From Thermomicrobiaceae bacterium (GTDB lineage Bacteria > Chloroflexota > Chloroflexia > Thermomicrobiales > Thermomicrobiaceae), in contig JADBJL010000090.1 of NCBI GenBank assembly GCA_014874455.1, forward strand, positions 1-64,000: a stretch of 64,000 nt of DNA, read 5' to 3'. How positions within the stretch are numbered: the first letter of the stretch is position 1; each line of letters starts with the position of its first letter. Made by a program: the position numbers and the translations under genes. The notes beneath the pieces are model-generated. The model saw only the letters and a program-made list of their open reading frames with translations. It was not told the DNA's origin and made no database searches. Shown here in pieces: positions 1 to 64,000 of the stretch.

Positions 1-783
1 CGGCACGACCTCTCCCTGCTGGCGCAGCTTCTCCAGGTGCGCCAGCACCGTCAGCGCCGCGGCTCGACGGAACTGCGGGAGAATGTCGGGATACAGCTCG
101 GAGACCAGTTCCTCGATCGTCTTCGGGCGAGCGTCGAGAGCCTCACGGATCTGCTGCTCGCGCCGAAGCCGGCGCGCGACATACTCGTCGATCACTCGCC
201 CCGGATCGGTGATCTCGGGCCCGTGTCCCGGAAGCACGCGCTCAGGCCCGAGTGCCCGTACTCGTTCGAGGGAGTCGAGGTATGCGACGATGCTGCCGTA
301 GGGCGGGATGATCGCAACCGTGCCATTGCCGGAGAAGAGGTCGCCGGCCAGGAGCGTTCGTCCTGCCGCATCCCACAGTGCGACGTGACCGGGCGAGTGC
401 CCCGGCGTCTCGATGACGGTCAAGGTGCCTTCAGGAACGCTGAGAGTCATCCCGTCTTCGAGTTCGAGATCGACGTCCTCCCACCTCAGGAAGTCACGGA
501 GGATCGGCCGTTCCTTCGGATGGAGCATGAGGGCACAACCGAGCCGTCGGCGCAGCTCGCCGGCCGCCGCCGCGTGGTCGGGGTGCCCATGGGTGAGGAC
601 GATGGCGCGGACGCGCGCGCCCGCGCGGGCGGCCACAGCCTGGGAGACGATCTCGACACCGGCCTCGCTGCCGGGGTCGACGATCAAGAGCTCCCGGGAA
701 CCGACGAGGTAGGCGTTGGTCGGCTGGTCGCCCATCATCGCGGCGGGGTTGGGAACCTCGATTCGCTCCATCGGAAGCGACAC
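1..783 (-). CDS. MBL-fold metallo-hydrolase, partial (3' end outside window)
   Basis: Translation of the minus strand gives a metallo-beta-lactamase-fold hydrolase of the LACTB2/glyoxalase-II-like group. The metal-binding signature THGHPDH lies at residues 64-70, followed by a second metal ligand region (ETPGHSPGH) and an LLAGDLF motif. A C-terminal winged-helix-like segment (LYPDILPQFRRAA) is typical of the LACTB2 type. I chose the GTG at 783-781 because a GAGGGGG ribosome site lies 8 bases upstream; an ATG four codons later (771) is the alternative. The stop codon lies beyond position 1. The fold and zinc site are clear from motifs, but the substrate cannot be told. Confidence 0.85.
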   Translation of the reverse strand, partial: MSLPMERIEVPNPAAMMGDQPTNAYLVGSRELLIVDPGSEAGVEIVSQAVAARAGARVRAIVLTHGHPDHAAAAGELRRRLGCALMLHPKERPILRDFLRWEDVDLELEDGMTLSVPEGTLTVIETPGHSPGHVALWDAAGRTLLAGDLFSGNGTVAIIPPYGSIVAYLDSLERVRALGPERVLPGHGPEITDPGRVIDEYVARRLRREQQIREALDARPKTIEELVSELYPDILPQFRRAAALTVLAHLEKLRQQGEVVP

Positions 784-965
784 CGGTTTCGCCCCCTCGT
801 CCTTTCCCCGGTTTGGGCCTTGATCATAGCATCAGGAAGAGGGCGGACGCAGTGCTCTCTGGCCTGGTTCGGTTCGTGCTGAAGTGGGGGCAGCGGGTAG
901 GTGAGGTTAGAGCGGAGAGGCTCCTGGCTCAGTCTGCCGAGAGGACATGGAACGAGAGAAACACA

Positions 966-995
966 GAGCACCCATGCGGTACCACATGGGTGCTC
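966..995 (-). terminator. hairpin downstream of the tRNA pair
   Basis: An 11-bp perfect inverted repeat (GAGCACCCATG / CATGGGTGCTC) with an 8-base loop sits just after the two minus-strand tRNA genes. On the minus strand it is followed by a T-rich stretch (TGTGTTTCTC). It probably terminates tRNA transcription. Confidence 0.6.
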
Positions 996-1012
996 AGCAA
1001 CCGGTCGCTGTT

Positions 1013-1088
1013 TGGAGCGGGAGACGGGATTCGAACCCGCGACAACCGGCTTGGAAGGCCGGCACTCTGCCAACTGAGTTACTCCCGC
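1013..1088 (-). tRNA. tRNA-Gly (anticodon TCC)
   Basis: The minus strand folds as a full cloverleaf. The acceptor arm GCGGGAG pairs with CTCCCGC, the T loop is GGTTCGAATCC, and the anticodon loop CTTCCAA contains TCC. The discriminator is T and the CCA end is encoded. It lies 4 bases downstream of tRNA-Pro and is probably co-transcribed with it. Confidence 0.95.
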
Positions 1089-1092
1089 GCGG

Positions 1093-1165
1093 TCGGGGTG
1101 AGAGGACTCGAACCTCCGACCTCAGCGTCCCAAACGCCGCGCGCTACCAACTGCGCCACACCCCG
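1093..1165 (-). tRNA. tRNA-Pro (anticodon TGG)
   Basis: The minus strand folds as a cloverleaf with acceptor CGGGGTG/CACCCCG, T loop GGTTCGAGTCC, and anticodon loop TTTGGGA, giving anticodon TGG. The discriminator is A. CCA is not encoded (the genome reads CCG), so the end must be added after transcription, unlike the neighbouring tRNA-Gly. Confidence 0.94.
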
Positions 1166-1182
1166 AACCAGTCGCACCGCAT

Positions 1183-1211
1183 AGTATAGCAGATTTCGAG
1201 CTCGTTTTTCA
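1183..1211 (-). promoter_or_regulatory. probable tRNA operon promoter
   Basis: A TATACT -10 box (minus strand, 1188-1183) lies 18 bases upstream of the tRNA-Pro 5' end. A weak TGAAAA -35 sits 17 bases further up. The positions fit, but the -35 match is poor. Confidence 0.45.
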
Positions 1212-1214
1212 TCC

Positions 1215-2426
1215 TCAGGATGGGCGTGGCACTAACCGCGCGAAGCGGCGCCGGCCAACCTGGATCACCGTCGGGCGCTCCAGCCGCACCACGAGTTCCG
1301 GGTCGTCGACCCGCTTCCCGTCGAGCCGCACGCCTCCCTGGACGATCAGGCGGCGCGCCTCGTTATTGCTCGCGGCAAGGCCAGCCAGCACCATCAGTTG
1401 GACGATCCACCCTTCGGCGGGAACCTCGATCTCCGGCATCTCCTCGGGTAGCTCTCGCCGCCGGAAGATCCGGACGAATGCCTCGCGTGCCCGCTCAGCC
1501 GCATCGACACCGTGCAGGTCGGTGACGATCTGGAACGCCAACCGCTCCTTCACGTCACGCGGGTTCACCTGTCCCCGCTCGGCAGCGGCCAGCATCGCGT
1601 CGATCTCTTCCTCCGGAATATCGGTGAGCAGGCGCAGGTAGTCGCCCATCACCCAGTCCGGGATCGACATCAGCTTGCCGAACATCTCTTCGGGCGGCTC
1701 GGTCACGCCGATGTAGTTGTCCAGGCTCTTGCTCATTTTCTGGACGCCGTCGGTGCCGACGAGCAGCGGCACGGTCAGGATGTTCTGCGGCTCCTGGCCC
1801 ATCTCGCGCATGATGTCGCGCCCGACCAGCAGGTTGAAGGTCTGGTCGGTGCCGCCGATCTCGACGTCGGCCTGGATGGCGACCGAGTCGTACGCCTGGA
1901 GCAGCGGGTAGAGCAACTCGGTGATCGAGATCGGCGAGCCTTCCTGGTAGCGCCGGGCGAAGTCCTCGCGATCCAGCATGCGGGCGACGGTGTACTTGCT
2001 GGTGAGCCGGATCACGTCCTCCAGCGTGAAGGTGTCGAACCACGTACTCTGCCAGACGATCTCAGCTCGGTTGATATCGACCACCTTGAAGAACTGGTCG
2101 AGGTACGTCTGCGCGTTGGCGCGTACTTCCTCAGCAGTCAGCATGGTGCGCTGGACTGAGCGTCCCGATGGGTCTCCGATGCGGGCAGTCCAGTCGCCGA
2201 TGATGACGACGACCTGGTGACCGAGTGCCTGGAACTCCTTCAGCTTGCGGAAACAGACGTAGTGCCCGAGATGGATATCCGGCCGGGTGGGATCGACGCC
2301 GAGCTTGACCCGCAGCGGCCGCGGGCCGAGCAGCTTTTGCCTCAGGTCGTCGCGCACGACGACGTCGACAACTCCCCGACTAAGCAGGCGCTCGACAGCA
2401 GCAGTTCGATCAAGCTGTCTAACCAT
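1215..2426 (-). CDS. tyrS: tyrosyl-tRNA synthetase
   Basis: This class I aminoacyl-tRNA synthetase charges tRNA-Tyr. The HIGH-type motif reads HLGH (residues 52-55), the KMSKS loop is at 230-234, and a C-terminal S4-like RNA-binding domain includes GGVRLDGKRV. Length is 403 residues, normal for the family. The start is the ATG at 2426, which overlaps the ribF stop by 8 bases; an upstream extension in the same frame has no family similarity. It is the last gene of the nusA-to-tyrS operon, so translation is probably coupled to ribF. The enzyme is certain; only the exact start is inferred. Confidence 0.96.
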   Translation of the reverse strand: MVRQLDRTAAVERLLSRGVVDVVVRDDLRQKLLGPRPLRVKLGVDPTRPDIHLGHYVCFRKLKEFQALGHQVVVIIGDWTARIGDPSGRSVQRTMLTAEEVRANAQTYLDQFFKVVDINRAEIVWQSTWFDTFTLEDVIRLTSKYTVARMLDREDFARRYQEGSPISITELLYPLLQAYDSVAIQADVEIGGTDQTFNLLVGRDIMREMGQEPQNILTVPLLVGTDGVQKMSKSLDNYIGVTEPPEEMFGKLMSIPDWVMGDYLRLLTDIPEEEIDAMLAAAERGQVNPRDVKERLAFQIVTDLHGVDAAERAREAFVRIFRRRELPEEMPEIEVPAEGWIVQLMVLAGLAASNNEARRLIVQGGVRLDGKRVDDPELVVRLERPTVIQVGRRRFARLVPRPS

Positions 2427-3423
2427 CGGCTGAGACCACTCCCTCCGCCACCTCGAGGACTGCCCATGCAAGCGGTGGCGGCCAGTCCTTTCCTAAGTTT
2501 GCCAGGATTTCTCGCGTCGCGTGCTCGTCGGCTTTCATCTGCTCGATCAACGCGTCGATGCTCGGGAACCACATATCGTCGCGCAGCCGGCGGACGAACA
2601 GGATGGTCAGCCGATGTCCGTACAGCTCGAGTGTCAGGTCGAGGAGGTGGACTTCAATCGCCCGCTCCTGGTCGTGGAAGACCGGCCGTGTGCCGATGTA
2701 GGCCATGCCAGGGAGCAGATCAGGTGAACCGTCGACCGAGACCTGCACGACATAGATCCCGTCGGCGGGGACAGCGAGCCGGTCGATGAGCCGGAGGTTG
2801 GCAGTGGGATAGCCGAGGAGCTGGCCCCGGTGCTGGCCTTCCACGACCTCGCCAGCAAGGGCGTACGGCCGACCGAGCAACTCGGCGGCGGACTCGACCG
2901 ATCCCTCCTGGACGAGTTGCCGGATGCGAGTACTGCTGATCGGCTCCGTGTCGAGGTCGACGCGAGGTACCACTGTGACCTCGAAGCCGTAGTGCACCCC
3001 GAGCTCGCGAAGTGTATCCACCGTGCCGCTGCGCCCGCGACCGAAGCGGAAGTCGTCTCCGACCACCAGTTCGACTGGGGTAACGGCGCCGACGAGCCGC
3101 TCGATGAAGGTCTCCGGAGCCTGGCTCGCGAACTGTTCATCGAAGCGGAGCACCAGCACTTCGTCGATCAGGCTCGCACCAATCAAGGCGAGTCGTTGGT
3201 CGGTCGTGCACAGTCGAGGTGGCGCTTGGCCGGGCCTCAGCACTTCAGCCGGTAACGGATCGAAGGTCACGACGAGACTGGACACACCGCGCTCGACAGC
3301 CCTTCGACGCAAGCAATCGAAGAGATACTGGTGACCGCGATGGACGCCGTCGAAATTGCCTATGGTCAGCGCGCGGGGGCGCGTGGGAAGCGCCTCCAGC
3401 GCACGATAGACGAGGGGCGGCAT
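2419..3423 (-). CDS. ribF: bifunctional riboflavin kinase / FMN adenylyltransferase
   Basis: RibF converts riboflavin to FMN and FAD in the cytosol. The N-terminal FAD synthetase domain has the nucleotidyltransferase signature GNFDGVHRGH (residues 22-31). The C-terminal flavokinase domain shows GYPTANL and the EVHLLDLTLELYG segment. Length is 334 residues, as usual. The longer open frame starting at 3591 runs through non-conserved sequence, so I take the ATG at 3423. It lies 17 bases after truB and overlaps tyrS. Such truB-ribF pairing is common in many bacteria. Confidence 0.95.
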   Translation of the reverse strand: MPPLVYRALEALPTRPRALTIGNFDGVHRGHQYLFDCLRRRAVERGVSSLVVTFDPLPAEVLRPGQAPPRLCTTDQRLALIGASLIDEVLVLRFDEQFASQAPETFIERLVGAVTPVELVVGDDFRFGRGRSGTVDTLRELGVHYGFEVTVVPRVDLDTEPISSTRIRQLVQEGSVESAAELLGRPYALAGEVVEGQHRGQLLGYPTANLRLIDRLAVPADGIYVVQVSVDGSPDLLPGMAYIGTRPVFHDQERAIEVHLLDLTLELYGHRLTILFVRRLRDDMWFPSIDALIEQMKADEHATREILANLGKDWPPPLAWAVLEVAEGVVSADG

Positions 3424-3439
3424 ACGCTTGCGATCGCCT

Positions 3440-4345
3440 TCACTCGGGTCGATTCGGAATGACCAGCGCAGGTTTCCAGAACTCTCTGGCTTGCTCGTAT
3501 CGGGCGAGCCCAAGCCAGCTTCCATCCAGACCGTAGACACGGGCCAAGCGCTGGTCAGAAAAGGCGCCGGGTCGACGTACCGGCGCCCCATGATACCACG
3601 CCTTCGCCTGCTCGGGGCTCAGAATCAGGGCCGCGTGCTCGCTCACGGCTGTGTCCGGATGGAGCGCGATGAGACGCCACGTGTCGGCCGACAACCACCG
3701 ATCAAGCGTCTCCAGGGGCCAGGCATCAGCCAGGCTGAACGGCCCGACGCGTGTCCGGATCAGACCGTGGAGATAGGCACCGGTGCCGAGCACGGTGCCC
3801 AGGTCGCGTGCGAGTGAGCGGATGTACACCCCCTTACCACAGTCGACAGACACGAGGACGTCCGGGTACGCGTAGTGCAAGAGCTCCAGCCGGTAGATGA
3901 CCACTCGACGCGGCGCGGCCTCGACGGCCTCGCCAGCTCGAGTGCGGCGATAGAGGGGCTTGCCGGCCACCTTAATGGCCGAGAAGGCAGGCGGCACCTG
4001 CTCGATCTGTCCTTCGAAGCGGCGGAGCGCTTCCTCCACCGCAGCGCGTGGCGGCTGACTATGCGGCTCCGCGGCGAGGAGTGCCTCGCCCTCGAGGTCG
4101 TCGGTCGTGCTGGCGATCCCGAGGACGATGTGCGCCAGGTACTGCTTCCCTGCGTCCTGGAGGAAGGAGGCGAGGCGGGCCGCCTGACCGACGGCCACGA
4201 GCAAGACCCCTTCGGCAGCCGGGTCGAGCGTTCCCCCGTGTCCGACGCGGGTCTCACGGAGGCGTCGGCGTACCCAGCTCACGACGTCGTGTGAAGTCCA
4301 GCCTCGGGGCTTGTCGATGACGAGCAAACCGTGAAGATGGCTCAT
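3440..4345 (-). CDS. truB: tRNA pseudouridine-55 synthase
   Basis: TruB isomerises U55 of the tRNA T loop. The signature GHGGTLDP lies at residues 35-42 with the catalytic Asp at 41, and later RxKxxR-like and GVYIRSLARDLG segments match the family. Length is 301 residues. It sits between nrnA and ribF with an 8-base gap upstream, in the classic nusA-infB-rbfA-truB-ribF order. Confidence 0.95.
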   Translation of the reverse strand: MSHLHGLLVIDKPRGWTSHDVVSWVRRRLRETRVGHGGTLDPAAEGVLLVAVGQAARLASFLQDAGKQYLAHIVLGIASTTDDLEGEALLAAEPHSQPPRAAVEEALRRFEGQIEQVPPAFSAIKVAGKPLYRRTRAGEAVEAAPRRVVIYRLELLHYAYPDVLVSVDCGKGVYIRSLARDLGTVLGTGAYLHGLIRTRVGPFSLADAWPLETLDRWLSADTWRLIALHPDTAVSEHAALILSPEQAKAWYHGAPVRRPGAFSDQRLARVYGLDGSWLGLARYEQAREFWKPALVIPNRPE

Positions 4346-4353
4346 CTTGATTC

Positions 4354-5388
4354 TTATGGGTCACCTGCGACGGCGTACTCCGGCAAAGAGCGAGCGACCG
4401 CCTCCAGGAACGCCTGCCGTGCGTGCTCTCCCGGGGGCAAGCGACAACCGGCAGCACGGCTATGGCCACCGCCGCCGTAGCGGGCCGCGATCTCGGCTAC
4501 GTCGAGCACGTCGCTCGTCGAGCGGAGGCTGACGCGCCATCCCTCAGGCTGCTGGTAGAACAGGATGGCGATAGCGGCACCCTCGGTACCGCTCAGGAAG
4601 TTGACGATCCCTTCTCCCTCCGCCGCTGTAGCGCCGCTTTCCTCCAGCATCTCCGGGGTGATCTCCGTCCACACGATTCCGGTGTCGAAGCGGGCGCGTG
4701 CCAGGGCCAGACCCCAGAGCCGCACCGTCGAAAACGGACGTTGACGAAAGAGGTGGGTCACGATGGCGGAGAGGTCAGCGCCGGCCTCCAGGAGGTGGGC
4801 AGCGAGTCGCATCGTTTTCGGCCTCGTGCTCGAGGTCTGGAGTCCCAGCGTGTCACCGTAGATACCAGTCAACAGACAGGTCGCGAGTTCGGGAGACACC
4901 GGCAGACCGAGCTGGAGGACGAGTTCAGACAGGATCTCGGTGGTCGCGGCCGCGTCGGGGTCGACGAGGTTGACGGTTCCGAAGCATGTGTTGGTGACGT
5001 GGTGGTCGATATTGACGATCGGGATCGAGCCGTCGAACCACCCTGGAGACTCCCGGAAGAGCGGCCCTAGCCGGCTCGGATCAGCGCAGTCGACGAGGAC
5101 GACACGATCGAACGACTGATCCCGCAGTTCGGAAAGCTGAGCGAAGCGATCGACCCCGGCCAGGAATCGCACCGTAGCGGGCACCCGCCCGTCTCCGGTA
5201 GCCATCACGACGATCTGGCGAGTGTCATCGAGGAGGAGGCGGACGGCGAGCACCGAGGCGATGGCGTCCGCGTCAGGGTTCGCGTGCGTGGCGACCAGGA
5301 TTACCTGACCAGACGCCATCGTTCTCCAGGCGGTCTCCAGGTCGGCGGGCGTATAGCGGCCGTCATAGCAGGCGGTGTGGTTCGTCAT
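4354..5388 (-). CDS. nrnA: DHH/DHHA1 phosphoesterase (oligoribonuclease / pAp phosphatase, NrnA-like)
   Basis: NrnA-type enzymes degrade nanoRNAs and dephosphorylate 3'-phosphoadenosine phosphate. The N-terminal DHH domain shows THANPDADAIAS (residues 34-45), a VDCAD motif and the namesake DHH in NIDHHVTN. The C-terminal DHHA1 domain has the GGGGHSRAAGC substrate loop. Length is 344 residues. It lies between rbfA and truB, the usual place for this gene in Gram-positive and Chloroflexota transcription-translation operons. Family assignment is firm; which activity dominates in the cell is inferred. Confidence 0.92.
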   Translation of the reverse strand: MTNHTACYDGRYTPADLETAWRTMASGQVILVATHANPDADAIASVLAVRLLLDDTRQIVVMATGDGRVPATVRFLAGVDRFAQLSELRDQSFDRVVLVDCADPSRLGPLFRESPGWFDGSIPIVNIDHHVTNTCFGTVNLVDPDAAATTEILSELVLQLGLPVSPELATCLLTGIYGDTLGLQTSSTRPKTMRLAAHLLEAGADLSAIVTHLFRQRPFSTVRLWGLALARARFDTGIVWTEITPEMLEESGATAAEGEGIVNFLSGTEGAAIAILFYQQPEGWRVSLRSTSDVLDVAEIAARYGGGGHSRAAGCRLPPGEHARQAFLEAVARSLPEYAVAGDP

Positions 5389-5394
5389 CCCTGT

Positions 5395-5790
5395 CTACCT
5401 CGGCTGCTCGTCCGCTGCCGTCCGCTCGGTCTCGGACTCCGGGTGGAGTTGCTCACGGAGCAAGTTGAGCGTTCTCGTTACCTGTTCAGCGTACTCCATC
5501 GATCGATCCAGTCGGAAGGAAAGCTCCGGGATGTGCCGTGTCCGCATGCGAGGCTTCAACAGGCGTCGAATGAAGCCAGCCGCTCCGTTGAGGGCATCGA
5601 TCGCGGCGGTTTGTTCCTCCTCGCTACCGTAGACCGACGCGAAGACCTTCGCGTACCGGAGATCGGGGCTGACCTCGACTCGGGTCACGCTGACGAAGCC
5701 GAGGCGAGGGTCACGCATCTCGCGGCGGATGATCTCGCTGATCTCGTCGCGCAAGAATTCGGCTACTCGCTGCTGTCGGAGGCTGTTCAT
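5395..5790 (-). CDS. rbfA: ribosome-binding factor A
   Basis: RbfA is a 30S maturation factor with a KH-like fold. The protein begins MNSLRQQRVAEFLRDEI and contains RDPRLGFVSVTRVEVS, the conserved family core. Length is 131 residues. The ATG at 5790 fits the family start; an in-frame extension to 5895 is not conserved. It lies between infB and nrnA in the operon. Confidence 0.94.
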   Translation of the reverse strand: MNSLRQQRVAEFLRDEISEIIRREMRDPRLGFVSVTRVEVSPDLRYAKVFASVYGSEEEQTAAIDALNGAAGFIRRLLKPRMRTRHIPELSFRLDRSMEYAEQVTRTLNLLREQLHPESETERTAADEQPR

Positions 5791-5903
5791 GGCTACGCCT
5801 CCCCCGGGCAGTTCCGTGCCCGGCTGGCTGAGAGTGGAGCGCCTCGGTGGCGATGGCATCGGGCTAGTGCCGATCGTGCCGGCCGAAACGCCCATCTCCA
5901 GCC

Positions 5904-7784
5904 CTATCGAGTCCGGGGTACTTCCTCGACGTGGTAAAACTCGATCTGGTCACCAACCACCACGTCGTTGAAACCGTCGATGACCAGCCCACACTCGTAA
6001 CCAGCGGCAACCTCGCGAACGTCCTCCTTGAAGCGCCTGAGAGACGCGACGGTGCCGTCGTGGATGACGGTACCGTGGCGCAGCACCCGCACGCGCGAGT
6101 TGCGCAGTGCCTTCCCGCTGACGACGTAGAGCCCGGCAACGACCGTCCGGTTCGGCAGGCGGAACGTCTCGCGCACCTCAGCATACCCGTCGGTTACCTC
6201 CCGGGTCTCCGGCGCCAAGAGTCCCGAGAGTGCGGCTCGAACGTCGTCGAGCAGGTGGTAGATCACGTTGTAGTAACGCACGTCGACACCTGAGGCGTCG
6301 GCGGCGCGCCGGGCTGCCACATCCGGCCGCACGTTGAAGCCGACCACGATAGCCCCCGTCGTCGCCGCGAGCATAATGTCGGACTCCGAGATCGCGCCGG
6401 TGCCGCTGTGGATGACCGTGATCCCGACCGATTCGATCTCCTCGTTCAGTTTCGCCAACGCGTTCTGAATCGCTTCGAGCGAACCCTGGACATCCGCCTT
6501 GAGAACGATGCGTAGCTCGCGCGTCTCCCCGGACTCGAGTCCGGCATAGAGCTCGTCGAGCTTGACGACGCGCATCTCGGTGAAGGCTTCCGCACGTCGC
6601 TGGCGCGCGCGCTCCTCCGCAAGTTCGCGAGCAGTCTTCTCGTCCTCGACGACCTGGAGGATGTCACCAGCCTCCGGGACATCGAGCAGGCCCAAGATCT
6701 CGACGGGCATCGAGGGGCCAGCGCGGCGGACGCGGCGCCCGCGGTCGTCGAACATCGCGCGGATCCGTCCCCAGGTGCTCCCGACGACGACCACGTCGCG
6801 GAGCTGGAGTGTTCCGGACTGGATCAAGACCGTTGCCACCGGGCCGCGCGTCTGGTCGACCTTGGCTTCGATGATGGCGCCGATCGCCGGGCGGTTCGGG
6901 TCAGCCTTCAGCTCCATCAAGTCTGCGACGAGCAGGATCATCTCCAGCAAATCTTCGATGCCCAGCCGCTGCTTGGCGGAGACCTCGACGACCGGCACGT
7001 CGCCGCCGAACTCCTCGGGAACGACTCCGACCTCGGCAAGCTGCTGCTTGACGCGCATCGGGTTCGCCGTCGGGAGATCGATCTTGTTGATCGCCACAAT
7101 GATCGGCACGTTCGCGGCCCTCGCGTGGCTGATGGCCTCGCGCGTCTGCGGCATGACGCCGTCGTCGGCCGCGACTACGAGGACGGCGATATCGGTTACC
7201 TGAGCACCGCGGGCCCGCATGGCCGTGAATGCCTCGTGGCCAGGTGTATCGAGGAACGTGATCTTTCGCCCCTGCACCTCGACCTGGTAGGCTCCGATGT
7301 GCTGGGTGATCCCGCCTGCTTCACCTTCGGCGACGTTCGTCTCCCGGATCGCATCGAGCAGCTTGGTCTTCCCGTGGTCGACATGTCCCATGATCGTGAC
7401 GACCGGTGGCCGGGGCTGTGCCCCCGGGCCGGCAGCACCGGCGCGCAGCTCCTGCTCGATCACCGCGCTCGCCTGCTGGGCGGCCTCGGGCACATGCTCC
7501 TCGGTCTCCACGCCGAATTCAGCCGCGACCGCGGCTGCCGTCTCATAGTCGATCTGCTGGTTGATCGCAGCCATGATGCCGCGGCGGATCAGGCTCTTGA
7601 TCACCTCCACGGCGCTGACGCCGATGGCGTCAGCCAGCTCACCGACGGTGATCACGCTCCCGAGGACGACCGGGCCGCTCACTGTGGTTGCAGGGCCTCC
7701 AGCCCGGGTCGATCCGGTCGGGGCCTCCATATGGGGCCTCGTGCCCCTGCTCCGTACTCTCTTCTGTCGCTGCTTCTGGTTCAT
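5904..7784 (-). CDS. infB: translation initiation factor IF-2 (short form)
   Basis: IF-2 is the GTPase that places initiator tRNA on the 30S subunit. An IF2-N helix domain ([21 protein letters not shown]) lies near residues 45-66. The G domain follows: G1 GHVDHGKT at 133-140, then [12 protein letters not shown] and a SAK-type motif. Domains II-IV complete the C-terminus. At 626 residues this is a short IF-2, lacking the long charged N-terminal region of enterobacterial forms. Its start overlaps the ylxR stop by 4 bases (ATGA), indicating translational coupling. Confidence 0.96.
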
Positions 7785-8158
7785 CGTTCTCCCTCCTCAG
7801 TCAGAGTCGTGCCGGGCCGAGCTTCGTGCTCGCGTTCGTTGTCTTCCCGGCGGAAGTGCAAGTCGGCATAACGCAGGAGCTCGGCCCGAAACTCCGGCGG
7901 CACGGTCGTGCGCAGGGCACGGTCGAGGGCGTTCCCCTCGGCGGCGAGCTGCCAGCACGAAAACCGGCGACAGAGATAGGCGCCGCGTCCACTCCGCTTA
8001 CCCGTCGGGTCGATCACCAGCTCGCCTTCAGGGGTGCGGACGATGCGCACGAACGTACGCTTCGCGTCCTTCTGCTTGCAGACGACGCAGGTTCGAAGCG
8101 GAACGTGCTTCAGGCGTGGCCCACGGCGCCGGCCTGAGGTTGGTCGCCGCTCGCTCAT
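7781..8158 (-). CDS. ylxR: YlxR-family RNA-binding protein (DUF448)
   Basis: A 125-residue basic protein with the DUF448 core RTCVVCKQKDAKRTFVRIVR and GRGAYLC. YlxR is typically encoded between nusA and infB, as here, and has been described as a nucleic-acid-binding protein that can affect RNase P and transcription in some bacteria. It overlaps infB by 4 bases. The C-terminal tail (after about residue 95) is charged and not obviously conserved. Confidence 0.9.
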   Translation of the reverse strand: MSERRPTSGRRRGPRLKHVPLRTCVVCKQKDAKRTFVRIVRTPEGELVIDPTGKRSGRGAYLCRRFSCWQLAAEGNALDRALRTTVPPEFRAELLRYADLHFRREDNEREHEARPGTTLTEEGER

Positions 8159-8186
8159 CCGTGCCCCTCACCTCGTCAGCCTGCCG

Positions 8187-9500
8187 CTAGGAGACGCGCG
8201 ACGTCTGCTCCTCGGTCAATGGTAGCGCACGCCCGGTCTCGAAGTCGTACCGTGCCCGCAGTTCGCGGTCGTAGTAGACGTTGACCACGCCGTCGACGAT
8301 CTCGACATCGACGCTCTTGAGGATCAGGTCGCTCGGCAGCGGGCCGAACTCACGCTCGCGCACACTGATGGTGCCGTCGGCACGCACGAGACGCGGCTGA
8401 CGACCGAGGGCCATCATGTCGTGCGGCATCTCCGGGAGGCCGGCGCGCAGCAGCAAGCGCTCCTGATCGCGGAGCGACTCGGGATCCTTGATGTCGATGC
8501 GCCAACCGGTCAGCTTGTAGGCGAGACGGGCGTTCTGCCCGTCCTTGCCGATGGCCTGTGACATCTGATCCGTCGGCACGATGACTCGTGCCACCTTCTC
8601 ATCCTCGTTCAGGATAACGCTGATCGGCTTCGCCGGGCTGAGCGCGTTGCTGATGAACGTCCGCGTATCGGGCGACCACTCGATCACGTCGATCTTTTCG
8701 CCCGAAAGCTCGGTCACGATGTTCTGGATTCGAACGCCGCGGACACCGACGCACGCGCCGACCGGGTCGACCTTCTCCTGACGAGCGGCGACGGCCACCT
8801 TCGACCGCTGGCCCGGCTCGCGAGCGATCGCCATGACCTCGACGGCACCGCTCAAGATCTCCGGAACCTCCAGTTCGAGCAGGCGCTTGATCAGGTTCGG
8901 GTGCGTCCGCGAGACGACGAGCTGCGGGCCCCGCGGATCCTTGTTTACCTCCAGCAGGTAGACCTTGATGCGCTGCCCTGGCCGGTAGCGCTCGTTCGGG
9001 ATCTGCTCGCGCGCTGGCATGATCGCCTCGGCCTTACCGAGGTCGATGATGACGGCGCGGGGATCGGCCCGCTGAACGATCCCGGTCAGGATCTCGCCCA
9101 CGCGATCGGCGTACTCGTTGTAGATCATTTCGCGCTCGTAGTCGCGGATGCGCTGCAGGATGACCTGCTTGGCCGTCTGCGCTGCGATCCGGCCGAAGTT
9201 GGCTGGTGTGCGCTCGAGGCGGACGATATCCCCGACGACGGCCTTGGGATCGACCTTCCGGGCCTCCTCGACCGTGATCTCGCTGAGCGGATCCTTCACC
9301 TCCACGACCACGCGCTTCGGCGCAAAGATCCTGATCCTGCCGGTATTCACGTCGATGTCGATCTCGACTTCTTCTTCGGATCCGGTGATCTTCTTGTAGA
9401 CCGTGCGCAGGGCGTGCTGCACAGACTCCATGACCGCATCGCGCGGAATGCCGCGCTCGGCCGCAATCTGGGCGATCGCCGTGTACAGGTCGCTCTTCAT
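8187..9500 (-). CDS. nusA: transcription termination/antitermination factor NusA
   Basis: NusA binds RNA polymerase and nascent RNA to modulate pausing and termination. The N-terminal domain is followed by an S1 domain (DRVGEILTGIVQR) and two KH domains (VDPVGACVGVRGVRI and AIGKDGQNARLA). Length is 437 residues. The start is ATG 9500, preceded by an AAAGGAGG ribosome site; the longer frame to 9755 is unsupported. It is the first gene of the operon. The rimP gene that often precedes nusA is missing here. Confidence 0.95.
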   Translation of the reverse strand: MKSDLYTAIAQIAAERGIPRDAVMESVQHALRTVYKKITGSEEEVEIDIDVNTGRIRIFAPKRVVVEVKDPLSEITVEEARKVDPKAVVGDIVRLERTPANFGRIAAQTAKQVILQRIRDYEREMIYNEYADRVGEILTGIVQRADPRAVIIDLGKAEAIMPAREQIPNERYRPGQRIKVYLLEVNKDPRGPQLVVSRTHPNLIKRLLELEVPEILSGAVEVMAIAREPGQRSKVAVAARQEKVDPVGACVGVRGVRIQNIVTELSGEKIDVIEWSPDTRTFISNALSPAKPISVILNEDEKVARVIVPTDQMSQAIGKDGQNARLAYKLTGWRIDIKDPESLRDQERLLLRAGLPEMPHDMMALGRQPRLVRADGTISVREREFGPLPSDLILKSVDVEIVDGVVNVYYDRELRARYDFETGRALPLTEEQTSRVS

Positions 9501-9868
9501 GGCTTGGTTCCTCCTTTCTTGGGATCGTGCCCTGAGGGCGGCACCTGCGGTTGATACCGGGCGGCAAAAATTAAAGTGGGCATGGCCCACTTTCCCTGGG
9601 CACTTCGTTGACCAGCCACAGTATACCACACTCATGAGCCGATCGGCCAAGGATATCGAACCGGAAACGCGACGGCCGACCGTAGCCCTGCTCTTCCGTG
9701 GCCAGGAGGGCTCGTTTGCTCTGTCGCTCCATCCGCTGCACACGACTCGACGCACGCGTATCCTGGAGCGGCTGGAGGCCGTGTTATACTGACCCCGGCG
9801 AGGAGACGAGACCTCGGTGTCTCGGTTGGAGCGGCTCGTCTGCCTGACAGGCGCTCTTAGGGGGACGC
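9501..9868. promoter_or_regulatory. divergent promoter region nusA / yvcK
   Basis: This 368-base intergenic stretch separates the two divergent operons. On the minus strand TTGGCC (9650-9645) and TATACT (9625-9620), 19 bases apart, are a candidate nusA promoter with a leader of about 115 bases. On the plus strand TATACT at 9785-9790 is a candidate yvcK -10, though no convincing -35 is visible. A plus-strand open frame ending at 9792 has no recognisable protein features and no ribosome site. Confidence 0.5.
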
Positions 9869-11278
9869 ATGAAGCTGAGTAAATGGCTCCGACCGGGCAT
9901 GCTCATCAAACGCTGGATACTCCTCCTGATGCTCGGACTGGTGATGACCAGTCTGGGCCTCGCGATGGGTCTCGCTTGGGTCTATCGCAACTACGACTTC
10001 CCGCACCGGGTCTCCGGCCTGGTGCAGGCGGTGACCTTGCAGTTTATTCCGCACCCGTATCGCGAGATGCTGATGCTGACCGTCGGTGGGTTGCTCGTCG
10101 CGGTTGGCTTCATCCAGTTGAGTCGTTCGCTCCTGGCGCCCTTTTTGGAGCACCGCGGTGATGGGCAGGGACTCGCGGAGATCATCCATGCCCACCGCTT
10201 CGGCCCGGCGGAGCCGGAACTGCGCGTGGTCGCCATCGGCGGGGGCACCGGGCTCTCGACCTTGCTCCGCGGGCTGAAAGCCCACGATGTGGCTATCACC
10301 GCGATCGTGACCACGGGAGACGACGGCGGCAGTTCAGGACGATTGCGCCACGAGTTCAACATCCCTCCGCCTGGCGATATCAGAAACTGCTTGGTCGCGC
10401 TGGCGGACGCCGAGCCGCTGATGAGCGACCTGTTCCAGTTCCGCTTCCCCGAAGTCGGCTCGCCGCTCGATGGTCACAGCTTCGGAAACCTCTTCATCAC
10501 AGCCATGACCCAGGTGACCGGGAGCTTTGAACGCGCCGTCGCGGAGTCGTCGCGCGTGCTTGCCGTGCGGGGGCAGGTCATGCCCTCGACCCTCGAAAAC
10601 ATCACCGTCTGTGCAGAGATGGCGAACGGCGAAGTGGTTCGCGGTGAATCGCGCATCACCCAGTATCGGGGTCGTATCCGCCGCATCTTCCTCGACCCCG
10701 AGCGACCGGAGGCCTACGACCCCGCCATCATCGCGATCTTGTCGGCTGATCTGATTGTCCTGGGCCCGGGCAGCCTGTATACCTCGGTCATCCCGAACGT
10801 GCTCGTCAATGGCATCGCGCATGCCATCCGCTTCTCGCGTGCAGTGAAGGTCTACGTCTGCAACGTCACGACCCAGCGCGGGGAGACGGACGGCTTCCGC
10901 GCTGTCGATCACGTGCGCGCGCTGTACGACCACGTCGGAGGGCTGCTGGTCGACTACGTGCTGGTGAACGACAACTTCGAACCCGGTCGACGGCTCGATC
11001 CCGCGCTCGGCGTCATACCGGTGAGCCTGGACGGTATTGACCAACTGCGCGGCTTGGCCCATGTGGTGTTACGCGATGTCGTCTGCGCCGAACAACCGAT
11101 GCGTCATGATCCGGTGAAGTTGAGTCGTGCGTTGATCGAGCTGGCACGCGAAGCGCGCAGCGTTTCCCGAGCCGCCGATGATCGGGAGCCGATCACGCCT
11201 TCCGGCAGGCCGGTCGAGAGCGTTGGTGTGGCGGTAGCGACGGACGCTCGTCGACGAGTACCGAGGCAGTGGCAGTGA
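9869..11278 (+). CDS. yvcK: YvcK/GlmR-family protein with N-terminal membrane anchor
   Basis: The soluble part is a CofD-like Rossmann-type domain of the YvcK (GlmR) family, which regulates carbon flux to cell-wall precursors and growth on gluconeogenic substrates in Gram-positive bacteria. Motifs are VVAIGGGTGLSTLLRG and TTGDDGGSSGRLRHEF, and later LIVLGPGSLYTSVIPN. Residues 13-36 and roughly 66-87 are hydrophobic and look like two membrane segments, which the Bacillus protein lacks. The ATG at 9869 has an AGGGGG ribosome site. It is 12 bases upstream of gap, so glycolytic genes and this regulator are probably one transcript. Confidence 0.9.
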   Translation: MKLSKWLRPGMLIKRWILLLMLGLVMTSLGLAMGLAWVYRNYDFPHRVSGLVQAVTLQFIPHPYREMLMLTVGGLLVAVGFIQLSRSLLAPFLEHRGDGQGLAEIIHAHRFGPAEPELRVVAIGGGTGLSTLLRGLKAHDVAITAIVTTGDDGGSSGRLRHEFNIPPPGDIRNCLVALADAEPLMSDLFQFRFPEVGSPLDGHSFGNLFITAMTQVTGSFERAVAESSRVLAVRGQVMPSTLENITVCAEMANGEVVRGESRITQYRGRIRRIFLDPERPEAYDPAIIAILSADLIVLGPGSLYTSVIPNVLVNGIAHAIRFSRAVKVYVCNVTTQRGETDGFRAVDHVRALYDHVGGLLVDYVLVNDNFEPGRRLDPALGVIPVSLDGIDQLRGLAHVVLRDVVCAEQPMRHDPVKLSRALIELAREARSVSRAADDREPITPSGRPVESVGVAVATDARRRVPRQWQ

Positions 11279-12313
<1,035 letters not shown>

Positions 12314-12504
12314 CCTGGTGGTACTTACCGGGTCGGTGCATCGCTGATCCCGTTTCAGCCGCAGGACGCGGTGCCTGGTAGTGGTTGTGTCATTTGACGT
12401 GCCCGGACGCTACCGGTAACCCTAGGCGACGCCTCGTGCCGTCTTTGGGAGCGAGCTACTCACCGCGACCACGCTCGCCGCGGGAATGAAAGGGTAGGCT
12501 CACC

Positions 12505-13692
12505 ATGCGACTGCGCACCTTGCGCGATCTCGAGGTCGAAGGAAAGCGCGTCCTCACACGAGTGGACTATAACGTGCCGCTCGAGGACGGGCGCGTGGCC
12601 GATGATACCCGGATACGAGCGACGCTCCCGACGCTGGCAGCGTTGCGCGAGCGGGGTGCCCGTGTGATCCTGTGCTCTCATCTCGGCCGTCCCAAGGGAC
12701 AGGTGCGGGAAGAGCTCCGCCTAGCGCCGGTTGCCGGACGGCTGGCCGAGCTGTTGGGCGCGCCGGTGCGGTACGTGCGTGACATCGTTGGCGCAGAGGC
12801 GCGGGCAATGGCAGAAGCGCTCGAGCCGGGCGAAGTAGGCCTGCTGGAAAACCTGCGATTCGATCCCCGCGAAGAGCAGAACGATCCGGGATTTGCCCGC
12901 GAGCTTGCGTCGCTCGCAGAGTGCTACGTGAACGACGCGTTCGGTGCGGCTCATCGTGCACACGCGTCCACAGCCGGTGTCACTGCCTTCCTGCCGTCGG
13001 CGGCAGGGTTGCTCATGGAGCGCGAGATTCAGGCGCTGACACGGGTGTTGGAGGCCGACGAGCATCCCTTCGTCTTGATCTTGGGTGGAGCCAAAGTCTC
13101 GGACAAAATCGGGGTCATCGAGAACCTGTCGCAGCGGGTCGATGCGCTCTTGCTCGGTGGCGGCATGGCGAACACGTTCCTGAAGGCACTGGGGTATGAA
13201 GTCGGCCGCTCGCTCGTCGAAGACGATCGGCTCGACGAGGCAAAGCGTCTCCTCTCACGTGTGGAGAAGCGCGGGGTTCAGGTCGTGCTGCCGGTGGATG
13301 TGGTGGTGGCACCCGCGCTGGAAGCAGTGGATCGGGCGAGGAAGGTGCTGGTTAGCGAGGTGACTCCAGCGGACGCGATCTTCGACATCGGCCCGCTCAC
13401 CGTCGCCCGATTTGCGGAAGTCATCGGCGGAGCGGCACTCGTGGTGTGGAACGGCCCGATGGGCGTGTTCGAGGTTCCGGCCTTTCGCGAGGGGACGCGA
13501 GGAATCGCGCAGGCGGTTGCTGCTTGTGCAGGGTTTACGGTCGTCGGTGGTGGCGACTCAGCGGCTGCGGTCGGGGAACTCGGACTGACGGATCGGATCG
13601 ACCATGTGTCGACTGGTGGCGGAGCCACGTTGGAGTTCCTCGAGGGGAAAGAGCTGCCCGGGGTGCGGGTGCTGATGGAGGCGGAGGAGTGA
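12505..13692 (+). CDS. pgk: phosphoglycerate kinase
   Basis: PGK transfers phosphate from 1,3-bisphosphoglycerate to ADP. Visible motifs are VDYNVPLEDGRVADDTRIRA near the N-terminus, HLGRPKG, LGGAKVSDKIGV in the middle, and the nucleotide-binding GGGDSAAAV near the C-terminus. Length is 395 residues. The stop overlaps the tpiA GTG (GTGA). The 191-base gap after gap contains no recognisable feature. Confidence 0.96.
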   Translation: MRLRTLRDLEVEGKRVLTRVDYNVPLEDGRVADDTRIRATLPTLAALRERGARVILCSHLGRPKGQVREELRLAPVAGRLAELLGAPVRYVRDIVGAEARAMAEALEPGEVGLLENLRFDPREEQNDPGFARELASLAECYVNDAFGAAHRAHASTAGVTAFLPSAAGLLMEREIQALTRVLEADEHPFVLILGGAKVSDKIGVIENLSQRVDALLLGGGMANTFLKALGYEVGRSLVEDDRLDEAKRLLSRVEKRGVQVVLPVDVVVAPALEAVDRARKVLVSEVTPADAIFDIGPLTVARFAEVIGGAALVVWNGPMGVFEVPAFREGTRGIAQAVAACAGFTVVGGGDSAAAVGELGLTDRIDHVSTGGGATLEFLEGKELPGVRVLMEAEE

Positions 13693-14498
13693 GGCAGGCG
13701 AGGCGCGTGCCGCTCGTTGCCGGCAACTGGAAGATGCATACCACCTACGAGGAGGCGCTGCGCCTCGCCGGGGTATTCCGAGAGCGTCTCGACGGGGTGG
13801 ATGGCGTCGAGTGCGCACTCATCCCGCCGTTTCCCTGGATCGTGCCGGTAGCCGAGCGGCTCAGCGGATCGACTCTGGTGCTGGGCGCGCAGAACTGCGC
13901 GACGATCGACGAGGGGGCGCTGACGGGTGAGGTCTCAGCGCGGATGCTGGCTCCGTTTTGCCGCTATGTCATCGTCGGGCACAGCGAGCGTCGGCATCAG
14001 CTCGGCGAGTCGGACGAGATGGTCGCAGCCAAGCTGCAGGCTGCTTTGCGGAACGGTCTCGCCCCGATCCTGTGCGTCGGTGAGTTGCTCGAGGAGCGCG
14101 ACCAGGGCATCGCCGAGGCCACGGTCGAGCGGCAGCTCTTGCATGCTCTGAGGAACGTCCAAGCCGATCAGGTGCGTCGGCTGGTCATCGCCTACGAGCC
14201 AGTGTGGGCTATCGGCACTGGCCGGCCAGCAACTCCAGAGGACGCGCAAGCGATGGCTCGCTTTATCCGCCAGTGGGTCGAGGCACGTTTCGGTGCGGCG
14301 CTCGCGGACGCGGTGCGGGTGCAGTACGGTGGCAGTGTCAATGCGCGCAACGCGGAGGCTTTCCTTCGATTGCCCGATGTCGACGGTGCACTGGTTGGCG
14401 GAGCGAGCCTGGACGTGGAACAGTTCTCACAGATCGTGCGACTGGCCGGTGAGGTTGGCCGCAGTGAGCACGGAGTGACGGCGGTAGACTCACGCTAG
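13689..14498 (+). CDS. tpiA: triosephosphate isomerase
   Basis: TPI interconverts dihydroxyacetone phosphate and glyceraldehyde-3-phosphate. With the GTG start at 13689 (overlapping the pgk stop, with GGAGGCGGAGGAG just upstream), substrate-binding AGNWKM has Lys15, the catalytic His is at 98 in VGHSERR and the catalytic Glu at 170 in AYEPVWAIGTG. VQYGGSV, the phosphate loop, follows. Length is 269 residues, slightly longer than usual because of a charged C-terminal tail. A second in-frame GTG six codons later is an alternative start. Confidence 0.95.
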   Translation: MRQARRVPLVAGNWKMHTTYEEALRLAGVFRERLDGVDGVECALIPPFPWIVPVAERLSGSTLVLGAQNCATIDEGALTGEVSARMLAPFCRYVIVGHSERRHQLGESDEMVAAKLQAALRNGLAPILCVGELLEERDQGIAEATVERQLLHALRNVQADQVRRLVIAYEPVWAIGTGRPATPEDAQAMARFIRQWVEARFGAALADAVRVQYGGSVNARNAEAFLRLPDVDGALVGGASLDVEQFSQIVRLAGEVGRSEHGVTAVDSR

Positions 14499-14511
14499 GG
14501 GGCGTCGTGGC

Positions 14512-14736
14512 ATGATGGAGGTAACGCTCTACCTGGGCATCATTATCGTGTCGATCCTGCTGATGCTGGTGATTCTCTTGCAGTCGAAGGGGTCGGGCTT
14601 CAGCGGCGCGTTCGGAGGCGACACTTCATCGATCTATCGCACGCGCCGCGGAGTGGAGAAGGTGTTGTTCCAACTGACCATCGGCGTCGCGGCGCTGTTC
14701 GTGCTCCTTTCGATTCTCGCGCAGTTCCTGCTCTAG
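14512..14736 (+). CDS. secG: SecG, preprotein translocase subunit
   Basis: A 74-residue protein with two hydrophobic segments (about 5-24 and 51-73) around a short loop containing the SecG-typical LLQSKGSGFSGAFGG. SecG assists SecYE-mediated export in the membrane. The gene follows tpiA by 13 bases, a gene order common in many bacteria. Two consecutive ATG codons (14512 and 14515) could each be the start. Confidence 0.92.
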   Translation: MMEVTLYLGIIIVSILLMLVILLQSKGSGFSGAFGGDTSSIYRTRRGVEKVLFQLTIGVAALFVLLSILAQFLL

Positions 14737-14838
14737 TTCGAAGATGGCGAGGCTGTCGTCGCGATCACGAGCACAGCGAGCATCGGATCTCGGCCTGCGC
14801 CGAGGTACGAGGACTCGTCGAAGGCGGGCGTCGAGGGC

Positions 14839-16563
14839 GTGAGAGCACCGACACCAGGCCTGAATCGTCGTTCGCGGGCCCGGTCGTGGGGCCTGCTCTG
14901 GGTCGTCAGTTCTCTGATCCTTCTCCTTTCCAGTGCGGGGTTGCTCTGGCTCAACGGACTGGACCGGCGTCCGCGACCGCTGCCCACTCCGGTCACCGGT
15001 CACGCAGTGACCAGCCAACCAGCCGCGGAGCCGACACCTACGCCAGTACCGGTTCCTGGTGGACGCTATGTCGAGGGGCTCGTCGGTCTTCCCCTCACGT
15101 TGAACCCGCTGCTTGCTTCGTCACCTTCGGAGCGCGACGTCGCGAGCGTGCTGTTCGAAGGGTTGACCTGGGTAGATGGTACCGGGCGGCCGAAACCCGA
15201 GCTTGCGGAGACCTGGACGACGAGTGACGATGGGCTGCGCTATACGTTCAAACTTCGGCGCGGGGTGACGTGGCACGACGGCCAGCCGTTTACCGCGGCC
15301 GATGTGCTCTTCACTGTCCGCCTGGTACAATCTCCCGATTTCCCCGGGAACCCGGATCTCGCAAGGTTCTGGCGCGGGATCCGAGTCGATATCGAAGATC
15401 CCTATACGGTCGTTTTCACCCTGCTGGAGCCGTTCGCTCCCTTCCCAAACTATGCATCGCTACCGATCTTACCCGCGCATCGCCTGCGCGGCGTCCTGCC
15501 TGAAGACCTGAAGGCGGATCCGTTCGGGCTGGCTCCGATCGGCACCGGGCCGTTCCGCCTCGTCACGTTCGATCCCGAGACCAGGCAGGCCATCCTCGCC
15601 CGCTACGACGGCTACTACGGCCAGCGCCCGTACCTGGACGAGGTGGAGTTCCGTTTCTACGAGACGGTGGACGAGTTGATCGAGGCGTTCCGTGACGGCG
15701 ACCTCGACGGCGCAGGCGTCTTGCCCTGGGACGTCGTCGTGCGGGGTGTCGATCTGGGGGGCGACACCCGTATCTTTGCGCCAATGCTGGCTGGTATGAC
15801 CGCCTTGTTTATCAATCAGCAAACACAGTTCTTCTCCGACGTGCGGGTGCGGCAAGCGATCGCACTGGCGATCGACCGGGACGCGCTGGTCAAGGAGATC
15901 CTGCACGGACAGGCAGAACCCGGGAATGGGCCGATCCCGGTCTCGCTGTGGGCCTATGCCCCTTCAGAAGTGTCGTTCGACCGCGAGCGAGCTCGCGAGC
16001 TTCTCCGCGAAGCTGGATGGGTCGACAGCGACGGTGATGGAGTTCTCGACAGTAGCGGGGTAGCCTTTCGATTCACGCTCCTGGTCAATCAAGACGATGC
16101 GCAACGTGTCGCGGTAGCGCATGCCTTGGTGGCTCAGTTGCAGCAGCTCGGGATTGCGGTGACGGTTCAGCCTGTTTCCTCGACCGCCCTACAGCAGGCT
16201 CTCTTCGGGCGACAATACTCTGCCGCGGTCTTCGGTTGGATACCGCTTAGTGGCGACCCCGACTGCTTCGAGCTCTGGCACTCTTCGCAAGCGGATACCG
16301 GCCTCAATGTGAGCGGCCTCCGTAACCAGACGATCGACACCTTGCTTCTGCAAGCGCGTTTGACGAGCAACGAAGCAAACCGTCGCTCGCTCTACGCAGA
16401 GTTCCAGCGTGTCTTCGTCGAGCTGGCGCCTGCCGTGGTGCTGTACTATCCGCGTTACTTCTTTGCCGTGAAGGGTGACATCGAAGGCATCAAGCCGGTT
16501 CCGTTGATTCATCCGAGTGATCGGCTTCACGCGCTCCCCGAATGGTTCCGGAAGCAGCGTTAA
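14839..16563 (+). CDS. ABC transporter substrate-binding protein, family 5 (peptide/nickel type)
   Basis: An extracellular solute-binding protein of the DppA/OppA family. A single hydrophobic segment at residues 20-38 acts as signal anchor, followed by a Pro/Thr-rich linker (about 48-72). The family core includes SSPSERDVASVLFEGL, LRYTFKLRRGVTWHDGQPFTAADV and VRQAIALAIDRDALV. No lipobox Cys is present, so it is probably membrane-anchored or secreted. The start is a GTG at 14839. No permease or ATPase gene is next to it. It may be an orphan binding protein or serve a distant transporter; the ligand is unknown. Confidence 0.85.
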   Translation: MRAPTPGLNRRSRARSWGLLWVVSSLILLLSSAGLLWLNGLDRRPRPLPTPVTGHAVTSQPAAEPTPTPVPVPGGRYVEGLVGLPLTLNPLLASSPSERDVASVLFEGLTWVDGTGRPKPELAETWTTSDDGLRYTFKLRRGVTWHDGQPFTAADVLFTVRLVQSPDFPGNPDLARFWRGIRVDIEDPYTVVFTLLEPFAPFPNYASLPILPAHRLRGVLPEDLKADPFGLAPIGTGPFRLVTFDPETRQAILARYDGYYGQRPYLDEVEFRFYETVDELIEAFRDGDLDGAGVLPWDVVVRGVDLGGDTRIFAPMLAGMTALFINQQTQFFSDVRVRQAIALAIDRDALVKEILHGQAEPGNGPIPVSLWAYAPSEVSFDRERARELLREAGWVDSDGDGVLDSSGVAFRFTLLVNQDDAQRVAVAHALVAQLQQLGIAVTVQPVSSTALQQALFGRQYSAAVFGWIPLSGDPDCFELWHSSQADTGLNVSGLRNQTIDTLLLQARLTSNEANRRSLYAEFQRVFVELAPAVVLYYPRYFFAVKGDIEGIKPVPLIHPSDRLHALPEWFRKQR

Positions 16564-16758
16564 CCAGCCAGGCCTGGACACGGCGGCTTAGTGCGATGCC
16601 AGGTCGTGGCTGTCTCTGGATATGCAGTGCGACGCGACGCTGGGCCCTCCTCGGGTCGGGCGAGGGTTAGCGAGGGCTTGACTTCGCCAGCGCGTGGCGC
16701 GTCAGGTATACTCAAGAGCGTCACGCACGGGACGGCTGCGTGAGAAGGAGGAACATTG

Positions 16759-16971
16759 ATGCCGGTACTCCTATTGCCGAGTCTGGGATGGCAGGAACTC
16801 GTCCTGATCCTGCTGATCGTGGTGATCATCTTCGGCGCGGGCAAGCTGCCGGAGATCGGTGGCGCGCTTGGGCGGGGTATCCGGGAATTCCGCCAGGCGA
16901 CCCGCGAGGAGAGCAAGCCGTCGACGGAGACCGAGGCGGTTGCACACGAGACGGTGAAGAAGGACGCCTAG
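16759..16971 (+). CDS. tatA: TatA/E-type twin-arginine translocase subunit
   Basis: A 70-residue protein with a short periplasmic N-terminus, one transmembrane segment ([20 protein letters not shown]) and the amphipathic helix [14 protein letters not shown] that defines TatA/TatE. A charged tail follows. ATG 16759 has AAGGAGG 7 bases upstream; the TTG just before it is therefore less likely. No tatC is adjacent. A TATACT box at 16707-16712 may be its -10. Confidence 0.93.
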
Positions 16972-17128
16972 TCGGGTTCTTAGCCAAGACCTCGATATCG
17001 CGCTTGTCGACGACACTGTGCTGGTGAATCCCCGCAGTGGGGGTTTGACGGTAGCGGGATCAGGTGGCTCGGGGCGTAGGACGGCTACGCCCTGTCTTGT
17101 TGTCGAGGATCCGGGTGACGCTGCTGCT

Positions 17129-17392
17129 TCAGCGATCGCTCGAATCTTCCCGGAAGAAGGTGAGCAGCCGCTGCCCCGGCGCCACGCCGCCGTCCAGGAT
17201 TTCGATGAACGAGATGCGACTCCAGGGATAGAGGAAGTGGGTCGCGCCCTCGGTGATGAAGGTGAGCGAGCGCCCGTCGCGCCGCCTCGGATTGCGGAGC
17301 ACGACGAAATTGTCTCGTGGGTCGGGCATCGTGTCCATCTCAGCGAGGAACGGATCCTCGTTGTGGATATGGACAACGACGCGGTAAGACAT
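17129..17392 (-). CDS. hypothetical protein, 87 aa
   Basis: I do not recognise this protein. The ATG at 17392 is preceded by AAAGGAGG, a strong ribosome site, supporting a real gene. It has a compact alpha/beta-looking sequence starting MSYRVVVHIHNEDPFLAEMD, with VVLRNPRRRDGR and TFITEGATHFLYPWSRISFIEIL. There is no signal peptide and no Cys. It lies 42 bases downstream of the kinase-propeller gene on the same strand and is probably co-transcribed with it. Confidence 0.75.
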   Translation of the reverse strand: MSYRVVVHIHNEDPFLAEMDTMPDPRDNFVVLRNPRRRDGRSLTFITEGATHFLYPWSRISFIEILDGGVAPGQRLLTFFREDSSDR

Positions 17393-17434
17393 GTCTGCCT
17401 CCTTTGCGCTGAACTCCGTCATCACCTCGACGGG

Positions 17435-19360
17435 TCAGGGCTCGATGTGGAACGCGTAGACCCGACCGTCCAATGCCCCGACGATAACCAGTCGTTCGGT
17501 CACCGCCGGGGTAGCCACGATCGGCGCGCCTAGCGAGATCGACCACCGTGGTTGGCCGTCGAGATCGAACGCGGCCAGTCGGCCGTCCACCGTCCCGACA
17601 AAGCCCAGCGAGCCCGACGCTGCGGCTCCAGCAGTAATCTGCTCCCCGAAACGTTGCGTCCAGACCACGGAGCCGCGCTCCCTGTCCACTGCGTAGATCG
17701 AACCGTCGGCGGAGCCGGTGACGACCAGTCCACCGGCGACCAGTGGCGTAGCCACAACCGGCCCGCCAGTCTGAACGCTCCATTCGATCTCGCCGCTCTC
17801 CACGTCCAGGCGATAGATCTTCCCATCCAGGCAGCCCACCACGACACTCGAATCGAGGGCAGCGGGGGACGACAAGACCGGGCCGCCGAGCGCCCGTCGC
17901 CAGCGCGCCTGGCCGTCGTGCAGGCTCCAACAGTAGACGCCTCCGTCATCGCTGCCGACGACGATCAGGTTCGATTGGATGAGTGGGCTGGATCGGATCG
18001 GTGCGCGTGTATGGCGCCGCCAGACGAGCTGCCCGGTGTCCCGATCGAGGGTATAGCAGAACCCGTCGTCTGAACCGATGACCACCAGCCCGCCGGCAAC
18101 CGCTGGCGAGGAGCGGACTGGCAATGCCGTGAGGTAGCGCCAGCGCAAGGTCGACGTCTTCTGGTCGACGGCGTAGACAGCACCGTCCTCGGAACCGAAG
18201 ATAACCAGTCCGTTGACCCCGGCCGGCCGCGAGACGACGCCCCGTCCGGTTGGAAACCGCCAGACCAGCCGGCCGCTCTCGACGTCGAGTGCATAGAGGT
18301 ATCCGTCGTAGGAACCGACGAACACTACCCTGCCGACGACTGTGGCTGTCCCACGTACCTCGTCGCCGGTGCTCGCAGCCCAGACAGGCTGCGCGCCCCT
18401 CGTTTCGGCCGTCCGGCCTGGCACGATGGCCTTGGCAGCCGGGAGAGTCCTCTGGTTCTGGGGGACGGTCGCCTGGCGCGCGTCCGCCACGGTCGAGACC
18501 GAGTGCTTCGAGGGCTCGCGCAGCGCACGGAGGGCCTCGGCCATGGCGACCGCGGAGGGGAATCGGTCGGACGGGTTGTAGGCGAGCGCGCGCAGGATGA
18601 TCGCCTCGAATCCTTCGCTCAACGAGGGGTTGAGCGAACGTGGCGGTCGCTCGGTCAACGAGAACGGTGGTTCCAGCCGGGGATCGATCCTGGTGGCGAG
18701 GTGATAGAGGGTCGCACCGAGCGCGTACAGGTCACCCCGTGGCTCGGCGATGCCACGGTATTGCTCAGGTGGAGCATAGCCTTCGGTGCCGATCATCGTG
18801 CCGCGATGCAGCGGCTGGAAGACGCGAGCGATCCCGAAGTCGATGAGGCAAATCGATCCGTTAGGGCGAAGCATCACATTGGACGGTTTCAGATCCCGGA
18901 AGACGATCGGTTCCGGTTCGTGCGAGTGCAGGTAGGTGAGGACGTCGAGAATTTGCAGCGCCCAGTCGATCAACGTCGGCTCGGGGATCGGCTCTTCAGA
19001 ACGGCCAAGGAGCCGTTCGAGGTCTTCACCCTCGATGAACTCGAGAACAAGGTAGCTGATGTCGTCCAAGGTGAAGAAGTCGAAGACCTGTGGGATCCCA
19101 GGATGACGCAGGGTAGCGAGCATTGCCGCCTCGCGCTCGAAGGCACTGCGCTGGAGCGTGCGGCTGGTCTCGTCCGGCGCGTGCGAGATCATCGCCTTGA
19201 CCGCGCAGAGCCGCTCGACCTGACGGAAATGGGTGTCGCGCGCGACGTACACGGTGCTCATCCCGCCACGGCCGGCTACCCGAAGCAGCTCGTAGCGGTT
19301 CATTAGCAGCGTTCCCGGTTGGAGCGTGGTCGCGGAGGTGGAGGGGCGTTGGTCTGGCAC
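17435..19360 (-). CDS. Ser/Thr protein kinase with C-terminal PQQ-like beta-propeller
   Basis: Residues 20-290 form a Hanks-type kinase: glycine loop GRGGMSTVYVA, the conserved Lys in CAVKAM, catalytic loop FRDLKPSN, metal-binding DFG in LIDFGIARVF, and a GTEGYAPPEQ activation segment. The catalytic loop has Phe in place of the usual His of HRD. After a linker (about 290-335), seven or more repeats of the type GxVYALDxxSGxxxWRFxTG form a PQQ/pyrrolo-quinoline-quinone-like propeller. No transmembrane segment is visible, so the propeller is probably cytosolic. It may act as a sensor or partner-binding domain; the ligand is unknown. Confidence 0.88.
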   Translation of the reverse strand: MPDQRPSTSATTLQPGTLLMNRYELLRVAGRGGMSTVYVARDTHFRQVERLCAVKAMISHAPDETSRTLQRSAFEREAAMLATLRHPGIPQVFDFFTLDDISYLVLEFIEGEDLERLLGRSEEPIPEPTLIDWALQILDVLTYLHSHEPEPIVFRDLKPSNVMLRPNGSICLIDFGIARVFQPLHRGTMIGTEGYAPPEQYRGIAEPRGDLYALGATLYHLATRIDPRLEPPFSLTERPPRSLNPSLSEGFEAIILRALAYNPSDRFPSAVAMAEALRALREPSKHSVSTVADARQATVPQNQRTLPAAKAIVPGRTAETRGAQPVWAASTGDEVRGTATVVGRVVFVGSYDGYLYALDVESGRLVWRFPTGRGVVSRPAGVNGLVIFGSEDGAVYAVDQKTSTLRWRYLTALPVRSSPAVAGGLVVIGSDDGFCYTLDRDTGQLVWRRHTRAPIRSSPLIQSNLIVVGSDDGGVYCWSLHDGQARWRRALGGPVLSSPAALDSSVVVGCLDGKIYRLDVESGEIEWSVQTGGPVVATPLVAGGLVVTGSADGSIYAVDRERGSVVWTQRFGEQITAGAAASGSLGFVGTVDGRLAAFDLDGQPRWSISLGAPIVATPAVTERLVIVGALDGRVYAFHIEP

Positions 19361-19674
19361 AGCATCGGCTCCTGGTGACTCACTTCGTCAATCACAGCGC
19401 GTGGCTAGGATACTAGCTGGCTACGACACTGGAGCACGAGGCTTTCCGGTCACACGGCCACGCGTGGAGCTGCAGGTCGATACCGATTATAGAAGACCGG
19501 CGGACTGCGCGCGCCTGGCGAGGTCTCGAGGCTCCTCCGCGCACCGAACGGGAAGCCGAGCGCGCGATGTGCCGCGCCACATGCATGTATAATCGGCCGC
19601 AGCGACTCGGAGACGAAGTGTCGCCCTGGCAATCTCAAGCGCTAGTGCTTTGGTGTGAGGAAGTGCCTTTCGTG

Positions 19675-20349
19675 ATGCGAGATCAACACGACGCTGCGAC
19701 GGAGCGGACGCTCCCGCTGGCTGACCGGCAATCAGCGGAACGGCGATCCGGGCTCTGGGATCTGGCGGAGACCTTGCTTTTGGCACTGGTGCTCTTCATC
19801 GCGATTCGCGGCGTGGTGTTGAACTATCGGGTGGATGGTTCGAGCATGGAGCCGACGCTCCACAACGGCGAGATGCTGATCGTCAACCGGCGAGCCTACA
19901 TGCATGTTCGCCTCGCGACGCTGGTCGGTTGGCTCCCTGGGGTAGAGGTAGACCAGGAAACGGTCTGGTATCCGTTCGGCCCGCCGAAACGCGGAGACAT
20001 CGTCGTATTCCGGCCTCCGGGGAACTCGACCGAGCCGTACGTGAAGCGGATTATCGCGCTTCCTGGCGAGCACGTGGCGATCCGAAACGGCGCTGTCTAC
20101 ATCAACGGTCAGCGCCTGTTGGAGCCGTATCTGAGCGAACCGACGTTGTGGCGAGGCATGACGCTGGAGCACGAATACGTCGTGGAGCCTGGGCACGTCT
20201 TCGTCATGGGTGATAACCGCAACAACAGCAGCGACTCACGGGTCTTCGGTGCGATACCGCTTTCGTCCATCGTCGGTAAGGCCTGGGTGACGTATTGGCC
20301 ACCCGACGAGATCCAGGTGCTGACCAGCCCAGCCTATGCCTTCCAGTAG
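19675..20349 (+). CDS. lepB: signal peptidase I
   Basis: Type I signal peptidase cleaves signal peptides on the outer face of the membrane. After one N-terminal membrane anchor (about residues 31-49), the catalytic Ser57 is in DGSSMEPTL and the general base Lys124 in YVKRIIALPGE. The box E motif GDNRNNSSDSR follows. Length is 224 residues. GTG 19672 and ATG 19675 share the AGGAAG ribosome site; ATG is chosen. A TATAAT box at 19588-19593 is a likely -10. Confidence 0.94.
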   Translation: MRDQHDAATERTLPLADRQSAERRSGLWDLAETLLLALVLFIAIRGVVLNYRVDGSSMEPTLHNGEMLIVNRRAYMHVRLATLVGWLPGVEVDQETVWYPFGPPKRGDIVVFRPPGNSTEPYVKRIIALPGEHVAIRNGAVYINGQRLLEPYLSEPTLWRGMTLEHEYVVEPGHVFVMGDNRNNSSDSRVFGAIPLSSIVGKAWVTYWPPDEIQVLTSPAYAFQ

Positions 20350-20465
20350 CACGTTGGGCGCGACAGTTGTAGAATCGGATCGGGACTCTGTGCGACAACG
20401 CGTGGGCACGACCGGCGGGCTTGACTTGTCGCAAGACCCGACCACGCGGGAGGAAGGTGCAGGGC

Positions 20466-21008
20466 ATGATCGAGACGGTCGTCGAAAGCATTCGTGTCAG
20501 CCTCGTGACCCAGCATCGCGTTGTGTTGCTGAGAGAAGTCAACGGAGACCGCCACCTGCCGATTTGGATCGGCCCGTTCGAAGCTGAGGCGATCGCAATG
20601 GCCATTCAGGGGGTCGCGGCTGCACGGCCACTGCCCTACGATCTCTTGCGAACGATCATCGCTGAAATGGGTGGCGAGATCCGGGAAGTGGCGGTGACCG
20701 ACCTGGCTCAGGACGTGTTCTACGCCAGGATCGTCATCTATGCCGATGGCCGTCTGCTCGAAATCGATAGCCGGCCGAGCGACGCGATCGCGCTGGCTGT
20801 ACGGGCGAAAGTGCCCATTTACGTGGACGAGTCGGTTATGGATCGAGCCGGCGTTCAACTCGAAGCCGAGGAAGAGGGTGAGCCAGAGGGCGAGTTCGAG
20901 CCCCCTGAGGCCGAGCAGTTGGAGGAAGGTGTGCCCTCCGACGCCGATCTTTCGGTGTTCCGCGAGTTCATCAACTCGCTCGACCTGGATGATCTCGACA
21001 AGAAGTAG
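20466..21008 (+). CDS. bifunctional nuclease domain protein (DUF151/BFN)
   Basis: The BFN/DUF151 domain spans about residues 5-135 and includes LLREVNGDRHLPIWIGPFEAEAIA, RPLPYDLL and EIDSRPSDAIALAVR, the family hallmarks. Plant members show dual RNase/DNase activity, and bacterial homologues are common but poorly characterised. The C-terminal 45 residues are very acidic (Glu-rich). Length is 180 residues. It is followed after 28 bases by a zinc-ribbon protein gene. Confidence 0.87.
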   Translation: MIETVVESIRVSLVTQHRVVLLREVNGDRHLPIWIGPFEAEAIAMAIQGVAAARPLPYDLLRTIIAEMGGEIREVAVTDLAQDVFYARIVIYADGRLLEIDSRPSDAIALAVRAKVPIYVDESVMDRAGVQLEAEEEGEPEGEFEPPEAEQLEEGVPSDADLSVFREFINSLDLDDLDKK

Positions 21009-21036
21009 CGCGAGGTGCGCGGAAAGCTGCGGCGGC

Positions 21037-21390
21037 ATGAGTAACGACTTCGATGAGGTACGGGACGTCGTTCTGGGCATGGTGGAGCGATGCTCGCACT
21101 GCGGGCGGCGTCTCAGGCCTGAGAACCTGCAGATGGTGGGCAGGTCGCGAACGATGTGGGCCTTCCGCCTGACCTGTCCTACGTGTGGTGCGCAGAGTTT
21201 CATCGCTGCGGTCGTGGGAGATCAGGGCGCGGACGAGTCGGTGGGCGACGAGCTCCAGGCGACGGGTCATGCCAAGCCCTCAGCTTTACCTGTCACTGAA
21301 GACGACGTCATTGCGATGCGTCAGTTCCTCGAGACCTTTAACGGTGACTTCAAGTCGCTGTTCGCCAGGGGCACTCGCGGAGCGAGCTGA
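21037..21390 (+). CDS. small zinc-ribbon protein
   Basis: Function unknown. A 117-residue protein has two CxxC knuckles (CSHCGRR near residue 19 and CPTCGAQ near 47), so it probably binds one zinc. The C-terminus (VTEDDVIAMRQFLETFNGDFKSLF) resembles motifs in small regulatory zinc-ribbon proteins. The ATG at 21037 was chosen because upstream in-frame sequence overlaps the preceding gene. It lies between the BFN gene and the sigma factor gene. Confidence 0.75.
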   Translation: MSNDFDEVRDVVLGMVERCSHCGRRLRPENLQMVGRSRTMWAFRLTCPTCGAQSFIAAVVGDQGADESVGDELQATGHAKPSALPVTEDDVIAMRQFLETFNGDFKSLFARGTRGAS

Positions 21391-21464
21391 CCAGCGGTGT
21401 TTCCTGAGAACAAGTGACGCGTGGAGCGGCCGCCGAGGGCCGTACGTGTTCCAGGGAGCGCACC

Positions 21465-22067
21465 TTGGCGAAAGACGGTGTCGCGCCCGGAAACGCCGGG
21501 CAACTCAGCGAAGAGGCGATCGGATATCTGGACGCGCTCTATCGAATGGCCCTTCGCCTCACCGGAAACACGCATGATGCCGAGGATCTGGTGCAGGAGA
21601 CCTACCTTCGCGCTTTCCGTTCGCTTCACCAGTTTCAACCGGGAACAAACCTGCGTGCCTGGTTGTTCCGCATCTTGATGAACGCGTTCATCAACGAGTA
21701 CCGCAGGCAGGCACGACGCCCGACCAATACGTCGCTCGACGAACTCGACGAGTTCTCGCTGTACCACCAGATGCGGGCCAACAACTCACACCAGGTATCT
21801 GGACAGCCAGAGCAGGAAGTCGTGACTCGGTTGACCGAGGAACGCGTGCTGGCGGCACTGGACGAGCTGCCGATCGAGTTTCGGCAAGTTGTCCAGCTTG
21901 CGGATATCGAAGGGTTTACTTACCGGGAAATCGCCGAGGTGCTGGGCATCCCCATCGGGACAGTGATGTCGCGCCTCCACCGTGGTCGCCGACGCTTGCA
22001 GCGACTCTTGGCTCCTAGCGTGTGCCACTCGCCGAGCCTGTGCCAGGGACGCTCATCGCTATGCTGA
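21465..22067 (+). CDS. ECF RNA polymerase sigma factor, SigR-like
   Basis: Extracytoplasmic-function sigma factor with region 2 (YRMALRLTGNTHDAEDLVQETYLRAFRS) and region 4 (LDELPIEFRQVVQLADIEGFTYREIAEVLGIPIGTVMSRLHRGR). The GTNLRAWLFRILMNAFINEYRR stretch is typical of the SigR/ECF12-type redox-stress group. I place the start at TTG 21465, with GGGAG 6 bases upstream; GTG 21414 is a longer alternative. The last bases overlap the anti-sigma gene. The tail holds three Cys residues (PSVCHSPSLCQGRSSLC), unusual and possibly without function. Confidence 0.88.
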   Translation: MAKDGVAPGNAGQLSEEAIGYLDALYRMALRLTGNTHDAEDLVQETYLRAFRSLHQFQPGTNLRAWLFRILMNAFINEYRRQARRPTNTSLDELDEFSLYHQMRANNSHQVSGQPEQEVVTRLTEERVLAALDELPIEFRQVVQLADIEGFTYREIAEVLGIPIGTVMSRLHRGRRRLQRLLAPSVCHSPSLCQGRSSLC

Positions 22068-22285
22068 ACTGCGACGATATGGCTGAGCGGCTCTACCCGT
22101 ATCTCGACCGCGAGCTCTCGCCAGAAGAGATGGCGGCCGTCAAGCGACATCTCCAGGACTGTCCCCCCTGTCGGCACTGGTTCGTTTTCGAGGAAAACAT
22201 CCTTCGCTATATCGGGGAGTGCGGGCGTAAAGTGCGCGCGCCAGAGGAGCTCGCGGCCCGTATCCGCGAGCTCCGTCAATCTTGA
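22061..22285 (+). CDS. zinc-binding anti-sigma factor, RsrA-like
   Basis: A 74-residue anti-sigma factor with the ZAS signature HxxxCxxC (H30, C34, C37) and Cys at 4 and 54. The spacing of C4-H30-C34-C37-C54 matches that of RsrA of Streptomyces (C11, H37, C41, C44, C61), which loses zinc and releases SigR on disulfide stress. The ATG at 22061 overlaps the sigma gene by 7 bases, as expected for co-translation. Redox sensing is inferred from the Cys pattern. The 3' end overlaps the convergent DUF1992 gene by 10 bases. Confidence 0.87.
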   Translation: MLNCDDMAERLYPYLDRELSPEEMAAVKRHLQDCPPCRHWFVFEENILRYIGECGRKVRAPEELAARIRELRQS

Positions 22286-22722
22286 GCGCGGGATGCACGG
22301 GCGCGCTCACGCTCGATCAGATCCTCGGGAAAGCGAATCAGCTCGTGCGCGATCGACGGACACCGGAGATTGTGCAGGTCGATCTTCATGTTGATCTGCC
22401 GAGCGAGTTCGGCGTAGCGACGCTCGAGCCGCTGGAGGATGGCAGCATGGCCGGGATTCTGCGGATCCAAGCGTGCGGCGGCGCTGCGGTACTCGTCGAG
22501 CGCCGCACGTACGACCTGCCGCTCCTCCCAGATCTCCTTGCGAAGTTGCAGCCATTCCGGCAGGAGTCCGTTCTTGCGGAGTAGCCGATGGGCGGCCCAG
22601 TACTCGCTGCTTGCCTCGTCGTCTCGCGGCAGTGGCCGACCCTCACCAGGTAGGTTGCGAAACTCGCCCCTCTCCTGTGCGGCCTTGATCCGCTCTTCGA
22701 TAAGACGATCCCACCACCACAT
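22276..22722 (-). CDS. DUF1992 protein (DnaJC28-like conserved domain)
   Basis: A 148-residue protein with the DUF1992 core DRLIEERIKAAQERGEFRNLPGEGRPLP near the N-terminus, a domain also found in eukaryotic DNAJC28. There is no J domain. The rest is helical and charged. The molecular role is unknown. The gene is convergent with the anti-sigma gene and overlaps its end by 10 bases. TATACT on the minus strand at 22782-22777 may be its -10. Confidence 0.82.
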   Translation of the reverse strand: MWWWDRLIEERIKAAQERGEFRNLPGEGRPLPRDDEASSEYWAAHRLLRKNGLLPEWLQLRKEIWEERQVVRAALDEYRSAAARLDPQNPGHAAILQRLERRYAELARQINMKIDLHNLRCPSIAHELIRFPEDLIERERARASRAQD

Positions 22723-22808
22723 CTCTCGTACTTCGAGTGATCGATCGCCGTCACGACCTCGCGGTGTCCTCGTTCAAGTATAGGCCCTGAGGCGGAGTGG
22801 CGGTCTGT

Positions 22809-22814
22809 TATACT
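22809..22814 (+). promoter_or_regulatory. candidate -10 box for the nuoEF pair
   Basis: TATACT 45 bases upstream of the NuoE-like start; no strong -35 is seen 17 bases above it. Confidence 0.4.
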
Positions 22815-22858
22815 GCTTCGTGAAAGTTGGAACGAAGAGTTCGGCGGGGTAGGGTGGC

Positions 22859-23404
22859 GTGGCACATCACGTAGAACCAGCAGAGCAGGTCGACCTCGCG
22901 CCGTTGCGCGAAGTGCTCGCATCGCAGTTTCGACCACGAGACAGCCAGGAAGCGTACGAGCTGATCGTCGGCGCCTGCCAGGAGGCCCAACGGCTGTACG
23001 GCTGGGTGCCGCCAGAAGCAGCACAGGCGATCGCCGATCACCTCGGGGTGACGATCAACCGCATCTACGGCTTGCTCACCTTCTATGCCGACTTTCGCAC
23101 GGAACCGCCTGGGAAGCATTTCCTGTGGCTATGCCATGGCGCGGCATGCTATGTGATGGGATCTTCACGGCTCATCGAAGTGCTCAGGGAGCGGTACGGA
23201 TTGGAGGATCACGGGGTTAGCCCTGATCGCGAGCTGACCCTCCACGTGTTCAATGGGTGCCTCGGTGTCTGCGACCTCGCGCCCGTCATTCAGGTCGACC
23301 ACCACACCTACTGGGGGCGACTGACACCGGATCGGCTGACGGCGGCAATCGACGCGTTGAAACGGGGCGACCCGGTGGAGGAAACTGATGGCCCGGCTGG
23401 CTGA
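22859..23404 (+). CDS. nuoE: NuoE-like [2Fe-2S] thioredoxin-fold subunit
   Basis: A 24-kDa-subunit-type ferredoxin of NADH dehydrogenases, NAD-dependent formate dehydrogenases and bidirectional hydrogenases. The cluster ligands are C92, C97, C134 and C138 (C-x4-C and C-x3-C). An N-terminal helical domain includes YGWVPPEAAQAIADHLGV. Length is 181 residues with a GTG start at 22859. It overlaps the next gene by 17 bases, so the two subunits are surely made together. No other complex I, hydrogenase or formate dehydrogenase genes are in the window. Confidence 0.9.
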   Translation: MAHHVEPAEQVDLAPLREVLASQFRPRDSQEAYELIVGACQEAQRLYGWVPPEAAQAIADHLGVTINRIYGLLTFYADFRTEPPGKHFLWLCHGAACYVMGSSRLIEVLRERYGLEDHGVSPDRELTLHVFNGCLGVCDLAPVIQVDHHTYWGRLTPDRLTAAIDALKRGDPVEETDGPAG

Positions 23405-25118
23405 TCGGCAGGACTTCGAACGTTATGCCGCCGCTGTGCACCAGCGCTGGGAGCGACTGTGGGCCGGCGATCGATGGGTCATCTCGGTCGGGATTAGCGG
23501 GTGCAGTATCGGCAAGGGCGCCCTCGAGACCTACCGTCACCTGGAGTTGATGCTTGCACAGGAGGGTGTTCCGGCAACCCTGCGCCAGGTCGGTTGCGCC
23601 GGCTGGTGTTTCGCCGAGCCTTTCGTCGAGGTGCGAGCGCCGGGAGCACCGCCGGTCGTCTACGGCAACATCACTACTGATCGGGTACCCGAGCTGGTGC
23701 ACGCGCTCAAGCGCGGTGAGGTAAAGGCTGAGTTGGCGCTGGGCGTGCGGGCCGAAGAGTCGTTTGGTGGAATCCAACCACTGAGCCAGCACCCCTTCCT
23801 GGCCCGGCAGCGCCGGCTACTCTTCGCCGATGCCGGGGTCGTCGACCCGGAGTCGATCGACGACTACATTGCACGCGGAGGGTACCGCGCCTTCCTCAAG
23901 GCCCTCTTCGAGATGACGCCGGAGGAGGTCGTGGCCGAGGTCAAGGCTTCGAATCTCCGCGGCCGCGGTGGCGCGGGCTTCCCTGCCGGCATCAAGTGGG
24001 AGAGCGGGCGGCGGACGCAGGCGTGGCCGAAGTACGTCGTCGTCAACAGCCACGAAGGCGAGCCGAACGTTTTCAAAGATCGGCGGCTGCTGGAGACGAA
24101 CCCGCACCTCGTCCTCGAGGGCCTCCTCATCGGCTGCTACGCGCTGGAGACCCCGCACGGCTATAACTACATCGGCGGCGAGCACGCGCTGGCTGTGCAA
24201 CGCTTCCAGGAGGCGGTGCGCCAGGCCTACGAGCTGGGTCTCCTGGGCGACAACATCCTTGGCACCAAATTTAGCTGCCATGTCCGGGTGCGAACCGGCG
24301 GTGGCGCTTACATTTGCGGTGAGGGTTCAGCGCTGATGTACGCCATCATGGGTCAGCGTGGCCAGCCGCGGACGAAGCCGCCACGTTCCGTCGAAGAGGG
24401 GCTCTGGAAGCGCCCGACCGTCCTGAACAACACCGAGACGTTCGCCTCGGTGCCGGGCATCGTGCGTCACGGAGGCGCCTGGTATGCCTCGCTCGGCACC
24501 GAGCAGAGCACTGGCACCAAGCTGGTGACGATCCAGGGCCCGGTCAAGCGAGTGGGGGTCGCCGAGATCGAGATGGGGATGACCCTGCGGGAGCTCATCT
24601 TCGAGGTCTTCGGCGGGATGCGCGAGGGGTACCGGTTCAAGGGCGTGCAGACCGGTGGGGTCTCGGCGGGGCCGTTACGCGAGGATCAGCTCGATGTGCC
24701 GATCGACTTCGACTCGATGACGCCATTGGGGGGAATGCTGGGCTCAGGCGGGTTCGTGGTCTTCGACGAGTCGGTGTGTGCGGTCGACTTCGCCCGCTAC
24801 CTTACGGCGTTTAACCGGTTCGAGTCGTGCTCGAAGTGCAATCCCTGCCGATTGGGCAATCCAGCGCTCGTCGAGATCCTCGACCGCATCCGCAACGGAT
24901 ATGGACGACCCCAAGATCTCGATATCATCCGCGAGGGGAGCAAGCACATCATCGAGCTCTCGCTCTGCGGGCTGGGACAGGTCGCGCCGATGCCCCTCCT
25001 CGGGATGATGAAGGCCTTCCCCGAGGAGTTCGACGCACATATCCGCGAGAAGCGCTGCCCGGCGAACGTGTGCCCGATCAGCGAGGCCACGTTACTGGCT
25101 GCCGCCGGGGATGACTGA
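23388..25118 (+). CDS. nuoF: NuoF-like NADH-binding flavoprotein subunit with N-terminal ferredoxin-like domain
   Basis: The 51-kDa-type diaphorase subunit oxidises NADH with FMN and a [4Fe-4S] cluster. Residues about 30-120 form a thioredoxin-like 2Fe-2S domain with Cys at 39, 70 and 74 only, one fewer than the usual four ligands. The FMN/NADH domain includes NLRGRGGAGFPAGIKWE and NSHEGEPNVFKDR, then an SLBB domain, and the C-terminal cluster motif SCSKCNPCRLG. Length is 576 residues. It lacks the C-terminal ferredoxin domain of HndC/HydB. With NuoE it would form a stand-alone diaphorase; its electron acceptor is not encoded nearby. Confidence 0.9.
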   Translation: MARLADRQDFERYAAAVHQRWERLWAGDRWVISVGISGCSIGKGALETYRHLELMLAQEGVPATLRQVGCAGWCFAEPFVEVRAPGAPPVVYGNITTDRVPELVHALKRGEVKAELALGVRAEESFGGIQPLSQHPFLARQRRLLFADAGVVDPESIDDYIARGGYRAFLKALFEMTPEEVVAEVKASNLRGRGGAGFPAGIKWESGRRTQAWPKYVVVNSHEGEPNVFKDRRLLETNPHLVLEGLLIGCYALETPHGYNYIGGEHALAVQRFQEAVRQAYELGLLGDNILGTKFSCHVRVRTGGGAYICGEGSALMYAIMGQRGQPRTKPPRSVEEGLWKRPTVLNNTETFASVPGIVRHGGAWYASLGTEQSTGTKLVTIQGPVKRVGVAEIEMGMTLRELIFEVFGGMREGYRFKGVQTGGVSAGPLREDQLDVPIDFDSMTPLGGMLGSGGFVVFDESVCAVDFARYLTAFNRFESCSKCNPCRLGNPALVEILDRIRNGYGRPQDLDIIREGSKHIIELSLCGLGQVAPMPLLGMMKAFPEEFDAHIREKRCPANVCPISEATLLAAAGDD

Positions 25119-25280
25119 GCGCGACCGGCGTGTTTCGCCTGCACATCGCGTGGTGCATCGCATCCAGCCCGCTCCGCCGTCGCGGTCGCTCGGAGGTGTG
25201 GGCCGTCACGGCCACCTCGTCCTGAACTGCAGTGCCGACCACGGCGGCGCGACGGCTCGGTGGTTGTCCAGTGTTCTCGC

Positions 25281-26273
25281 TTAACGGGCGAGGTCGATCT
25301 GCTGGCCGCGGCCACTCGCCTGGGCCTCGCGGACAGCGCGCGCGGCGACGATGACATCCTGCACCGCGTTGCCGACGGACTTGAAGAGCGTGACCTGCTC
25401 GGCACCGGTGCGCCCCGGCGCCTGGCCGGCGACGATCTGGCCCAGCTCGACACTGATGTGATCGCGGGAGATCAGGCCCTCTCGCAGCGGCTTGATCACG
25501 TCACCCGCCTCGGCGAGCGCGGCTTCGACCGAATCTACGACCACGTAGGCCCTGGCCACCGTCTCCGGGGGAATCTCCTGCATCTCTGGCGTAAAGGCAC
25601 CGATCGCGTTGATGTGCACGCCAGGCTTCAGGTCACTATCGGCGAAGACGGGGGAGCGAGCGGTAGTCGCCGTGCAGATGACGTCGGACTCGCGGAGAGC
25701 AGCCGCCAGATCGCCAGTGGGAATCACGCGTGCCGCGAGCGACGGTTCGAGCTGGCGGAGGCGCTGCTCGAAGCTGGCGGCGGCGCCCTGGTTGATATCG
25801 TAGACGTAGATCGTCTCGATCGGCCGGACGCAAGTGACGGCCCAGGCCTGGGTCGGGCCCTGGGCACCTGCGCCGATGCAGGTGAGCACGTGCGCGTCCG
25901 GGCGCGCCAGGAGATCGGTCGCTGCGCCAGAGGCGGCGCCGGTGCGGAGCGCGGTGAGGTACGTGCCATCGAGCACGGCCAATGGCTCACCGGTCGCCGT
26001 GTCGACCATGACCACGATGGCGTGGATGGTCGGCTTGCCGAGCGCCCGGTTGTTGGGGAAGACGGATACCACCTTGACGCCCAGTCCCGGAGCCGAGGGG
26101 ACGTAGGCCGGCATAAAGAGCGTGACGCCGGAGACGTCGGGTACCTCGATCGGCGTGCGCAGCGGCGAGACCGTCTGGCCCGCCGAGAGGTCGCGGAACA
26201 CCTGCTTCATCAGCTCGATGGCGGTGCGCATCGGTACGAGCTGGTAGACATCCTGTCGCGACAGCGCGAGCAT
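25281..26273 (-). CDS. ornithine cyclodeaminase / mu-crystallin family protein
   Basis: NAD(P)-binding protein of the ornithine cyclodeaminase, alanine dehydrogenase (AlaDH) and ketimine reductase family. The family motif LTALRTGAASGAATDLLARP is followed by the Rossmann loop CIGAGAQGPTQAWAV, and FKSVGNAVQDV near the C-terminus is conserved. Length is 330 residues with ATG 26273; the longer frame to 26501 is not conserved. The exact substrate (ornithine, alanine or an imine) cannot be told from sequence. It is convergent with the nuoEF pair. Confidence 0.88.
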   Translation of the reverse strand: MLALSRQDVYQLVPMRTAIELMKQVFRDLSAGQTVSPLRTPIEVPDVSGVTLFMPAYVPSAPGLGVKVVSVFPNNRALGKPTIHAIVVMVDTATGEPLAVLDGTYLTALRTGAASGAATDLLARPDAHVLTCIGAGAQGPTQAWAVTCVRPIETIYVYDINQGAAASFEQRLRQLEPSLAARVIPTGDLAAALRESDVICTATTARSPVFADSDLKPGVHINAIGAFTPEMQEIPPETVARAYVVVDSVEAALAEAGDVIKPLREGLISRDHISVELGQIVAGQAPGRTGAEQVTLFKSVGNAVQDVIVAARAVREAQASGRGQQIDLAR

Positions 26274-26511
26274 TGCGTACCCTCCCCCTGATTCGACACA
26301 GCGCTTCGGTCGAAAAGCTACGCGCAGTGTAACACCGGTACCACCGGCGTACGGCGGCACCGTGCAGCGCTGCGGCAACACGGGTTCACGCCGATCCAGT
26401 GGCGCCGGGCCGCAGCATCGCAGCCGAAGGCCCAGGCAGCCCCTGTCACGTGTCGAGCTTGACGAACTGCTCGCGGATGTGGCAAACTCTACGGGCAACA
26501 AGCGAATACGG

Positions 26512-26586
26512 TCCCCGATAGCTCAACGGTAGAGCAGGCGGCTGTTAACCGCAAGGTTGCAGGTTCGAATCCTGCTCGGGGAGCCA
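26512..26586 (+). tRNA. tRNA-Asn (anticodon GTT)
   Basis: The plus strand folds as a cloverleaf with acceptor TCCCCGA/TCGGGGA, anticodon loop CTGTTAA giving GTT, T loop GGTTCGAATCC and an encoded CCA end. It marks the left border of the gene-poor accessory region, and the adjacent hydrolase pseudogene stops right at its 3' end. Confidence 0.95.
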
Positions 26587-27262
26587 CTTATACCTGCGCT
26601 GTCGGTGGGGATCCTCCGAGTGGAACGCGTGTCCAGCGCCCGGATATACCACAGAGGATGAGGGGACTCGGATCTTGCTGAGTTCCCTGGAAGAATCGTC
26701 TTCCAGGAGGCCTTCGAACGTCGCCCTCCACACCAGCACTGGGACCTTCAGGTTCTCTTGCACAAGCGTTTCGAGAAACGCCCGCGTCGCGAGCTGGGCA
26801 AGCGTGCTCTGCTGAAACTGGCGCACGAAGCCCGGGTCAATCGGGCCTGTCAGTTTCGATACGGTAGAGTCCCGGAGGCCCAGCACACCCAGCTTGTCCC
26901 GCAGGGTCAAGGGCGAGCCGATGAGCACGAGCCCTAGGGCGCGCTCGGGGTGGTCTATGGCAAAGCGCCGGACGACGAAGCCGCCGCTGGAACCGTCTCC
27001 TACGACGGCTGCCTTAAGATGGAGCACGTCCAAGAACGCTACCAGGTCAGCCACGAAATCATCTGTGTGATAGCCCGTCGTCGGGCGACTCGCATCGCCG
27101 TGATCTCACTGCGTGTGGGCAAAGGCGCGGATAGACTCCGGCAGATGAAGCACCACGAGCTCGAAGGAGCGCCACGAGTCAGCTAAGCCGTGCAGGAGCA
27201 GCAGGTGAACGCCCGAGGCGTCTGCCTACTCGACAAAGGGCCGCTTCACCCGTTGGGAAGCT
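26587..27262 (-). pseudogene. alpha/beta-hydrolase pseudogene, truncated at tRNA-Asn
   Basis: The minus strand encodes one alpha/beta-hydrolase fold with disabling changes. Reading down from 27262, VKRPFVE is followed by an in-frame TAG (27228-27226), then LLLLHGLADSWRSFE, an in-frame TGA (27108-27106) where an Arg is expected, then the nucleophile elbow VGDGSSGG and the C-terminal GAGHAFHSEDP. The last residues run into the tRNA gene, so the C-terminus is probably lost. A frame change also separates it from a likely N-terminus (VIESVELPNG). Both stops could arise from single C to T changes (CAG, CGA). Family is clear; the original substrate is not. Confidence 0.7.
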
Positions 27263-27429
27263 CGACGGACTCGATGACGGGTGCTATATCTGCCTCCTCC
27301 GTTCGCGGCGACGGTTCACGCACGCCGGTTTCGACTGGCCATGCTGATGACCTCCGACAATTCTAGGGGACATCTAAGTGGCGTCTCCGCGAACCCGTCA
27401 CCATTGACATCGCATCCGCAGCATCATGG

Positions 27430-27605
27430 GGCAGGACTCGGTGTACAGCTCGCCAATCGCACTACCGCTACGCAAAAGACGATGAGCGCATGCACGTCGA
27501 TCGCGTCGAAGCTACCAGCCGAAAGTGCGCGCGATCAGCTCTTCGCCGACGCGCAGGAGCAGCGGTGAGCCGTGCGGGCAGACCGCCAGCGCCGTAGTGT
27601 GGCTG
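27430..27605 (-). pseudogene. second, partial copy of the mutL 3' end and preceding small gene
   Basis: Positions 27481-27603 match 56158-56280 (C-terminal part of intact mutL) with about 8 differences in 123 bases. The last 26 encoded residues, from CPHG through the terminal FGW, are unchanged, so most differences are silent. Positions about 27437-27475 resemble the start of the small gene at 55993 (AI.ELY), with the intergenic bases between largely missing. It is a gene remnant, not a functional mutL. Confidence 0.75.
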
Positions 27606-27862
27606 CGCTTCTTGAGACGGTTGAACCCCTGGTTGACGGTCCTGGTTCAAGCGATGCTCTTCGGTACCGTGCACGCCGTCCGTATGATCGGGATCGTCCG
27701 CGTCGCGGTTGAGGCGACTGGGTCTTCCTCTGACCAACTGTCACCCGCCTGGTGCGGTGCTCTGTCTGCTCTTGCTGCAGCTCTATTCTCCCGGCCTGGT
27801 ACATTCGCTGGGATAACAGCTTTCTCGTGGCCGTCCAGGCTGTGCTGGGGCTCGATCTGTCG
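27604..27862 (+). pseudogene. remnant of a CPBP-family intramembrane protease (tentative)
   Basis: The plus strand encodes RFLRRLNPWLTVLVQAMLFGTVHAVRM, which has the FGxxH and Trp/Gln pattern of CPBP (CAAX-processing/bacteriocin-processing) membrane proteases. A later segment in another frame (NSFLVAVQAVLGLDLS, then stop at 27862) could be its C-terminus. The frames do not join, so it is non-functional. Identification rests on short motifs. Confidence 0.4.
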
Positions 27863-27920
27863 TGACTCACCGAGTAAAAGAAGCAAGACGTGTCATGACC
27901 ACCAGCAGACGACGGCTGTC

Positions 27921-28067
27921 ATGGGAAAGATCGTGGAGTTGGGCCTGCCGATCGCGGTGTGGTTCGGCCCGGATGGGTCGAAAGCGCGCGGATTGGTGAA
28001 TAGTGATGGCACGCTACGGTCCACCGGCGAGGCGTTCAAGCGCTTCATTGCGCAGCATTTCAAATAA
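27921..28067 (+). pseudogene. short C-terminal fragment of an unrecognised protein
   Basis: A 48-residue open frame (MGKIVELGLPIAVWFGPDGS...FKRFIAQHFK) starts at an ATG without a ribosome site. It reads like the C-terminal end of a larger protein. I do not recognise the family. Confidence 0.3.
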
Positions 28068-28083
28068 GTTCCATGAGCGCGTC

Positions 28084-28734
28084 TCACGGAGTTCGACGCC
28101 CCAAACCTCTCTGTGCGGCGTATGCCATTACCTGGGCGCGGTTCTCGAGGTGCAGCTTTTCGAGGATGTTGCGGAGGTGGTATTTCACCGTGCTTTCGCT
28201 GATGACCAGTTGGGAGGCGATCTCCTTGTTGGTCTTACCCTGGGCGACCAGTTGCAGAACCTCTTCCTCTCTATCAGTAAGATTTCTCTCAGAATCGGCC
28301 CGTGCCTTAGCCCGGCCGTACCTGGAGAACTCTTCCAGCATTTTCGCTGCCATACGCGGCGAAATCGGTGCCTCTCCCTGGGCGACTCCTGCGATGAGGT
28401 CGAAGAACACTTCCGACTTCAGCTTCTTCAACAGATATCCCTGCGCGCCGCTCTTAATGGCCTCGAACAGGTCTTCCTCGTCGTCGGAGACCGTCAGTAT
28501 GACCACCTTCACGTCTGGCATCTCGGCCTTGATGATGCGAGTGGCTTCCAGGCCACCCATCTCTGGCATGCGGATATCCATGAGAATGAGATCAGGCCGA
28601 AGTGCACGAGCTCTCTCGACAGCCTCCAGCCCATTACTGGCCTCGCCTACAACCCTGTAGCCGCGAGCGCGTAGTAGACTGGCGATGCCGTCCCGGAAGA
28701 GATCGTGGTCGTCAACGATGAGAACTCTTGTCAT
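28084..28734 (-). CDS. NarL/LuxR-type response regulator
   Basis: The receiver domain (residues 1-120) has the acidic pocket VDDHD and phosphorylated Asp in LILMDIRMPEMGG. A LuxR-type HTH follows (LTDREEEVLQLVAQGKTNKEIASQLVISESTVKYHLRNI). Length is 216 residues. It overlaps the upstream sensor-kinase gene by 23 bases and is surely its partner. Base composition is less GC-rich than the core genes, suggesting transfer. Its targets are unknown; the cupredoxin gene upstream is one candidate. Confidence 0.93.
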   Translation of the reverse strand: MTRVLIVDDHDLFRDGIASLLRARGYRVVGEASNGLEAVERARALRPDLILMDIRMPEMGGLEATRIIKAEMPDVKVVILTVSDDEEDLFEAIKSGAQGYLLKKLKSEVFFDLIAGVAQGEAPISPRMAAKMLEEFSRYGRAKARADSERNLTDREEEVLQLVAQGKTNKEIASQLVISESTVKYHLRNILEKLHLENRAQVMAYAAQRGLGRRTP

Positions 28735-30088
28735 ACCTTGCTGCTACCTTTCCTCTGGGCAGGTCAAGTATGAGGCGTGTTCCCCTGCCCGGAGCCGTGT
28801 CCAGAGTGAACCTGGCGCCGATAGCCGCTGCTCGCTCCCGGATGGACTGCAAACCGAGGTGAGGCCTGGGCCCTCGGGCGATGTTTTCTGGTTCGAAGCC
28901 ACGTCCATTGTCCTGAACGATGACGCGGCAAGCATCTTCTTGAAAAGAGAACACGACCCGCACTTCGCTGGCACGGGAGTGTTTGCGCGCATTGGTCAGT
29001 CCCTCCTGAATGATCCTCAGGAGCTGAACTTCAGCCCCGGTGTCGAAGACCCAGGGCGTGCCTTCCACGACCATCTCCGCGGGGATCCCGGACAGGTCGG
29101 AGAAACGCTGAACGTAGTCCCTCAGGCTCTCAAGGAGGGGCCGCTTGCAGCCACTGGTGCTAAGGGCAAGAATGCCCTCGCGCACGTCGTCGTAGGTCTC
29201 TTGGGCAGCAACCTCCAACTGTTCCATCTGCTGGATCGCGGCGTCCACGTCCCTCGCGCGCAACAGCTCTTTCACAGCTTGGGCCTTGGTATTGACGTAG
29301 CCGAGCACCTGGGCCAAGCCATCGTGCATCTCGCGGGCCAGGCGCTCCCTTTCGCCCAGAATGGCCAGCGTCTGCACCTCTTCATGAAGTTGCGCGTTCT
29401 CCACCGCAATAGCGATATGCTCTGCAACCAGCTCCAACAGCCTCAGCTCACCCTCGCTGGTCAGCGCCCTGGGGTCGCGGGAGGCGACCGTGAGGACGCC
29501 GATCGTACCAGTACTCCGCCGCAAGGGCATGGCATAAAGAGTCTTAAATCCTTGTACCTTCACGGCATCGCGAAGGAACCTCTCGTCATCAGGAAGGTTA
29601 TGCACCAAGATGGGCTGTCCTGTCTGGGCGACGATGCCCGGATATCCTTCCCCCAGCTTGAAACGTTCCACCTGGAAGAACGCTTCTTTGGCCTCACCAC
29701 AGTGATGGCGAAGGACTACGATTCCCTCCTTCGGTTCCACTACCCAGACCTCGGCCGCCTCGGCGGTGGTGGCCTCCAGGGTTGCTTCCAGGGCAGCCGG
29801 CAGCACCCTTTCTAGGTCTACGGACTCTTCTACTGCCCGGCCGACTTTGAGGAGAGCGTTGAGCTCCCTGTTTTGCTGGAGGATCTGTGCCTCGATGCGA
29901 CGGAAGAGGCCAACCATGAAAAATGAGAAAGGAATAATACCGAGAACAATAACAATTGAGAGGGTAATGTGTTCGCCCGTGTGGCCAAAGAGCTCGGCCC
30001 GGTGGGGGAAATAACTGAGACCCACAAGAGCCCCTACGCTTGTGGCCGGCACGAGGATGCCTATGATTAGCAACCGCTTCAGGTTCAT
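28712..30088 (-). CDS. GAF-domain sensor histidine kinase (HisKA_3 type)
   Basis: A 458-residue membrane sensor. Two hydrophobic segments lie at about 5-25 and 40-63, followed by a GAF domain (about 85-240) with no obvious haem or Cys ligand. The phosphoacceptor His is in REMHDGLAQVLGYVNTKAQAV (HisKA_3), and the HATPase has the GRGFEPENIARG and GRGTRL boxes. It is the partner of the overlapping NarL-type regulator. An AT-rich stretch upstream (TAAAAT, minus strand near 30110) may be its promoter. The signal is unknown. Confidence 0.9.
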   Translation of the reverse strand: MNLKRLLIIGILVPATSVGALVGLSYFPHRAELFGHTGEHITLSIVIVLGIIPFSFFMVGLFRRIEAQILQQNRELNALLKVGRAVEESVDLERVLPAALEATLEATTAEAAEVWVVEPKEGIVVLRHHCGEAKEAFFQVERFKLGEGYPGIVAQTGQPILVHNLPDDERFLRDAVKVQGFKTLYAMPLRRSTGTIGVLTVASRDPRALTSEGELRLLELVAEHIAIAVENAQLHEEVQTLAILGERERLAREMHDGLAQVLGYVNTKAQAVKELLRARDVDAAIQQMEQLEVAAQETYDDVREGILALSTSGCKRPLLESLRDYVQRFSDLSGIPAEMVVEGTPWVFDTGAEVQLLRIIQEGLTNARKHSRASEVRVVFSFQEDACRVIVQDNGRGFEPENIARGPRPHLGLQSIRERAAAIGARFTLDTAPGRGTRLILDLPRGKVAARYDKSSHR

Positions 30089-30300
30089 GGCCTCTGCCCT
30101 CGCAGGGTAATTTTACACAATTTTATGCCTTTATACCGGTGGCCGCGCCCCGGCACGGGCACGACCGAACGCGAACAGGATCGGCGCCAGGGGGACGATC
30201 CTACCCCGGCGCTCCCCGTCAATGAGGAGGGGAGCCGAGCCGACCCAGCGGTGACGCGGGAGCGAGTAGTGTTCACCACACGGCTATGAAGATTGACCTA

Positions 30301-30346
30301 GCACCAGACGCGGTCCGGTGGGCATGACCCGGACCGTGCCTGGTGC
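30301..30346. repeat. 18-bp imperfect inverted repeat
   Basis: Arms 30301-30318 and 30329-30346 pair with one mismatch and one G-U around a 10-base loop. There is no T run on either side. It could be a terminator for the cupredoxin gene (minus strand) or the end of a lost mobile element. Confidence 0.55.
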
Positions 30347-30432
30347 ACCCAAATCGTGTGTCTTGCTGCCTCGGCGTCGATGGCGGCGTTCCAGGCCCGC
30401 CAGCTGGTGCACCCAAATCGTGTGTCTTGCTG
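30340..30432. repeat. two exact copies of a 29-bp sequence, 64-bp period
   Basis: The same 29 bases (starting CTGGTGCACCCAAATCG) occur at 30340-30368 and 30404-30432, separated by 35 unique bases. The first copy begins inside the right arm of the adjacent hairpin. Unit sizes resemble a one-spacer CRISPR, but there are no cas genes and no further units. Confidence 0.75.
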
Positions 30433-30451
30433 AGGTACCCGGCGTGTCGCT

Positions 30452-30919
30452 CTACTTCGCCTCAACGGTTAGTAGTTGCTTCATTCCTGCCTCGTAGTGC
30501 CCGGGCAAGCGACACGACGCCTCCAACTGCCCTGGTTGCTCAAACGTGACTTCCACACTGGCTGTGGCACCGGGCCCAAGATCCTCTTCCTCGATCATGG
30601 CGAGCGCCATCTTGTCCAATTCTTCCATGGACATCTGACTGGAAGGCTCGACGGGCGGCATGATCATCAGCTCGTGGGTGACCATGCCCTTGTTGGTCAC
30701 CACAAAGCGATAGGGAACCCCGACCTTGAACGTCGTCTGTGGAAGCTCGACGTACCACTCGCCAACTTCTACGGGGATAACCACTGCCCCGGTAGATTCC
30801 TGGTTCCTTTCCGCCGCTGGTGCCGCCGTCTCGCTGAACGATATGGCGCCGCTGTAAGTCAGTCCCAGCAGGGCCATGGACAGCAATACCGCGATGATCA
30901 GCAAGGTCTTGAGGCGCAT
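30452..30919 (-). CDS. exported cupredoxin (type-1 copper protein)
   Basis: A blue-copper-fold protein probably acting outside the membrane in electron transfer or copper handling. Residues 1-27 form a signal peptide or membrane anchor (MRLKTLLIIAVLLSMALLGL). The copper ligands are visible: His82 in VTHELMI, then Cys136, His141 and Met146 in SCRLPGHYEAGM. Length is 155 residues from ATG 30919; the frame upstream to 30961 is unlikely. It lies upstream of the GAF sensor-kinase gene on the same strand, separated by 363 bases. Confidence 0.88.
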   Translation of the reverse strand: MRLKTLLIIAVLLSMALLGLTYSGAISFSETAAPAAERNQESTGAVVIPVEVGEWYVELPQTTFKVGVPYRFVVTNKGMVTHELMIMPPVEPSSQMSMEELDKMALAMIEEEDLGPGATASVEVTFEQPGQLEASCRLPGHYEAGMKQLLTVEAK

Positions 30920-31558
30920 TTTGGCTGCCTCCCTTCTGGTGTCTTTTCCTACAAGAAGCATGGCATTGCGGGACGCAAAGCATCATGACCTCTGGTCTAG
31001 TTTTGTCCTGGCTTTATGGTCAGGTCGGCCCTATCCAGGTGGACAGGGCATGGACACTAACCTGAGCCGACCGTCCGCCCGCAGCCGTGGTATCCCGATG
31101 ATGCTGTCGCACTCGCTTCTGGTGGGCGTCCCCGCAGTCGCACGCTGCAGCCGCGCGATCCTTCGCGCGCGGTGTCGATAACGAGACCTAGCCCCCTGGA
31201 AAAGTCGAGGCTGCCGATGTACACCTTCGCCCCATTCATGCGGGCTGGAGCCCCAGAGACCGCCCGGGTGCGGAAGTCGTCGACCTCGAGTGGCGAGTAG
31301 CGCGATGCTCTCGTCTCCGGCACGGCGGACCACCGCCAGCGCCAGCCGGCATGCGGCGATGATGCACTGGCCTGGCGGCTCGCCCATGCGCTGGCGTCGG
31401 CCAGCGAGCGGCGGTACGCACCAATCGCTCGCTGACTGTGCCTCACTTCGCCAGTTGCCAGCCATCAGACGGCGCGGTGTGGCCCGCGACTGGCACGGCG
31501 TGAGATATCGTGGTAGTTTGTAAGTAGATCACAGAGTAGCACAGATGGGGCATCTGCT
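30920..31558. other. gene-poor stretch upstream of the DeoR-NosL operon
   Basis: No intact gene is seen. It contains the possible phospholipase-D remnant listed separately. The last 60 bases are AT-rich (GTAGTTTGTAAGTAG) and probably hold the promoter of the 31559 operon, but no YTCAG array is present. Confidence 0.5.
31057..31446 (-). pseudogene. possible remnant of a phospholipase-D-like protein
   Basis: The minus-strand frame contains AKVYIGSLDFSRGLGLVIDTAR, which resembles the C-terminal half of PLD-family domains (xxIGSxNFS...xRELGLVID) but lacks a clean HKD motif. The surrounding sequence is not conserved and the frame has no ribosome site. Very tentative. Confidence 0.25.
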
Positions 31559-32158
31559 ATGCCAGCAACATTGCTAGCCGCGCAGCGCCGACAACGAATC
31601 CTCGACGAGGTACGTGCTCACGGTGCGGTTCGCACTGCCGACCTCTCCAGCCGCCTGGGCGTCTCAGAAATGACGATTCATCGAGACCTCGACCGGCTCG
31701 CGGCGGAGGGCCTCGTGCGAAAGGTTTTCGGTGGGGCGGTCGCCGTGGAGCCCCTGGCAGCGCAACCACACTGCAGCATCTGCGGCGTCTTGCCGGAGAA
31801 GCGGCTCGATTTTACCGTCCACACGACCGATGGCACCCGAGCCGTCGCTTGCTGTCCGCACTGCGGCCTGCTGCTTGTCCGGCGCCTGGGCGCGCAAGTG
31901 CAGTCAGCAGTCACCTTCGACTTCGTGACCCGCCAACCGGTCAATGCGCGCGCGGCTCTCTTTGTGCTCGAGAGCACGGCCACGCCGTGCTGCGCGCCCA
32001 GCCTGCTGGCCTTCGCTCGGCGCGAAGATGCAGCGCGCTTCCAGGCAGGCTTCGGCGGGCGCCTGGCCACGTTCGAGCAAGCTATCGAGTGGCTTGGAGC
32101 AACTGGTCTGGCGAGTGGGAGGGATGAGTGGCATGCAACGCATTCTCGTGGTCGATGA
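31559..32158 (+). CDS. DeoR-type HTH regulator fused to a NosL-like metal-binding domain
   Basis: Residues 5-60 are a DeoR-type winged helix (ILDEVRAHGAVRTADLSSRLGVSEMTIHRDLDRLAAEGLV). The remaining 140 residues are not the usual DeoR sugar-phosphate sensor. They carry CxxC (C72, C75), CCxxC (C98, C99, C102) and a CC pair (C144, C145) in a NosL-like arrangement (FVLESTATPCCAPSLLAFARREDAARF...GG). NosL proteins bind Cu(I), so this is probably a metal-sensing repressor or activator. The gene overlaps the following response-regulator gene by 26 bases. Length is 199 residues. Confidence 0.78.
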   Translation: MPATLLAAQRRQRILDEVRAHGAVRTADLSSRLGVSEMTIHRDLDRLAAEGLVRKVFGGAVAVEPLAAQPHCSICGVLPEKRLDFTVHTTDGTRAVACCPHCGLLLVRRLGAQVQSAVTFDFVTRQPVNARAALFVLESTATPCCAPSLLAFARREDAARFQAGFGGRLATFEQAIEWLGATGLASGRDEWHATHSRGR

Positions 32159-32807
32159 TGACCCGGCCGTGACCAGCGTCCTCAGGCGAAGCCTCGCCTA
32201 TGAAGGTTTCGCCGTCGACACAGCCAACTCCGGGGCCGAAGCGCTCGCCCTCGCCCGCACGCAGACGCCGGATCTGGTCATCCTCGACATCATGTTGCCG
32301 GGCGTGGATGGCCTCGAGGTCCTGCGGCGGCTGCGCGCGGCCGATCCGCAGCTCCCGATCCTGATGCTGACGGCCAAAGATTCCCCGATGGACCAGGTGC
32401 AGGGGCTCGAAGAGGGGGCGGATGACTACGTCGTCAAGCCGTTTACCTTGGAGGTGCTGCTGGCGCGGATACGGGCGCTGCTCCGCCGCCACGAGGCCGA
32501 GCGCCCGCCAGTCCTGCGGTTCGCCGACCTGAGCCTCGACACCGGCACCCGCCGGGCGCGGCGGGGAGACCGTGAAATCGATCTCACTACCACGGAGTAC
32601 AACCTGCTCGTGCAGTTTCTCCGGCATCCGCGGCGGGTGCTGCCCAAGGAGTTCCTGATGGAGCGGGTCTGGGGCTACGACTTCGGCGGCAGCACGAATG
32701 TGCTGGAGGTCTACGTCAAGCAGCTCCGCCAAAAGCTGGAGGCGAACGGGGAGTCGCGGCTCATCCACACGTTGCGCGGAACCGGTTACGTCCTCCGCGA
32801 AGAGTGA
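32133..32807 (+). CDS. OmpR/PhoB-type response regulator
   Basis: Receiver domain with VDDDP and the phosphorylated Asp in LVILDIMLPGVDG, and Lys in VVKPF, then an OmpR-type winged helix (FGGSTNVLEVYVKQLRQKLE). I use ATG 32133 because GGAGGG lies about 9 bases upstream; ATG 32124 is too close to it. Length is 224 residues. It sits in an operon between the DeoR-NosL regulator and a HisKA sensor kinase. It is the best candidate to bind the four YTCAG arrays in this region, because PhoB-class proteins bind head-to-tail repeats with 11-bp period. Confidence 0.93.
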   Translation: MQRILVVDDDPAVTSVLRRSLAYEGFAVDTANSGAEALALARTQTPDLVILDIMLPGVDGLEVLRRLRAADPQLPILMLTAKDSPMDQVQGLEEGADDYVVKPFTLEVLLARIRALLRRHEAERPPVLRFADLSLDTGTRRARRGDREIDLTTTEYNLLVQFLRHPRRVLPKEFLMERVWGYDFGGSTNVLEVYVKQLRQKLEANGESRLIHTLRGTGYVLREE

Positions 32808-32815
32808 GGCGAATC

Positions 32816-34231
32816 ATGTCTCTCCGGCTGCGCCTCGCCCTCTGGTACGGTGTGCTTGCCGGCCTGGCGCTCGTGCTGGTGACGCTGCTGACCTATGCGT
32901 TGCACACTCGCGGTCACTACGACGACCTCGACCACACGCTCGTCAGCGTCACCCAGCACGTGGCTGAAGAGGTCGAGGCATCGACCGAGCCGACCGGAAA
33001 TGCCTTCGTCACCGCTCCGCCCGCTCCGGGTCTAGTGCTGCGCGTCTACGATCCAGACGGGCGCCTCGTGGCGGCCTCCCCGAACGCCGCGCTCGCGCCG
33101 GAGGCCACACCTTGGGCGCTCCTGGCCGGGCCCTCCGTCCCACCATTCGACCCGCTCGTGGGCCTCGTCCCCTCTTTCACGCCGAGCCATCCAGAGCCCG
33201 GAGTGCTGGGGGTCGCCACCGGCCCGGACGGCACGCGCTGGCGCCTCTACGCCCTGCCATTGCGTAACGGGCGGGCGCTGCTGGCGGCCACGCCGCTCGA
33301 CCGGGTGGACGCCGCGACCAGACTCTTCCGCCATATCGTGCCGCTGCTCGCGGGCTTCGGTGCCGTGGGCACCCTGGTGGCCGGCTACCTGCTGGCTGGA
33401 CGCGCCATCCGGCCGGTCGCGACGATGACCGAGACCGCCGACGCGATCGCCCGCTCGCGTGACTTTGCCCGCCGCGTACCCGAGCCGCAACGCCGCGACG
33501 AGCTCGGCCGCCTCGCGGCAACGTTCAACGCGATGCTGGCAAGCCTCCACCAGGCCTACCAGGCCCAGCAGCGGTTCGTGGCCGACGCCTCGCACGAGCT
33601 GCGCGCGCCGCTCACGGCCATCCAAGCCAACCTGGAGTTCATTCGGCGTCATGCGGAACTGCCGACTGCCGATCGGGACGAAGCGATCGCTGAAGCCAGC
33701 CGCGAGGCGAGCCGGCTAGCCCGGCTGGTGGCGGACCTGCTGGTGCTCGCGCGGGCAGATGCTGGCCTGCCGCTGCGCCGCTGGCGTATGGAATTGGATC
33801 GCGTGCTACTGGAGGCATTCGCCGAAGCCCGCCAGCTCGCCCGTGGCCAGCGGCTGGAGATCGGCCGGCTGGAGCCTGCGATGATCACCGGCGACCCCGA
33901 CCGGATCAAGCAACTGGTGCTCATTCTCCTGGACAATGCCATCAAGTACACGCCAGAGGGGGGCCGGGTCACCCTCGAGCTGCAGCGCACCGGTGCCAGC
34001 GCCGAGATCCTGGTTCGCGACACCGGGATCGGGATTGCGCCGGAGGATCTTCCTCACGTCTTCGATCGATTCTACCGCGCGGATCCTGCGCGGAGCCGGG
34101 ATCCGGGTGGCTCCGGCCTCGGCCTCGCGATCGCCCGCTGGATCGCCGAGCAACACGGCGGCCAGATCACGATCGAAAGCAGCCTGGGGCTCGGCACCAC
34201 CGTCAGCGTTCGGCTGCCCCTAGGGTCCTGA
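32816..34231 (+). CDS. HisKA sensor histidine kinase with HAMP domain
   Basis: Membrane sensor of 471 residues. There is a first transmembrane segment at about 9-30, a periplasmic domain of about 130 residues with no clear Cys/His metal cluster, and a second segment at about 176-198. A HAMP linker follows, then the phosphoacceptor motif VADASHELRAPLTAI and HATPase boxes (DNAIKYT, DTGIGIAPEDLPHVFDRFY, GSGLGLAI). ATG 32816 has GAGG 6 bases upstream; a GTG at 32804 overlapping the regulator stop is the alternative. It is the cognate kinase of the OmpR-type regulator. Confidence 0.92.
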   Translation: MSLRLRLALWYGVLAGLALVLVTLLTYALHTRGHYDDLDHTLVSVTQHVAEEVEASTEPTGNAFVTAPPAPGLVLRVYDPDGRLVAASPNAALAPEATPWALLAGPSVPPFDPLVGLVPSFTPSHPEPGVLGVATGPDGTRWRLYALPLRNGRALLAATPLDRVDAATRLFRHIVPLLAGFGAVGTLVAGYLLAGRAIRPVATMTETADAIARSRDFARRVPEPQRRDELGRLAATFNAMLASLHQAYQAQQRFVADASHELRAPLTAIQANLEFIRRHAELPTADRDEAIAEASREASRLARLVADLLVLARADAGLPLRRWRMELDRVLLEAFAEARQLARGQRLEIGRLEPAMITGDPDRIKQLVLILLDNAIKYTPEGGRVTLELQRTGASAEILVRDTGIGIAPEDLPHVFDRFYRADPARSRDPGGSGLGLAIARWIAEQHGGQITIESSLGLGTTVSVRLPLGS

Positions 34232-34237
34232 ACTCTC

Positions 34238-34291
34238 CTCAGGATTCCCTCAGCTTCCCTTCAGGCCCGCTTCAGCGCGCAGGCCTACACT
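34238..34291 (+). promoter_or_regulatory. YTCAG array A with -10 box
   Basis: CTCAG, CTCAG, TTCAG, TTCAG start at 34238, 34249, 34260 and 34271, exactly 11 bp apart. A -10-like TACACT starts at 34286, 15 bases after the start of the last half-site. It drives the HMA-like gene at 34314, with a predicted leader of about 16 bases. No -35 consensus is present, as expected for an activator-dependent promoter. Confidence 0.8.
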
Positions 34292-34313
34292 GTGTCGCGA
34301 CGAGGAGGGCGGC

Positions 34314-34544
34314 ATGAGCACCGCACGACTGACGATGGCGATCTACGGGTTGAGTTGCGGAGGCGGCGGCGCGCTGACCGTGGAGCGTGCCCTGGCGAAG
34401 CTGCCCGGCGTCGTACGCGTCTACGTCAACCCGGCGACGGAGATGGCCTATATCGAGTACGACCCGACGCGGCTGGGCTGGGAGCAACTGGCGGCTGCGG
34501 TCGAAGGCGTCGGCTTTCGAGCCGGCAAGCCTGCTGCCCGATGA
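34314..34544 (+). CDS. HMA-like heavy-metal-associated protein with a single Cys
   Basis: A 76-residue ferredoxin-fold (HMA/CopZ-type) protein: MAIYGLSC, TVERALAKLPGVVRVYVNPATEMAYIEYDPTRL and a C-terminal AAAVEGVGF match the fold. The metal-binding loop is GLSCGGGGALTVE, so only the first Cys of CxxC remains (C15). It may bind metal weakly, bind with another ligand, or serve another role. AGGAGG lies 5 bases before ATG 34314. First gene behind YTCAG array A. Confidence 0.82.
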   Translation: MSTARLTMAIYGLSCGGGGALTVERALAKLPGVVRVYVNPATEMAYIEYDPTRLGWEQLAAAVEGVGFRAGKPAAR

Positions 34545-34627
34545 AGCCCATGCGGTGCGTGGCCCGTCGATGGTGGGAGCGGCATTCCGATGGTCTCTGA
34601 CTGAGTCCATCGTCGCAGGAGGTGAAG

Positions 34628-35122
34628 ATGTTCCTTCGTGTCATAACACTGTGTCTCGGGGCAGCTCTGATCCTGTTGCTGGCGGCCTGCCAGACGCGCG
34701 CCGGTACAGCGCCCGAGGCCGGGTCGGCAGCGACACCGACCCAGTCGGTCACTTCGGCCGCCGGTGTCGCTCGCCCAATCAAGTCGACGGTTCGCGATGG
34801 CGGGGCTGGCGGGGTCACGGTCGAAGCGACCTGGCTCGGTCAGCAGGCGGACGGCACGGTGGCCGTCGAGCTGACGCTCGATACCCATTCGGTCGATCTC
34901 TCGAGCTTCGACGTCGCCGCGAACGTTGCGCTCCGTGACGAGGGTGGCAGCGAGTTGGCGGCGAGCGACTGGCAGGACGAGCGCCGGAACAGCCACCACC
35001 GGTCTGGTGTGGTGCGCTTTCCGGCCCTGCCACCCGGCAGTAACCGGGAGCGGGTGACGCTGGTGGTGCGGAATCTGGCCGGTGTGGCCGAGCGCACGCT
35101 CAGCTTCGAGTTCCAACGATAG
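34628..35122 (+). CDS. conserved lipoprotein of a metal-resistance cluster
   Basis: A type II signal peptide ends in the lipobox LLAAC (Cys at about 21), so the protein is anchored outside the membrane. The mature part is one beta-rich domain with VTVEATWLG, LDTHSVDL and a conserved SDWQDERRNSHHRSGVVRFP stretch holding a His pair. I do not recognise a named family. The start ATG 34628 follows AGGAGGTG. Length is 164 residues. It lies between the HMA-like and Cys/His membrane protein genes, suggesting a role in metal handling at the cell surface. Confidence 0.75.
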   Translation: MFLRVITLCLGAALILLLAACQTRAGTAPEAGSAATPTQSVTSAAGVARPIKSTVRDGGAGGVTVEATWLGQQADGTVAVELTLDTHSVDLSSFDVAANVALRDEGGSELAASDWQDERRNSHHRSGVVRFPALPPGSNRERVTLVVRNLAGVAERTLSFEFQR

Positions 35123-35131
35123 GAGGAGAGG

Positions 35132-35689
35132 ATGCGGGCTAGGCTCACTGTGGAGACCGGGGCAGCAAAGACAGCCGGTCGGCTACCCGGACGGAAAGTC
35201 TTCGTGATCGGCAGGCGGGTACCAGCGCCGATTTGGGGTCTGTTCGGGACAGCGGCTCTCCTGCTCCTGTACGTCGCCATCGTCGGCGGCGCTTCGCGGT
35301 CGTTTGACCACGTGCTGGAACTGCTCGCTACCGACTGGCCTTTCGTCGCGGCGCTCGCGGCGGGCTTTGGCACGCAGGTCGGTCTCTACGCCTATCTACG
35401 CGGCCTGACCCGGGCGCCAAGCGCGGTGGCTGGAGCCACCACCGGCGTCGGCACTGGAACCTCCACCGTCGCGATGGTCGCCTGCTGTGTCCACCACGCA
35501 ACCGACGTCCTTCCCATCCTGGGCCTCTCAGCGGTGACCGGTGCGGCCGGCTTTCTGGCTGAGTGGCGTGTTCCGTTTATGAACCTCGGAATCGTGGTGA
35601 ACTTGATCGGCATCGCACTGAGTCTACGGCTGGTGCGCCAGGCACGGCGCCATCGACGCGCCAGCCCGGCCGGGGCGAGCTGCCGATAG
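35132..35689 (+). CDS. four-helix membrane protein with CCxHHxxD motif
   Basis: A 185-residue membrane protein with predicted helices at about 34-53, 70-88, 108-136 and 147-168. The third helix region contains ACCVHHATDVLPILG (C118, C119, H121, H122, D125), a cluster of possible metal ligands in or near the membrane. The N-terminal 30 residues are basic and cytosolic. Function is unknown. It follows the lipoprotein gene by 9 bases with an AGGAGAG ribosome site, so the two are co-translated and may act together in metal transport or sensing. Confidence 0.75.
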   Translation: MRARLTVETGAAKTAGRLPGRKVFVIGRRVPAPIWGLFGTAALLLLYVAIVGGASRSFDHVLELLATDWPFVAALAAGFGTQVGLYAYLRGLTRAPSAVAGATTGVGTGTSTVAMVACCVHHATDVLPILGLSAVTGAAGFLAEWRVPFMNLGIVVNLIGIALSLRLVRQARRHRRASPAGASCR

Positions 35690-36135
35690 GGGCGACTGAT
35701 TGGGGCGAACAGTGATCGGTAGGGATTCCCGTCGTACCCATCCGGGCCCTTTGGCGCTCTGCCGCCTCAGCCGTGCTGGCGGGGCTTCTGGCAGGCCTCT
35801 GGCTCGGTGGATGCAAGGCCTGGGCGGCGAGCTGACAGCCTGGCGCATCCCGGATGACCAGCTCGGCGCGCGCCCGCTCCAGGCTATTGGCCGTTGGTTG
35901 GCCCATATGAGACCGATCTGGCGCCTGTGCCCCAGTCGTTCCGGTGCTGGCGCTCTATCTCGTGCGGCATGGCCCCGGCAAGCTCTTGTTCAGCGTTGTA
36001 CGCGTGCACATACGGAGGTTGTCTGGTTCGGGAGCCCCAACAGGCACGTCCCCGACGATGCCGGCGAGCGTGCCTGACCTGGGCCATTGATCGTGGCGCG
36101 CTCGAAGAGCGCCTGACACGAAGGAGGTAAACCCG
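35690..36135 (+). pseudogene. decayed exported/membrane protein region
   Basis: No intact gene. One frame encodes IPVVPIRALWRSAASAV then LAGLLAGLWLGGCKAWAAS and a stop at about 35840, which looks like a signal peptide with a lipobox-like GGC. A later piece (ALYLVRHGPGKLLFSVVRVHI) may be from the same or another gene. The final bases hold the AAGGAGGT ribosome site of the YHS gene. Confidence 0.35.
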
Positions 36136-36288
36136 ATGGCCGAGAAGGTGAAGGATCCGGTTTGCGGGATGGAGATCGAGATTCAGCAGGCGGCGGCGAA
36201 GACAGAGTACCAGGGCAAGACCTACTACTTCTGCTCGCCAGGCTGCAAGACGGCGTTCGAGAAGGATCCGAAGAAGTACGTGTCGTAG
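36136..36288 (+). CDS. small YHS-domain protein
   Basis: A 50-residue protein made of one YHS domain: KDPVCGMEIE at the N-terminus and YYFCSPGCKTAFEKDP at the C-terminus, with Cys at 10, 33 and 37. YHS domains occur in copper ATPases and heavy-metal proteins and probably bind metal through these Cys residues. A perfect AAGGAGGT lies 7 bases before the ATG. The same domain occurs at the N-terminus of the CopA protein at 47107, so this one may be a separate metallochaperone. Confidence 0.88.
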   Translation: MAEKVKDPVCGMEIEIQQAAAKTEYQGKTYYFCSPGCKTAFEKDPKKYVS

Positions 36289-36309
36289 CCTGCTTCCCGC
36301 TCGACCAGG

Positions 36310-36678
36310 GCGACACGGGACGATCCGGCTACGGCCGAGGGTGACTTCACCGCCAGAGTCCGGCTGCCCGCCGATCTGGCGCCGGGCACCTACCAGGTGC
36401 GGGTGGTCAGCCCGGTACCGGTGGCGACGAGCATCAACGTGGTCGCGGCTGGCGGGGTGGGCACCTCGACGGTGCAACCCACGGCCGCTGAGCCGCTGGC
36501 GCGCCAGCGACCGCTAGGCGAGACGATCGTTCTGGTGGCACTGTTCGGGATCCTGGCGGGGCTGGGCCTGTTCTTCGCGCAGACGGCCCAGCGAGCGAGT
36601 GCGAGTCCGGGCGGGATGGCTGCTCCAGACGGCTCCAGTCAGGCAGCAGATACCGCGTCACGCACGCGCATAGCGTGA
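36310..36678 (+). pseudogene. 3' remnant of an exported copper-resistance-like protein
   Basis: The open frame DDPATAEGDFTARVRLPADLAPGTYQVRVVSP... encodes the C-terminal part of a beta-sandwich domain, then a linker and one membrane helix (IVLVALFGILAGLGLFFAQ), ending at 36678. It has no start codon at a family-like position and no ribosome site, so the N-terminus appears lost. It resembles cell-surface domains with a C-terminal anchor; an exact family is not evident. Confidence 0.45.
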
Positions 36679-36971
36679 CGCGAGCAGGCGGCCGGGCCAA
36701 CGATCCGCTCGCTCGAAGCGATACGTGACGTCGATGGAGCGTCACGCGGACGACGTTCTGATCCGCTCGGATCGTCCCACCGCCTCGGCGGCCGGAGTGG
36801 TGCTCCAGCCGCGCTCGCACGCTAGCAGGCTAGCCACCGGGTCGATCGAGACCGGCGCCGAGCGGGCCGCCCCGTCCGGTGTTACGGCACCCACAGCACG
36901 CCCGGCCGCTTGCGTCCCAGCTCGTACGCCTCGGCAGCGCGCGCTGACCGGCGCATCGCAGGGGCGATGGC
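36679..36971. other. stretch without recognisable gene
   Basis: Short open frames on both strands lack ribosome sites and family motifs. I see no RNA gene or repeat here. Confidence 0.5.
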
Positions 36972-37021
36972 TTGACCACGCCTTTTTCGCGTCGTAGAAT
37001 GTCACTAACGTTGCATGCAAC
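36972..37021 (+). promoter_or_regulatory. strong promoter with palindromic operator (chrB side)
   Basis: TTGACC (36972-36977) and TAGAAT (36995-37000) are separated by the ideal 17 bases. The palindrome GTTGCATGCAAC lies at 37010-37021, at or just after the expected start of transcription, where a repressor would block it. The leader to chrB would be about 300 bases and contains no convincing gene. Confidence 0.65.
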
Positions 37022-37311
37022 AATTGTGACCTGCATCCTCAAGGCGGGTGCGATCAAGCGTCCGGGCGGGGCCGTCCATTTGCTCAGAGCGGTGCTGCAG
37101 GCGATCGAGATCGATGACTGCCCGCAAGCCGCAGACGTGGCTGGACCGCGGAGCGCTCGGGGAGTTCATCAGGTGGTCGGCCCCGGCCCATCTGATGCGC
37201 GCGAACCAGACGATGGGCGCTCCGAGCCGCTGGGGCCGGGCGCCTGTCGTTTCCGGGGATCTTGTCGACTGCCGCTCACGAGATTTCCGTCCATCCGCGA
37301 AAGGGGACCAT

Positions 37312-37902
37312 GTGACACATATGCAGGGGGATGATGCACGCCGACATTGGCTGCTGCTGATCTACCGCGTGCCGCAGGAGCCGCCGGGCCGCCGGACCTA
37401 CGTCTGGCGCCAGCTCAAGCAGCTTGGCGCCGTCTACCTCCAGCAGGCCGCCGCCGTCCTGCCCGAGCGGCCGGAGGTGCGTGAGCCGCTGGAGGCGCTG
37501 GCCGCGCGCATCCGCGAGTTCGAGGGGGAGGTCTCGCTGCTCGAGACCACCTCGCCGAGCCCTGAGTGGGAGCTGGCCCTCGTCGGGCGTTTCAACGAAG
37601 CACGTGACGCGGAGTACCGCGAAGTGGTCGAGAACGTCGAGCGCTTCGAGGATGAGATCCGTCGGGAGAGCCGCAAGGGCAAGTTCACCTTCGCGGAGTT
37701 GGAGGACATCGAGGCGGACTGGGAGAAGCTCCAGCGCTGGTACGAGCGCGTGCGCGCCCGCGACTTCTTCGGGGCACCCGGCGGGGCTGCTGCTGCGGAG
37801 GCGCTGGAGCGTGGCCGGGTCGCGCTCGAGACCTTCACCGCTCAGGTCTACGCCCACGAGGGCGTGCAACTGGAGGACGGGCGCGGGAAAGCCCAGGAGT
37901 AA
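37312..37902 (+). CDS. ChrB-like chromate-resistance regulator domain protein
   Basis: A 196-residue protein matching the ChrB N-terminal domain: WLLLIYRVPQEPPGRRTYVWRQLKQLGAVYLQQAAAVLP, followed by a Glu/Arg-rich helical region (FEDEIRRESRKGKFTFAELEDIEADWEKLQRWYERV). In other bacteria ChrB is a chromate-responsive regulator next to the ChrA transporter. Here no chrA is present and the next gene is a P-type ATPase. GTG 37312 follows AAGGGGA; ATG 37321 is an alternative. The 13 bases at the stop codon are tandemly duplicated. Confidence 0.8.
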   Translation: MTHMQGDDARRHWLLLIYRVPQEPPGRRTYVWRQLKQLGAVYLQQAAAVLPERPEVREPLEALAARIREFEGEVSLLETTSPSPEWELALVGRFNEARDAEYREVVENVERFEDEIRRESRKGKFTFAELEDIEADWEKLQRWYERVRARDFFGAPGGAAAAEALERGRVALETFTAQVYAHEGVQLEDGRGKAQE

Positions 37903-37916
37903 CGCCCAGGAGTAAC
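37891..37916. repeat. 13-bp tandem duplication over the chrB stop codon
   Basis: GCCCAGGAGTAAC occurs twice in direct succession, and each copy contains a TAA stop. The second copy lies downstream of the actual stop. It is probably a recent replication-slippage event. Confidence 0.8.
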
Positions 37917-37953
37917 GCATGGACGTCAGCCCACACCGCCGCGGTCGTCACCC

Positions 37954-40647
37954 ATGAAGGAGTCCCGGCCCCTCGCCGAGGAGAGCCACACAGCCCAGCC
38001 GGAGGCGGACAGCCCGGCCTGGCATGCGCGCTCTGTAGCAGAGACCGTATCAGCGCTCGGGACCGACCCCGATTACGGCCTGTCGCTGGCCGAAGCGGCC
38101 AAGCGCCTGGCCCGTCTGGGGCCCAACATCCTGGCTGGGGCCCGCCGTGAGCCCTGGTGGGAGGACGTGGTCGAGGTCCTGGCCGAGCCGCTCGTCCTCC
38201 TCCTGATCGTGGTGGCGGGGGTCTACGCTCTCCTGGGCGAGGTCGAGGACGCCGCCACGATTGTAGTCATTATCCTGGCCGTAGCCGGTGTCGAGATCAT
38301 GAACAAGGCCCGGGCGAAGCGGGCCATCGCCGCGCTGCGGAGCCTGAGTGCCCTGCGGGCAACAGTCGTCCGTGCTGGCCAGCCCGCCGATGTCCCAGCG
38401 GCCGAGGTCGTCCCCGGCGACGTGGTGCTCCTCCAGCCAGGACAGCGGGTGGTGGCCGACCTGCGCTTGGTTGAGACGGCCGCCCTCCGGGTCGACGAGT
38501 CGAGCCTGACCGGCGAATCGGCGCCGGTGACCAAGCGCGCCGATATCGTGTTGGCCCCCGAGACGGAACTCGCCGACCGTGCCAACCTGGCCTTTGCCGG
38601 CACGCTCGTCACGGCCGGCAAGGGGCGGGGTCTCGTCGTCGCCACGGGCCGGGCGACTGAACTTGGCCGCGTCGCTGAGCTGGCTGCGGGGGTGAAGGAG
38701 CCGCCGACGCCGCTACAGCAGCAGCTGCGCCAGCTGGCCGGCTGGCTGCTGTGGGTGGCGCTTGGCTTCAGCGTGCTGATCCCCGTGCTCGGCGTGCTGG
38801 TGGCCAATCGCCCGTGGCGGGAGATGCTACTCACGGGGCTGACGCTTGCTTTCGCCACCATCCCGGAGGAACTCCCGATCCTGATCACCACCGTGCTCGC
38901 CATCGGTGCCTATCGGCTGGCCCGGCAGCAGGCCATCGTCAAGCGCCTCCAGGCGGTCGAGACGCTCGGCAGCGTCTCGGCCATCTGCACCGACAAGACG
39001 GGCACGCTGACTGAGAACCGGATGCGGGTCGTCGAGCTATGGGCCGGCGGCGCCTTGCCGCCACTCGGGATCGGTACTTCCCCCGAGGTGGCCCGGCTGC
39101 TGGAGATTGGCGTCCTGGCCAACGACGCCCAGCTCATTCTGACGGATGGGCGCGAGCGCTTCGTCGGGGATCCGACGGAGACCGCGCTCCTCGCGGCGGC
39201 GAAGACGGCCGGGCTGCAGGTGGGTGACCTGCGGGCGGCGCGCGTGCTGGAGGAATTCCCGTTCGACGATCGCCGCAAGCGGATGTCTGTGGTCTACGAG
39301 CGGGACGGCGCGCGCTGGATCGCGGCCAAGGGGGCACCCGAGGCCATCCTCAGCGTCTGCGCGGCCGTGCGGCTTGGCGGGCGCGTCGAGCCGCTGGACA
39401 GGCAGCGGCTGGATGAGCTGCGGGCGCTCGTGGATGACCTGGCGGCGCGTGGGTTGCGGGTGCTGGCGTTCGCCGAGCGCCAGCTCGGGCCCGACGAGCG
39501 GCCAGACGGTGACGTCGAGAGCGTCGAGGCCGGTCTCACGCTGGTCGGGCTGGCCGGACTGGAGGATCCGCCCCGACCGGAGGTGCCGGAGGCGATCGCG
39601 ACCCTGCGGTCAGCCGGCGTGCGTGTGCTTATGCTCACGGGCGACCACCCGGCCACGGCACGCGCGATTGCCGAACGGGTCGGGATCGAGGCGCGGCGGG
39701 TCGTCCTCGGGCGCGAGCTGGAGCAGGCCACTGACGATGCGCTGCGCGAGCTCGTCCGCACCGCCGCCGTCTTCGCCCGGATCACGCCGGAGCACAAGCT
39801 CCGGATCGTGCGCACCTTGCAGGAGCAGGGGGCGGTAGTGGCGGTGACCGGCGACGGGGTGAACGACGCCCCGGCCCTGCGCGCCGCCGCGATCGGCATC
39901 GCCATGGGCCGGACCGGCACCGACGTGGCTCGGGAGGCAGCCGGGCTGGTGCTGGCCGACGACAATTTCGCGACCGTGGCCGCCGCCGTACGCGCCGGCC
40001 GGACGCTCTACGAAAACCTCTGCAAGTCGGTGCGGTACTACCTTGCGGCCAAGCTCGCCCTCGTGACCGCCTCGGTCGCCGCTGTCCTGGCGCACCTGCC
40101 GGTACCCTTCGCCCCGGTCCAGATCATCGTGTTGGAGCTGTTCATGGACCTGGGGGCCGCGACCACGTTCGTGGCCGAGCCGCCCGAGGCGGACCTGATG
40201 GCCCGGTCGCCGCGCGATCCGCGGCGCCCGTTCCTGGACCACCCGATGCGGCTCGGCATCCTGGCCGGCGGGCTGTCGCTCGCCGCCGCGGTGGTCGCGG
40301 TCTACCTTTGGGCCTGGAGCCGGGGACCAGGGCTGGCGGTGGCCCAGAGCGCGGCGTTCGTCACCTGGATGATTGGACATGTCGTCCTGGCCGCCCACAT
40401 GCGCTCGGAGCGGCAGCCACTCCTGCGGACGGGCCTTCTGACGAACCGCGCGTTCCTGCTCTGGGCAGCCGCCGCGCTGATGGGGCTGATCGTGAGCATG
40501 GTGGTTCCGACGCTCCGGGCGCGGCTGCACCTGGCCGAGCCAGGTCTGACCGCCTGGTTGGTGGCGCTGGCAGCCGGGCTCATCTTCCCGTCGTGGTGGG
40601 AGGTCGTCAAGTGGTGGCGCTGGCACAGGAGGTCGTCAGGCCCATGA
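37954..40647 (+). CDS. cation-transporting P-type ATPase (P2/P3-like)
   Basis: An 897-residue ATPase with the N-terminal cation-ATPase domain (VSALGTDPDYGLSLAEAAKRLARLGPN), the actuator TGES loop (DESSLTGESAPV), the phosphorylation site CTDKTGTLTENRM, and hinge motif TGDGVNDAPALR. Membrane helix M4 reads ATIPEELPILITTVLA (PEEL), unlike PEGL in Ca2+ pumps or CPC in copper pumps. No N-terminal metal-binding domain is present. Its ion is uncertain. It lies 51 bases after chrB, without a clear ribosome site, so translation may depend on coupling. Confidence 0.9.
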   Translation: MKESRPLAEESHTAQPEADSPAWHARSVAETVSALGTDPDYGLSLAEAAKRLARLGPNILAGARREPWWEDVVEVLAEPLVLLLIVVAGVYALLGEVEDAATIVVIILAVAGVEIMNKARAKRAIAALRSLSALRATVVRAGQPADVPAAEVVPGDVVLLQPGQRVVADLRLVETAALRVDESSLTGESAPVTKRADIVLAPETELADRANLAFAGTLVTAGKGRGLVVATGRATELGRVAELAAGVKEPPTPLQQQLRQLAGWLLWVALGFSVLIPVLGVLVANRPWREMLLTGLTLAFATIPEELPILITTVLAIGAYRLARQQAIVKRLQAVETLGSVSAICTDKTGTLTENRMRVVELWAGGALPPLGIGTSPEVARLLEIGVLANDAQLILTDGRERFVGDPTETALLAAAKTAGLQVGDLRAARVLEEFPFDDRRKRMSVVYERDGARWIAAKGAPEAILSVCAAVRLGGRVEPLDRQRLDELRALVDDLAARGLRVLAFAERQLGPDERPDGDVESVEAGLTLVGLAGLEDPPRPEVPEAIATLRSAGVRVLMLTGDHPATARAIAERVGIEARRVVLGRELEQATDDALRELVRTAAVFARITPEHKLRIVRTLQEQGAVVAVTGDGVNDAPALRAAAIGIAMGRTGTDVAREAAGLVLADDNFATVAAAVRAGRTLYENLCKSVRYYLAAKLALVTASVAAVLAHLPVPFAPVQIIVLELFMDLGAATTFVAEPPEADLMARSPRDPRRPFLDHPMRLGILAGGLSLAAAVVAVYLWAWSRGPGLAVAQSAAFVTWMIGHVVLAAHMRSERQPLLRTGLLTNRAFLLWAAAALMGLIVSMVVPTLRARLHLAEPGLTAWLVALAAGLIFPSWWEVVKWWRWHRRSSGP

Positions 40648-40701
40648 GCGAATTCCACGCCGTGCGCCGGGATTCCGTTCGACGTGCAGGGAACGCTGAG
40701 C

Positions 40702-41094
40702 ATGGCCACGCCCGAAGAACAAACGGCCGGGGTACGCCGACTCCGCACGGCGCTCGTGGCCGGCGCGGGCCTGTGGTCGTTGCTGCTCGCGATCGGCTTT
40801 GTGGCGCCGGGCGGATGGGTGTAGGGGATGGCCGGACCGATCGGCCACATCGAAAACTCCGTGATCTCGCTCTGGTTCGTGACGCGTGCGGTGGCCCCGC
40901 TCCTCGCCGCGCGACCACCCGCTTCGCCGTACATCGACGATCCGGGTGCGTCTGCTCGGGGTCCTGGCCATCGTCGTGAGAGCTGGCGCGCCGAGCCACT
41001 GGATCTGCTCAGCGAGGGCGTGCCACTCGCCGCTGCAGCGCTCGCGGCCGGCTTGCTGATCTGGGCGCACCCGCAGCACGCTCGGTTCGAGTGA
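40702..41094 (+). pseudogene. small membrane-protein gene with premature TAG
   Basis: The reading frame starts MATPEEQTAGVRRLRTALVAG, crosses a hydrophobic segment and stops at an in-frame TAG (40822-40824) after GFVAPGGWV. The same frame then continues GMAGPIGHIENSVISLWFVTRAVAPLLAARPP and ends with another hydrophobic stretch at 41094. A Trp codon (TGG) at the stop would restore one membrane protein of 130 residues. Part of the middle (ASPYIDDPGASARG) looks frame-shifted. Family unknown. Confidence 0.55.
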
Positions 41095-41140
41095 TGTAGG
41101 CCCGGGTCGACACGGCTTCGATACGACGAAATGGGGAGAT

Positions 41141-41950
41141 ATGGTGCTGCCCTTGGATCTCGCGACGCTCGTTCGGATGGTCGGCTACGCTGGCGTCTTC
41201 GCCATCGTCTTCGCGGAGTCTGGGCTCCTGATCGGGTTCTTCCTGCCGGGTGACAGCTTGCTCTTCACGGCAGGCTTCCTGGCCTCGCAAGGAGCACTCG
41301 ACATCCGCCTGCTCGTGCCGCTCTGCTTTATCGCCGCGGTGGCAGGCGATGCCGTCGGCTACGCGTTCGGCTACCGCGTGGGCCGGCGGCTCTTCCAGCG
41401 CGAGGACTCCTGGCTCTTCCACCGCGAACACCTCGTGCGGGCGGAAGCGTTCTTCGCCCGTCACGGCGGTAAGGCGGTCGTCCTGGCACGCTTCCTGCCG
41501 GTTGTCCGCACGTTCACCCCGATCGTGGCAGGGATGGGCGCGATGCGCTACCCGCGCTTCGCGGCCTTCAACGTGCTCGGGGCGCTGCTCTGGGCGGTGG
41601 GCGTAACACTAGCCGGCTACGTCCTGGGTAACGTGGTGCCCGGCGCGGATCGGTACCTGCTACCGATGATCCTCGCCATCATCGTCGTCTCGAGCGTCCC
41701 GAGCCTTCTCCATCTATTGCGTGAGCATCGGGAGGAGGTCCGGGCGCGACTGCGCGGTGTGAGCCGCATCGGCGTCGCCCTCGGGCTGGGCGCTGCCCTC
41801 CTCCTCGGACTGGCTGCGCTCGGCCTCGCCGTGCGAGGCGACTACCTCGCCATCGACGAGCCGCTGGCGACGGGCATCCAGGCGCGGGCGGCCGGCCTGC
41901 TCGGGGAGCTCTTCGGGTTGCTCAACCGGTTGGGGAGCCTGCCGGTCTAG
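41141..41950 (+). CDS. DedA-family membrane protein (fused PAP2 part disrupted)
   Basis: DedA/SNARE-associated proteins are polytopic membrane proteins linked to lipid (undecaprenyl phosphate) transport. The core is visible: VFAESGLLIGFFLPGDSLLFTAGFLASQG, the FxRHGGKAVVLARFLPVVRTFTPIVAGMG motif and several helices. The DedA domain ends near residue 210, and the frame runs on through a further helix to a TAG at 41948. The same frame then encodes a PAP2 phosphatase domain, so the ancestral gene was probably a DedA-PAP2 fusion. The DedA half itself looks intact. Confidence 0.8.
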   Translation: MVLPLDLATLVRMVGYAGVFAIVFAESGLLIGFFLPGDSLLFTAGFLASQGALDIRLLVPLCFIAAVAGDAVGYAFGYRVGRRLFQREDSWLFHREHLVRAEAFFARHGGKAVVLARFLPVVRTFTPIVAGMGAMRYPRFAAFNVLGALLWAVGVTLAGYVLGNVVPGADRYLLPMILAIIVVSSVPSLLHLLREHREEVRARLRGVSRIGVALGLGAALLLGLAALGLAVRGDYLAIDEPLATGIQARAAGLLGELFGLLNRLGSLPV

Positions 41951-42274
41951 GGCGCCGTCGTGGGGCTCACGGCTGCGGCACTCTGGTGAACGGGCCGCCC
42001 GAGAGGAGCCATGCTCCTGCTCGCCGGTCTGAGCGCCGAGGCGGCGACGGCGTTTACCAAGGTGCTGGTCCACCGGCCGCGGCCGCCCGGGAGCGAAGCG
42101 ACGGACCTGGTGCCGACGGCCATCTTCCCGAGCGGTCACGCGGTCCACGTAATGGTGAAGCCGGGTCTGCTCGTGGCGCTGGTCGCCTGGCGCTCCCCAC
42201 GCTGCAGACCCCCGGCGCTGTTAGGGGCACCGCTGGCTCTGCTGCTGTGCCGCCTGCGCGTGAGGCCTCGCTGA
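41951..42274 (+). pseudogene. broken PAP2 phosphatase domain of a DedA-PAP2 fusion
   Basis: In frame with the DedA gene, after TAG (41948-41950) and a TGA about 11 codons later, the sequence encodes the first two PAP2 motifs: KVLVHRPRP (KX6RP) and PSGHAVH. The third motif (SRX5HX3D) is missing, because the frame loses similarity after about 42190. The phosphatase part is therefore non-functional. Confidence 0.65.
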
Positions 42275-42432
42275 ACAAGGCTGCGGAGTACCTGGAGCGG
42301 CGCTGCTGTTTCGGCTTGCTGGCCTGCCGGCGGCTGTTCCAGGACGCATCGAGCCGCCTCGTGCCGCCGCCAGGCGCTGGCGCAGCAGCCGATGAGCGGT
42401 CACGAGGAGCTCGGCAGAGATGGAATAGGGCG

Positions 42433-42486
42433 CTCAGCGAGTCCTCAGGTACGTCTCAGGCAGCGTTCAGGCAGGCTGGTTAATCT
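42433..42486 (+). promoter_or_regulatory. YTCAG array B with -10 box
   Basis: CTCAG, CTCAG, CTCAG, TTCAG start at 42433, 42444, 42455 and 42466 (11-bp period). TAATCT at 42481 lies 15 bases after the start of the last half-site. It is 55 bases upstream of the DUF5676-like gene. Confidence 0.8.
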
Positions 42487-42541
42487 CTTCTCGAAGCCCG
42501 AGGTGAAGCCTCGTGACTCCACGAGACACCGGAGGTGAGTC

Positions 42542-42850
42542 ATGAGCACGGTCAGTCGTGAAGCCGTGGGCGCGTCTGCAAGGCTCGCGACGGTGCCGCT
42601 GGCGAACGCTACGGCGGTGGTGGCGCTAGCCGCTTACCTCGCCTGCGCCGCGCTGAGCGTCGTCGCGCCGAGCGTGCTGGTCTGGTTCTTCCAGCCGTGG
42701 CTGCACGGGCTCTCGCTTGAGCCGTTGCGCCCGGCGGGTACCTGGTTCCGCCCTGGCGAGTTCGTCGTCGGGCTGATCACGTTCCCTGGCACGGTGTGGC
42801 TCGCGACGGCGGCCATCGCCGCACTGTACAACGCCTGGGCGCACCGCTGA
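42542..42850 (+). CDS. DUF5676-like small membrane protein
   Basis: A 102-residue protein with two hydrophobic segments (about 20-55 and 77-98). The region between contains HGLSLEPLRPAGTWFRPGEFVVGLI, which fits the DUF5676 pattern of an H-G pair before a Gly-rich second helix ending in ALYNAWAHR. Such proteins are often found in copper- or silver-resistance gene clusters. GGAGGTG lies just before ATG 42542. It has its own YTCAG promoter. Confidence 0.72.
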   Translation: MSTVSREAVGASARLATVPLANATAVVALAAYLACAALSVVAPSVLVWFFQPWLHGLSLEPLRPAGTWFRPGEFVVGLITFPGTVWLATAAIAALYNAWAHR

Positions 42851-42920
42851 GCGGCCGGACGTGAACGCGGGACACAGGCGCTAGGAAGAAAAGCGATCCT
42901 CAGGGCAGTAAGACAATTCC

Positions 42921-44594
42921 TTAGCCACGTCCCGAGCGGAGGATGGTCCAGGCCAGGTAGGCCCCGAGGAGCGCGGCCGCGACGAAGCCCAGCCCGAAGG
43001 CGGGGCCGACCAGACGCTCCGTGCCAGGCGGGTGGAAGGCGGCCATCAGCACCGCCAGGCCAACGATGAAGGCCGAGGCAAGCATGCCGAGCACCAAGCG
43101 GTTGGCCAGCCGCTCGAGGCGCCCCATCAGCGGCTCGAAGCCTTCCGGCCGCATGCCGAACTGGAGCTCGCCCCGCTCCAGCTCCCGGACCAGGCGCCGC
43201 AGTTGCCGGGGCAGCTCCACGCCGAGTTCGGCCGCTTCCAGTCCGGCAGTGCCCAGGCGGCGCGCCCAGCGCAGCGGCGAATACTGGCGCAGCATCAGCC
43301 GCTCGGCGTATGGCACCAGGACGGTCGTCAGCCGGAAATCGGGGTCGAGCTGCGCCGCCAGCCCCTCGGCCATCATCACCGTCTTCAGCAGCAATGCCAG
43401 GTTGGTCGGCAGGTGCAGGCGATGGCGACGGACGATAGCCAGGGCATCGGTGAGCAGCGGCCCGACCGCGATCTCACGGAGCGAGCGGTCGTAGTACCGC
43501 CCCGTGAGGTGCTTCAGGTCTTCGCGCAGGCTGGCTCGATCGACCCGACGCCGGGCGACACCCAGGTCGAGGAACGCTTCCACTAGCCGATCCGGGTCCT
43601 GGCTTGTCACCGCGAGCAGCAACGCCGTCAGCCGTTCCTGGGTAGGCTCGTCGACGGTGCCCACCATACCGAAGTCGATTAGCCCGATTCGTCCACCAGG
43701 CTCGACGAAGAAGTTGCCCGGGTGAGGATCGGCATGGAAGAACCCGTCCTCGAAGACCATCTTGAGCAAGATGCGGGCGGCGCGCTCGGCCAGCGCAGAG
43801 CGGTTCACGCCAGCCGCCTCGAGGGCTGGCAAATCGTTGATCTTGATGCCGCGAATCCGCTCCAGGGCAAGCACCCGGGAGGTAGTCGTCTCCCAGAAGA
43901 CGCGCGGAATGTGGACCGTCGGGTCACCAGCGAAGTTCTGGGCGAAGCGTTCCGCATTCCGACCCTCGCGGAGATAGTCGAGCTCGGCTCGCAGGGTCTG
44001 GGCGAACTCCTGGGCGAGGCCCACCAGGTCGTACTCCTCGGCCAGCTCCCAGCGGCGGCTGGCGGCCGCTGCTAGGTTCAGGAAGAGCTCGAGGTCCTGC
44101 TCCACCTGCTCCACCACCCCCGGCCGCCGGACTTTGACCACTACCTCGGTTCCGTCGAATAAGGTCGCCGCGTGTGCCTGACCGATCGAGGCGGCGGCCA
44201 GCGGCGTCGGGTCGAAACTAGCGAATACCTCTTCTGGCGGTCGGCCTAGCTCGGACGCGATGACCGCTCGCACTGCTTCGACCGGCACCGGCGGAGCAGC
44301 ATCTTGGAGCTTCGCCAGCTCGGCCAGGTATTCGGGCGGGAGAAGGTCGGCGCGGGTGGAGAGGATCTGGCCGAGCTTGATCCAGGCGGCGCCGAGGTCC
44401 TCGAGCGCCATCCGGATGTGCTCTGGGCGGGTGTAGGGCTCGAGGCGGCGGGGGTGGCCGAGCAGGCCGTGGTGGAAGGGAACGAAACGTTCAAGGCCGA
44501 GCATCCCCACCAGGTAGCCCAGCCCGTGGCGCCCTAGCACCTCGGCGATCTGCCGGCCGCGGCTCGGTCGGACGCCAGTGGTGTGATCGCTCAT
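42921..44594 (-). CDS. ABC1/UbiB-family atypical kinase
   Basis: A UbiB/AarF-type (ADCK) protein involved in quinone metabolism in other bacteria. Motifs are the KxGQ element AWIKLGQILSTRADLLP, AAASIGQAHAATLFDGTEVVVKVRRPG, HADPHPGNFF and LIDFGMVG. Two C-terminal membrane helices (about 498-523 and 528-550) anchor it. Length is 557 residues from ATG 44594; the open frame upstream to 44717 is not conserved. It is the only minus-strand gene between 31.5 and 52 kb and is convergent with the DUF5676 gene. The partner quinone pathway is not in the window. Confidence 0.9.
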   Translation of the reverse strand: MSDHTTGVRPSRGRQIAEVLGRHGLGYLVGMLGLERFVPFHHGLLGHPRRLEPYTRPEHIRMALEDLGAAWIKLGQILSTRADLLPPEYLAELAKLQDAAPPVPVEAVRAVIASELGRPPEEVFASFDPTPLAAASIGQAHAATLFDGTEVVVKVRRPGVVEQVEQDLELFLNLAAAASRRWELAEEYDLVGLAQEFAQTLRAELDYLREGRNAERFAQNFAGDPTVHIPRVFWETTTSRVLALERIRGIKINDLPALEAAGVNRSALAERAARILLKMVFEDGFFHADPHPGNFFVEPGGRIGLIDFGMVGTVDEPTQERLTALLLAVTSQDPDRLVEAFLDLGVARRRVDRASLREDLKHLTGRYYDRSLREIAVGPLLTDALAIVRRHRLHLPTNLALLLKTVMMAEGLAAQLDPDFRLTTVLVPYAERLMLRQYSPLRWARRLGTAGLEAAELGVELPRQLRRLVRELERGELQFGMRPEGFEPLMGRLERLANRLVLGMLASAFIVGLAVLMAAFHPPGTERLVGPAFGLGFVAAALLGAYLAWTILRSGRG

Positions 44595-45256
44595 CGGGCC
44601 TCCTGGACGCCGGATCTCTGCGCCTCCGAGAATCCTGCACCGAGCATACCCGGCTCGACCGGGGCCTCCCGGGGTCGGCCAGAGAGACGGCTGTGGGATT
44701 GGTGACCCCGCGCCCACGGAACTGGTGCGGGTCGTGAGCGAACCCGCAGTTTCGTCTCAGCCCGGCTCTATCCTACGGCCTTATTCTAGCGACGGCGGCA
44801 CGCGGATGACCTGGAGCTGGCGGCCCGGTCGATCGAGCCGAGCAGAGCGAACTCCCTGCGTTTCGCGCTGCTTGTGCTGATCCAGGCAGTTATTGCCAAG
44901 CCAGTGGCGGGTGATTGTCTTGTCGCGGCAGCGTCTCCGAGCGCACCCGGCAGCTTCGACGCACCACGGAGGAACGTACCAGTCGTTGCACGGGGATCCC
45001 GGTTGCCCATTTCTACGCACTGCTGAGCGCGACCACTAGGCCCACGATGGGCTGGTTCGGGCTGTGGGTGCGGCGGGCGGAGGGCGGCGAGCACACGCTA
45101 CGAAACCGCGCGGAGCACGCCGGTGCCTCCGTCGCGTCCTGCCATGCGCGCGAGACGCCGCTGAGACCGATCGGATGGCGTGTGGAGCGGCGGCGCTGGA
45201 ACAGAGCTAGCCCCCGTCGGGCCGCTGGCTGTAACACCCGGATTCCCGGCTTCGTT
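44595..45256. other. intergenic stretch upstream of ubiB-like and flavoprotein genes
   Basis: I see no convincing gene. Its minus-strand open frames lack ribosome sites. The right end leads into YTCAG array C. Confidence 0.5.
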
Positions 45257-45310
45257 CTCAGGCGCTGCTCAGGTACGCTTCAGACTGCGCTCAGCTTCCC
45301 AGGCTAGCCT
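45257..45310 (+). promoter_or_regulatory. YTCAG array C with -10 box
   Basis: CTCAG, CTCAG, TTCAG, CTCAG start at 45257, 45268, 45279 and 45290 (11-bp period). TAGCCT at 45305 is again 15 bases from the start of the last half-site. The next gene, a flavoprotein, starts at 45435, so the leader would be about 118 bases. Confidence 0.8.
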
Positions 45311-45434
45311 GGAGACGAAGGAGACCGGGCGCGCGGGCGCTGCGACCGCTGTCGATCGGCCTGTCGATCCCATGCGGGTGGCTACCCTGCGATCCCTGTG
45401 CACCGGGCTAGGCGAAGAGGATGGTACGGGAGCG

Positions 45435-46556
45435 ATGCGATACGACGTGATCGTGATCGGCGCTGGGCCAGCCGGTAGCCAGGCCGCCTGGTGCCTGGCC
45501 CGTGCCGGCGTGCGGACGCTTGTGCTCGAGAAGGAGCAACTCGGGCGAGACAAGCCCTGTGGGGGCGGGCTGACACCACGCGCGTATCGCCACCTCGAGG
45601 TGCCCATCGACGATCTGGTGCTGGCGAGGGTCGACCGCGTGGAACTCTGGCTCGGTGGCCGCCGTCGCGCGGGGCTTCGAGCACCTGAGGCAAGCATCTG
45701 GATGGTGCAACGGAGCGCGCTCGACCGCCGGTTGGCCGAGGAAGCGGCTAGGGTCGGAGCGGAGCTGCACGAGGTAGAGCCAGCCACGGCCGTCACTGTC
45801 AACGAGGGGGGCGTCGTGGTGCAGACAGCTCGCGGGCGCTACGAAGCGGCACTGCTACTGGTGGCGGCCGGAGCCTCGACGCGGTTCCGGCGAGCGCTGG
45901 GGTTTCCATCCCAGCGCCTGGTCGGCATGGCCGTGGAGATCGAAGGCCCAGGCTACGCCGAGCGGGTCCCGGCTGACTGCGCGGTACTCGACTATGCAGT
46001 GCCTGGCGGCTATGCGTGGGCGTTCCCCAAGGGGGATCTCTGGAACGTCGGGGTCGCTACATGGTGGCCCCGGGCCGGCCCCACACTCCGCCGCCGGCTG
46101 GACACGTTCATCTCCCAGATCGGCCTGAAGCTCGACGACTCCAGTCGCGGGCCGGGCCGGGCGAGCGGGCGTCTTATCCCGCTGTGGAACCGGAATCAGG
46201 CGATGGCCCGCGGGCGGGTGGCGTTGCTTGGCGACAGCGCGGGGCTCGCCGACCCCTTCTTCGGCGAGGGTATCGCCCCGGCGCTGGTCAGCGGGCGGCT
46301 CGCCGCCCGTGCGGCGCTGGCAGTGTTCGATGGCGCTGCGGCGAGCCTCGACAGCTACACGAGGGCGAGGCGAGCGGGTCTGCATCCGCACCAGGCGCGG
46401 ATGCAGCTTCTAGCACGCCTGGTCGACCCCGTGCCTGGGCTCTGGATCACTGCCCTCGCGACCGTTCCACTCTGCCGGTCGTTCGCCGCCCGCGTGGTCG
46501 GAGAGCCCTTTAGCGAGCCCGTCGCTCCGACGCAGGACGCGAAGCCCTTCTCCTGA
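45435..46556 (+). CDS. geranylgeranyl-reductase-family FAD-dependent oxidoreductase
   Basis: A 373-residue flavoprotein of the geranylgeranyl reductase / digeranylgeranylglycerophospholipid reductase group. The FAD-binding start is YDVIVIGAGPAGSQAAWCLARAGVRTLVLEKE; KPCGGGLTPRA and the GDSAGLADPFFGEGIAPAL motif are family hallmarks. It may reduce prenyl chains of quinones, carotenoids or lipids. ATG 45435 is chosen because the Rossmann motif begins three residues later; ATG 45372 is a longer option. Its YTCAG promoter places a prenyl-reduction enzyme in a metal-stress regulon. Confidence 0.85.
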   Translation: MRYDVIVIGAGPAGSQAAWCLARAGVRTLVLEKEQLGRDKPCGGGLTPRAYRHLEVPIDDLVLARVDRVELWLGGRRRAGLRAPEASIWMVQRSALDRRLAEEAARVGAELHEVEPATAVTVNEGGVVVQTARGRYEAALLLVAAGASTRFRRALGFPSQRLVGMAVEIEGPGYAERVPADCAVLDYAVPGGYAWAFPKGDLWNVGVATWWPRAGPTLRRRLDTFISQIGLKLDDSSRGPGRASGRLIPLWNRNQAMARGRVALLGDSAGLADPFFGEGIAPALVSGRLAARAALAVFDGAAASLDSYTRARRAGLHPHQARMQLLARLVDPVPGLWITALATVPLCRSFAARVVGEPFSEPVAPTQDAKPFS

Positions 46557-47008
46557 GCTCGGTGCTGGTCCGGCCGCCCCTCGGTCGCACCGAGCCTTAT
46601 CGAACAAGGGTCTGAGCGCGTCCAGAGGATACAGCCTGGCATGCCGCGAAGCTGATAGCGCTCGCTGGGCCGGGCGCGGGTTGACCGATCTCCAGCGAAC
46701 GCTCGGGCCTTCGCTGGCACGACTCCGGATGTGAGCCGAACCATTCCCGTGTGGGCAGCGACTCAGGCGTGGCTAGGCTTCGGCGTGGCCGCGCTCGGGG
46801 GTACCGTCAGGACAGCACGTGGCTCTTCCCTATGTGCCCGTCAGAGCTGGATGGGCCCAGGTACCGCTCGCTTCACCATGGGGGTTGACACACCGTCCGA
46901 CAAGACTGTCGTCGGCACGAGCCAGCGGCCTCGTCTCGGGTAGCGACCGGTGGCGCACGGCATTCAGGCTCAGGCGCCGATGCTCGCCCGGGTCACGTCG
47001 AGGGCTTT
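46557..47008. other. intergenic stretch upstream of copA
   Basis: No convincing gene. A GTG-started frame from 46731 to 46943 begins MSRTIPVWAATQAWLGFGVAALGG, which could be a membrane-protein remnant, but it has no ribosome site. Confidence 0.45.
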
Positions 47009-47062
47009 TTCAGCTTTTCCTCAGGCAGGCCTCAGGATGGTCTCAGCTTGGTCGGCGAGACT
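47009..47062 (+). promoter_or_regulatory. YTCAG array D with -10 box
   Basis: TTCAG, CTCAG, CTCAG, CTCAG start at 47009, 47020, 47031 and 47042 (11-bp period). GAGACT at 47057 is 15 bases from the start of the last half-site and is the weakest -10 of the four. It lies 44 bases upstream of copA. Confidence 0.78.
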
Positions 47063-47106
47063 TCTGGTAGCGGATGCGTGGCCCGCTGCCCTCATTGGAG
47101 GTCCAG

Positions 47107-49776
47107 ATGGCTCAGACTCCTGCACGAGCACAGCCAACGACTGTGCGCGACCCGACCTGCGGGATGGACATCGATCCATCCACCGCAGTCGCCACGCGCG
47201 TCGTGGCTGATAGGACGTTCTACTTCTGCTCCACACGCTGCGCGGAGCAGTTCGACCGCCAGCACGTGCGGTCGGCGACGACTGGGGTCGCGGAAGACGC
47301 CGGGCTCCGCTGGATCGAACTGTCGCTGGTCGATCTGGATGGACGCCGCGGGGCCGAGCACCTGGTGGAGCGTCTCCAAGCTCTGCCGGGGGTGCGCGCC
47401 GCCATGGCCAATCCGAAGACCCGGCTCGCCCGTGTCGAGTACGACCCGCAGCAGACCGACGTGGGCGCCATCGTCGCCCACGCTCGCGCTGCCGGCTACA
47501 CGGTTGGCGTCGCCACGACTGAGCTGGCCATCGAGGGCATCTACTGTGCCGCCTGCGTCGACATGATCGAGAAGCAGCTCAGGGCGACGCCCGGTGTGCT
47601 GGCGGCGACACTGAACCCGGCCACCCAGACGGCCCGGATCGAGTACTTGCCGAGCGCCGTGGATCTGGGCGCCCTTGCGCGGGCCGTCGAGGCGGCCGGT
47701 CCCTACCGGGCGAGGCCGGCAGCCGCGGCCAGCGAGCCGGCCCTGGACAAGGAAGCGGCCGAACAGGAGCGCGAGTACCGGCGCCTGATGCGCAAGTGGT
47801 GGTTCGGCGCCGCGGTAGGGGCACCGACCATGGTGCTCTCTTATCCCTACCTCATCCCAGGGCTGCGCGACCTCTTCCCTCGCGGGAGTCTCCAGCTCAC
47901 GATCCTATGGGGCGTTCTGGGGCTGGCCAGCCTGGCGGTGCTCGCCTACAGCGGCAGCCAGTTCTTCGTTGGGATGTGGGAGGGCCTCAAGCGCCGCCAG
48001 GCCAACATGCACACGCTCATCGCCACAGGCACCGGCGTCGCCTGGCTCTATTCCACAATCGTGCTGCTCTTCCCCCAGGTAGTTCCGGCGATGGAGCTCG
48101 CCGACGTCTACTACGACGTTACTGTCGTCGTCACTGCCCTGGTCGTCCTCGGCCTCGCGCTCGAGGTCAAGGCCCGGGGGCGAACCTCGGAGGCGATCAG
48201 GAAGCTGATCGGCCTGCAGGGCAAGACGGCTCGCGTAGTGCGGGACGGGCGGGAGATAGAGATCTCCGTCGAGGAGGTGCTGGTCGGTGACATCGTCGTG
48301 GTGCGGCCTGGGGAAAAGATCCCGGTGGACGGCGTGGTGCTGGAGGGTAGCTCTTCGGTCGACGAGAGCATGATCACCGGCGAGTCGATCCCGGTGGAGA
48401 AGCACCCTGGCGACGAGGTGATCGGCGCCACGATCAACCAGACTGGTAGCTTCCGCTTCCGTGCCACCAGGGTCGGCAAGGACACGGCGCTGGCGAACAT
48501 TATCCGCCTGGTGCAGGACGCCCAGGCGTCGAAAGTGCCGATCCAGCGCGTCGTCGACGTGGTCTCCGGCTACTTCACTCCGGCGGTCATGATCCTGGCC
48601 ATCCTCGGTTTCGACGTCTGGTACCTTTTCGGCCCCGAGCCACGGCTGGTCTACGCGCTGATCGTCGGGGTGACCACCCTGATCATTGCCTGCCCGTGCG
48701 CGCTGGGCATGGCCACGCCGATGAGCCTGACCACGGGTATCGGCCTGGCAGCCCAGAACGGGATTCTCATTCGCTCGGGCAATGCCCTGCAGGCCGCCGC
48801 GAAGCTCCAGGCCATCATCCTCGACAAGACCGGCACCATCACCCGGGGCAAACCGGAGCTCACCGACGTGCTGGCTGAGCGTGGCTTTGACGAGGACGAG
48901 GTGCTGCGGCTGGCCGCGGCAGTCGAGAGGAGTTCCGAGCACCCCCTGGCGACAGCCATCGTTGAAGGGGCCAGGGCGCGGGGATTGGCGCTGCCCGACG
49001 TAGCTCGTTTCAGCGCCATCCCCGGCCACGGGGTCGAGGCCCAGGTCGAGGGCCACCATGTGCTGCTGGGCAACGCGAAGCTGCTTTCTGAGCGCGGCGT
49101 CGCACTCGGCCGGTTGGAGCCCGAGGCGATCCGCCTGGCCGACGAGGGCAAGACGCCGATGTTCGTGGCCATCGATGGAGTGGCCGCCGGGCTCGTCGCT
49201 GCGGCTGACACGATCAAGGAGGACTCGGTTGCCGCCATCGCCCGCCTCAAGCAGATGGGCCTCGAGGTGGCGATGCTGACGGGCGACAACCGTCGCACCG
49301 CCGCGGCTATCGGCCGCCAGGTCGGAGTAGATCGAGTGCTGGCCGAGGTGCTGCCTCAGGACAAGGCGCGCGAGGTCCAGAAGCTCCAGCTCGAGGGCAA
49401 GAAGGTCGGCATGGTGGGCGACGGGATCAACGACGCGCCAGCGCTGGCCCAGGCCGATGTCGGCTTCGCCATCGGCACAGGCACCGATGTAGCTATCGAG
49501 GCTTCGGACGTCACCCTGATCAGCGGCAGCCTGCGCGGGGTAGTGCTGGCGATCGAGATTTCCCGTGCCACGATGCGCAACGTCTACCAGAACCTGTTCG
49601 GGGCCTTCATCTACAACGGCCTTGGCATCCCGGTGGCGCTGGGGGCGCTGTATCCCTTCTTCGGGATCCTGCTCAGCCCGATCCTGGCCGCGCTGGCGAT
49701 GAGCTTCAGCTCGGTCACTGTCGTCACCAACGCCAACCGGCTGAAGCGCTGGAAGCCGAAGGAGGTGGCAGCATGA
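47107..49776 (+). CDS. copA: copper-exporting P1B-type ATPase with YHS and HMA domains
   Basis: An 889-residue Cu(I) pump. The N-terminus has a YHS domain ([21 protein letters not shown]18, C41, C45), then a degenerate HMA domain without CxxC (about 65-135), then a true HMA domain with CAAC (C147-C150). Core motifs: TGES ([12 protein letters not shown]), CPC in [24 protein letters not shown] and [21 protein letters not shown] and [14 protein letters not shown] fit the P1B-1 copper group. ATG 47107 follows GGAGGT. The stop overlaps the next start (ATGA). Confidence 0.94.
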
Positions 49777-50150
49777 GCACCGACGAGATTGCGGTCATCA
49801 CCGCAAGCCTGACATTGATCGCCGGTCTCGCCTGGTTCTTCTGGGGACCGCGCCGAGGCGGCTACCGCGCGCCAGTCACCAGTAGTGGCTACCAGGAGGT
49901 AATGGTTCTGGTGAAGGGCGGCTATACCCCGGACGTCATCGTGGTCGAACACGGCAAGCCGGTGCGGCTCAACTTCCGCCGCGAGGAATCCGCAGCCTGC
50001 TCGGAGATGGTGGTACTGGCCGACTTCGGCAAGAGCGCGAAACTGCCAGAGGGCGAGATCGTCCCGATCGAGTTCCTCCCCGAGCAGCCCGGCGAGTACG
50101 AGTTCACGTGCCAGATGGGTATGCTACGTGGGAAGTTGGTGGTGGAGTGA
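49773..50150 (+). CDS. membrane-anchored cupredoxin-domain protein
   Basis: A 125-residue protein with one N-terminal membrane helix (about 5-25). A cupredoxin-like domain follows: [38 protein letters not shown] and [18 protein letters not shown]. The pattern C-x-x-M ... C-x-M-x-M differs from classic blue copper sites and fits Cu(I) binding by Cys/Met. The gene overlaps copA by 4 bases, so it is co-translated and probably accepts or delivers copper outside the cell membrane. Confidence 0.87.
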
Positions 50151-50153
50151 GGC

Positions 50154-50183
50154 ATACCTGATGCAGCATGCTGCATCAGGTAT
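50154..50183. promoter_or_regulatory. 30-bp perfect palindrome between the cupredoxin and small secreted protein genes
   Basis: The two 15-base halves (left half ATACCTGATGCAGCA) are exact reverse complements without a loop. There is no T run after it, so a simple terminator is unlikely. It may be an operator for a dimeric repressor or an RNA-processing or attenuation hairpin, 36 bases upstream of the next start codon. Confidence 0.6.
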
Positions 50184-50219
50184 CGTCCGTTGGGCCATCG
50201 TACGTACGGAGGTGTAGAG

Positions 50220-50435
50220 ATGCGTAGAGGAATCAAGGTTGCACTGCTCGCCCTGGCTATCGCTGCCTTCGGGCCAAACGTGGTTGCTGCCCAAACGCTC
50301 TCTCCAGGTGGGGGGAGTGCCTTCGGGCAGCACATCGCCACCATGGCGCCCGAACACCCCCGGACTTACGGCTGGATGTTCGGAGAGTGCGTCAGCACCA
50401 TGGCCACAACAGGTACCTGCCCGCATCACCAGTAA
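50220..50435 (+). CDS. small secreted protein of the copper cluster
   Basis: A 71-residue protein with a signal peptide (MRRGIKVALLALAIAAFGPNVVAAQ). The mature 45 residues contain His, Met and two Cys (GQHIATMAPEHP, MFGECVSTMATTGTCPHHQ), a likely metal-binding composition. GGAGGT precedes ATG 50220. It lies downstream of the cupredoxin gene and the palindrome. No named family is recognised. Confidence 0.72.
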   Translation: MRRGIKVALLALAIAAFGPNVVAAQTLSPGGGSAFGQHIATMAPEHPRTYGWMFGECVSTMATTGTCPHHQ

Positions 50436-50493
50436 TGGCCCGTCGAAGGAGCATCCACGGCGGCGCTCGTACTTCGAGAACGGTGACGCAGCG

Positions 50494-51153
50494 GTGCGAT
50501 ATGTGCCTGCGCTCGGCTTCAGGGTACTAACGCCACTCCTCGACCCCCTGCTCGAACTCTTCGGCTTCGGACGAAGGGAGCGCCGCCGTGTGGTCGACCT
50601 GTTGGGGTTACGCGCTGGTGAGCGGCTGCTGGACGTGGGGTGCGGTACTGGAACCCAGCTCGCTGTCGCTAGGCAGTGTCATCCCGATCTGGTGATGGTG
50701 GGCATCGACGTGGATCCGGCGGTGCTCGCCCGCGCCCGGCGCAAGCTCAGGGCGACCGGCACCGCACCCAATCGGCCGGTCTCGTTGCTTCGCGCGAGCG
50801 CCGACGCACTCCCGTTCGCGGACGCCAGCTTCGACGCGGTTGTGAGCACGCTCAGCTTTCACCACATGCCCACCGCGACGAAACGGCAGGCGCTGCGCGA
50901 AGTCCACCGCGTGCTTGCGCCGAATGGACGGTTCCTGCTAGTCGACTTCGGTCAGGCTGAGACGGGATTGATGCGGGTGTTCGTCTGGCTCGTGCGCGCG
51001 CTCCGCCTCCCGGAGGCTACGACACTCGCCGATCATGTGGAGGGCAGGATTCCGGCTTTCCTGCACGAGGCAGGGTTCATGGCACGAGAGGTTGCGCCGC
51101 ACTGGCGTGGGATCCGCTTCCTCCTGGCCACCAAGCGACGGACGTCGACATAA
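50494..51153 (+). CDS. class I SAM-dependent methyltransferase
   Basis: A 219-residue methyltransferase with motif I LLDVGCGTGTQLAVA, an acidic residue after strand 2 (MVGIDVDPAVL), motif II/III DALPFADASFDAVVSTLSFHHMP and a C-terminal FLLVDFGQ. It resembles UbiE/ArsM-like enzymes, but no Cys triad of arsenite methyltransferase is seen. The GTG at 50494 is the best start I can find, with GGTGA 8 bases upstream; the frame remains open further upstream. Substrate unknown. Confidence 0.78.
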   Translation: MRYVPALGFRVLTPLLDPLLELFGFGRRERRRVVDLLGLRAGERLLDVGCGTGTQLAVARQCHPDLVMVGIDVDPAVLARARRKLRATGTAPNRPVSLLRASADALPFADASFDAVVSTLSFHHMPTATKRQALREVHRVLAPNGRFLLVDFGQAETGLMRVFVWLVRALRLPEATTLADHVEGRIPAFLHEAGFMAREVAPHWRGIRFLLATKRRTST

Positions 51154-51373
51154 CATATTCTGAACTGACCCGCCGTCGTCCTCAGCAGGCACGCAGCCTT
51201 ATGTTAGTTGCCACTGAGCTGGCGGTACGACAATGGAGACAGCGGGTCTGTTTGCCTGACGGGCGTGCCGGTGAGCCTTGCTGCTCGGGCGGAGGCATGG
51301 GTACCGTGGCCAGTTATTCCAAACGTGTCGTGATCTCTAGAGTCCCGTGGGGAGAAAGGGGTGAAACCGTATC

Positions 51374-51726
51374 GCTGTGACGCGGAGGATTCCTGACGCA
51401 GGTCTGGCACTGCTCGCTGAGGCAGCCGAGGTGGTCGTCTGGCCCAAGAGCCTGCCACCGAACCGCGAGGAGCTGATCGGATTGGCGGCCGGGGCGGACG
51501 GGCTGCTCACCCTGCTGACGGAGCGCGTGGATGGAGAGCTGCTGGACGCCGTGCCGACGGTGCGCGCTGTGAGCAACATGGCCGTGGGTTACGATAACAG
51601 CGAGGTCGAGGCTGCCATCGCCCGTGGAGTCATCGTCTGTATCACGCCCGATGTCCTCACCGAGACCACGGCAGACTTCGCCCTCGCCTTGATGCTCGCG
51701 GTGGCCCGCGCGAGATCGGCGGTGTC
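51374..51726 (+). pseudogene. truncated 5' copy of the 2-hydroxyacid dehydrogenase gene
   Basis: Positions about 51374-51598 match 60871-61095 with only about 3 differences, whereas 51599-51712 match the next part of the intact gene at roughly 78% with conservative amino-acid changes. Translation follows RRIPDAGLALLAEAAEVVVWP to TADFALALMLAVAR, then similarity ends. The start codon region differs. It is a fragment of a paralogue or of a foreign homologue, partly converted to the resident sequence. Confidence 0.75.
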
Positions 51727-52382
51727 CGCCTTGGCCGCCTCGAGCTCGATGCGCGGCTTCTCGCCCCGGCCGGTCAGCCGGCGTCCGCACGCGGAGCAAG
51801 CGCAGCGGGGGAGATGTCAACTCTAACCGCTAGTTCGTGCGCCCCTATCGTTTCCAACGCCTGCAACCGGCCCGCTTCATTGCCGCCACCTGGCTCTCCT
51901 GTCCCCCTACGAGGGCGCACGAACGGCTTGCCGATCAGCCACGTCGCGGGAGGTAGCGTCCGCTACAGCGGCGGGTTGGGCAGCCCATAACAAAGAGCTG
52001 GCTACCGTTCTATGCGGTCGTGCGCAACCTCAAGGTTAGACGGATCACCGTAGCCCTCCAGATGACCACGTGACCCAGCCCCGCCTCTCTGCACACAACT
52101 TGACGCACTACCTTCCCGCTGCTCCCAACGTTGGAAGAAAGGGGCAAAACGATTCCAGAAGGCGTGCAAACGCTCCGGCCGACCGCTCATCCGAAGGGGT
52201 TTGTACGGGCGGGTCGCCGACCCGCCCCTGCGGCGAAGAACCCGCAGCGGTTGGCCGGATGCTACAAGGAAACTCCAGCAACTGTATATATGGTCATTCA
52301 CCTCCCAGAGACTGAATTCTGGTCCTCTCTGGGGGATAACACTTTCAGCGACCGGAATGGCATGTAAAACATCATTGCAGTA
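51727..52382. other. gene-poor stretch right of the dehydrogenase fragment
   Basis: I see no intact gene. On the minus strand near 51795 a short Cys-containing piece (RCACSACGRRLTGRGEKPRIELEAA) could be a zinc-ribbon remnant. From about 52250 the sequence becomes AT-richer and leads into the LVIVD lipoprotein gene. Confidence 0.4.
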
Positions 52383-54514
52383 CTAGGGTATGCGACGAAA
52401 GATATATAGCCCGTGGAAGGGTGCAACAGCGAAGACCAAATCTCCAACCATGTCCACAGCCCAAATGTCCAACATATCGGGGGCATGTCCTACATAGACA
52501 AGATTCTTCGGATCCGAAACGTCATACGCTATCGCGGGGCTCAAAAGCAGAATGTTGCCTTCCTTCTCCAATGCTGGATACCCGGCACTCTTTGCAATAT
52601 GTGAAGCTACTTCCACTGGCTGGGTGGGGTTGGTAAGGTCGTAAACCTTCAGGGTTGGTGGGGTGCCTAAAATATTCAGATAGAGGTATCTCTGATCCGT
52701 AAGAATAGCGGTGAGATTGCCTCGCTCGGCCTCTGGAATGGGAATTTTCGTTATTTCCACAGGTTTGAACGGGTCCGTAAGGTCGAAAATGCGCAACGAA
52801 AGCGGTTCAGGCTGCTTATCATCTATTGTGCCATCCATCGCATAAAGATAATGGTCATAAAGGGCCAATCGCCAGTGCTCATTGGGCACATCTACAAACT
52901 CGACCGCCTTGGGCTGAGTAGGATCGGAAACATCCACCACCCAAAGCCCATTGCCCGGATAGAAGGCATCCGGTCCACCCGAACCGGAAAGGTAGGCAAC
53001 CTGACCATAGAGCACAATGTCGTTAGCGCCGTCCGAAGCAGTAGGATCGTGAACGGCGCCCACCTCCACAGGATTCCGTGGGTCTGAGACGTCATAGATG
53101 CGCAGTGGATAATTCGAGTCTGAAACGTAGGCGTAACCTCCTTCAACCACCAAGCCGCTTGGATCTTGAAGGTAGAGGTCCTTACGCTTGTCATCATAGT
53201 ACACCTCGTGCGGAGTAGTCGGATCGGAGACATCCACCACGCGAAAGCCGCCGTTCCTGCCCACCACATACGCGTACTTTCCCTCCACCCTGACCGCCAC
53301 CAGCAAATCAGGCAACGGGGTTTGGTAACGGCCAACGCGCAGCGGTGCGCCACTGCTGACATCCACCAAAGTTAGCCCATACGCCGGGTCGGTCACAAAG
53401 ACGAGGTTGTCCTGCACAGCAACCCCACGTTCTCCAAACTCATGCACCGAGAGTTCGAACTCTCCAACCACGGTTGGCAACATGCCCACCTGCGAGGGGC
53501 GATCAGGCGTACTTATGTCCAGCATATAGACACCATCCATATCATCTACCAAATACACCATATTCCCTCTTGAGGCCAGCCCAGAGGCAGCAGAGGTGTC
53601 GAAATGCCCCGCAAAAGTCGGCTGCACTGGATTGGAGACATCCAGGATGACGAGGCCATCCTGGCGGGCGGCCAGACACAGCCGATTGCCACAGGCACGA
53701 ACTTCGGAAAACATGGGAGAAATGCCGAACTGGCTTACATTGCCGGGAACCTCCTTGGCACTGAAGTAGCCCACTTGACGGGGATTGGATGGGTCGGAAA
53801 CATCCACGATGGTCAGATTCCATTTGGTGGTATCCACCAGATAGGCAAACGAACCGATGACCGCAATGGAGATAAAAGGTCCCTTGACTTGACCCATGCT
53901 CCACACACGCGGCTGTTGCGGGTTGGCGATATCCACGATGAATAACCCTCTGTTACATGCCAGATAGGCAATATGTTCGTGGACGGCCATACTACTGCAA
54001 CCGCCCACCTTGGATTGAATGGAACTGACCAAAGCCGGTTTGGCGACATCGCGAACATCTAGAATGTGTAATCCGCCATAATGGTAGCCACGTAGGCATA
54101 CCCATCGGCAACGTGCACGCCCCGCACCGGGCCGCTGCGCAGTACCTCGCTCATCCCCATCAAGCGCGGCGCGCTGGGCTGGGAGACATCTAAGGTGATC
54201 AGACGTGGTCCCTGGCCCAGGTAAGCAATGTTTCCCTCCACAGCAACCGCATACGCACTGCCACCGATCTGCCCCAGAAGATTGAACGGGCGCCCTTCTT
54301 CGCTAGGTTCGGGCGTGACCGCGGCGATGGTTCCTACGATGGTGGAGATGGGTGTCTCTGCGCTTGTTGGCTGTTCCGGCGGCAGAGCAGTCCCTTCCGG
54401 CTCTTGCGTGCCCTGCTGAGAGGGGACAGGGGGCGTTGCTGTTGGCGTAGATGCTGGCGCGCAGGCAAAGAGAATGAGCGTAGCAATCAATACCAAAATC
54501 GATCTGCGTATCAT
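52383..54514 (-). pseudogene. LVIVD-repeat lipoprotein with a frameshift
   Basis: A large exported beta-propeller-like protein. The N-terminus is MIRRSILVLIATLILFACAPAS with a lipobox before Cys18, then a Pro/Thr linker. About 13 repeats of the type LxIVDVSDPxxPxxVG (LVIVD repeat) follow. The frame breaks near 54076-54088: the N-terminal part runs into MADYTF and stop, while a one-base change gives a smooth AT-HYGGLHILDV. The rest is open to 52383. ATG 54514 has AGGAGG 9 bases upstream. Sequence is clearly AT-richer than neighbours. It may be a real frameshift or a sequencing error. Confidence 0.75.
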
Positions 54515-54529
54515 CGTTCTCATCCTCCT

Positions 54530-54706
54530 AGAGCGGCTAGGCCGCCCAACGGCCCGCAGTTCAGCGGCGGCCGCGGAACGTTGCGAGGAGGGGGTGTGCT
54601 CCCCCATCTCCAGCCGGGCCACCTGCGGCTGCCGCATCCCCAACTTCGCTGCGGGCTGCGTTCGCGTGAGGTGGTGCCTGACTAAGTAGCCGATTAGGGC
54701 GAACAC
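54530..54706 (-). pseudogene. remnant of an XRE-type HTH (antitoxin-like) gene
   Basis: The minus strand encodes LVRHHLTRTQPAAKLGMRQPQVARLEMGEHTPSSQ, an XRE helix-turn-helix typical of HigA-like antitoxins and phage repressors, then loses similarity. It ends against the LVIVD lipoprotein start. The partner toxin is not recognisable upstream. Confidence 0.5.
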
Positions 54707-55254
54707 GGTGCACTCCCAGGAAGCACGGGAGGCCGGACCCCGCTGGCGCTATCGCGCGCGGATCGCGGTGGTGCTCCCCAGCCGGGTCTGCACCATACCT
54801 TGTCTCCTCTCCTGCTCGAGCCGAACGAGCCGCGCCTCGGCCGCGCGGATCACCAGCCCCAAGTCCCGGGGCGACGCGCGCCTCGAGCTGATCGCGCCAT
54901 GCGTAGCGTGATACCGACGGGCCGGTAGAACGCACGCCACGAGCTGCAGCCAGCGCGCAGGTCGAAGCTCCCGAAGTCGGGCCGCCCCTTTCACGGTGGG
55001 CATGCGGCGAGGAGGGCCGGTCGTCGTACACCCCCAGGCTTCTCGAACGCATGGTGCATCGCGGCGGCTCGGCAGCGAGGAGCGCTCGCACGTGTTCCTC
55101 AGCCTCGCGGCGAACTTCGACGCACAGCGGACGATAATACCACGCTCGTTCTATGCTCGGGTAGCTGCAGAGAGCGGGCGGGGTCGGCTGAGTCTACCCG
55201 GTTCGCACCCGAGACGCCGCCTCAGGTGCTGGGCAGGGGTGCGAGAGCGGTCTC
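54707..55254. other. stretch without recognisable gene
   Basis: Several minus-strand frames are open but share no motifs and lack ribosome sites. This may be decayed mobile-element sequence. Confidence 0.4.
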
Positions 55255-55680
55255 CTACGCCGGGGCAGGATTCGCTGGCGGGCACACGCCCGCCAGCGCT
55301 CGCTTCTGCTCTCCCGCGGGCAGCGTGAGCACGGGAGGGAGCATGCGCTCACTGACGAGCAGCCGCGGCAGCGGATCACCCAGCGCGGCGATGGCGTGGA
55401 CGATCCCGGGGGCGAGGTCAAGCAGGCCCAAGATTCGGGTGACGCGGGCGCGGGTTAATGCCGCAGTTGCGGGCTAGGTCAGCCCAACAGGCGCACTCCC
55501 CACACTCAGCATGCCGTGCCACACCTGCGCCAAGGCGATGGGATAGCGCTGCTGCCTGGCGGGACGCGCCGGCCCTGGCGGCTTGAAGCGGTCGGGGGCT
55601 CGGTGCTCTCGAAGTGGTACTCCAGCCGCGTAGCTCCCCGCATGGCCAGCGTGGCGCCCAGCGAGGAGTGTTAGATTGAG
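55255..55680 (-). pseudogene. remnant of a recombinase-associated HTH protein
   Basis: One minus-strand frame reads LTRARVTRILGLLDLAPGIVHAIAAL, then LVSERMLPPVLTLPAGEQ; another gives PIALAQVWHGML. Together they resemble the small ParB-HTH-like proteins found beside site-specific recombinases in phage-like elements. The pieces are in different frames and no start is seen. It suggests a lost mobile element. Confidence 0.45.
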
Positions 55681-55768
55681 GGAGAAAGTTCGGGATTTCC
55701 CCCGCCTCGGGGAGCGAAGCGAGCCGGACGAGGTCAACGCCGGACGGCGGTTACCATCTCTCGAGCGA

Positions 55769-55993
55769 TCACGAACGCTCGCTCAGCCGACCATCCTCAT
55801 CTTCGGGCATGTCCCAGTAGTCATAGAGTGTCAGGCGCCAGTGGCCCTCACCCTCATCCTCACCGATCATTCGCGTATAGGAGTCGAGCGTGTATGCGAA
55901 GCCGGGAGTGTCGGCCGCCTCGATCGCTTCGATGGCTTCATCGAAGGAATCGAAGTACAGCTCGCGAATCGCGTTACCGCGACTGTCGTTCAT
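55769..55993 (-). CDS. hypothetical acidic protein, 74 aa
   Basis: I do not recognise the family. It is rich in acidic and aromatic residues (SFDEAIEAIEAADTPGFAYTLDSYTRMIGEDEGEGHWRLTLYDYWD). ATG 55993 follows a GAGG-type site. It lies 195 bases downstream of mutL on the same strand. A degraded copy of its start is seen beside the mutL fragment at 27.4 kb, so the gene-mutL linkage is old. Confidence 0.65.
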   Translation of the reverse strand: MNDSRGNAIRELYFDSFDEAIEAIEAADTPGFAYTLDSYTRMIGEDEGEGHWRLTLYDYWDMPEDEDGRLSERS

Positions 55994-56188
55994 CGCCAGC
56001 CTCGCTTTCCCCTCTCATCCTCGGAATTCGGTGTCGCTCTGAAACCAAACGCGACGCGCTCGAACATGTCGAGCCGATCCAGTCATGAGCGCGCGCTCTG
56101 TTGGGGCGAGGGTGCAGGCTGCTGTCGAGCTCAACAGGTACGGCGACGCCGCCAGAGGATGGGCGCATGCACGTCGATCGCGTCGAAG

Positions 56189-57916
56189 CTACCAGCCGAA
56201 GGTGCGCGCGATCAGCTCCTCGCCGACGCGTAGGAGCAGCGGCGAGCCGTGCGGGCAGACCGCCGGTGCCGCAGTGTGGCCGAGCGCCTCGACCAGCGCC
56301 CGCATCGCCGGCCGCTCGAGCGGTCGACCCCGCCGCACCGCGGTGCGGCAGGCGAGTTCAACCCAGAGGCGCTCCTTCCAGGTCTCGCCGGCCGCCTCCT
56401 CGTCGGCCAGCGCCAGAAGCGTCTTCAGCAGTTCGTCCGGCTGCCCTAGCGCGGCCAGCGCGTCGCCGGAGAGCCCGGGGAGCACGCCAGGCATCGGTGG
56501 AGCCGCGCGTAGGAGGAAGGTGTGTGAGCCGAAGACCTCACAGCGGAAGCCGAGCGCGGCCAGTTCCTCGAGCCGCCGGCTGAAACGCGCGGCTTGGGTT
56601 GGCCTCAGCTCGATCAGCAGTGGATCCGGGAGGACGAACGGCTCCTCGCCTTCGGCTCCGTGCAGGGCCTTGAGGCGCTCGTAGAGGATGCGCTCGTGCG
56701 CCCGATGTTGATCGACCAGGTAGAGGCCATCCGAGCCCTCCAGCAGCACGAGCCGCGCCTGCACCTGTCCGATCAGGCGAAGCGGCGGTAGGCCAGGGGT
56801 GATGAGCGGGCCATCATCGTCGTAGGCGCTCGATTCCTCAGCGACCAGGGGCGCTGTGGCCAAGGGGTCGAAGCCAGCTCGTGGCAGTAGCTGGAGGGAG
56901 CGGGCACGCCGCCCGAGAACGGTACGGATCAGCTCTCCCGCTGCCCTGCCGATCTCCTGCTCCGCCAGGAGTCGCACCTCGAGCTTCGATGGGTGGATGT
57001 TGACGTCGACCTTCTCGGGTTCGGTCTCGATCACCAGCACCAGCACCGGGTGACGACCGCGCGGCAGCAATGGCCGGTAGGCGGCCTCGAGCGTCGCGAG
57101 CAGGCCACGTGGCTGCGTCCAGCGGCCATTGACGATGACGTGTATCTGGTTCCGCCCCGGGCGAGTCACCTCCGGGTCCGCGATCAGCCCCGAGATACTG
57201 GCTCCGGCGACCGCGATCGGGCCCAGGGGCTGAAGCCTTCCGGCCAGTGCCGGCCCGTAGAGCTCGATTACGGTCGTTGCCCGATCGCCGGAGCCGCTCG
57301 TCTGCAGCACCTGTCGCTCGTCGACGATCAGCGTCATCCGGACGTGCGGCGCGGCCAGCGCCAGCCGGCGCACAGTCTGGCCGATCAGGGCCACTTCGGC
57401 TTGGGGACGCCCGGCTGCAGCCAGCCGCGCCGGCATGTTCTGGAAGAGGCGACGCACGGTCACCGTGGTACCGCGCGGTCGCGGGGCCGGCTCGTCGACC
57501 GCGACGGTGCCGTCGCGGAGCGTCAGCCGCCGGCCGACGCCGCTGTCGTCCGCTGCGCTGACCAGCGTGAGCTCGGCCACTGCCGCGATGCTGGGCAACG
57601 CTTCGCCCCGGAAGCCGAGCGTGCGAATCTGGAGCAGGTCGTCTCCCGGCAGCTTGCTGGTGGCGTGGCGCTGGCAGGCGAGCGGCAGCTCCTCCGGCGG
57701 GATCCCGATGCCGTCGTCGCTGACGCGGATCAAGGTCAGGCCGCCGCCGCGCACTTCGACCCGAATCTCGCGTGCCTCGGCGTCGAGTGCGTTCTCGACG
57801 AGCTCCTTGACCACTGAGGCCGGTCGCTCGATCACCTCGCCGGCGGCGATGCGCGCCGCGAGCGAAGGCGGCAGTACTCGGATCGGCCGGCGAGCTCGCT
57901 CGTGCGCACTGGTCAT
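56189..57916 (-). CDS. mutL: DNA mismatch repair protein MutL
   Basis: MutL couples mismatch recognition by MutS to downstream repair. The GHKL ATPase domain has AAGEVIERPASVVKELVENALDA, DDGIGI and TLGFRGEALPSIAAV, then the transducer domain and a C-terminal dimerisation domain with PHGSPLL near the end. The classic endonuclease motif DQHAxxExxxxE is present as DQHRAHERILYE. Length is 575 residues from ATG 57916; ATG 57925 is possible. It lies 46 bases after mutS, forming one operon. Confidence 0.95.
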   Translation of the reverse strand: MTSAHERARRPIRVLPPSLAARIAAGEVIERPASVVKELVENALDAEAREIRVEVRGGGLTLIRVSDDGIGIPPEELPLACQRHATSKLPGDDLLQIRTLGFRGEALPSIAAVAELTLVSAADDSGVGRRLTLRDGTVAVDEPAPRPRGTTVTVRRLFQNMPARLAAAGRPQAEVALIGQTVRRLALAAPHVRMTLIVDERQVLQTSGSGDRATTVIELYGPALAGRLQPLGPIAVAGASISGLIADPEVTRPGRNQIHVIVNGRWTQPRGLLATLEAAYRPLLPRGRHPVLVLVIETEPEKVDVNIHPSKLEVRLLAEQEIGRAAGELIRTVLGRRARSLQLLPRAGFDPLATAPLVAEESSAYDDDGPLITPGLPPLRLIGQVQARLVLLEGSDGLYLVDQHRAHERILYERLKALHGAEGEEPFVLPDPLLIELRPTQAARFSRRLEELAALGFRCEVFGSHTFLLRAAPPMPGVLPGLSGDALAALGQPDELLKTLLALADEEAAGETWKERLWVELACRTAVRRGRPLERPAMRALVEALGHTAAPAVCPHGSPLLLRVGEELIARTFGW

Positions 57917-57962
57917 GCCGGCCATCTCCTCGCGTCGAATGACCTCTCAGCCGTAGCTGCTC

Positions 57963-60650
57963 CTACGTCGTCGTCTTCCCGCGGAGCCGGGCCTGCTGCT
58001 CGAAGAGCCAGTCCAGCGCCTCCCGCGGGGTCATGCTGGTCAGGTCGAGCGCGCAGAGCTCGCGGGCCAGCCGCTGGCTGGCGTTCAAGCTGGGCTGGAA
58101 ACCGGCGAGCGTGAGCTGGTACGCCGCACGCTCACGCCCTTCAGCGACCTGGTCAGTCGTCGCCGGTTCCTCGCGTGGCGGCGCGAGCCGGCATGTTGAC
58201 TGACCCACGGTCAGCTCGGCGAGCAGCGTCTCCGCTCGCTCGGCTACCCAGGGCGGCAAGCCGGCCAGGCGGGCGACTTGGATGCCGTAGGCGCGGTTCG
58301 CCGGTCCGGGGCGCACCGCATAGAGGAAAATGACCCGGCCGTCTCGCTCCAGCGCGGCGACGTGCACGTTGGCCACCCCCTCCAGCTCTTCCGCGAGCGC
58401 CGTGAGCTCCAGGTAGTGCGTGGCGAAGAGCGTCCTGGCACCGATCCGATTATGGATATCCTCCAGCACCGCGCGGGCGATGGCCATCCCATCGTGGGTG
58501 CTGGTGCCGCGGCCGACCTCGTCGAGTATGACCAGGCTGCGGCGGGTCGCCTGGTGCAGGATCGTGGCGGTCTCTACCATCTCGACCATGAAGGTGCTCT
58601 GGCCACCAGAGAGGTCGTCCTGAGCGCCGACCCGGCTGAAGATGCGATCCACCAGGCCGATGCGTGCCTCAGCGGCGGGCACGAACGAGCCGATCTGGGC
58701 CAGGAGGACGATCAGGGCTACCTGGCGGAGGTAGGTGCTCTTCCCACCCATGTTCGGGCCTGTCACCACCAGCACGCGCGGCCCGTCGCCGCCCAAGTGG
58801 CAGTCGTTCGGGATGAACGGCTCGCCGGCCAGGCTGGCCTCGACGACCGGGTGACGCCCGGCCACGATGTGCAGGACGTCGCTCTCTTCCAGAACAGGAG
58901 CGACCCAGCCCCGGCGGGCCGCGACCTCAGCGAGCGCGAGTAGCGCATCCAAGAAGGCGATCTGGCCCGCAGTCTGGAGCAGGCGCCCGGTGTGCGCCGC
59001 GATCTCGCCGCTGAGCCGTGCCAGCGCCTCCCGCTCGAGCGCTGCGATCTCCTCCTCGGCGGCAAGGATACGAACCTCTGCCTCCTTTAGAGCTGTCGTG
59101 ACGTAGCGCTCGCCGGTGGCGACCGTCTGCCTGCGGATGTAGTCCGGTGGAACCAGCGGCAGGTTCGGGCGCGTGACCTCGATGTAGTAGCCGAAGACTT
59201 TATTGTAGCCGACCTTGAGCGAGCGAATCCCGGTTCGCTCGCGCTCCTTGCGCTCGAGCGTCGCGAGCCAGTGGCGCGTCTCATAGATCTCAGCGATAGC
59301 CGCATCCAGAGCCGGGCTGAAGCCAGGCCGAATGCGGGCGCCTTCAGCGTCTTCGACCACGGCTGAGTCGATCAGTTCCTGGAGATCTGCACAGGGATCG
59401 ATCTCCTCCGCGAACTGGCGCAGAGCTGGGGCGCTGGCGTGCCCGAGGTGCTCGACGAGCGCCGCGGCCGCACGTAGCGAGGCGCCGAGCGTCAGGAAGT
59501 CGCGGACTCCGGCTAGCCCCTGCGTGACCCGACCGGTTAACCGCTCGAGGTCGCCGGTGCTCAGAAGCTGCCGCGCCAGGCTAGCGCGCAGGCTGCCGTC
59601 AGCGACCAGGGCCGTGACGATGGCCTGCCGGCGCTGCAGCTCGGGGAGATCGCACAGCGGCCTGCCCAGGAGCCGGCGCAGAGCTCGGGCACCCATCGCG
59701 GTGCGGGTCTCGTCGAGCACGCCGAGGAGGCTGCCCCGGGTGCCGCCGGTGCGGAAGCTGCGCGTAAGCTCCAGGTTGCGCCGGGTCGCGGCGTCGAGCC
59801 CCACGCGGTCTCCAGTCGACTCGGCCCGCAGGCCCGTGAGGAGCGGCAGCAGCGCCGGGTTGGTCCGGTTCAGGTAGGCGAGAATCGCGCCGGCCGCGCC
59901 GGTTGCCGCGGGCTTCTCGTCACAGCCATAGGCTGCCAGCGAGCGGACGCGGAAGTGCTCCATCAAGCTGCTGCGGGCGCGCTCAGGGTCGAAGTGCCAG
60001 TGCTCGAGGCGGGTCACGTGGCCGAGCAGCGGCGGGCTCGATTGCAGGGTATCCGGGACCAGGCACTCCGCGGGGTCGAGGCGCGCGAGCTCCTCAGCCA
60101 ACTGCGTTTCGGCCTCTGTGCCACGGAGTTCGATAACGGCGAACTCTCCGGTGCTGACGTCTACCCAGGCCAGGCCCAGCCGCTCGCCATGCGGGTAGAC
60201 TGCAGCCAGGTAGCGGTTCTCTCCAGCCGGTAGGAGCGCCGGCTCGGCGACGGTGCCAGGTGTCAGCACGCGCGTGACGGCACGCTCGACCAGCCCGCGC
60301 CCCGGCTCGCTGAGCTGTTCGGCGATCGCGACGGTGTGTCCTGCAGCGAGGAGGCGAGCCAGGTAGTGATTGAGCGCGTGGTGAGGGATGCCCGCCATCG
60401 GCACACGACCGTTGCGCCCGAAGCTGCGCGAGGTGAGCGTGACACGCGCATCCCTGGCGACGATGCGCGCGTCGTCGTCGAAGGCCTCGTAGAAATCGCC
60501 CAGCCGGTAGAGCAGAATCGCGTTCGGGTACTGGCTCTTGAGGTCGAGGTACTGCTGGCGGGAAGGCACGAGCTCGGGCATCGCCCGGTGCTCGCCCGCC
60601 TGCGATCGCTTCCGTGCCGCCCTGCGCCGGTGGGTCGTCTCTCGCGTCAT
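57963..60650 (-). CDS. mutS: DNA mismatch repair protein MutS
   Basis: MutS recognises mismatches and small loops. The mismatch-binding domain carries the Phe-x-Glu motif as GDFYEAF. The ATPase domain has the Walker A GPNMGGKST, the DDLSGGQSTFMVEM signature and Walker B VILDEVGRGTST. Length is 895 residues from ATG 60650. A TATAAT box sits only 7 bases upstream of this ATG, so the transcript may be leaderless; ATG 60581 (MPELVPSRQQYL) is the alternative start. Confidence 0.95.
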   Translation of the reverse strand: MTRETTHRRRAARKRSQAGEHRAMPELVPSRQQYLDLKSQYPNAILLYRLGDFYEAFDDDARIVARDARVTLTSRSFGRNGRVPMAGIPHHALNHYLARLLAAGHTVAIAEQLSEPGRGLVERAVTRVLTPGTVAEPALLPAGENRYLAAVYPHGERLGLAWVDVSTGEFAVIELRGTEAETQLAEELARLDPAECLVPDTLQSSPPLLGHVTRLEHWHFDPERARSSLMEHFRVRSLAAYGCDEKPAATGAAGAILAYLNRTNPALLPLLTGLRAESTGDRVGLDAATRRNLELTRSFRTGGTRGSLLGVLDETRTAMGARALRRLLGRPLCDLPELQRRQAIVTALVADGSLRASLARQLLSTGDLERLTGRVTQGLAGVRDFLTLGASLRAAAALVEHLGHASAPALRQFAEEIDPCADLQELIDSAVVEDAEGARIRPGFSPALDAAIAEIYETRHWLATLERKERERTGIRSLKVGYNKVFGYYIEVTRPNLPLVPPDYIRRQTVATGERYVTTALKEAEVRILAAEEEIAALEREALARLSGEIAAHTGRLLQTAGQIAFLDALLALAEVAARRGWVAPVLEESDVLHIVAGRHPVVEASLAGEPFIPNDCHLGGDGPRVLVVTGPNMGGKSTYLRQVALIVLLAQIGSFVPAAEARIGLVDRIFSRVGAQDDLSGGQSTFMVEMVETATILHQATRRSLVILDEVGRGTSTHDGMAIARAVLEDIHNRIGARTLFATHYLELTALAEELEGVANVHVAALERDGRVIFLYAVRPGPANRAYGIQVARLAGLPPWVAERAETLLAELTVGQSTCRLAPPREEPATTDQVAEGRERAAYQLTLAGFQPSLNASQRLARELCALDLTSMTPREALDWLFEQQARLRGKTTT

Positions 60651-60656
60651 GAGGCG

Positions 60657-60662
60657 ATTATA
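60657..60662 (-). promoter_or_regulatory. TATAAT box directly upstream of mutS
   Basis: A perfect -10 hexamer ends 6 bases before the mutS ATG at 60650, which would put the transcription start at or next to the start codon. The -35 region is weak. If so, the mRNA is leaderless. Confidence 0.5.
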
Positions 60663-60860
60663 CCGACCACTTACCGGATCAGTGACCGGCCGGCACAACA
60701 GGAAGTGGGCGCTCGGTCGAGGGCATCGCCTACACACATGGCGGGTGCTAGCGTAGTCGACCGCTCTGTAGTCAACATAACGCATGAAGTGACCTCGACC
60801 TGCTAGCATTGTCCAGCATCAAGGTGGCTTCTAGAATCCCACATGATGAAGGGAGGCGCG

Positions 60861-61844
60861 ATGCGTATCGCTGTGACGCGGAGGATTCCTGACGCAGGTC
60901 TGGCACTGCTCGCTGAGGCAGCCGAGGTGGTCGTCTGGCCCAAGAGCCTGCCACCGAACCGCGAGGAGCTGATCGGATTGACGGCCGGGGCGGACGGGCT
61001 GCTCACCCTGCTGACGGAGCGTGTGGATGGAGAGCTGCTGGACGCCGTGCCGACGGTGCGCGCTGTGAGCAACATGGCCGTGGGTTACGATAACATCGAC
61101 GTCGAGGCCGCGACCACTCGAGGTGTCGTCGTCTGCATCACCCCGGACGTACTGACAGAAACGACCGCCGACTTCACCTTCGCTCTGCTGCTGGCGGTCG
61201 CTCGCCGAGTCAAGCCGGCCGCCGATGCCGTGCTCCGCGGAGAGTGGAAGACCTGGGAGCCGCTGGGGTTCCTGGGCCAGGACGTGTACGGATCGACGTT
61301 GGGGATCATTGGGATGGGCCGCATCGGGCAAGCGGTGGCTCGCCGTGCTCGTGGTTTCGCGATGACGATCCTCTACACCGATCAGGCACCGAGGCCCGAG
61401 ATCGAGAACGAAGTTGGCGCCCGCTTCGTCGGCATCGACCAGCTTTTGCGGGAGAGCGACGTGGTGAGTCTCCATGTCCCTCTCACCAGAGAGACCCGCA
61501 AGATGATCGGGGCTGAGCAACTCCGAATGATGAAGCGCTCGGCCATTCTCATCAACACCGCACGAGGAGGGGTCATCGACACCGAGGCGCTGGCCGACGC
61601 GCTGGAGAGCGGCACGATCTGGGCAGCGGGCTTGGACGTGACCGATCCAGAGCCGCTACCGGCCGACCATCGCTTGCTTCGCCTGCCGAACGTGCTTGTG
61701 ACCCCGCACATCGCGAGTGCCAGCGAGGTGACGCGCACGCGGATGGCACGGCTTGCGGCAGAGAACCTGCTCGCCGCGCTGCGCGGAGAGCGGCCTCCGC
61801 GCTCAATCAACTGGGAGGCTGTACGTGGCCACGCGCAGTCGTAG
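60861..61844 (+). CDS. D-2-hydroxyacid dehydrogenase (glyoxylate/hydroxypyruvate reductase-like)
   Basis: NAD(P)-dependent reductase of 2-oxoacids. The Rossmann motif is GIIGMGRIGQAVARRARGF; the catalytic Arg lies in NTARGGVID and the His in TPHIASAS. Length is 327 residues, like glyoxylate reductases and shorter than SerA because it lacks an ACT domain. ATG 60861 follows GGGAGG. The first 225 coding bases are nearly identical to the fragment at 51.4 kb. Substrate (glyoxylate, hydroxypyruvate or phosphoglycerate) is not certain. Confidence 0.9.
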   Translation: MRIAVTRRIPDAGLALLAEAAEVVVWPKSLPPNREELIGLTAGADGLLTLLTERVDGELLDAVPTVRAVSNMAVGYDNIDVEAATTRGVVVCITPDVLTETTADFTFALLLAVARRVKPAADAVLRGEWKTWEPLGFLGQDVYGSTLGIIGMGRIGQAVARRARGFAMTILYTDQAPRPEIENEVGARFVGIDQLLRESDVVSLHVPLTRETRKMIGAEQLRMMKRSAILINTARGGVIDTEALADALESGTIWAAGLDVTDPEPLPADHRLLRLPNVLVTPHIASASEVTRTRMARLAAENLLAALRGERPPRSINWEAVRGHAQS

Positions 61845-61860
61845 GCAGGAGACAAAGCGC

Positions 61861-63093
61861 GTGCGTGTCGTTGTGACCGGAATGGGAATCGTCTCGCCTA
61901 TCGGGAGCGACCTACCGACAGTCTGGCAGAGTCTGCTGGACGGGCGGTCGGGGACGGATCTCGTGACCCGTGTGCACGTGAGCGACCTGCCCAGCCGGAT
62001 CGCAGGCGAGGTGCGCGACTTCGACCCAGTTCACTGGCTGGGCCCGAAGGAGGCGCGTCGCACCGACCGCTTCATCCAGTTCGCCGTTGCCGCTGCCCGG
62101 CTGGCGCTCCAGCAAGCCGGACTGGAGATTGCCGGTGACCTCGCAAATCGAACTGCGGTGATCATCGGCAGTGCGCTGGGGGGAATGGAGACGATCGAAC
62201 GCGAGCTAGGCGTCCTTTTCACTCGCGGGCCGTCGCGCGTGAGCCCCTTTCTGATTCCGATGTTCCTGCCTGACATGGCCGCGGGCTACATATCGATCGT
62301 TACTGGCGCGCGTGGGCCGAACTTCTCGACGCTTTCGGCCTGCGCGAGCGGGGCTCACGCGATCGGCGAGGGAGCCGAGATCATCCGGCGGGGGCAGGCT
62401 GACGTCGTCCTCGCTGGGGGGAGCGAAGCGGCCATTACTCGTGGGATCATCGCTGCCTTCTGCGCTCTCCAGGCGTTGTCCACCAGGAACGATGAGCCAC
62501 GAACGGCCAGTCGTCCCTTCGACCTGACTCGGGACGGATTCGTGATTGCGGAGGGCGCGGCTGTGCTGGTGCTGGAACGGCTCGACCATGCCCTGGCGCG
62601 TGGGGCGCTGATCCTCGCTGAACTGACAGGTTATGCATCGACGGCCGACGCGTACCACATCGTCCAACCGTGTGCCAGTGGAGAAGGGGCGGCGCGCTGC
62701 ATGCGGCTCGCCATCGACGATGCCGGACTCACGCCGGGGGACATCGACTACGTGAACGCGCACGGAACCTCGACGCCGCTGAACGACGCGGCGGAGACCA
62801 CGGCGATCAAGGCGGCCTTCGCCGGACATCGGATTCCCCCGGTCAGCTCGACGAAGTCGCTGACCGGGCACCTGCTGGGCGCGGCCGGCGCGGTGGAGGC
62901 GGTCTTCGCGATCCTGGCCTTGCAGCATCAGGTTATCCCGCCGACCTGGCACCTGCGCGAGCCGGATCCGGCGTGCGATCTCGACTATGTCCCAGAGGGG
63001 CCTCGGCCGGCGCGGCTGCGCCACGCCATGAGCAACGCCTTCGGTTTCGGCGGGCACAATACCTCGCTGATCTTCAGCCGCTACGAGGAGTAG
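61861..63093 (+). CDS. fabF: beta-ketoacyl-ACP synthase II
   Basis: KAS II elongates acyl-ACP by Claisen condensation with malonyl-ACP. The protein starts VRVVVTGMGIVSPIG, has the nucleophile Cys161 in LSACASGAHAIGEG, and the two catalytic His residues in NAHGTSTPLND and KSLTGHLLGAAGA. Length is 410 residues. GTG 61861 has AGGAGA 8 bases upstream; the longer frame would run into the dehydrogenase gene. It lies 16 bases after that gene. acpP and fabH are not in the window. Confidence 0.94.
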   Translation: MRVVVTGMGIVSPIGSDLPTVWQSLLDGRSGTDLVTRVHVSDLPSRIAGEVRDFDPVHWLGPKEARRTDRFIQFAVAAARLALQQAGLEIAGDLANRTAVIIGSALGGMETIERELGVLFTRGPSRVSPFLIPMFLPDMAAGYISIVTGARGPNFSTLSACASGAHAIGEGAEIIRRGQADVVLAGGSEAAITRGIIAAFCALQALSTRNDEPRTASRPFDLTRDGFVIAEGAAVLVLERLDHALARGALILAELTGYASTADAYHIVQPCASGEGAARCMRLAIDDAGLTPGDIDYVNAHGTSTPLNDAAETTAIKAAFAGHRIPPVSSTKSLTGHLLGAAGAVEAVFAILALQHQVIPPTWHLREPDPACDLDYVPEGPRPARLRHAMSNAFGFGGHNTSLIFSRYEE

Positions 63094-63239
63094 CTAAGAC
63101 GCTCGCAGCAGGCTTCCGCCGCCAGCCTGGCCGTCCACTTGCGGGTCGTGTCCGCCTCGATTCTTTGGCGTGGCCGAGCGCGGGGCTGAAGGCTTGCGCT
63201 CGGCCCATTAAGCCGGCTCACCTGCCCTCACCCCCTGCC

Positions 63240-63265
63240 CCCTCTCCCGACGGTTCGGGAGAGGG
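63240..63265. repeat. CCCTCTCCCGA inverted repeat (possible dispersed repeat)
   Basis: An 11-bp perfect stem with a 4-base loop, preceded by a C-rich stretch (CCCTCACCCCCTGCCC). This composition resembles dispersed intergenic repeats found in many GC-rich genomes. Copy number cannot be judged from one window. Confidence 0.55.
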
Positions 63266-63530
63266 TCGCGCGCTACGCCAGCGATCGAACTCGCGCCACC
63301 TCGCGTCGCCCTGAGGGACGAACGGCCTCTGAAGCTGCGCAGCTAACCCACGACCTGAGACGGAGCCCGGTGCCCAAGCGCTGGCTCAACGGGGCCCCCC
63401 GCAGCATCCGGCGAGGCCGTGGGATGTCCCCACCTCTGCGACTTTCGACCCTCACCGCAGCGTCGCCACCCCCTCTGCCGCTCGCGGGGGAAGAGCCACC
63501 GTGGAAGTTCGGCTTACACGTGGGAAGCAT

Positions 63531-63556
63531 CGAGCGCCCGACCATGCGGGCGCTCG
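63531..63556 (-). terminator. candidate rpoD terminator hairpin
   Basis: A 10-bp perfect stem (CGAGCGCCCG / CGGGCGCTCG) with a 6-base loop lies 26 bases after the rpoD stop on the minus strand. No T run is obvious. Confidence 0.5.
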
Positions 63557-63581
63557 CCAGACGCACGGGCTGTGCCTAGGC

Positions 63582-64000
63582 TCAGTCCAGGTAGCCGCGC
63601 AGGACGCGGCTGCAGCTCGGATGGCGCAGCTTGCGCAGCGCCTTCGCCTCGATCTGCCTGATACGCTCGCGTGTGATCCCGAACTCGCGGCCGACCTCTT
63701 CGAGCGTCCGGAACTGGCCGTCTTCCAGCCCGAAGCGGAGGATGATGATCCGCCGTTCACGCTCGCTGAGCCGGCTCAGCGCCTCCTCGATCTGACTGCG
63801 CAGCAACTGTTGCGACGCAAGTTCCAGGGGTGCGGGCATCGACTCGTCCTCGATGAAGTCGCCGAGAAAGGCATCACCGTCCTGACCGACCGGAGCCTCG
63901 AGCGAGACCGGCAGGCGAGCCGCTTCGAGCACCTGGCGCACCTTCTCTTCGGGGAGATCGAGTGCCCGAGCGACCTCGAGCTGCGTCGGCTCGCGTTCGA
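63582..64000 (-). CDS. rpoD: primary sigma factor RpoD/SigA, partial (5' end outside window)
   Basis: The minus strand encodes region 3 ([37 protein letters not shown]) and region 4 ([18 protein letters not shown], then [25 protein letters not shown]) of the housekeeping sigma-70. The frame is open to the window edge, so regions 1-2 lie outside. The C-terminus RVLRGYLD is normal for the family. Confidence 0.94.

Follow-up and report, generated by a model that had tools for sequence, protein, structure and literature searches.

A chimeric dehydrogenase fragment and an imported mutL–mutS pair beside tRNA-Asn in a Thermomicrobiaceae genome

The window, a stretch of 64,000 nucleotides within a 163-kb contig of a 114-contig draft genome, contains an intact D-2-hydroxyacid dehydrogenase gene (deh; 60861–61844, + strand) and, to its left, a partial copy of the same gene whose identity to it falls abruptly part of the way along. 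Which of the two copies is the mosaic, and what recombination produced it? Our reference for the resident lineage was the sister genome Thermomicrobiaceae MAG G003 (locus L025), 92–93% identical to the window genome in flanking DNA; the other congeners were Bacterium HR26 (G002, L026; 75–82% in flanking DNA) and Thermalbibacter longus (G001, L024; 73–80%). The fragment (51368–51709, + strand) aligns without gaps to 60864–61205 of the intact gene, as a direct repeat. From 51368 to 51599, the copies differ at two positions (51485 and 51526) in 232 bp (99.1% identity), and from 51600 to 51709 at 29 positions in 110 bp (73.6%). The original prediction recognized the duplicated stretch, its pattern and the ~99% identity of the first part, but it placed the limits at 51374–51726, gave lengths of 225 and 115 bp and put the second part at ~78%, which understates its divergence. 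It also stated that the protein is conserved across the divergent part, and the mismatches there do lie chiefly at third codon positions. Its abrupt switch is borne out as well: one breakpoint explains 71 of the 76 sites diagnostic for resident or HR26 alleles (0 of 20,000 shuffles), which rules out chance similarity and gradual divergence.

Similarity ends abruptly at both edges of the fragment, on the left at deh codon 2 and on the right after codon 115. AAC stands where the ATG should be, with an in-frame TGA directly before it, and the fragment therefore lacks the native start codon. At 51485 and 51526 it carries the base common to G003, HR26 and T. longus, and these two changes therefore arose in the intact copy. 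No third deh-like copy occurs in the 3.37-Mb genome. The fragment matches PF00389 at 68.5 bits (cutoff 24.6), and the best NCBIfam match of the intact protein is glyoxylate reductase at 400.6 bits, under its cutoff of 455, so the gene is named at family level only.

Alignment with relatives resolves which copy is the chimera, a point that the original prediction had left between the two. Apart from its identity to the intact gene, the first part of the fragment (51368–51599) is 89.7% identical to G003 and 79.3% to HR26, whereas the second (51600–51709) is 91.8% identical to HR26 and 72.7% to G003. The intact gene is nearest to G003 over both compared parts (88.8% and 92.7%) and over its whole length (88.3% versus 79.0% to HR26). 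For 51368–51599, a tree placing the fragment beside HR26 was rejected (p-AU 0.0003, with a program warning that replicates were low for the AU test); for 51600–51709, a tree placing it beside the intact gene was rejected (delta lnL 34.7). These rejections support the suggestion that a resident allele and a foreign one recombined by crossover. By both identities and trees, the fragment is the chimera, with deh codons 2–78 of resident type and codons 79–115 of Bacterium HR26 type. Within the coding stretch compared, a chimeric origin of the intact gene was rejected, since that gene follows G003 on either side of the break; judged by the same comparisons it is resident from codon 2 on, but lies directly behind foreign upstream DNA. 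The switch at codon 78/79 falls inside a 23-bp run (51590–51612, + strand) that is identical in the resident and HR26 genes and is the longest such identity within codons 1–120 of alleles that are otherwise ~21% apart. Four amino-acid differences are private to the foreign part, among them GYDN-SE for GYDN-ID at conserved residues, and none to the resident part; the fragment also has private bases at 51600 and 51604.

The foreign DNA upstream of the intact gene is extensive. HR26-type DNA runs from 55706 to the start of intact deh and comprises a small orf, mutL (56189–57925, − strand; TIGR00585), mutS (57963–60809, − strand; TIGR01070) and the intergenic region. Its left edge is the last ten bases of a tRNA-Asn gene (CTCGGGGAGC), within a 20-bp att-like sequence (55706–55725, + strand) that includes native downstream bases and is the same in T. 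longus; besides 26575 and 55706, the 10-bp core has a chance occurrence at 41900. mutL is 95.3% identical to HR26 and 84.1% to T. longus, and mutS is 96.3% and 82.5% identical, respectively. Elsewhere, identity to HR26 is 75% over the 10 kb from 64001 and 80–82% over the first 12 kb of the window. The repair genes are thus closer to another species than their flanks are (95–96% versus 75–82%), and on these identities mutL–mutS is shown to be an import from an HR26-like source. The block ends at a second breakpoint at the deh start codon (60855–60871, + strand), between the last HR26-type site (60854) and the first G003-type site (60872). The match to the fragment begins at the equivalent of 60864, within this interval.

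Relatives reveal what the locus looked like before rearrangement. The gene order is tRNA-Asn, (orf), mutL, mutS, deh in T. longus and in HR26, where the locus is divided between two contigs that are identical over 99 bp at their ends, and tRNA-Asn, mutL, mutS and deh also lie together in G005, from another genus of the family. We refer to this repair-gene pair as set A; the window genome has its only set-A mutL–mutS, and its only complete deh gene, at the locus described here. A second MutS/MutL pair, set B, occurs across the family and is encoded in the window genome at G000:C36:19060-21663 (MutS, 55% identical) and G000:C60:6412-8151 (MutL, 43%). In the sister G003 (L025 5264–9905, G003:C26), set A has been replaced beside tRNA-Asn by a region with a two-piece tyrosine recombinase next to the tRNA, an ACR3-like transporter and oxidoreductase fragments that by eye resemble molybdopterin oxidoreductase; native similarity picks up again near the mutS start. 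This recombinase-bearing region makes the tRNA-Asn site a demonstrated target of insertion. No set-A mutS or mutL was found elsewhere in the G003 genome, but set B is kept, which weakens a simple mutator reading of G003. Set A was also not found in G006 or G012.

A comparable loss is recorded in the window. The resident tRNA-Asn (26512–26586, + strand; ARAGORN) forms the left border of the rearranged region, and DNA to its left is 87–94% identical to G003. At 27409–27613 (− strand), 24 kb left of the fragment, lies a relic made up of part of the small orf and the final 33 mutL codons, in the orientation of intact mutL. It is 73% identical to 55923–55983 and 87% to 56139–56292 of the intact set, reaching 92.9% over 127 bp, matches MutL residues 545–577 at 82% by tblastn, and has private differences from all other alleles. 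There is no resident-type mutL for comparison, so the mutL relic is assigned to the resident lineage by exclusion. No integrase or tRNA-end repeat was found between tRNA-Asn and this relic. Together, the mutL/orf relic and the truncated deh bracket a ~24-kb island, X (27614–51367), with ancestral order and orientation kept, and their sequences and arrangement show them to be remains of a lost native locus. Island X occupies the place of the mutL body, mutS and the deh start, and is missing there in T. longus and HR26. Set A was lost according to the relics, yet set B is present in the window genome, as in G003. Pfam scans of the main ORFs identify metal-related and regulatory genes in X, namely two P-type ATPases (from ORF translations), ChrB-type and cupredoxin-type genes, two-component systems and a methyltransferase. 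An exact 29-bp direct repeat (30340–30368 and 30404–30432, 64 bp apart) lies between two-component histidine kinase and copper-binding protein genes, and a 30-bp perfect palindrome (50154–50183; ATACCTGATGCAGCATGCTGCATCAGGTAT) immediately follows the cupredoxin-like gene. A search for native deh upstream homology left of the fragment gave just an 11–17-bp match centred on TCTAGA, which is not significant.

To the right of the fragment, segment Z (51710–55705) joins deh codon 115 to the tRNA 3′ end. It is putatively foreign, has a GC content of 53–57% in 52–54.5 kb and has no substantial match in 60 relatives or in plasmids; ORF profile scans and inspection by eye found no clear mobile-element gene in it. 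The LVIVD-repeat gene (52383–54706) has a much lower GC content (53–57%) than its surroundings and is divided between two ORFs, the second of which begins with a weak HTH_3 match. A stretch of ~40 bp of Z (54806–54871) recurs at 85–90% in several genomes of the order.

We propose, with a probability of roughly 60%, an insertion-duplication that introduced HR26-type mutL–mutS after loss of the native pair, with the fragment marking one of its junctions. From the ancestral order tRNA-Asn, (orf), mutL, mutS, deh, island X would have taken the place of the deh start codon, the whole of mutS and the greater part of mutL, as the bracketing relics indicate; to its left the orf/mutL tail would remain, and to its right deh from codon 2 onward. 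A circular molecule of HR26-like origin, with Z, the tRNA-Asn 3′ end, orf, mutL, mutS and deh codons 1–115 on it, could then have integrated through one homologous exchange of Campbell type in the truncated resident deh. This would leave on one side the chimeric fragment (resident codons 2–78 plus foreign codons 79–115) and on the other the foreign mutL–mutS and start codon fused to resident deh. Because codons 2–78 are resident in both copies, a 232-bp gene conversion tract, formed with or after the crossover, would also be needed. Conversion would stop at codon 2, beyond which the truncated resident copy had no homology, and this accounts for the coincidence of the second breakpoint with the left edge of the fragment. 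The observed insert order (deh 79–115, Z, tRNA end, orf, mutL, mutS, deh start) is circularly permuted. A linear native HR26 fragment was rejected as the donor by this gene order, since deh codon 115 must join Z, and Z must join the tRNA end. The most speculative step is the source of the circle, whose layout is as might be expected from aberrant excision of an element in tRNA-Asn, of the kind exemplified by lambda-dgal formation. Several points count against the proposal. No genome with the intermediate (X joined to resident deh, without mutL–mutS) or with Z was found, and none of the 60 relatives or plasmids provided a donor or intermediate match covering Z or the right end of X. Z also yielded no clear mobile-element gene, and the mutL relic is placed in the resident lineage by exclusion.

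The timing of conversion bears on the leading alternative. Because private changes are confined to the foreign part of the fragment, conversion could be later than the insertion. A later ectopic event would go further: an all-foreign fragment would have lain beside mutL–mutS, and its first 232 bp would have been overwritten by the intact resident gene, leaving a resident part that looks younger, free of private changes, next to a foreign part that has them (GYDN-SE). This alternative lies near the gene-conversion option of the original prediction. We regard it as improbable, since it leaves unexplained why the intact-gene breakpoint and the left edge of the fragment fall at the same codon; two independent events would need ends within about 10 bp of each other.

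An effect of assembly or strain mixture, in which the circle remains unintegrated or two populations have been merged at the deh repeat, is distinctly less probable. Contamination of the 114-contig draft is estimated at 4.6%, fragment and intact gene share exact repeats of up to 117 bp (derived from the mismatch positions), long enough to mislead short-read assembly, and a free and an integrated circle give identical local sequences. However, a simple k-mer join does not account for the differences between the copies at 51485 and 51526 or for the bases private to the fragment at 51600 and 51604. The other junctions share just ~8–10 bp, which makes an artificial join of two species less likely, and the locus holds the only set-A pair and only complete deh of the genome. 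From these sequence features, an assembly artefact appears unlikely. Less probable again, and in our judgement very unlikely, is that one large tRNA-Asn element (26587–55705) brought the mutL tail and deh fragment in with it while mutL–mutS was replaced separately by homologous recombination: the att-like tRNA 3′ end at 55706 opposite the intact tRNA at 26512 would fit, but such an element must capture a 99%-identical piece of the host allele already joined to an HR26-type piece, the two codon-2 breakpoints become coincidence, and neither the scanned ORFs nor inspection of the window flanks by eye revealed an integrase (G003 has one at the same tRNA).

The proposed insertion-duplication has parallels in known systems. 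As in Campbell-type integration, a foreign segment in circularly permuted order lies between chimeric part-copies of its target gene. A single crossover on its own would put the switch at one and the same codon in the two copies; the observed switches are at codon 78/79 in the fragment and codon 1/2 in the intact gene, so a conversion tract is needed and the locus works like Campbell-type integration plus conversion rather than a plain case. Transformation yields merodiploids with hybrid junction repeats and mosaic transfer tracts (PMC3784515, PMC13344027), and the likeness extends to hybrid junctions and to short donor and recipient patches tied to stretches of perfect homology. Those are laboratory cases involving sister chromatids or close donors, whereas here the alleles are ~21% apart and a joining segment, Z, is present. 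In Vibrio splendidus, a mobile element lies within mutS and its excision leaves a frameshift (PMC5296598), so that, as here, mobile DNA at a repair gene decides its intactness; unlike in Vibrio, the whole mutL–mutS pair appears here to have been replaced and then regained.

The usual evidence that mismatch-repair genes were lost and then regained horizontally is conflict between gene trees. In Escherichia coli, loss and horizontal reacquisition of these genes have been described (Denamur et al. 2000, as summarized in PMC2837395), and the likeness, on that summary, is of mutL and mutS with a phylogeny unlike that of their neighbours, imported from a relative. Compared with the E. coli case as outlined there, the present locus keeps both relics of loss and junctions of gain, the import would have occurred by insertion-duplication instead of allele replacement, and another mutS/mutL pair has been there all along. 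Regaining repair genes by horizontal transfer thus belongs to a known class of events, and the novelty lies in the completeness of the record; the literature searched gave no comparable description for islands of Thermomicrobia. One contig retains loss relics, gain junctions and recombination endpoints, making the order of events readable and testable. Several genomes of this little-studied family, which has two mutS/mutL pairs, lack one of the two.

A broader and doubtful reading is that in this genus tRNA-Asn/mutL–mutS/deh acts as a recurrent switch, at which islands inserting at tRNA-Asn time and again remove set A, and elements that leave this tRNA by aberrant excision take mutL–mutS to relatives. 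If so, the mismatch-repair pair would move as mobile cargo, with loss and gain alternating.

A separate observation concerns the fabF-like gene at 61862–63093, which is ~82% identical to both G003 and HR26, whereas G003 and HR26 are 90.9% identical to each other. This suggests import of the G003 fabF from an HR26-like source, and by this gene alleles are exchanged elsewhere in the genus too.
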